23,385 nucleotides of DNA, from IMG/VR virus record IMGVR_UViG_3300017956_002049, positions 1-23,385 of that record. One strand, 5' to 3'. Shown here piece by piece: positions 1 through 23,385 of the stretch. This stretch comes from a virus. Positions within the stretch are counted from its first letter, which is position 1; each line of letters opens with the position of its first letter. Under the pieces are notes generated by a model that did no database searches, was not told where the DNA came from, and saw only the letters and a program-made list of their open reading frames with translations. The translations under genes and the position numbers were made by a program.

Positions 1-1
1 C

Positions 2-289
2 GAAATTTTCTGCTTGGGACCAGACAACGCAATCAAGATCAAAGACTATGTTGGCATGATAGCTGCCAAGATTGGCTGGAAAGGACATGTAAACTGGAAT
101 ACAAAACCCAAACGTGCTGGCGAAATTTACCTACTAAACAGCACTAATCAAAAGATTACATCCAAGTTAGGTTGGGCTCCTAAAGTGGGACTCAGCGAAG
201 GCTTGGACAGAACTATTGCTATTTGGCGAGACATATTGGAGAACGAACTGCCCTTCAACAATAATACCAAGTTCAGCAAGGGAAAATAG
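2..289 (+). CDS. NAD-dependent epimerase/dehydratase, C-terminal part (5' truncated by window edge)
   Basis: Only the last 95 codons are present; the frame is open from base 2, so the start lies outside the window. The readable part (LGPDN, then a helix DYVGMIAAKIGW, then a TKPKRAGEIYLL stretch and LGWAPKVGLSEGLDRTI) matches the C-terminal substrate-binding region of extended short-chain dehydrogenases such as GDP-mannose or dTDP-glucose 4,6-dehydratases and UDP-sugar epimerases. These convert nucleotide sugars in the cytoplasm for surface polysaccharide or glycan synthesis. The Rossmann nucleotide-binding half and the catalytic YxxxK motif are not in view, so the exact reaction cannot be assigned. 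It ends 87 bases before a sigma70 promoter that begins the next transcription unit. Phages commonly carry such sugar genes; the family is reasonably secure, the substrate is not. Confidence 0.75.
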   Translation, partial: EIFCLGPDNAIKIKDYVGMIAAKIGWKGHVNWNTKPKRAGEIYLLNSTNQKITSKLGWAPKVGLSEGLDRTIAIWRDILENELPFNNNTKFSKGK

Positions 290-375
290 CCAAATAATTC
301 AAAATTGCCCTAAAAAAGGCATATTTGATCCTACAACCACTATATAGCATTAAATGTAGTTATAATTCTACGGAG

Positions 376-403
376 TTGACAAACTGCATTTAGATGTTAT
401 ACT
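376..403 (+). promoter_or_regulatory. sigma70-type early promoter
   Basis: TTGACA at 376-381, a 16-base spacer, then TATACT at 398-403. The -35 is a perfect consensus match. Transcription would begin near 410, which places the TTG at 406 upstream of the RNA start and supports the ATG at 430 as the true start of the following gene. The -10 and next bases (TATACTAAT) are identical to those of the promoter at 20833-20860. Confidence 0.8.
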
Positions 404-429
404 AATTGGAATTCAAACAGAGATCTAAC

Positions 430-1602
430 ATGCCAAAACGCAAAGGTAAAGAAATATCTACCAGCGGAGTTGTAGTACCCGACTGGACAATGATTGACTA
501 CACTATCAAGCCTTACAAAGATAAGGGAATTAAACGCGACTACAAATCCAACCTCAACGGCGGAATGTGGTACATACATTACGAAGTATCACCCAAAAAG
601 ATCACAGCAGAGTTTTTGAAATATGCACTTAAAGAATTCGGTAATAAAGATGAGGTGGCACTGCTTAAAGCTCTACCAGATTATCGGTTTGCAACTGTGG
701 GTAAGTACTCGTACATGATGGCACACGGTGCCAACATAGATCCTGATACCCTTGCCAGAATGGAAAACTGGTACAAGGAGTTGGTTGAGAAAGCCAAAGT
801 GGCGATTGCAAAGAAAGAAGCAGAGGAAGCCCAAGAAGAGAAACCCAAAAAGCAAGTCATTACCATACAGCAACGTATGAGGGAACAAATGGCAACCTTA
901 TGTGGAGAGTGGGACGGATTTTTAGACGAGCTTGTAGAAGAAAGAATAACTCTCAAACGGTTTGACCCATATAACGAAATGAGAGCAGGCAAGGGCGGTG
1001 TAGAGATCAAGCCAGCACACGCCAAGATTATCAAGGATATGTATGCTGCTGAGTATGACGAAGCAAAGTTAGTTGTAGAGTGGTCAGATCCAGAAATCAA
1101 AGAAGCATACGCTCATCTTAATAGTGCTAAATTGCGTAAAGAGTTTTTGGGATTTTACGAAGCAATCTATACTGCATGCGACACGTTTATTAACACACAA
1201 AAAGCAACACGCAAACCACGCAAGCCCAAAGCAGTAAGCAAGTCCAAATTAGTGGAAAAATTAAAGTATCAAGCATCTGAAAGCAGTTTAGGACTTGCAA
1301 GCATACACCCTGTAAGCATTGTGGATGCACATACACTTTGGGTATATAATACCAAGACTCGTAAAATGGGTATCTACGTAGCAGACGAAATGTTGAATAC
1401 CCTGTCTGTTAAAGGCACCACCATACAAAATTTTGATACTGCTAAGAGTACACAAAAAACGGTGCGTAAACCAGAAATCCTCAAAGGTTCTGACAAACTT
1501 GCACGTACCAAAATTGAGAAATTATACAACGAACTCACAACAACTGAAACAAAATTAAACGGAAGAATAAACGAAAGTACAATCCTGATTAAGGCCTTTT
1601 AG
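430..1602 (+). CDS. Unknown early-promoted 390-aa phage protein
   Basis: I do not recognise a named family. The protein is 390 aa from the ATG at 430. An in-frame TTG at 406 would lie before the predicted transcription start. A weak AGAGA ribosome-binding site (419-423) precedes the ATG. It is lysine-rich with a basic N-terminus (PKRKGK). Residues about 120-145 form a charged helix rich in Glu, Lys and Ala, likely a coiled coil, and a Lys/Arg/Pro-rich linker (ATRKPRKPKAVSKSK) lies near residue 265. The C-terminal third contains beta-like stretches around LWVYNTKTRKMGIYVADE. No membrane segment or signal peptide is visible. It is the only gene directly behind this host-type promoter and is followed by a late box, so it is probably transcribed early, unlike the structural genes after it. 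The basic linkers suggest nucleic-acid contact, but this is only inference. Confidence 0.75.
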   Translation: MPKRKGKEISTSGVVVPDWTMIDYTIKPYKDKGIKRDYKSNLNGGMWYIHYEVSPKKITAEFLKYALKEFGNKDEVALLKALPDYRFATVGKYSYMMAHGANIDPDTLARMENWYKELVEKAKVAIAKKEAEEAQEEKPKKQVITIQQRMREQMATLCGEWDGFLDELVEERITLKRFDPYNEMRAGKGGVEIKPAHAKIIKDMYAAEYDEAKLVVEWSDPEIKEAYAHLNSAKLRKEFLGFYEAIYTACDTFINTQKATRKPRKPKAVSKSKLVEKLKYQASESSLGLASIHPVSIVDAHTLWVYNTKTRKMGIYVADEMLNTLSVKGTTIQNFDTAKSTQKTVRKPEILKGSDKLARTKIEKLYNELTTTETKLNGRINESTILIKAF

Positions 1603-1614
1603 ATTGCTAAAATA

Positions 1615-1622
1615 GATAAATA
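1615..1622 (+). promoter_or_regulatory. T4-type late promoter box, leaderless geometry
   Basis: GATAAATA at 1615-1622, followed after 5 bases by the ATG of the neck gene. T4 late promoters (TATAAATA) start RNA about 6 bases after the box, which would put +1 exactly on the A of the ATG at 1628. No Shine-Dalgarno sequence lies between the box and the start. Confidence 0.7.
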
Positions 1623-1627
1623 CTAGT

Positions 1628-2389
1628 ATGGCTATAGATCAAATAGGATACAAATCCAGACAAGAATTAATCAAGGAACTACAGTTACGCCTTGCTGACG
1701 GCATTGTTGATGTAGAACTAGATCGTGATCATTACGATGTAGCAATAGACAAAGCACTAGCAATGTATCGTCAAATGAGTTCAGGTAGTGTTGAAGAGAG
1801 TATTATCTTTATTCAAACACAACCTACTGTGACTGAGTATACGTTACCTAATGAGGTAATGGAAGTACGCAGACTATACAGACGTGGTGTAGGGACTAAC
1901 AGTGGTTCAGGCAGTAATTTTGATCCATTTGATGTTGCGTTTAACAACATGTATTTGCTGAATGCAGGACAGATTGGTGGACTAGCAACGTTTGATGCAT
2001 TTAGTCAATACAAAGAAACTGTTGGTAGAATATTTGGTAGTGAATACGATTTTATTTGGAATCGTAATACCAAAGTGCTAAAGATTTTGAGAAACGTCAG
2101 CGTAGATGAAGAGGTTGCGGTTGGTGTGTATAACTTTATACCCGAAGCAACATTATTAAGTGACGTTTATGCATCAAATTGGCTTGGCTCATATGCACTG
2201 GCTCAATCCAAACTTATGCTGGGAGAAGCCAGAAGCAAATACACAAGCGGTTTGCCTGGCGCCGGCGGTGCTATACAGTTGAACGGCGATGCACTTAAAA
2301 CTGAAGGCCAGAATGAAATAGAACAATTAAAACAATCGATATATAACATGGAAGAAGGTAACAAACCTTTGGGATTTATTATAGGCTAA
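1628..2389 (+). CDS. 13: Neck protein gp13-like
   Basis: This is probably the T4 gp13 homologue, a neck component that closes the filled head and forms the platform to which the tail joins. The main support is the N-terminal region (residues about 10-50), where an SRQELIKELQLRL helix is followed by VDVELDRDHYDVAIDKALAMYR. This has the same pattern as the N-terminus of T4 gp13 (a KELKDVILRRLG-type helix, then INVELT and a helix ending ALELYGEY). A TEYTLP segment and EVRRLYRRG follow. It is 253 aa against about 309 in T4, so it is shorter. It lies just before the dNMP kinase and the tail sheath. A gp14 partner is not seen in this window. Expression is probably late, from the box at 1615, with no visible ribosome-binding site. 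An alternative is another connector protein of similar fold. Confidence 0.75.
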   Translation: MAIDQIGYKSRQELIKELQLRLADGIVDVELDRDHYDVAIDKALAMYRQMSSGSVEESIIFIQTQPTVTEYTLPNEVMEVRRLYRRGVGTNSGSGSNFDPFDVAFNNMYLLNAGQIGGLATFDAFSQYKETVGRIFGSEYDFIWNRNTKVLKILRNVSVDEEVAVGVYNFIPEATLLSDVYASNWLGSYALAQSKLMLGEARSKYTSGLPGAGGAIQLNGDALKTEGQNEIEQLKQSIYNMEEGNKPLGFIIG

Positions 2390-2411
2390 CTACACAGAGA
2401 ATACATCACAC

Positions 2412-3074
2412 ATGAGTAAAATTATAGGGTTAATTGGTTTTATAGGTTCAGGTAAAGATACAGCAGCAGATAGATTCGTAAAAGACGGATGCATTAAAGA
2501 CAGTTTTGCATCTCCATTAAAAGATTTAGTCAGTACAGTTTTTGGTTGGGAGAGGTCCTTACTAGAAGGTGACACTGTACAAAGTAGAGACTTCCGTGAA
2601 ACGCCAGATGTTTTTTGGAGTCGCAAATTAGATATTCCTCATTTTACTCCACGCCTAGCATTACAGTTAATAGGTACTGACGTAATGCGTACACATTTTG
2701 ATCAAAACATTTGGCTTAACAGTTTAGAGTATCGCCTAAGAACTAGAAATAACAGTGCACAATGTACTGTAGTGAGCGATGCTAGATTTAAAAATGAACT
2801 CTCACTAATTAAAAACATGGGCGGTACAATTATTTGGATACAACGTGGTGATTTACCTGAATGGTATGAAACTGCTGTAGATGCAAATAATGGAAATGTA
2901 GTTGCAGAAAAAATTATGAACACCAAGTATAAAGATGTTCATCGCAGTGAATGGGATTGGGTAGGCGGTCCTGTAGACTATGTTGTCCACAATAATAGTA
3001 CCCTGGAAAATTTCTACGTGGAAATAGATAAAATTCAAACAATTTTACGATCTTCAATGTTGAAGGCTATTTAG
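2412..3074 (+). CDS. 1: Deoxynucleoside monophosphate kinase (T4 gp1-like)
   Basis: Encodes a 220-aa kinase that would phosphorylate dNMPs to dNDPs for phage DNA synthesis in the host cytoplasm. The N-terminus has a P-loop, GFIGSGKDTAADRF (residues 9-22), in the form typical of T4 gp1 and related dNMP kinases. VVSDARFKNE in the middle resembles the substrate/lid region of this family, and a WIQRG strand follows. T4 gp1 is about 241 aa, so length fits. The start ATG is 22 bases after the gp13 stop. Upstream bases have no good Shine-Dalgarno sequence (only CAGAGAA), so translation may be weak or coupled to gp13. Its place inside a late structural operon is unusual for a nucleotide-metabolism enzyme. 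Family assignment is secure; which dNMPs it accepts cannot be read from sequence. Confidence 0.88.
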   Translation: MSKIIGLIGFIGSGKDTAADRFVKDGCIKDSFASPLKDLVSTVFGWERSLLEGDTVQSRDFRETPDVFWSRKLDIPHFTPRLALQLIGTDVMRTHFDQNIWLNSLEYRLRTRNNSAQCTVVSDARFKNELSLIKNMGGTIIWIQRGDLPEWYETAVDANNGNVVAEKIMNTKYKDVHRSEWDWVGGPVDYVVHNNSTLENFYVEIDKIQTILRSSMLKAI

Positions 3075-3134
3075 TAGATTACGCTAAAATTGTTGCACCC
3101 CAAACTCGTTAATACACTAAAATACCCTGATTTG

Positions 3135-3142
3135 CATAAATA
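3135..3142 (+). promoter_or_regulatory. T4-type late promoter box for the tail sheath gene
   Basis: CATAAATA at 3135-3142, 37 bases before the sheath ATG. Predicted RNA start is near 3148, giving a leader of about 30 bases that contains a strong AAGGAG at 3167-3172. Confidence 0.65.
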
Positions 3143-3179
3143 ACTGTTATAATACTCACTAATATTAAGGAGATATAAC

Positions 3180-5978
3180 ATGGCAGAATTAGTATCACCA
3201 GGTGTTAGTATTACGGTAGAAGATCAAAGTTTCTATGCGCCTGCTGGAACTGGAACAGTTCCACTAATTGTGATTGCAACAGCACAAGACAAAACAGCAC
3301 CTAACGGTACTGACACAGCTGCATTCACAACTAAAGCAAGTGCTAATCAGTTGAAACTGATCACTAGTCAACGTGAACTACTAACAAATTATGGTAATCC
3401 GGTATTTAAATCAGATGGCGGCACTGTATTACAGGGTAGCGAGTTAAACGAGTACGGTTTACACGCTGCATACAGTTTCCTAGGACTTGCTAACAGAGCA
3501 TACGTCTTAAGGGCTGACATCGATCTAGACTCAATTGAAGGTTCTTCAAGTGCACCTTCAGCCGCTCCAGCAAATGGTACTTACTGGTTAGACACAGCTC
3601 TATCAGTTTGGGGCCTTAAGAGATGGAACGGTAGTACATGGGTAAGACAAACTGTTAAAGTTGCATCAACAACACAAGTGGACAGTGCAGGCATTCCGCT
3701 AGCAGCATTTGGTGTTGATGGTGATTATGCAGTTTCATACCACGACAACGCTGGTAACACATTAGAAATCATCAGTTTCTACGAAAAAGTAAATGGTGCA
3801 TGGGTGTTAATTGGCGGTGGTTCTTACACTGGCGACTTCCAAGTTGCCAAGCATACAAGCCTACCTATTACAAACAGTTCAGGTGGTTCTTTAAGCACAG
3901 GCGACATGATTTTACAAATGAATTCATCTAACTCAGGTTCGAATCCAGCATTAAAAATTTACGTTAATGGACAGTGGATTACACTTGGTGGTGCTGGTGA
4001 AGAATTTGCATACCAAGCATATAGTGCATATGATACTGGTGGTACTTTAGAGCAAGCAGACCTATGGTTTGACTACTCTGCAGATCAAGCAACAGTAAGC
4101 ATGAAGCGTTGGAATGGTGGTAGCACTAACCAAGCACAAGGTACACAACTGTCTGACACAGCAGTTAGCCTAACAGCTCATACCAATACAGCAATTTCTT
4201 TCAACATTGTTGTACACAATGCAGATGAGCAAAATGGCAACTCAGGTATTATTCCGGTACAGTTAGGTAATAACTCCTCTGGAAGTGCTTACGATTCAGA
4301 CGCAGACGGCAACGCAAGCGTTAACGATATCGTGCAAGCCATCAACGATGCATTAAGTGCTGCTGATAACAGTTTAACATTCTGTGATGATATCACAGCA
4401 AGTAATGTTGCCGGTAAAATTACACTAGTAAGTTCATCTGCTTACGATATTGAAATACGTGGCGGTAACGTTGCTGGATTTGATGCAACTGATATTGGTT
4501 TATTAGATTCTACACCATATACTAACTGGGAAGACCTAAGTTTTGAATCAAGCAGTACAGCATTAACAGGCACACTAGCAGATGGTACTTTATGGTACGA
4601 CAGTCTACTAGATAATGATAATATTGACATCTTGTGGAACGATCCAACCAGCGGTTGGGTAGCATATCCATATGATGTACAAATTGCAGCTTCACAACCA
4701 ACAACACAGTCTGATGGTTCTAGTTCACTGGTAACTAACGATTTGTGGGTTGATAGCAGTGATTTAGAAAATTATCCTCGCATGTACAAAAGATCAAGTG
4801 CAGGTGCTTGGGTAGAAATTGATACAGCAGATCAAATAAGTCAAGACGGTGTTTTATTTGCTGATTTCCGTAGTAGCACTGGTGGTATGGATTCAGATGC
4901 ACCAAGTGCAACAGTATACCCATATTACATTCTTGGTTGGAACAAGAGAATGTCTGGCGGTAACGTTAAGAAATGGGACGCTACAAACAGCAGATGGGAA
5001 GATGAAAGTGGTAACAGAAATAACGGTACTCCTTACATGTTACGTAAGGCTCAAAGAAACGTTATTGTTGAAGCTCTTAACTCTGCATTAGCAAGTAATA
5101 CAGATGCACGTAACGAAAGCAACAGATTTAACCTAATTGCATGTCCTGGTTATACAGAGGCAATGGGTCCAATGAATACGTTGTCAGCAGATCGTAAAGA
5201 AACTGCGTTCGTTATTGGTGATGCTCCACTACGTCTTGCAGCAGATTCCACAAGTATACAAACTTGGGCTGCAAATACAAACAATGTGGGCTTTAACGGT
5301 GAAGATGGATTAACAGTATTCAATGAGTACTCAGCAGTTTATTATCCACACGCTATTACAACAGATTTATCAGGTAATAGTGTACTTTGCCCAGGTTCAC
5401 ACATTGCATTGCGTACACTAGCATACAACGACCAGGTGGCATTCCCATGGTTTGCACCAGCAGGTTTCCAACGTGGTGTTGTAACTAATGCTTCAGGTAC
5501 AGGTTACTTAGACAGTGCTTCAGGTGAGATTGTTCCAGTCGCACTAAGCGAAAGTCAACGTGACACAATGTATATTAATAAGGTTAACCCAATTGGTAAT
5601 TTCCCTGGCAGAGGTTTAGCAGTATTTGGTCAAAAGACACTAAGCTCAACAGCAAGTGCTCTAGATAGAGTTAATGTTGCACGTTTAGTTGTTTACATCA
5701 GAGAAAGACTTGACGATATCGTTAAGCCATTCTTGTTTGAACCAAATGATGAAATCACACGTCAAAATGCCAAGGTTGTTGTAGATAGATTCTTAGGTGG
5801 CCTAGTTTCAAACAGAGGTTTATTTGATTTTGTTACAGTTTGTGATACTTCAAATAACACTCCAGCAACAATCGACCGTAATGAATTACATATTGATGTG
5901 GCTATACAACCGCTTAAAGCAGTTGAATTCATCTACATTCCAATACGTGTTCAAAACACTCTTGGTCAAACAGGTTAA
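3180..5978 (+). CDS. 18: Contractile tail sheath protein gp18, with large modular insertion
   Basis: Encodes the sheath subunit that polymerises around the tail tube and contracts on infection. The N-terminus (MAELVSPGVSITVEDQS, then PLIVIATAQDK) is the classic T4-like sheath start. The C-terminal third (residues about 620-932) carries the conserved sheath core: LIACPGY near 652, PWFAPAG near 756, a NKVNPIGNFPGRGLAVFGQKT segment (800-820), RVNVARLVVYIRERL (830-844) and KPFLFEPND (849-857). The protein is 932 aa against about 659 in T4 gp18. The excess is residues about 120-620, which hold about seven short beta modules with LWxD and NGxWV signatures. The start has a strong AAGGAG 7 bases upstream and a late box further up. 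A rho-independent terminator follows the stop. Sheath identity is secure; the insertion probably decorates the outside of the tail, which is inference. Confidence 0.96.
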   Translation: MAELVSPGVSITVEDQSFYAPAGTGTVPLIVIATAQDKTAPNGTDTAAFTTKASANQLKLITSQRELLTNYGNPVFKSDGGTVLQGSELNEYGLHAAYSFLGLANRAYVLRADIDLDSIEGSSSAPSAAPANGTYWLDTALSVWGLKRWNGSTWVRQTVKVASTTQVDSAGIPLAAFGVDGDYAVSYHDNAGNTLEIISFYEKVNGAWVLIGGGSYTGDFQVAKHTSLPITNSSGGSLSTGDMILQMNSSNSGSNPALKIYVNGQWITLGGAGEEFAYQAYSAYDTGGTLEQADLWFDYSADQATVSMKRWNGGSTNQAQGTQLSDTAVSLTAHTNTAISFNIVVHNADEQNGNSGIIPVQLGNNSSGSAYDSDADGNASVNDIVQAINDALSAADNSLTFCDDITASNVAGKITLVSSSAYDIEIRGGNVAGFDATDIGLLDSTPYTNWEDLSFESSSTALTGTLADGTLWYDSLLDNDNIDILWNDPTSGWVAYPYDVQIAASQPTTQSDGSSSLVTNDLWVDSSDLENYPRMYKRSSAGAWVEIDTADQISQDGVLFADFRSSTGGMDSDAPSATVYPYYILGWNKRMSGGNVKKWDATNSRWEDESGNRNNGTPYMLRKAQRNVIVEALNSALASNTDARNESNRFNLIACPGYTEAMGPMNTLSADRKETAFVIGDAPLRLAADSTSIQTWAANTNNVGFNGEDGLTVFNEYSAVYYPHAITTDLSGNSVLCPGSHIALRTLAYNDQVAFPWFAPAGFQRGVVTNASGTGYLDSASGEIVPVALSESQRDTMYINKVNPIGNFPGRGLAVFGQKTLSSTASALDRVNVARLVVYIRERLDDIVKPFLFEPNDEITRQNAKVVVDRFLGGLVSNRGLFDFVTVCDTSNNTPATIDRNELHIDVAIQPLKAVEFIYIPIRVQNTLGQTG
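3537..5039 (+). repeat. Degenerate modular repeats in the sheath insertion (LWxD...NGxWV modules)
   Basis: At protein level, sheath residues about 120-620 contain diverged modules with a G(T/D)xW or DLWxD opening and an NGxWV-type ending. Residues: 133-155 (TYWLDT...WNGSTWV), 181-212 (VNGAWVLIG), 241-270 (YVNGQWITLG), 293-314 (DLWFDY...RWNGG), 469-496 (TLWYDS...SGWVAY), 520-547 (DLWVDS...AGAWVEI) and a partial one at 595-608 (KKWDATNSRWED). Marine phage fibre and decoration proteins carry very similar short beta modules. Residues about 333-430, between modules 4 and 5, form a different domain. Copies are too diverged to be DNA repeats. Confidence 0.7.
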
Positions 5979-5990
5979 TTTAACCTACAT

Positions 5991-6021
5991 AAAAAGGAGC
6001 TCTTTTGGGCTCCTTTTTTTT
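5991..6021 (+). terminator. Rho-independent terminator after the sheath gene
   Basis: AAAAAGGAGC (5991-6000) pairs with GCTCCTTTTT (6009-6018) around an 8-base loop and is followed by a run of eight T residues. It lies 13 bases after the sheath stop and before the tube gene's own late box, so sheath and tube can be expressed separately. Confidence 0.88.
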
Positions 6022-6061
6022 ATGATATTAAAACAGTAGTTTACAAATTTTAGCCTAAATA

Positions 6062-6069
6062 GATAAATA
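6062..6069 (+). promoter_or_regulatory. T4-type late promoter box for the tail tube gene
   Basis: GATAAATA at 6062-6069. Predicted start is near 6075, with a leader of about 30 bases that includes AGGAG at 6094-6098, 6 bases before the tube ATG at 6105. Confidence 0.7.
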
Positions 6070-6104
6070 TCTGTATAAGTTAATATGGTTCGTAGGAGAA
6101 CAAA

Positions 6105-6746
6105 ATGGCAGATGAAATTCAGACAATAGAAACTAGAAGTAAATTTGGTGTACCCGTAACTGGTTCTTCCGGTTCAGGTATTCTGATGCCTAAACTTAAA
6201 TATCGCTTCCGTGTAAGTATGCTAGGTGGCTTTGGCGGTCAGCCAGAAGCTCGTGCATTTACGCAGAATGTTCAGAGTGTAACTCGTCCAAAGATTACTT
6301 ATGAAGAAGTAGTACTTGATAGTTATAATTCACGCTCTTATGTTCAGGGCAAACACAGTTGGGAACAAATCAACGTAGTTTTACGTGATGATATTTCTAA
6401 CAGCGTATCTAAGTTAGTAGGTGCTCAGATTCAGCGTCAATTGAATCATTTCCAACAGACAACTCCAGCTGCAGGTAACGACTATAAATTCGATATGCAA
6501 ATCGAAGTGTTAGACGGTATTAATGCTGGTGCTTCAGAAGTTTGGTTCCTAGAAGGCTGTTTCTTAACAAACGTTGACTATAGTGAAAGTGACTACAGTG
6601 CAAACGATCCTGTACAGGTGACATTGCAAGTACGTTACGATAATGCAACACATTATCAAGGTAGTAACGATGTTAATGGAAGAGTCGAAGGTGGTAACCC
6701 ATTCCCTGATACTGTTGACCTAAATGATCCAGGCACTGGCGCATAA
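6105..6746 (+). CDS. 19: Tail tube protein gp19
   Basis: Encodes the subunit of the inner tail tube through which DNA passes into the host. Residues 28-44 (MPKLKYRFRVSMLGGFG) form the first tube-fold strand. Residues 58-96 (VTRPKITYEEV, then SYNSRSYVQGKHSWEQINVVLRDD) match the T4 gp19 pattern, in which V.RP, YNS and a W-containing strand end in a DD turn. A helix (VSKLVGAQIQRQLNHFQQ) follows. Further strands (IEVLDG, EVWFLEGCFLTNVDYSESDYS, VTLQVRYDNA) complete the fold. It is 213 aa against 163 in T4, with extra residues at both ends, including a Gly/Asp/Pro-rich C-terminal tail. It lies directly after the sheath, as in T4, but is separated by a terminator and has its own late box and strong ribosome-binding site. 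Assignment is secure. Confidence 0.92.
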   Translation: MADEIQTIETRSKFGVPVTGSSGSGILMPKLKYRFRVSMLGGFGGQPEARAFTQNVQSVTRPKITYEEVVLDSYNSRSYVQGKHSWEQINVVLRDDISNSVSKLVGAQIQRQLNHFQQTTPAAGNDYKFDMQIEVLDGINAGASEVWFLEGCFLTNVDYSESDYSANDPVQVTLQVRYDNATHYQGSNDVNGRVEGGNPFPDTVDLNDPGTGA

Positions 6747-6790
6747 TTTCTTTTAACTTTTAGTTAGAGGAACGCTTATAGGGGAATTAC

Positions 6791-8038
6791 GTGAGTAAAC
6801 TATTTGATATCTTTGGTTTAGGTACAGGCAAGAAATTTTACTTACGTGACTTCAAAAATGCGTATCATTTCAGACCTGACGTAAACCCTGTACGACATAA
6901 GTTTCAGGGTTACGTCAACTTTATTTTCAATAGAGAAAGTCAATTATTCAGAGAGTTATATGCTGATCCTAGCGATGGCTCTAAAGAATTCCGTACCACT
7001 CTTAGTACTCTTGTACGCACAGCAGATTTGCCTGCTGTACAGTTTAATACTGAAGTTAAAAACGAATACAATCGTAAAAAAATAGTCAATCTGGGCGTAC
7101 AATATAACCCAGTAGGTATAACTGTTTACGATACTGTGGGTAATGAATGGCTACAAGTATTAATGAGATATTTTTCATACCATTATATGGATCCCAGAAA
7201 TAAATCTGGCACTCCTGGTGGTACAGGCGCTAGGGATATTGCAGGTGAAAGATCCAGGATAGGTGGTGCTGAAAATGTAAACGCTAATACATTTATGGCT
7301 GAAGATACTTGGGATAGTAACAGAGCAGGATATAATCCAAACGTGTCAGCAAACTTTTTTGAGCGTATAGATTATGTATTATATCATGGGAATAGAGGTG
7401 TACAGTATAGCATTATAAATCCGGTACTCACTAAATTTCAACCAGGTAGTATAGATTACAGCGACAGTGGTTTTATGGATTTTCAAATGGAATTTGAGTA
7501 CGAAAGTTTTACAACACATAATGTTCAAAACTTTGGTTTAAGTGCTGAAGATGTCGATAGATTTGAAAATGTTAGTGCTATGACAGGACCAGCATTTGCT
7601 GAGGCAGAGTTACCATTAAGCATGCAAGTACCAGACCCAGATTCAGATTCATCAGGACAAGAACTTAATATGCTTGGAAAAACATCCACATTAGGAGGTG
7701 AAGATTCTTATCGTAGTAGACAACCACAACCTACAGATGATGGGACACAAGAACAAGTAGACACTGGTGAAACAGATGAAGAAGGTAATCCAATTTATGA
7801 ACCTAAACCACCGGCAACAATTCCAGCAGTGTATGGTACAGCAGTAGATTTTGCATCAGCAGCTGCCGGTGACGGAAAATATGGTTTAGATGATCTAATA
7901 GGTGATGTAGCAGATAGTGCATTGACTGCACTAATACACGGAACATCAGTTAAAGACGCAGTTCTTGGTCAAGTTGTGGGTAGTACACTAACTATAGTTC
8001 AACAAGATCTAGAGGCTGATGGAGATGGAGATACGTAA
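6791..8038 (+). CDS. Tail tube-fold protein, possibly gp54-like tube initiator
   Basis: Encodes a 415-aa protein that starts with GTG at 6791 behind AGGGGA (6779-6784). Residues about 20-240 look like a phage tail-tube fold: FKNAYHFRPD, VNFIFN, TADLPAVQFNTEVKNEYNRKKIV (78-99), GVQYNPVGITVYDTVGNEW (102-120), a helix ending FSYHYMDP, and late strands VQYSIINPVLTKFQPG and MDFQMEFEYESF (229-240). T4 gp54, which joins baseplate and tube, has this fold and comparable length (about 320 aa). A second tube-like or tail-terminator role is also possible. Residues about 260-345 are acidic and low-complexity (Asp/Glu/Gln/Pro), likely disordered; the C-terminus is Ala/Gly/Asp-rich and ends ADGDGDT. Its stop overlaps the next start by 1 base (TAATG), implying translational coupling. 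Confidence 0.6.
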   Translation: MSKLFDIFGLGTGKKFYLRDFKNAYHFRPDVNPVRHKFQGYVNFIFNRESQLFRELYADPSDGSKEFRTTLSTLVRTADLPAVQFNTEVKNEYNRKKIVNLGVQYNPVGITVYDTVGNEWLQVLMRYFSYHYMDPRNKSGTPGGTGARDIAGERSRIGGAENVNANTFMAEDTWDSNRAGYNPNVSANFFERIDYVLYHGNRGVQYSIINPVLTKFQPGSIDYSDSGFMDFQMEFEYESFTTHNVQNFGLSAEDVDRFENVSAMTGPAFAEAELPLSMQVPDPDSDSSGQELNMLGKTSTLGGEDSYRSRQPQPTDDGTQEQVDTGETDEEGNPIYEPKPPATIPAVYGTAVDFASAAAGDGKYGLDDLIGDVADSALTALIHGTSVKDAVLGQVVGSTLTIVQQDLEADGDGDT

Positions 8039-8475
8039 TGCCTCAAAGTAGTATTACATTATACGATACGTTTGGTAATGAGGTAAAATATCGAATTACA
8101 CAGGACACTTTGGTTGCTTATCTGGAAAACTCCACTGTTAATTTTCCACTACCAGAAGCAAGTGCTGATCTACTAGGTAACCTAGCAGATATTAGCACAA
8201 TAGAACCCACACAATTAGAAGCAGTAAAATCCAGATTAGAAAAAGTGGGATTCAGTAAGCCCAAAGCAAAAACAATGGCAAGTGTTTTAATCAAAGTTGC
8301 TCAAACACAGGGCATCAGTCCAATGGAATATTTTGAGGTAAACCAAAACAGCCTTAAACTTGCAATAGATACTTATAAGACAATCAATCTTTTCCGTCCT
8401 GTTGGCAATCAAATTGGTTTAAATTCACCGATTAAAAATAGTAAAAGCCTATACGGAAAGATGATTAAACCATGA
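8038..8475 (+). CDS. Unknown small protein of the tail/head gene cluster
   Basis: I do not recognise this 145-aa protein. The N-terminus has a beta-like start (SSITLYDTFGNEVKYRI). The middle (residues about 50-110) is helical, with a KSRLEKVGFSKPKAKTMASVLIKVAQTQGISPMEYFEV stretch that could be a small helical bundle. The C-terminus is basic (SPIKNSKSLYGKMIKP). There is no membrane segment or signal peptide. It overlaps the upstream tube-like gene by 1 base (TAATG) and the downstream gp4 gene by 4 bases (ATGA). It is therefore almost certainly translated as part of this late operon. The context between a tube-fold protein and the head-completion nuclease suggests a minor virion or assembly role, which is inference only. 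Confidence 0.75.
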   Translation: MPQSSITLYDTFGNEVKYRITQDTLVAYLENSTVNFPLPEASADLLGNLADISTIEPTQLEAVKSRLEKVGFSKPKAKTMASVLIKVAQTQGISPMEYFEVNQNSLKLAIDTYKTINLFRPVGNQIGLNSPIKNSKSLYGKMIKP

Positions 8476-8939
8476 GTAAATTCCAGCAAGGCGAATACAT
8501 AGTTGAAAACAGACAAAAATACGTAGGAAGTAAATCTCCCTATTACCGTAGTAGTTGGGAATTGGCCTTTTGTCGTATGTGTGATCAACATCCTAACATT
8601 GTTAAGTGGGCAAGTGAAAATATTAAAATACCCTATCTAAACCCTTTAACAGGTAAACACACTGTATATGTTCCAGACTTTATGATACAATATATAGACC
8701 GTGACGGACGTGAACATGTTGAGCTTATAGAAATCAAGCCTAGCACACAAACTACCATGGAAAATGCCAGAGGAAAACGAGATCAGGCAAGTGTAATATT
8801 AAATGCAGCTAAATGGACAGCAGCACAAGAATGGTGCAAACGTAAAGGCATACGTTTTAAAGTTATAAATGAAGATCAAATATTCCAAACCAAGAAAAAA
8901 CGTAAACCCAAAGCTCGTATACCCAAGAAAAGAAAGTAA
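8472..8939 (+). CDS. 4: Head completion nuclease gp4
   Basis: Encodes the 155-aa homologue of T4 gp4 (150 aa), a protein needed late in head assembly with a PD-(D/E)XK nuclease fold, thought to trim DNA at the packaged head. The sequence shows YRSSWELAF (E30), PYLNPLTG, YVPDF (D69) and ELIEIKP (E87, K89). This is the E...PD...ExK arrangement of the fold, with the YRSSWE and PDF motifs typical of this family. The C-terminus is strongly basic (KKKRKPKARIPKKRK), suited to DNA contact. It overlaps the upstream unknown gene by 4 bases (ATGA). The first SGNH-like gene begins 2 bases after its stop. Assignment is strong; T4 gp4 is biochemically understood mainly through its mutant phenotype. Confidence 0.88.
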   Translation: MSKFQQGEYIVENRQKYVGSKSPYYRSSWELAFCRMCDQHPNIVKWASENIKIPYLNPLTGKHTVYVPDFMIQYIDRDGREHVELIEIKPSTQTTMENARGKRDQASVILNAAKWTAAQEWCKRKGIRFKVINEDQIFQTKKKRKPKARIPKKRK

Positions 8940-8941
8940 TT

Positions 8942-9799
8942 ATGAAAAAATTTACATTCTATGGTGATAGTTGGTTTTGGGGTTGGGGCATGATTCCATG
9001 CCGGGCTCCCAGATCTAAGACTTTACAAAAATATATGGGCAGCAACGATCCACGTTTTATAAATATGAACCGGTCAAACCCCGCTATCAATTATCAAGTC
9101 TTTACGGAGAATTATAATTGGTTAGGCCTTTATCTGGATTCCTTAGGATATGAATACACTGTGTTTAACCGTCCTGGCAGTGATTGGCCAGCGACAGCCG
9201 ATCAATTTGAAGATTCCATAAACAGAATTATAGAGGGGATAGATACTGCACCAGAATGGCATGTGATGTTTTATTCCTTACCAGTAAGAGATATAGATCT
9301 TGAAAGATTATTATTTTCTGGGAGAGAGATGGTTGCTGTACAAGAAGAACTAGACAATTTAAAAGATGAATATTTGTTAAAAATAGGTAGACTAGCACAG
9401 CAACATGATCAAAAAGTTATTATAGCAGGTGGACAAAGTGTGTTGCATAAAAAACATATCAACCGGTTACCGGCTGAATTACTAACACATGTACATCTTT
9501 TAACACCCTGTCTCAGTACTGCCGCTTCTACACCTACTGACAAGCCTATCCCAGATAGTCCTAAGTATGGTGAATTCAAACTTGCTGGATTTGTTATGAA
9601 AGAAGAACTGCAACACGCACATCCTAGTATTATTAGTAAGTTACATGCCGATACTAAACAACATAAGATCTCCGATGAAAGCGGCATATCAAACGTTGAA
9701 AACTGGATGAACTTTTATCCAGATTCCGGACATTTAGGTCCAATTGGCCATTTTAGGTTTCTTGATATGCTGTTGAAATATATCGAAGACCATAAATAG
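8942..9799 (+). CDS. SGNH/GDSL hydrolase-like protein A
   Basis: Encodes a 285-aa SGNH-fold protein. Block I is FYGDSWFWGWG with the candidate nucleophile Ser10 directly after Asp9. A block II-like NRPGSDW provides Asn/Gly oxyanion-hole candidates, and a C-terminal DSGHLGPIGHFRFLD gives Asp261 and His264 in the D-x-x-H spacing of the family. The usual block III GxND is not clear (FYSLPVRD sits there), so activity is not certain. No signal peptide is seen. Family members are esterases, lipases or carbohydrate deacetylases. A role in deacetylating host surface glycans or modifying phage or host sugars is inference. It begins 2 bases after gp4 with a weak AGAAAG site, and its stop overlaps a late box serving gp16. 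Two further SGNH-like genes lie nearby. SGNH membership is likely; the substrate is unknown. Confidence 0.75.
   Translation: MKKFTFYGDSWFWGWGMIPCRAPRSKTLQKYMGSNDPRFINMNRSNPAINYQVFTENYNWLGLYLDSLGYEYTVFNRPGSDWPATADQFEDSINRIIEGIDTAPEWHVMFYSLPVRDIDLERLLFSGREMVAVQEELDNLKDEYLLKIGRLAQQHDQKVIIAGGQSVLHKKHINRLPAELLTHVHLLTPCLSTAASTPTDKPIPDSPKYGEFKLAGFVMKEELQHAHPSIISKLHADTKQHKISDESGISNVENWMNFYPDSGHLGPIGHFRFLDMLLKYIEDHK
9791..9798 (+). promoter_or_regulatory. T4-type late promoter box for gp16, leaderless geometry
   Basis: CATAAATA at 9791-9798 overlaps the stop codon of SGNH gene A. Exactly 5 bases separate it from the gp16 ATG at 9804, the same spacing as at 1615. The predicted RNA start coincides with the ATG, and no Shine-Dalgarno sequence is present. 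Confidence 0.55.
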
Positions 9800-9803
9800 T
9801 TTT

Positions 9804-10289
9804 ATGACTCGTAAACTAGAAGAAGAATTCAATCTACCACATCTGGATGAGATGAATGATACCGATCCAGCAGAACCTATTGACCCCAAACAGCAGATAG
9901 CAGAGATTGAGGAAGCACTTAGTTTAAGTGATAAAATTAATTCTGCACTCAGTCAGGTTCGCAGTATGGATTCACATGATAGTGAAATGGACGATATTGC
10001 TCAACAAGCAATTGAAAGTTATGAACAACTAATGAGTTTGGGTATGAACATGACTGACATGGCAGCCGGTCCTGTGTTTAACAATGCAGCCCAAATGTTA
10101 AAGATTGCACTGGAAGCCAAAGACAGCAAAACTACACGCAAATTAAAACAAATTGATCTCATGTTGAAAAAAGCCAGAGTAGATCAAGCAGAAAAGAAAC
10201 TCACTGGCGGTGATGAAATTGAAAATGTAGAATCCAGACCACTTGATCGTAACGAATTGTTAAAAATACTTAGTGCCAAGGACGATTAA
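9804..10289 (+). CDS. 16: Terminase small subunit gp16
   Basis: Encodes a 161-aa, mostly helical acidic protein that matches the size of T4 gp16 (164 aa), the small terminase subunit that recognises DNA and stimulates the packaging motor. The N-terminus is acidic and likely disordered. It is followed by a helix around residues 30-55 (QQIAEIEEALSLSDKINSALSQV). Residues about 60-130 form two long helices (IAQQAIESYEQLMSLGMNM, then FNNAAQMLKIALEAKDSKTTRKLKQIDLMLKKARVDQAEKK), resembling the central antiparallel coiled coil of this family. The C-terminus (RPLDRNELLKIL) is a short conserved-looking helix that could contact gp17 or DNA. The start ATG lies directly behind a late box with no ribosome-binding site. 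The stop overlaps the next start by 1 base. Assignment rests on size, helix pattern and neighbourhood, so it is good but not certain. Confidence 0.75.
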   Translation: MTRKLEEEFNLPHLDEMNDTDPAEPIDPKQQIAEIEEALSLSDKINSALSQVRSMDSHDSEMDDIAQQAIESYEQLMSLGMNMTDMAAGPVFNNAAQMLKIALEAKDSKTTRKLKQIDLMLKKARVDQAEKKLTGGDEIENVESRPLDRNELLKILSAKDD

Positions 10290-11044
10290 TGAACATCCTT
10301 ATTGCGGGCGACAGTTATGGTGTGCCTAGCAGTCACATCAATACAGAAATGTTGCAATGGTGGAATAACGTAGATAAATCTAACTCACCAGCAGAAAACC
10401 ATATACACTGTTTTTTAGAAAAAGATCATGTTGTTAACAACATATCTATTTCTGGCACTAGTGCAAAATCCAGCATTTCTAAATTGAGTACGTGGCTAAT
10501 ACGTAAGCACGACATCGAAATTACATATTCAACTCATCATTCCTTGGGCATTAATAAAAATCCTGATATCAAGTATGATTTGTTGATATACTTTCAGCCA
10601 CCCATAATGAGAGATTTCCATACCTTTGACAACTCAAACACAGTACGTAGGCAGATGTTAGAAACAGCACATGGTATATATAAAGATATAGCCTTATTGT
10701 GTGAAAAATCAAACATACCAAATATTGCATTGATTGGGGGTGCTGGCCGCGTTTATCCATTCCACACAGAATATCTAAGTCCGCAATATTACAAGGAGGA
10801 TTGGAAGGCAGAAATATTAGGTTGGCCCGAGCCGTTTTACGCTCAAACATTAGGCGGATTACCCACATATGAACAACTTGTAGAAAAAAATACTAGCACA
10901 GAATTTATAACAGACTTAATGAATAATCATTACTATGTAATTAATGCAATGGCAGAATCAGATAGATTTCCTGATAATGCTCATCCTGATGCACTAGCAC
11001 ACGAGCAATTATACCTAGAACTTAAACATAAATTTAATCTTTAA
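10289..11044 (+). CDS. SGNH/GDSL hydrolase-like protein B
   Basis: Encodes a 251-aa SGNH-like protein. Block I is IAGDSYGVPSS with Ser9 after Asp8. A block II-like NISISGTSAKSS follows, and the C-terminal FPDNAHPDALAH gives Asp229 and His232 in D-x-x-H spacing. The middle has LLIYFQPPIMRDF where block III would be, again without a clear GxND, and a later strand IALIGGAGRV. No signal peptide or membrane segment is visible. Its start overlaps the gp16 stop by 1 base (TAATG), so it is translationally coupled to the small terminase subunit, which is unusual for an esterase-type enzyme. A late box lies just after its stop. It is diverged from SGNH genes A and C, sharing mainly the catalytic blocks. 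SGNH membership is likely; substrate and activity are unknown. Confidence 0.75.
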   Translation: MNILIAGDSYGVPSSHINTEMLQWWNNVDKSNSPAENHIHCFLEKDHVVNNISISGTSAKSSISKLSTWLIRKHDIEITYSTHHSLGINKNPDIKYDLLIYFQPPIMRDFHTFDNSNTVRRQMLETAHGIYKDIALLCEKSNIPNIALIGGAGRVYPFHTEYLSPQYYKEDWKAEILGWPEPFYAQTLGGLPTYEQLVEKNTSTEFITDLMNNHYYVINAMAESDRFPDNAHPDALAHEQLYLELKHKFNL

Positions 11045-11048
11045 ATCC

Positions 11049-11056
11049 GATAAATA
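11049..11056 (+). promoter_or_regulatory. T4-type late promoter box
   Basis: GATAAATA at 11049-11056. The predicted start near 11062 gives a leader of about 19 bases with AGGAG at 11066-11070, 10 bases before the ATG at 11081. Confidence 0.7.
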
Positions 11057-11080
11057 AGTGTAACTAGGAGATAATCTATC

Positions 11081-11776
11081 ATGCAATTTAAAGAATATTT
11101 AACTGAGAGTTTCAAGAAAGAATACTCGTTCCGTGTGAAAATTGCTGCAGACTGCAACGCAGGACACATGGACGTTATTGAATCTTGCTTACAAAAGTAT
11201 AATTTGGTTAGTGCTGCCCCATTCAAACGCACACCAATCCAGGAAAATCCAATGGAGTTTGCCCGTGTTAAGGGTGTCAAACTTATTTCAGAAGTTTGCA
11301 GTACTGACATTGTATTAAAGTATCCTGCAAACCCACGTATTTTAGAAGTATGGTTAGCAGTTAACCTGGGTGTCGATCATGAACGTGTATTATGTTATGG
11401 CATTAACGAGCCACGCCGTATGGAATCAGAGCATGCTGAAGAACGTACTGCAAGAAACAAAGACCGCCAAGAGAATCCAGAAGAAGCAGAATTACTAAAT
11501 GACGATCAAGCACATTATGAAAATGAGCTTGCAGAAGCAGAAGATAATGTAGATTCACTTTATGGTGAAGGATACAATGCAAAATTCCTAGCAGAGTTAG
11601 ACAAAATTAAAGCCGAAAAAGGCGCAGATTATTTCCGTAATTACCCTACAAAAGATGAACTAATGGGTGATAACTTACGTCCTATGTTTGATGATTTAAC
11701 CAATGGTGCAAACATGGGTAAAGGCCAAGAAAGCAAAGAGGTTACCAGGATCTCACAATCAGGAGTAAACACATAA
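11081..11776 (+). CDS. Unknown late protein, possible virion component
   Basis: I do not recognise a named family in this 231-aa protein. The N-terminal half (residues 1-110) looks like a compact alpha/beta domain: MQFKEYLTESFKKEYSFRVKIAADC, a helix MDVIESCLQKYNLV, KRTPIQENPMEFARVKGVKLI, then strands CSTDIVLKYPA and a helix ILEVWLAVNLGV, with VLCYGINEP closing it. The second half is acidic and helical, ending in Gly/Asn/Ser-rich sequence that is probably flexible. The FKEYLTE-type N-terminus resembles starts I associate with marine T4-like structural or prohead proteins, but that is a weak clue. Its own late box and strong AGGAG imply abundant late expression. It overlaps the next gene by 1 base (TAATG), so both are probably made together. 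Confidence 0.75.
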   Translation: MQFKEYLTESFKKEYSFRVKIAADCNAGHMDVIESCLQKYNLVSAAPFKRTPIQENPMEFARVKGVKLISEVCSTDIVLKYPANPRILEVWLAVNLGVDHERVLCYGINEPRRMESEHAEERTARNKDRQENPEEAELLNDDQAHYENELAEAEDNVDSLYGEGYNAKFLAELDKIKAEKGADYFRNYPTKDELMGDNLRPMFDDLTNGANMGKGQESKEVTRISQSGVNT

Positions 11777-12861
11777 TGAACAGCATGAGAGATCTTCTAG
11801 ATTTAATGAATCGTGCTATAGCAGAAGGCTCTGGAGAAGAACATCATTGCCATGCATGTAGTGGTAAAGGCCACAAGCCGGCGGCAGGCGGCATGGATCG
11901 TGACTGTGACGAATGTGATGGTACAGGTATTGCAAAAGAATACCAAGATGAAAGTTCAGAAGGTGGTCCAACTCCAAGTCAAATGAGTGACGAAGACCTA
12001 GCAGATTACATTGGTGCTAGTGTGGAAGAAGTTCGTGCAGATCGTGAAGCGGCAGAGGAAGCGGCAGACGATAAGAGCAGAGACCATATGCACGAAGGTG
12101 ATTTTGAACCAATCGAAGAAATTCTAGAGCGTGAAGATAGTATGGTTATTGGCGCAGAGGACGGCCAGTTATACTTGTTTAATGACGAGCGTGAAATGGT
12201 ATTGTTAGGCAGTACACCAGAACAAGTTGCAGATGGTATGAAAAAACATGGTTATCATGCTGGCATGGAATTGTATGGTTCTAGTTCAATGGACTTTTCA
12301 GACGAAGAAGGTTTTGATAGAAGTTATGATGCAAACGATTTATTAGATGATGCACTAGAAATTTTGCATAGTAAAAATGAAGATATCAACAAAGCAAATG
12401 ATTTTGAAGATGATATCAAACAAAAAGAACCATGTCCACAATGTGGTAGTGCAGATTGTACCTGTCCTCCTGGCGAATGTGATTGTACACCAGTAAACGA
12501 AAGTTATCCTTTTGGTGTAGTTGCACAACAAGATCAGGATTCAGAGTCAATTAATTACACTAAAACCAAGAAAGTTGGTGACTCCACTTTAACGATTAGT
12601 GCAAATGCAAAAAGTTTAGAAGAACTACAAGAGTTGTTGCAGATGGCTGGACTAAATCCAGAAAAAGCGTCAGACTATGTAGACCCTTATGACAAAGACA
12701 GTGACGAAGTTTGTGACTGTTGCGGTAAAGACATTGTAGATGGTTCTTGTGGTTGTGATGATCATGATCATCCTGAAGAGCCAAAAATGCTTTCTTACAG
12801 CACAGATAAGAAAGCAATAGTAGATATGTTAAAAGCAAAATTAGCACAAAAACTACAATAA
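11776..12861 (+). CDS. Unknown acidic protein with DnaJ-like and other cysteine clusters
   Basis: Encodes a 361-aa, strongly acidic protein that I cannot assign to a named family. Residues 25-52 read CHACSGKG...CDECDGTG, a pair of CxxCxGxG motifs like half of a DnaJ zinc-finger domain, which would bind one zinc ion. Two further cysteine groups follow: C220, C223, C228, C230, C235 and C237, and C313, C315, C316, C325 and C327 next to a His/Asp-rich DDHDHPEE. Between them, residues about 262-297 form a small domain (STLTISANAKSLEELQELLQMAGL). No J-domain is present, so it is not a DnaJ chaperone. It is coupled to the previous gene by a TAATG overlap, and an AGGAG lies 10 bases before its start. 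A hairpin follows. It may be a zinc-binding scaffold, assembly or internal head protein; this is inference. Confidence 0.8.
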   Translation: MNSMRDLLDLMNRAIAEGSGEEHHCHACSGKGHKPAAGGMDRDCDECDGTGIAKEYQDESSEGGPTPSQMSDEDLADYIGASVEEVRADREAAEEAADDKSRDHMHEGDFEPIEEILEREDSMVIGAEDGQLYLFNDEREMVLLGSTPEQVADGMKKHGYHAGMELYGSSSMDFSDEEGFDRSYDANDLLDDALEILHSKNEDINKANDFEDDIKQKEPCPQCGSADCTCPPGECDCTPVNESYPFGVVAQQDQDSESINYTKTKKVGDSTLTISANAKSLEELQELLQMAGLNPEKASDYVDPYDKDSDEVCDCCGKDIVDGSCGCDDHDHPEEPKMLSYSTDKKAIVDMLKAKLAQKLQ

Positions 12862-12882
12862 TTAATATGTACTCATATCAGA

Positions 12883-12904
12883 ATGGCTCCTAGGAGCCAT
12901 TTTC
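12883..12904 (+). terminator. Hairpin, probable weak terminator
   Basis: ATGGCTC (12883-12889) pairs with GAGCCAT (12894-12900) around a CTAG loop, followed by only a short T run. It lies between the cysteine-rich gene and the late box of SGNH gene C. It may also be a processing or stabilising hairpin. Confidence 0.6.
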
Positions 12905-12908
12905 TGTC

Positions 12909-12916
12909 TATAAATA
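12909..12916 (+). promoter_or_regulatory. T4-type late promoter box for SGNH gene C, near-leaderless geometry
   Basis: TATAAATA at 12909-12916 is a perfect match to the T4 late box. The ATG at 12923 follows after 6 bases, so the RNA would start within a base of the initiation codon. The only AGGAG nearby (12892-12896) is inside the upstream hairpin and too far away to serve it. Confidence 0.7.
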
Positions 12917-12922
12917 TGCAAT

Positions 12923-13765
12923 ATGCGTGATCTGTTTATAAATGGTACAAGTATTGCCTCTGGTTGGAGTCAGGGGTATAAACCTGATCCTAATAATTAC
13001 AGTTGGGCAAACTACTTTGCTAATCTTATAAACAGTGAAAACATGTGGAACGTATCATATGTTTCCAAGCCCATACAGGTCACTATAGAACACACTATTG
13101 GTTTTTGTGAGCAATACTATGAAAAGTATGGTACTTACGAAAATTTATTAGCAATGGTCGAATTGTTACTACCACAAAATGTAAAGTGGCCCAGTGTGTC
13201 TTTTAAAAACAAAGAAATCAGCGATGTTATATCACCTGTTGTAGTGTTTAAAAATAAAGAAGGCATAGCAAACACCGACACTTACAGTGACATAGGGACT
13301 ATGTTTATCAGGCACAAGGCACAAATCGATTACCTATCTCAACAAAGTCATTTTGAATATGTGCCTCATTCAGAAGTAGACAGTATTGATTATGAAATAC
13401 ATGCACATAAATTACAAACATATTATGCAGATAACAAGACATTATTAGCCAAAAGACTACATGAAGCAAACCAGGAAATTAATTTTTTACACGAGTGGTT
13501 AACAACCAGGAACATAAATTACCTGATGTTTTGGGGGTGCGGTATAGGAAATCAGTTTCATAAAATTGTAGACCGTTCTATCTCTACACATAATCGTTTA
13601 ATACCCATGCAGAAATTTACTTGTTTTAGCAAGGCAATTGAGTGGTCGGTTAAGCCAGACGGCTATCATCCGGATCAGACGGGACATAAAAAAATAGCAG
13701 ACTATTTGTTTTCTGAATTAATGGATAGATCACAAGCAGTCAGCATGCTTAAAAAAATAAACTAA
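12923..13765 (+). CDS. SGNH-like protein C (variant catalytic block I)
   Basis: Encodes a 280-aa protein with SGNH-like ends. Block I reads FINGTSIASGW, with Ser10 preceded by Thr instead of the usual Asp. The C-terminal block V is DGYHPDQTGHKKIADYLF, giving Asp246 and His249 in D-x-x-H spacing. The long middle, including a helix KLQTYYADNKTLLAKRLHEANQEINFLHEWL and a strand INYLMFWGCG, has no clear GxND block III. No signal peptide or membrane segment is seen. It has its own late box 6 bases before the ATG and no usable ribosome-binding site. The gp17 start is 8 bases after its stop, and the gp17 late-like box overlaps that stop. Because of the GTS variant it may have lost or changed activity. 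It is the most diverged of the three SGNH-like genes. Confidence 0.65.
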   Translation: MRDLFINGTSIASGWSQGYKPDPNNYSWANYFANLINSENMWNVSYVSKPIQVTIEHTIGFCEQYYEKYGTYENLLAMVELLLPQNVKWPSVSFKNKEISDVISPVVVFKNKEGIANTDTYSDIGTMFIRHKAQIDYLSQQSHFEYVPHSEVDSIDYEIHAHKLQTYYADNKTLLAKRLHEANQEINFLHEWLTTRNINYLMFWGCGIGNQFHKIVDRSISTHNRLIPMQKFTCFSKAIEWSVKPDGYHPDQTGHKKIADYLFSELMDRSQAVSMLKKIN

Positions 13766-13768
13766 ATA
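13761..13768 (+). promoter_or_regulatory. Variant late promoter box for gp17, leaderless geometry
   Basis: ACTAAATA at 13761-13768 differs from NATAAATA at one position. It overlaps the stop of SGNH gene C, and exactly 5 bases separate it from the gp17 ATG, the same spacing as at 1615 and 9791. No Shine-Dalgarno sequence precedes the start. Confidence 0.45.
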
Positions 13769-13773
13769 CTTTT

Positions 13774-15369
13774 ATGGCACGTGGAACAGCAGATACCAGT
13801 CTTGTTAAAAAGGCATACGCAGCAGTAGATTATACTCCAGAACAAATGTTGGAGTTTAAACGCTCTGCTGATCGTAAGACAGGCCCACTATTTTTTATGA
13901 CAAACTTCATGCAAATACAACATCCAACGTTGGGTAGTATTCCTTTCAAGCCATTTGATTATCAGCAAGACTTAATTTACAACTATAATCACTACCGCAG
14001 AAGTATTAATATGTGTGGCAGACAGATGGGTAAAACAACTGTAGCCGCAGGTTACTTGCTGTGGTATGCAATGTTTGTACCAGATAGTACTATATTAATT
14101 GCTGCACACAAAGCAAGTGGTTCAAACGAAATTATGCAACGTGTTAGGTATGCATACGAAAATGTTCCTGATCATATACGTGCAGGTGCAGTAGAATACA
14201 ATAAAGGTAGTATCACATTCGATAATGGTTCACGTATTGTAAGTACAACCACAACAGAAACAACTGGACGTGGTATGTCCTTGTCTTTAGTATACTTAGA
14301 CGAGTTTGCGTTTGTGCGTAATACTATTGCCCGTGAATTTTGGACTTCGTTGTCACCCACATTAGCAACAGGCGGTAAGTGTATAGTGACCAGCACTCCT
14401 AACAGTGATGATGATACTTTTGCTACAATTTGGCGTGGTGCCAATAATGTGTTTGACGAGTTTGGTAATGAAAACGAGCAAGGTATAGGTGCGAATGGTT
14501 TTAAACCTTATCTGGCTACGTGGGATCAACATCCTGACAGAGATGATGCTTGGGCAAATGAGGAACGAGCTAGCATTGGTGATGAAAGATTCATGCGTGA
14601 ACACGATTGCGAGTTTGTTATATATGAAGAAACATTGATAGATAGTTTATATTTGACCACAATGGAAGGTATCGATCCTTTAAGCACTATGGGACAAGTA
14701 AGATGGTATAAACGGCCTAATCCTGAATTTAAGTACATAGTTTCGCTAGATCCAAGTAGTGGTACTGGAGGCGATCCAGCGGCAATACAAGTAATAGAAT
14801 TACCCACATTCGAGCAAGTAGCAGAGTGGCAACACAATAAGACTCCTGTAGAAGGACAAATTAAAACCATGATGGATATCATGCAATACATACGTGAACT
14901 AGGAGCAAACCAAATATATTGGAGTGTAGAAAATAACACTATAGGTGAAGCTGCTCTTGTTGTTATAAGAGATACAGGGGAAGAAAATTTTCCAGGCGAA
15001 ATGTTAAATGAGCCTAAAAAAGTATCAGGTAAACGTGCACGTAAAGGATTTTACACAGGGCATAAAACCAAAGTAGAGGCATGCCTACAACTCAAAAGAT
15101 TTGTTGAAAACGAAAAAATTAAAATTAAAAGTAAGCCATTAATTAAAGAATTGAAAAATTTTGTGGCCAGGGGCAACAGTTTCGCAGCTAAACCTGGAGA
15201 GCATGACGATCTTGTAATGAGCATGCTCTTAGCAATCAGAATGGTGGATTACGTTAGTACTTTTGAGGATGATGTATATGAAGTTATAAACAGCAATCTA
15301 GCAGGCGGAGACTTCGGCGAGTATGGCGAAGACGAGTGGGATGGTCCTATGCCTGTAGATATGTTATAA
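13774..15369 (+). CDS. 17: Terminase large subunit gp17 (packaging ATPase-nuclease)
   Basis: Encodes the 531-aa motor that pumps DNA into the prohead and cuts it to length. The N-terminal ATPase has Walker A GRQMGKTT (residues 82-89), Walker B SLVYLDEF (171-178) with the catalytic Glu, and the coupling motif TSTPN (206-210). The C-terminal RNase H-like nuclease has VSLDPSSGTGGDPAAI (Asp326), YWSVENN (Glu386) and GEHDDLVMSMLLAIRM (Asp478/479), giving the expected acidic triad. T4 gp17 is about 610 aa; the shorter length reflects a reduced N-terminus and a shorter C-terminal tail. It is separated from gp16 by two SGNH-like and two unknown genes, unlike the adjacent 16-17 pair of T4. It has a late-like box directly before the ATG and no ribosome-binding site. 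Assignment is secure. Confidence 0.97.
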   Translation: MARGTADTSLVKKAYAAVDYTPEQMLEFKRSADRKTGPLFFMTNFMQIQHPTLGSIPFKPFDYQQDLIYNYNHYRRSINMCGRQMGKTTVAAGYLLWYAMFVPDSTILIAAHKASGSNEIMQRVRYAYENVPDHIRAGAVEYNKGSITFDNGSRIVSTTTTETTGRGMSLSLVYLDEFAFVRNTIAREFWTSLSPTLATGGKCIVTSTPNSDDDTFATIWRGANNVFDEFGNENEQGIGANGFKPYLATWDQHPDRDDAWANEERASIGDERFMREHDCEFVIYEETLIDSLYLTTMEGIDPLSTMGQVRWYKRPNPEFKYIVSLDPSSGTGGDPAAIQVIELPTFEQVAEWQHNKTPVEGQIKTMMDIMQYIRELGANQIYWSVENNTIGEAALVVIRDTGEENFPGEMLNEPKKVSGKRARKGFYTGHKTKVEACLQLKRFVENEKIKIKSKPLIKELKNFVARGNSFAAKPGEHDDLVMSMLLAIRMVDYVSTFEDDVYEVINSNLAGGDFGEYGEDEWDGPMPVDML

Positions 15370-15372
15370 ACA

Positions 15373-15380
15373 GATAAATA
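15373..15380 (+). promoter_or_regulatory. T4-type late promoter box
   Basis: GATAAATA at 15373-15380, just after the gp17 stop. The predicted start near 15386 gives a leader containing AGGAG at 15389-15393, 8 bases before the ATG at 15402. Confidence 0.7.
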
Positions 15381-15401
15381 ATAGCATTAGGAGAGCTTTT
15401 T

Positions 15402-16661
15402 ATGGCAATTAACTATCCAGGAATTTCAGAAAGAGTGTTTAATCTTCTCAAAGGTTATGGGCATGAAGTTACATCATACAACACTGAGGGCAAACTAGAA
15501 ATAGACCCACAAAAAAGTGTACGTTTTGCTGTTTCTGAACCTAACATTTTGATTAGAGTAGATCAAAATACTGAAAGTTTGATGTTATCAACAGGTATGG
15601 AAGATGATGATGAATTGTTGCGTAAGCAGTTGAAAGAAATTGCTGATGATTTTTTGTTAGATTTTGATTATAGGAAATTTAATAGAAAACTTGCTGCAAA
15701 AAGCGAACAAATCGATGTAGATAAAAAATCGGAGATAGATATGGCTGATGTAATGGAAGGTTTCGGTACAATGACAGGTACTGCAAAAACCAGTTACCAA
15801 CCATTGGATAATGTTAAAATTGTTGTTAAGCACAAGGCCGCAGTCAATGAAGAAACTCGCGGTGCTCGTAGCAGAAATATCCACAGTATTTTAATACAAC
15901 GTGGCGATGAAAGATTTAAGATGAATGAGAATAGTCTTAAAGCTGCCCGTGCAATGGCAAGACATTTGCAAATGGGCGGTGAAGTTTTTGATAACGTTGG
16001 TGTTGCTATTGCAGAAATGGCAGAAGAGCAACGCAAATTAAAAGAGTTTGTTGGCTATGTACGCAAAGCAAACCTTATAAACGAAGAAAATGGCAAGTAT
16101 GTAGATCTTGCAGTAGAAAATATTAATCAAATTAAGTCGACACTGGATAAATTATGCGGTGTCAAATCTTATGCAACAGCAGTTGAGTCTGTGTTGGATA
16201 GGCAAAACGTAGAGGTGTTAGAGGATGATGTAGACCTAGAAGGTCAATTCATACAAACGCATTTTGATGACAAAGTTGCAAATGCAATGGATAGTATCAA
16301 GAAAGGGTTATACAGACAGCAAGCATTCAGAGAAAGTATTGAACGAGCTATCGCTAAAGAAGACTTTAGTAATTTAAAAAATATGCTTAGTGAAAATGAC
16401 GGCTTAGATTTTTCAACTCCACATGCCAGACTTAGTCACCAGGTGGCACAACTTGGCAATGCTGCTGAAAATAACATGTTGCGTAATCATTTACAAGGAA
16501 TCAGTAAAAAGTTATCAGTGGGACAAAGTTTAGATCACTTTGATTATAACACTGTAAAAAGTTGTCTTATGAGTGTTAACCAGCCTAAAGTAAAGGCTGA
16601 AATGGCAGAAAGTTTTGAAGAAAACTATTCCAAGTTCATTGACAGTTTCGTAATTCTATAA
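15402..16661 (+). CDS. Unknown late protein of marine T4-like type
   Basis: Encodes a 419-aa protein with no function I can name. The first 80 residues look like an alpha/beta domain (YPGISERVFNLLKGYGHEVTSYN, then VRFAVSEPNILIRVDQNTESLMLST). Residues about 135-165 hold KIVVKHKAAVNEETRGARSRNIHSILIQRGDERFKM, a basic, beta-like segment. Residues 170-215 form a helix pair (ENSLKAARAMARHLQMGGEVFDNVGVAIAEMAEEQRKLKEFVGYV), and the remainder is mostly helical. There is no membrane segment or signal peptide. The RGDERFKMNEN...ARAMARH motif feels familiar from hypothetical proteins of T4-like cyanophages, but I cannot confirm that without a search. Its own late box and strong AGGAG imply good late expression, and a strong terminator follows. 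A virion protein is the simplest guess. Confidence 0.8.
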   Translation: MAINYPGISERVFNLLKGYGHEVTSYNTEGKLEIDPQKSVRFAVSEPNILIRVDQNTESLMLSTGMEDDDELLRKQLKEIADDFLLDFDYRKFNRKLAAKSEQIDVDKKSEIDMADVMEGFGTMTGTAKTSYQPLDNVKIVVKHKAAVNEETRGARSRNIHSILIQRGDERFKMNENSLKAARAMARHLQMGGEVFDNVGVAIAEMAEEQRKLKEFVGYVRKANLINEENGKYVDLAVENINQIKSTLDKLCGVKSYATAVESVLDRQNVEVLEDDVDLEGQFIQTHFDDKVANAMDSIKKGLYRQQAFRESIERAIAKEDFSNLKNMLSENDGLDFSTPHARLSHQVAQLGNAAENNMLRNHLQGISKKLSVGQSLDHFDYNTVKSCLMSVNQPKVKAEMAESFEENYSKFIDSFVIL

Positions 16662-16695
16662 AAACTAAAAATTAGAGATAGAGTAGAATCAATCT

Positions 16696-16723
16696 AAAGG
16701 TCCACTTTTGTGGACCTTTTTTT
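16696..16723 (+). terminator. Strong rho-independent terminator
   Basis: AAAGGTCCAC (16696-16705) pairs perfectly with GTGGACCTTT (16710-16719) around a TTTT loop and leads into seven T residues. It closes the late gene ending at 16661 and separates it from the gp32 region. Confidence 0.93.
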
Positions 16724-16731
16724 ATTAATCT

Positions 16732-16739
16732 GATAAATA
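16732..16739 (+). promoter_or_regulatory. T4-type late promoter box upstream of gp32
   Basis: GATAAATA at 16732-16739 lies after the terminator and about 140 bases before the gp32 start. Together with the sigma70 promoter at 16775 it would give gp32 both early and late transcription, as is known for T4 gene 32. Confidence 0.5.
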
Positions 16740-16774
16740 AAATTGTTAACAAACAAAAAATGGCCTAAAAACTA

Positions 16775-16803
16775 TTGACAGTTTGTTATCTAGGCACTAT
16801 AAT
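16775..16803 (+). promoter_or_regulatory. Perfect-consensus sigma70 early promoter for the gp32-uvsX-uvsY operon
   Basis: TTGACA at 16775-16780, a 17-base spacer, and TATAAT at 16798-16803. Both hexamers and the spacer are ideal. The expected start near 16810 leaves a leader of about 69 bases before the gp32 ATG. Confidence 0.9.
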
Positions 16804-16810
16804 AGTATTT

Positions 16811-16878
16811 GCATGTTGCGAATACGAACATGGCATTTTTAATAATTTTGGCTAACATGGCAATTTAAGGAGACTAAC
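16811..16878 (+). promoter_or_regulatory. gp32 mRNA leader, candidate translational operator
   Basis: The leader has a hairpin, CATGTT (16812-16817) with AACATG (16827-16832), optionally extended by two inner CG pairs. An AU-rich stretch (16835-16850) and AAGGAG (16867-16872) follow. The octamer AACATGGC occurs at 16827, 16854 and 16876, the last covering the start codon. T4 gp32 represses its own translation by binding a leader structure and the adjoining AU-rich RNA; a similar layout is seen here. A 12-codon reading frame (16830-16868) also fits inside it. Confidence 0.45.
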
Positions 16879-17901
16879 ATGGCTAATTCATTAGAAGCAA
16901 TCCGTCAGAAATTGGCGGCTATGGAAAACAAAGGTGACAACAAGTCATCTGCACCTCAACAGGACAACGCAATTTATCCGTTCTGGAATATTGAAGAGGG
17001 ACAAACCTCAACAATGCGTTTCCTCCCTGATAACGACCCTGACAACACTTTCTTTTGGGTAGAGCGTCAAATGATTCGTTTGACTTTCCCTGGTGTTAAG
17101 GGTGGTGAAAATAAACCTGTTACTGTACAAGTACCTTGTGGTGAAATGTACGGTGATACATGTCCTATTTTGACTGAAGTACGTCCTTGGTTCAAAGACG
17201 CTTCACTAGAAGATATGGGACGTAAGTATTGGAAGAAGCGTTCTTATATCTTCCAGGGCTTTGTAACTGACAATCCCCTAAACGAAGAAGCACCTGAAAA
17301 TCCAATCAGACGTTTTGTTATTGGTCCTCAGATCTTTAACATCATTAAAGCGGCTCTCATGGATCCTGAGATGGAGAACCTTCCTACAGATTATGTTAAC
17401 GGTACAGATTTCCGTTTAACAAAGTCTAGCAAAGGACAATATGCAGACTATTCTACCAGTAACTGGGCACGTCGTGAACGTGCACTTAGTGAAGAAGAAT
17501 TGGCTGCTGTTGATCAGTATGGTCTATTCAACTTGAATGACTTCCTACCAGCACAACCTACTGCTGAACATTATCAAGCAATTAGCGAAATGTTTGCGGC
17601 TAGTGTTGATGGCGAGCTTTATGATCCTGAAAAATGGGGTAACTTTTACAAGCCATATGGCGTAGAAGTTCCTGCATCAGCATCTCCAGCACCTGGTCAG
17701 ACAGGTTTACAGAAAACTGTAGCACCTGCACAGGAGGCGGCACCTGCTCCAGCACCAGTTGCTGAAACAGCACCTGCTCCAGCACCAGTGGTTGAAGAAG
17801 CACCTGCTCCAGCACCAGCGGCACCTGCACCAAGTGCAGACGCTGGCAAAAAATCAGCAGATGATATTCTTGCAATGATCAAGCAACGAGCTAATCAGTA
17901 A
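16879..17901 (+). CDS. 32: Single-stranded DNA binding protein gp32
   Basis: Encodes the 340-aa helix-destabilising protein that coats single-stranded DNA in replication and recombination. The N-terminus (SLEAIRQKLAAMENK) resembles the cooperativity domain of T4 gp32. The core follows with FWNIEEGQTSTMRFLPDNDP (36-54), FFWVERQMIRLTFPG, VPCGEMYGDTCPIL (86-98), RKYWKKRSYIFQGFV (116-129), and RFVIGPQIFNIIKAALMDPEM and DFRLTKSSKGQYADYSTS further on. T4 gp32 binds zinc through one His and three Cys; here only Cys87 and Cys95 are seen, so zinc binding is probably lost or different. The tail is an Ala/Pro-rich linker with three 10-residue repeats (288-317) and a short amphipathic end, SADDILAMIKQRANQ, instead of a long acidic tail. 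The start has AAGGAG 6 bases upstream and uvsX follows after 10 bases. Assignment is secure. Confidence 0.94.
   Translation: MANSLEAIRQKLAAMENKGDNKSSAPQQDNAIYPFWNIEEGQTSTMRFLPDNDPDNTFFWVERQMIRLTFPGVKGGENKPVTVQVPCGEMYGDTCPILTEVRPWFKDASLEDMGRKYWKKRSYIFQGFVTDNPLNEEAPENPIRRFVIGPQIFNIIKAALMDPEMENLPTDYVNGTDFRLTKSSKGQYADYSTSNWARRERALSEEELAAVDQYGLFNLNDFLPAQPTAEHYQAISEMFAASVDGELYDPEKWGNFYKPYGVEVPASASPAPGQTGLQKTVAPAQEAAPAPAPVAETAPAPAPVVEEAPAPAPAAPAPSADAGKKSADDILAMIKQRANQ
17740..17829 (+). repeat. Three-copy 30-bp tandem repeat in the gp32 linker
   Basis: GCACCTGCTCCAGCACCAG recurs at 17740, 17770 and 17800, an exact 30-base period, encoding APAPAP followed by VAET, VVEE or AAPA. Being in frame, copy number could vary by slippage and change linker length by 10 residues per unit without breaking the gene. 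Confidence 0.93.
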
Positions 17902-17911
17902 GGAGTAAACA

Positions 17912-19003
17912 ATGCAGAAACCATTTGATTTGACTAAGTTTCGTACTGGTCTCACTAAGAGTATTAGTGGGATCAGTGCAGGCTTCCACGATCCAAGAGA
18001 TTGGATCAGCACAGGCAACAAAACATTAAACTATTTAATTAGTGGAGACTTTGAAAAAGGTATTCCACTAGGAAAAGTTAGTGTTTTTGCCGGTGAGTCC
18101 GGTTCAGGTAAAAGTTTTATCTGCTCTGGTAATATTGTTAGAAACGCACAGCAATCAGGCTGTCAGGTAGTATTATTTGACTCAGAGAATGCTCTAGATG
18201 AGGATTGGTTGAAAGCACTAGATGTTGATACTAGTCCTGAAAAACTTTTGCGTATATCAGTTTCCATGATTGATGATGTCGCAAAAGCACTTTCAGAGTT
18301 TATCAAAGACTACAAAGCAAATTACGGTGATTTAGAGTATTCAGAAATGCCTAAATTATTGTTTGTTATTGACAGTTTAGGTATGTTGCTAACACCCACT
18401 GACGTTGATCAGTTTCAAAAGGGTGATATGAAAGGTGATTTAGGACGTAAGCCTAAAGCACTTACAGCATTAGTGCGTAATACAGTTAACCAGATTGCAC
18501 CGTTCCCAATTGGTTTAGTTGCAACTAACCACACATACGCATCACAAGACATGTTTGATCCTGATGACAAGATCTCAGGCGGACAAGGTTTTATCTATGC
18601 ATCAAGTATTGTGGTAGCAATGCGTAAACTTAAACTAAAGGAAGATGCAGACGGTAATAAAGTATCAGACGTTATGGGTATCAGAGCCGCATGTAAGGTT
18701 ATGAAATCCAGATATAGCAAACCGTTTGAAGGTGTACAGGTAAAGATTCCATACGAAACAGGTATGGATCCATACAGTGGATGTTTGGACTTGTTTGAGT
18801 CTAAGGGTATCCTACAAAAAACCGGTAACAAACTGGAATATGTATCTCCTGTATCGGGAGAAGTTATTAAAGAGTTCAGAAAAGGCTGGACTTCAGATAA
18901 ACTTCAACTAATTATAGATGAATGGAGCCACAACAGTGTTGATAATAACATTGATGTTGGTGACATTGATGCGGAAGAATTAGAAACCGATATCGAGGAA
19001 TAA
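17912..19003 (+). CDS. uvsX: RecA-like recombinase UvsX
   Basis: Encodes the 363-aa strand-exchange recombinase that forms filaments on single-stranded DNA and drives recombination-dependent replication and repair. Walker A is GESGSGKS (residues 61-68) and Walker B is LLFVIDS (149-155). DSENALDEDWLKALDVD (90-106) supplies the catalytic-type Glu region, and the L2-like segment includes GLVATNHTYASQDMFDPDDKISGGQGFIYASS. KVMKSRYSKPFEGVQVKIPYETGMDPYSG near 245-275 is characteristic of the UvsX family. It is slightly shorter than T4 UvsX (391 aa) and ends in an acidic tail (DAEELETDIEE). The start is preceded by AAGGAG, 10 bases after gp32, and the stop is followed by a UUCG hairpin. Clustering with gp32 and uvsY fits their known joint action: UvsY loads UvsX on gp32-coated DNA. 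Confidence 0.95.
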   Translation: MQKPFDLTKFRTGLTKSISGISAGFHDPRDWISTGNKTLNYLISGDFEKGIPLGKVSVFAGESGSGKSFICSGNIVRNAQQSGCQVVLFDSENALDEDWLKALDVDTSPEKLLRISVSMIDDVAKALSEFIKDYKANYGDLEYSEMPKLLFVIDSLGMLLTPTDVDQFQKGDMKGDLGRKPKALTALVRNTVNQIAPFPIGLVATNHTYASQDMFDPDDKISGGQGFIYASSIVVAMRKLKLKEDADGNKVSDVMGIRAACKVMKSRYSKPFEGVQVKIPYETGMDPYSGCLDLFESKGILQKTGNKLEYVSPVSGEVIKEFRKGWTSDKLQLIIDEWSHNSVDNNIDVGDIDAEELETDIEE

Positions 19004-19007
19004 CTTA

Positions 19008-19032
19008 TGAGTGCCTTCGGGCACTCAATTTA
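19008..19032 (+). terminator. cUUCGg-tetraloop hairpin after uvsX
   Basis: TGAGTGCC (19008-19015) pairs with GGCACTCA (19020-19027) around TTCG, forming an extra-stable cUUCGg tetraloop followed by AATTTATTC. The T run is poor, so it may attenuate transcription or protect the upstream mRNA end. CUUCGG hairpins are known from T4 intercistronic regions. Confidence 0.7.
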
Positions 19033-19058
19033 TTCTACTGACTTACACAGGAGTAAAT

Positions 19059-19289
19059 ATGAGTCCAGAAATTGCACTTTTAAATGAAGTTTGGGAAAAA
19101 GTAAAAGACTATATTCCTAAAAAAGAGCGAGTTGTTACTGCTGAAGCAGTGTTACAAACTTTTGAAGATCATGTAGATATGGCAGAAATTGAATTATACA
19201 AAAATGAATTTGACAGTTCAATGAAAGCTGCTATATTATCAAATTTAGACCTTGAAGATGAAGATGAATTCGAGGAAGATTGGGATTAA
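19059..19289 (+). CDS. Small acidic protein between uvsX and uvsY
   Basis: Encodes a 76-aa protein that I do not recognise. The start at ATG 19059 is chosen because AGGAG lies 5 bases upstream (19049-19053). An upstream in-frame GTG at 19011 lies inside the UUCG hairpin and has no ribosome-binding site. Residues 1-25 form a helix (SPEIALLNEVWEKVKDYIPKKE). A second helical region follows (TAEAVLQTFEDHVDMAEIELYKNEFDSSMKAAIL). The C-terminus is almost all acidic (LEDEDEFEEDWD). It has no Cys and no membrane segment. The uvsY start is 3 bases after its stop, so it shares the recombination operon. The acidic tail could mimic DNA or dock on gp32 or UvsX, but this is inference. Confidence 0.8.
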   Translation: MSPEIALLNEVWEKVKDYIPKKERVVTAEAVLQTFEDHVDMAEIELYKNEFDSSMKAAILSNLDLEDEDEFEEDWD

Positions 19290-19292
19290 ACC

Positions 19293-19754
19293 ATGAGCAC
19301 CTGGTATAACAAAATAGTTGATGATTTATCAGTTATTATTGACTGTATAGACTACTTTGAAAATGAACTAGAAGAAGCAAGATACGAATGTGGTATCAGA
19401 GGTAGTTTAGAAAAAGCATCAGCAAAGTTACCAGGTATAACTGAAATGCGATTCAATCAATTACAGGAGATTGAAGCAATTTTAGAACATCTGAACATAG
19501 AGCTTCGCAGAGAACGCAGTAAAACATTCCGTAAGTATCTCGAAGCCTATAACAGACAATTATCAAGCCGTGATGCAGAGAAGTTTGTTGATGGTGAAGA
19601 TAGTGTAATCACACTAACACAATTAACCAATCAGTTCAGTTTATTGCGTAACAAGTTTTTAGGCATCATGAAAGGATTGGACACCAAACAGTGGCAAATT
19701 GGTCATATCACAAGACTTCGCACAGCAGGTATGGAAGACATTGTGATTGATTAA
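19293..19754 (+). CDS. uvsY: Recombination mediator UvsY
   Basis: Encodes a 153-aa helical protein that is probably UvsY, the mediator that loads UvsX onto gp32-coated single-stranded DNA. The N-terminal two thirds is a run of charged helices (KIVDDLSVIIDCIDYFENELEEARYE, then FNQLQEIEAILEHLNIELRRERSKTFRKYLEAY). A basic segment RQLSSRDAEKFVDGED lies before the C-terminal domain. The C-terminus, LRNKFLGIMKGLDTKQWQIGHITRLRTAGMED, has the pattern of the T4 UvsY end (a helix, AIK, then F.I.HI..MR). T4 UvsY is 137 aa. It begins 3 bases after the small acidic gene without a clear ribosome-binding site, so it is probably coupled to it, and its stop overlaps the next start by 1 base. Position next to uvsX and gp32 adds strong support. 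Confidence 0.82.
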   Translation: MSTWYNKIVDDLSVIIDCIDYFENELEEARYECGIRGSLEKASAKLPGITEMRFNQLQEIEAILEHLNIELRRERSKTFRKYLEAYNRQLSSRDAEKFVDGEDSVITLTQLTNQFSLLRNKFLGIMKGLDTKQWQIGHITRLRTAGMEDIVID

Positions 19755-20803
19755 TGTATACGTCAGACCCTCATTTAGAAAAAATAGTAGAAGAACAATT
19801 TCCAGAATACGCTGGTATTGACGATAAATTAGTCTTAACACTTAATACAGATTTGTCTAAAAAAGTACGATATGCTCTTTCACGTCGATCAAGTAAGATA
19901 GTTTTTTATATTCCCGAAACACTAAAAGTATCTTATTACCAGACAATCCATGAAAATATACCTCTAGGTGTAGATACTGATCGCGTCAGCCTAATTTGCG
20001 GATCTTTAAGTCCTGTGGTGGTGGAAGAATACCAGAGCTGGTGTTATGAAAATTCATACACACCATTAAAAGTACATTTAATGGAAATGTTTAGTAACCC
20101 TTATCTGAGTACAGATTTTGATCCGTTTAATGTAGAACACATTCTCAACCCAGACAGAGACAAACATTATTTGTGCATGAATAGAAGTGTTAGGCCCCAC
20201 AGAATAGAATGTGTAGCCTGGCTGTACGAACAGGATTTATTTAACAAAGGTTTGATTAGTCATCCTGATAATCCTGTTATAACTCCAGATCATTCTCCTC
20301 TTTCAAAAACTGCAATTAACTGGCTTGAAAAACAATCAAGACATTTACCCTATGTTTTGGATAGCACTAGACACTACCATGGTGGAGAAATACAACATTC
20401 TTTGTTAATGTTTGCTAGGCGTGTACATTTTCAAATTGTTACAGAAACATCTTTTTACAATGATCCACCAGGCCCGGACCAACCATATAATGATTTATTC
20501 ATTACTGAGAAGACGTACAAACCTTTCTTTATGGGCCACCCTTTTGTAGTTTTGGGACACCCAGGCACAATAAAGAGAGTCAGAGATAAAGGATTCGATG
20601 TATTTGATGACATAATAGACCACAAGTACGATCTTGAATATAATCATGACATTAGATTTAAACTGGCAATGATGGAAATTCGTAGATTATGTGATATAGA
20701 GCTGACCGTTTGGGAGCATAACAGACGTAGTATCATGGATAGATTGCTGGAGAATCACGTAAAATATACCAAAGATCTTGCAAAAATGCCCAAAAAAATT
20801 TAA
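19754..20803 (+). CDS. Glycosyltransferase-like protein
   Basis: Encodes a 349-aa protein with no signal peptide or membrane segment. The C-terminal region, residues about 246-302 (NDLFITEKTYKPFFMGHPFVVLGHPGTIKRVRDKGFDVFDDIIDHKYD), closely resembles the donor-binding end of GT10-type fucosyltransferases and related phage proteins, where a (T/S)EKT(Y/W)KP...HPFV motif is followed by a GF.TFDD.ID segment. Residues about 138-165 (HYLCMNRSVRPHRIECVAWLYEQDLF) are a second recognisable block, with an R-x-x-R-x-x-x-x-x-x-L pattern common in these proteins. It may transfer a sugar to a host or phage glycan, or to DNA bases; the acceptor is unknown. It is coupled to uvsY by a TAATG overlap, so it is expressed with the recombination operon rather than with structural genes. 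The fold assignment is moderately sure. Confidence 0.6.
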   Translation: MYTSDPHLEKIVEEQFPEYAGIDDKLVLTLNTDLSKKVRYALSRRSSKIVFYIPETLKVSYYQTIHENIPLGVDTDRVSLICGSLSPVVVEEYQSWCYENSYTPLKVHLMEMFSNPYLSTDFDPFNVEHILNPDRDKHYLCMNRSVRPHRIECVAWLYEQDLFNKGLISHPDNPVITPDHSPLSKTAINWLEKQSRHLPYVLDSTRHYHGGEIQHSLLMFARRVHFQIVTETSFYNDPPGPDQPYNDLFITEKTYKPFFMGHPFVVLGHPGTIKRVRDKGFDVFDDIIDHKYDLEYNHDIRFKLAMMEIRRLCDIELTVWEHNRRSIMDRLLENHVKYTKDLAKMPKKI

Positions 20804-20832
20804 AAAATCTATAAAATCAAGCACTTACAGGC

Positions 20833-20860
20833 TTGACATATCAGCAAAGTTTGCTATACT
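20833..20860 (+). promoter_or_regulatory. sigma70-type early promoter for the AAA+ ATPase gene
   Basis: TTGACA at 20833-20838, a 16-base spacer and TATACT at 20855-20860. The -35 is part of an inverted repeat, TCAAGC (20817-20822) with GCTTGA (20831-20836), which could be an operator. The bases TATACTAAT match the promoter at 376-403. Confidence 0.85.
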
Positions 20861-20895
20861 AATAGAGTAAATTAATTGCTGTGGGAGGCAAATAT

Positions 20896-21885
20896 ATGAC
20901 AACTCAAGTCCGTATTAAAGAAGGTGTTTACGCTAACAAGCCAGTCGTAAACGAAGTGTTTAAACTGGTTAAAGAAGTTAGCCGTGGTAAAAAGGGTTAC
21001 TTTGTTACTGTAGACGGTTCGGAACTCACTGGCCAGGCTGGTAGAAATATCCGCGTATTGGTCAACACTCCTGAAGATGTTACTATTGAGGAAACTAAGC
21101 CAGCAGAAACTGATGAGCAGGCAATCACTAGGATTAGAAAGCGTTTTGAAATCCTGGACAAAATGACTGACTCAGTTGCTAATGGTGTTGTACGTGGTCT
21201 CATTGTTAGTGGCCCTCCAGGTGTTGGTAAGTCATTTGGTGTTGAAACTATTCTTGATGAATATGACGCAATGGCTAAATTGAGCTCGCAACCACCTAGA
21301 ACTGAAGTTGTAAAAGGTTCAATGACTCCAATCGGTCTGTATCAGACACTGTACATGAATTCGAATGCAGGTGACATCCTAGTATTTGATGACTGTGATA
21401 GCATCTTGTTTGACGAAGTTTGTTTGAACATGCTTAAGGCTGTGTTGGACTCAGGCAAGAAGCGTACTATTAGTTGGAAATCAGAATCAGCTGCATTGCG
21501 TAGGGAAGGTATCCCAGATCGATTTGATTTCAAAGGCGGTGTGATTTTTATCACCAACGTTAACTTTGAAAACGTTCGTTCTAAGAAGATCCAAGATCAC
21601 TTAGCGGCACTGATGTCACGTTGTCACTACATTGATCTAGAGATGGATTCAGAACGCGATCGTTTCTTACGTATTGAACAGATTGTGGGAGATGGTATGC
21701 TTAAAGACTACAACTTTACTAAAGAAGTAGAGCGACAAATTATTGACTTTATGGTCGAGCACACTCAAAGATTGCGTGAGATCAGTTTGCGTATGGTTCT
21801 TAAAATTGCCGACCTTCGTCAAATGGACGAAGATAATTGGAAGGACCTTGCCAAGTCAACGTGTATGAAACGAGTGGTATTTTAA
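20896..21885 (+). CDS. AAA+ ATPase of T4-like phage type
   Basis: Encodes a 329-aa ATPase. The start at ATG 20896 is preferred because GGGAGG (20883-20888) lies 7 bases upstream; an in-frame GTG at 20881 would sit in front of that site. Residues 1-65 form a small beta-rich N-terminal domain (VFKLVKEVSRGKKGYFVTVDGSEL). The AAA+ core has Walker A GPPGVGKS (106-113), Walker B ILVFDDCD (161-168), a sensor-1 VIFITNVNF (217-224), and an arginine-bearing LMSRCHYIDL that may hold the arginine finger. C-terminal helices close the lid. T4-like marine phages often carry such stand-alone AAA+ genes, but I know no established function. It has its own early promoter directly after the recombination operon and a strong terminator after it. 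DNA or protein remodelling is inference. Confidence 0.88.
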   Translation: MTTQVRIKEGVYANKPVVNEVFKLVKEVSRGKKGYFVTVDGSELTGQAGRNIRVLVNTPEDVTIEETKPAETDEQAITRIRKRFEILDKMTDSVANGVVRGLIVSGPPGVGKSFGVETILDEYDAMAKLSSQPPRTEVVKGSMTPIGLYQTLYMNSNAGDILVFDDCDSILFDEVCLNMLKAVLDSGKKRTISWKSESAALRREGIPDRFDFKGGVIFITNVNFENVRSKKIQDHLAALMSRCHYIDLEMDSERDRFLRIEQIVGDGMLKDYNFTKEVERQIIDFMVEHTQRLREISLRMVLKIADLRQMDEDNWKDLAKSTCMKRVVF

Positions 21886-21908
21886 ACCTCCCACACACTC
21901 GTTCGTGC

Positions 21909-21940
21909 CTCCCCCAGGATAGCCTGGGGGAGATTTTTTA
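21909..21940 (+). terminator. Strong rho-independent terminator
   Basis: CTCCCCCAGG (21909-21918) pairs perfectly with CCTGGGGGAG (21923-21932) around an ATAG loop and leads into TTTTTTATTTTA. This is the strongest terminator in the window. It lies between the AAA+ ATPase gene and the TonB-dependent receptor gene. Confidence 0.95.
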
Positions 21941-21955
21941 TTTTATGGAGAAAAG

Positions 21956-23385
21956 ATGTATAAAAAAATAATACTCTCAGCACTAGCAATAATATCCTTC
22001 ACAGCGTCAGCACAGGAGATTGAAGAGATCACCGTGATTGGCAGTGTAAGTGATATTCAAGACGTAAATGAAATTATAGTAACTACATTATCAGAAGCAT
22101 TGCAGCCTACAACGGTTTTTGTTCCTGGTGGTGTAGGTGGCTTTTCTGGTTTTTCAGAAAGAGGCACACAACCAAATCACACCGCAGTTTATCGTAACGG
22201 TGTACCAGTTAATGATGCTGGTGCCGGGTGGTATGATTTGGGTCATGATTTAGCCACAGGCAATGAGCAGGTTAAATTTGTGAGTGGTCCACAAGGAGTA
22301 CTGTATGGTACTTCCAGTATGGGCGGAACAGTCTTTATCAATGATAAAATTCAGCAAGGGTATGTTGCTAAAACTGGTAATCGAAAACAGTTAATCAGTG
22401 CAAGTCCGCTGGATTTATTCAATGTTACATACGCCAGAATAGACAACGGCAGTGTCAGAACAGACAATACTGAAGAGGATATCTACAAACAAGTGGGTGC
22501 CAGGGTACAGTACACGTTCTTTGATGACTTAGAATTTACTGCTAACTATCAGGATTACGACTATGATTATGACGAGTGCTATACAGCAGACTGGAGCACC
22601 ACTAATGATTGTTTACAGTCTGGTGTAAGGCAAAGTTTTAGTATTCGTAATGACAATTTTACCCTGGGCTACAGTAGTAATGATCAGGAATTCTTTACAC
22701 AGGACGTATCCACATACCAGAGTCTTGCAGAAAATTATTACTTTGATGTCAGACAGGATGCTGAGTTCTTTTCAGGATTAGTAAACACTGTGGTAGGTTT
22801 AACAGCCAGCAAAGACATTTACATGGATCAGGAAAAAAGTAATATTGAACAGTATGCATATATGAACATCAATAACACTGTGGACTTTGGTGTACGTTTT
22901 GCAGACGATATCACGGTGGGCAAACTGGGTGTATCTTATGGTAACTTTTTTGCATCAGCAAGTACAAGTTATCGTAGGCCAACACTGTATGAGTTAAATG
23001 GAGATAATGTCTTTGTTATGGCTAATGGTGACTTGTTGCCTGAAGAAGGTGTTGGATACGAAATGGGCTATGGTGTCTTATCTCTGTTTAAATACGAGTT
23101 CACAGAAGGTATAGACTATGCTTATGATACCTTAAACTATGTAAACACTGGTGAGTATGAAACAAAGGGTGTAAGGTTTAATAATACGTATGACTTCTAT
23201 AATGGTAGTAGTATAGGAGTATTTTTAGGCTACACAGACACTCTAAGAGCTAGAATACCAGAATACAAAGCATCGTTATCCTACAACCACACATTTGGTA
23301 AATGGAGTTTAAGCACTGTGTTTGTTGGACAATATAACAGAGGTGAAGACTTCAATTGGGGTACAAACGAACAGATTGATTTATC
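21956..23385 (+). CDS. TonB-dependent outer-membrane receptor, BtuB-like (3' truncated by window edge)
   Basis: The frame is open from ATG 21956 to the window edge (476 codons seen) and has no stop. GGAG lies 5 bases upstream. The product begins with a signal peptide (MYKKIILSALAIISFTASA, likely cleaved before QE). The mature start EIEEITVIGS is a TonB box. A plug domain follows (residues about 40-145): LSEALQ, GFSERGTQPNHTAVYRNGVPVND, then EQVKFVSGPQGVLYGTSSMGGTVFIND, with the GP.GVLYGTS.MGG.V signature. The rest is a beta barrel with YRRPTLYEL, NGDLLPEEGVGYEMGY and YVNTGEYETKGVRFNN, the landmarks of the late barrel in BtuB (614 aa in E. coli). About 130 residues would be missing. Such receptors import vitamin B12, iron chelates or sugars using TonB energy. 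Vitamin B12 is suggested only by overall resemblance. The family is secure; presence in a phage is the odd feature. Confidence 0.93.
   Translation, partial: MYKKIILSALAIISFTASAQEIEEITVIGSVSDIQDVNEIIVTTLSEALQPTTVFVPGGVGGFSGFSERGTQPNHTAVYRNGVPVNDAGAGWYDLGHDLATGNEQVKFVSGPQGVLYGTSSMGGTVFINDKIQQGYVAKTGNRKQLISASPLDLFNVTYARIDNGSVRTDNTEEDIYKQVGARVQYTFFDDLEFTANYQDYDYDYDECYTADWSTTNDCLQSGVRQSFSIRNDNFTLGYSSNDQEFFTQDVSTYQSLAENYYFDVRQDAEFFSGLVNTVVGLTASKDIYMDQEKSNIEQYAYMNINNTVDFGVRFADDITVGKLGVSYGNFFASASTSYRRPTLYELNGDNVFVMANGDLLPEEGVGYEMGYGVLSLFKYEFTEGIDYAYDTLNYVNTGEYETKGVRFNNTYDFYNGSSIGVFLGYTDTLRARIPEYKASLSYNHTFGKWSLSTVFVGQYNRGEDFNWGTNEQIDL

Follow-up and report, generated by a model that had tools for sequence, protein, structure and literature searches.

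Results

A contractile tail sheath gene in the window

The window, a stretch of viral DNA of 23,385 nucleotides, carries an open reading frame at 3180-5978 that encodes a protein of 932 amino acids. In a profile search with the whole ORF, PHROG 10581 ('tail sheath') matched residues 1-928 (E 7e-230), and the Pfam family Phage_sheath_1C passed its cut-off at the C-terminus (Table 1). Residues 2-112 were aligned by hhalign with residues 1-83 of T4 gp18 (E 4.5e-5), and the C-terminal core aligned with T4-type sheaths. These profile matches identify the predicted product as a T4-type contractile tail sheath whose N- and C-terminal core is intact, in line with the first-pass annotation, which had described the core motifs on either side of a long insertion as intact.

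Upstream of the sheath gene lie a neck-type gene (1628-2389; PHROG 'head-tail adaptor Ad2') and then a dNMP kinase gene, and downstream are two tube-type genes with starts at 6105 and 6791. Both 6105-6746 and 6791-8038 match the tube-protein PHROG 4542 (E 2.7e-52 and 1.6e-7), so that the phage may have two tube-type proteins. In PA5oct the gene order is neck, structural protein, sheath, homing endonuclease and structural proteins.

We searched 50,697 phage records by tblastn and found relatives of the sheath in 2541 of them; the closest were PA5oct and its kin (41% identity over 99%). Among viral contigs, 588 pattern-matched stretches encode a sheath relative, a count based on sheath patterns and not on the modules described below. 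We conclude that the gene encodes the main sheath protein of the contractile tail of a PA5oct/RaK2-type jumbo myophage, with an ordinary polymerising core (residues 1-116 and 613-932).

Table 1. Parts of the sheath gene and its tube-type neighbour (window positions)
Feature	Residues	Position	Strand	Basis
Sheath N-terminal core	1-116	3180..3527	+	Profile matches N-terminus of all jumbo relatives including XacN1, E 1e-58 to 5e-32; residue 112 = T4 gp18 residue 83
M1, fibre-type beta module	117-162	3528..3665	+	hhalign to M6 1.5e-11, M7 7e-7; modelled strands 135-138, 145-149, 154-156, 159-162
M2, divergent beta module	163-215	3666..3824	+	hhalign to M3 4.6e-4, score 20.0 vs 11.3 best shuffle; modelled strands
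M3, fibre-type beta module	216-275	3825..4004	+	hhalign to M7 3.3e-11
M4, fibre-type beta module, DLWFD at 294	276-330	4005..4169	+	hhalign to M7 2.2e-6, M1 1.7e-5
M5, alpha/beta, Flagellin_IN-related via relatives	331-445	4170..4514	+	hhalign 1.2e-5 to the second of two such domains in Atu_ph07-type sheaths; Pfam 9.5 bits for M5 itself vs 22.7 cut-off
EF-hand-like loop DSDADGNASVND in M5	372-383	4293..4328	+	Pattern in 18/69 relatives
M6, fibre-type beta module	446-497	4515..4670	+	hhalign to M1 1.5e-11
M7, fibre-type beta module, DLWVD at 521	498-548	4671..4823	+	hhalign to M3 3.3e-11
M8, beta unit, well conserved in relatives	549-612	4824..5015	+	hhalign to M1 score 17.0 vs 13.1 best shuffle; matches PA5oct 4e-21, CBB 4e-8, RaK2 1e-6
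Sheath C-terminal core	613-932	5016..5975	+	Phage_sheath_1C 826-924 E 1.6e-11; hhalign to T4-type sheaths 4.8e-41
Tail tube-type protein, sheath neighbour		6105..6746	+	PHROG 4542 'tail tube protein' E 2.7e-52

The outer region is an array of short modules

The stretch from 3537 to 5039 (residues 120-620) had been described as about 500 inserted residues holding about seven beta modules. An AlphaFold2 model of the 932-residue protein built on 69 relatives reached a mean pLDDT of 87.5 and a pTM of 0.76; most of the insert scored above 90, and values below 50 were confined to residues 1-22 and 928-932. The modelled strands group into seven short beta units (M1, M2, M3, M4, M6, M7 and M8) besides one alpha/beta unit (M5), and the earlier count of modules was thus correct. 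According to the model, residues ~117-612 are confidently predicted to be a beta-rich region of seven short beta-meander modules and one alpha/beta module.

Profile-profile comparison revealed that M1, M3, M4, M6 and M7 are mutually homologous. The strongest pairs were M1-M6 and M3-M7, and all others reached ~5e-5 or better except M3-M6, for which no significant match was obtained; none of the five matched either sheath core. With 20 column shuffles for each of seven pairs of these modules as control, real scores were 24-50 and the best shuffled score was at most 18.9. M2 is weakly related to the other modules, M8 marginally, and M5 is unrelated. The closeness of M1 to M6 and of M3 to M7 suggests that a block was duplicated.

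We built an HMM from the five modules and searched 109 sequences; it detected four to six modules in nearly every full-length sheath and, in the flanks, nothing else. The DLWxD-type starts and NGxWV-type ends attributed to the modules were found in part: DLWxD occurs at residues 294 and 521, but elsewhere the literal motif is not strict (YWLD, LWYD etc.). The insert and its modules matched no Ig-like family of Pfam at E up to 10. Searches of Pfam and the PDB with single modules yielded no usable match: the PWe1 endolysin (E 0.0045), a neuraminidase (0.41) and, for M5, ribosomal S11 (E 0.014) may be leads or chance.

The array stands in place of the T4 outer domains

By hhalign, residue 112 pairs with residue 83 of T4 gp18, and the next significant alignment begins with residue 692 against T4 residue 425. 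Domain II of gp18 comprises residues 88-97 and 189-345, and domain I residues 98-188 (PMC8570332). From these borders, residues ~117-612 (~496 residues) occupy the place of the two outer domains of gp18, which together span 258 residues (88-345). The T4 alignment does not reach the C-terminal border of the outer region, which we therefore estimated from the model and the conservation seen in relatives. T4 gp18 thus shares the homologous N- and C-terminal core and differs in its 258-residue domains II+I, in which no module was detected. We conclude that the outer region replaces and enlarges the usual outer domains and that nothing is added onto a complete T4-like sheath. A long region does lie between the cores, as claimed, and 'insertion' is a fair term relative to the sheath core, but the ~500 residues are not extra to the domains of T4.

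The shared location raises the possibility that the array is only a jumbo version of T4 domains I and II, duplicated and without any further job. Sheath size rises with genome size, the additional domains of T4 are reported to be non-essential for sheath formation (PMC9230969), and the block duplication suggested above would fit such growth. Against this, the sheaths of T4, cyanophages, Vi01 and XacN1 are without such a module, and neither purifying selection nor very broad presence in the group (both shown below) would be expected of useless bulk. We regard this explanation as improbable.

M5 and the gain, loss or relocation of modules

M5 scored 9.5 bits for Flagellin_IN (PF07196), under the curated cut-off of 22.7. 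In the sheaths of Atu_ph07 and Phosso, M1 and M3 enclose two Flagellin_IN-type domains, and the first of these passes this cut-off (26.0 and 28.9 bits, respectively). In Atu_ph07-type sheaths, the first and second domains are related to each other (2.8e-7) and the second to M5 (1.2e-5). Since M5 is tied to the passing domains only via this intermediate domain of relatives, we call it Flagellin_IN-related on profile evidence and not a member of the family. Between M4 and M6, Atu_ph07 and Phosso have almost nothing; in contigs L023, L024, L101 and L103-L107, residues resembling a Flagellin_IN-type domain occur at both places (M1-M3 and M4-M6). Judged from these alignments, whole modules of the outer region have been gained, lost or moved at one site. 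The notion that XacN1 retains an M5-type domain was unsupported (hhalign probability 0.2%, no Pfam match).

M5 also contains a 12-residue loop of the pattern DxDxDG, which is present in 18 of 69 relatives; the Pfam EF-hand family matches one family member only. We suggest this EF-hand-like loop as a putative calcium binder.

The modules are of a type found in tail fibres

A scan with M1 gave weak E-values to PHROGs annotated as 'tail fiber protein' and 'minor head protein' and to others of unknown function, and tblastn directed us to tail fibres and to tail proteins that bind carbohydrates. Using M1 of a relative, tblastn returned one chance match only, and with M6+M7 it found sheaths almost exclusively; a profile search was needed for the link between modules and fibres. 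The sheath-module HMM scored 33.1 bits against a Geobacillus phage tail fibre, 26.4 against a CenC-like protein of Listeria LP-101 and 21.2 against an Exiguobacterium protein, and the best score from 20 shuffles of each protein was 11.2 bits. Because M1 had already pointed to these three proteins, we recomputed their E-values for an assumed database of 3.5 million proteins and obtained 8.7e-6, 0.0016 and 0.041, respectively.

In the fibre of the marine Synechococcus phage S-B68, three tandem modules were detected in the last 520 residues (45.4 bits, E 1.3e-9), a score that drops to 24.6 bits (E 0.004) over the whole protein of 3105 residues; this fibre was chosen only because its neighbour gene matched the Geobacillus module. 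The gene adjoining it also matches the module profile (E 1.2e-4). The modules of S-B68 (three tandem copies) and Geobacillus phage NIIg9.7 (one), e.g. NTAPTNPTTGQLWLDT...LKRWDGSTWV, are of the same type as those of the sheath but are few and lie within much larger fibre proteins, outside any sheath. Both the fibre matches and the low shuffled scores bear out the earlier naming of the units as fibre-type beta modules.

Matches to the Geobacillus module occur in 217 phage records. Most of these phages infect Gram-positive hosts, with Roseobacter and cyanophage cases among the rest, and the matched proteins are largely annotated as tail or structural proteins. This spread indicates that the module belongs to the phage adsorption apparatus generally, marine phages included. 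The proposed link to marine phages therefore holds for S-B68, but the design is not specifically marine.

The array is standard in a group of giant phages

Module-bearing sheaths were found in PHROG 10581 and in PA5oct, RaK2, 121Q, CBB, SCTP-2 and Atu_ph07, whereas profile searches detected no module in the sheaths of T4, the tested cyanophages, Vi01 or XacN1; the last has a related core with ~284 residues at the array site. PA5oct (Arenbergviridae) and PHROG 10581 share the core and the module order, with four to five modules by profile, but PA5oct has a shorter sheath (879 aa), in which the modules have diverged further than in the one studied here. RaK2, 121Q and CBB have the same core, an insert of ~450 residues in the same position, in which three or more modules could be detected, and a conserved M8, but M5 was undetected by hhalign. 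In Atu_ph07 and Phosso, again with the same core, M1, M3, M4, M6, M7 and M8 are recognisable in sheaths of ~1090 aa. These differ in the place of the Flagellin_IN-type domains: both lie after M1 and ahead of M3, and the M4-M6 interval has none. An array common to the whole group means that this sheath is not unusual and that the array is not special to this phage.

The array is conserved by selection

In 68 contig relatives, the insert is 467-574 residues long, which supplies the comparison of lengths that the first-pass annotation had proposed. Mean identity to the studied sheath is 38% in the insert versus 68% and 62% in the two cores. Identity is highest in the modules towards the ends (M1 48%, M6 44%, M7 52%, M8 49%) and lowest in the middle modules (26-33%). 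Distances in insert and core correlate (r = 0.87; the pairs are not independent and no probability is attached). For 20 close pairs, after exclusion of one nearly identical pair, dN/dS was 0.04-0.26 in the insert versus 0.04-0.17 in the C-terminal core, and no positive selection was seen; the one dN/dS value near 1 belongs to a pair that hardly differs and was disregarded. From these gene comparisons, the array is under purifying selection and evolves roughly twice as fast as the core. Taken together, dN/dS and the correlation indicate that it is kept by selection and is not freely swapped in the way of many receptor-binding proteins.

Mean dS was greater in the insert (0.71) than in the core (0.45), which leaves some exchange of inserts possible. 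In the sheath genes of contigs L096 and L089, the cores are 97-99% identical at the amino acid level but the inserts only 69-86%, and insert dS is about twice core dS. This pattern hints at insert exchange between phages.

Divergence in step with the core, together with purifying selection, is also what might be expected of a cementing layer, in which the modules of adjacent subunits touch each other and stiffen the sheath, extended or contracted, of a jumbo virion with a heavy head, without binding anything. Such stabilisation of subunits is the main rival to adhesion. It agrees with the proposal, cited in PMC9230969, that the additional domain of Staphylococcus phage 812 is stabilising, and with the rarity of contracted tails in CBB, which the authors read as high stability (PMC5259590); the EF-hand-like loop of 18 of 69 relatives could serve as a calcium-dependent brace. 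In the phiKp24 sheath, however, the outer component has no part in subunit interactions during assembly (PMC9700779), and a tight lattice would poorly tolerate middle modules that are the most variable of all and whole modules that come, go and move. We consider cementing quite possible, if somewhat doubtful.

Other genes on the window and on a related contig

A TonB-dependent receptor gene (21956-23385) runs off the end of the window. Contig L126 has a complete copy at 8001-9587 that encodes 528 aa with a Pfam barrel (E 6.6e-17), a plug (E 2.4e-9) and a signal-peptide-like start. In this second viral contig as well, the gene lies amid phage genes, between an upstream AAA ATPase and a downstream helicase-like gene; tblastn found no relative of it in the 50,697 phage records. 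It would be unusual for a phage to carry an outer-membrane receptor of its host. Downstream of it, L126:12122-14292 encodes an S-adenosylmethionine synthetase (Pfam E 1.4e-54), and ORFs in the same stretch resemble, by eye, a phosphoribosyltransferase and a nucleosidase, making a SAM/purine salvage set in a phage possible.

SGNH/GDSL-hydrolase-like starts are encoded at 8942-9799, 10289-11044 and 12923-13765, interleaved with structural genes; only the last matches Pfam Lipase_GDSL, and weakly (E 0.0012, below cut-off). The product of 8472-8939 has a TnsA-like endonuclease N-terminal domain (Pfam E 1e-21), and a similar gene of CBB is annotated as head completion protein gp4. At the left edge (2-289), the end of a gene with a weak match to GDP-mannose dehydratase (E 3e-4, below cut-off) is a hint of sugar metabolism adjoining the structural genes.

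Discussion

In this study we describe a jumbo phage tail sheath in which five clear and two divergent fibre-type modules and one Flagellin_IN-related module lie between two ordinary core parts, an anatomy of which we are highly confident. Multi-domain sheaths of jumbo phages are known: Evseev et al. 2022 (PMC9230969) report five or more domains, often Ig-like, and propose stability or adhesion as roles of the extra ones. In their type 3 sheaths, which are commonest in jumbo phages, a long outer section with several beta domains likewise interrupts the core, but these are often Ig-like, and the passages considered here do not mention fibre-type modules; the main text does not name PA5oct, RaK2 or 121Q. 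The RaK2 paper (PMC3622015) describes a sheath ~18 kDa larger than that of T4 with one C-terminal region matched. In the literature searched, which covered part of the field, we found no description of these modules in a sheath, and the module make-up of the outer sheath is apparently undescribed.

Mass spectrometry of virions has detected the insert-bearing sheaths of PA5oct, phAPEC6 (PMC7247149) and RaK2 (PMC3622015). phAPEC6, a relative of 121Q, has 25 hexameric sheath rings (PMC7247149), and by analogy the present phage would have ~150 sheath copies per tail. At this number, the inserts of one tail would comprise roughly a thousand modules with a mass of 7.9 MDa, and the earlier expectation that hundreds of modules cover the tail is supported by the same analogy. 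Both ends of the array meet the core at one place, so the chain probably runs out and back. Topology and conservation together suggest that the better conserved M1 and M6-M8 would lie close to the core, with the variable M2-M5 as the outermost part.

As the best explanation of the whole we propose, at a probability of roughly 0.45, a jumbo sheath with an outer module array that forms a putative weak adhesion layer. The enlarged surface would make many weak contacts with polymers of the cell surface in support of the real receptor-binding fibres, and the core would contract as usual. This explanation draws on a module type that is shared with tail fibres and carbohydrate-binding tail proteins, and on conserved ends, a variable middle and purifying selection with evolution about twice as fast as in the core; adhesion is also among the proposals for the extra domains of other large sheaths (PMC9230969). 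For the function taken by itself, weak multivalent surface contacts are a tentative assignment that we rate a little short of even. The absence of positive selection counts against adhesion, as does the correlated divergence of insert and core, by which the array is not freely exchanged like many host-range determinants. Homology of the modules is, moreover, no proof of binding by the sheath copies, as the modules of fibres may be spacers. A stronger version, in which the tail shaft is a multivalent adhesin whose fibre-derived modules let every ring bind cell-surface glycans, so that the machinery of contraction would also serve for adsorption, seems to us unlikely.

Microscopy of relatives gives mixed indications of tail width. 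PA5oct tails in negative stain measure 19 nm extended and 30 nm contracted (PMC3936114), no wider than usual, which counts against an enlarged outer layer. The RaK2 sheath protein self-assembles into tubes 41 nm wide (PMC8618960).

Some of these phages bear hair-like tail appendages, and the modules might serve as the platform on which these are anchored. CBB, with a module-bearing sheath, has whiskers along its tail (PMC5259590), and phAPEC6 also has tail whiskers (PMC7247149). However, the hairs of phAPEC6 occupy three annular positions only, which argues against docking on every subunit of every ring (PMC7247149); those of Atu_ph07 are mainly on the capsid (PMC6102473), and no hairs are described for PA5oct, whose sheath carries modules. 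Docking is accordingly very improbable in our view.

The putative weak adhesion layer thus remains our preferred reading. What the extra part of the sheath is made of had been left open for this group of jumbo phages. Here it consists of tandem modules of adsorption proteins and a Flagellin_IN-related domain that are changed as whole units at one site, and the same array can be traced in several isolated laboratory phages. A make-up of this kind offers a specific and testable hypothesis for the role of the outer sheath.
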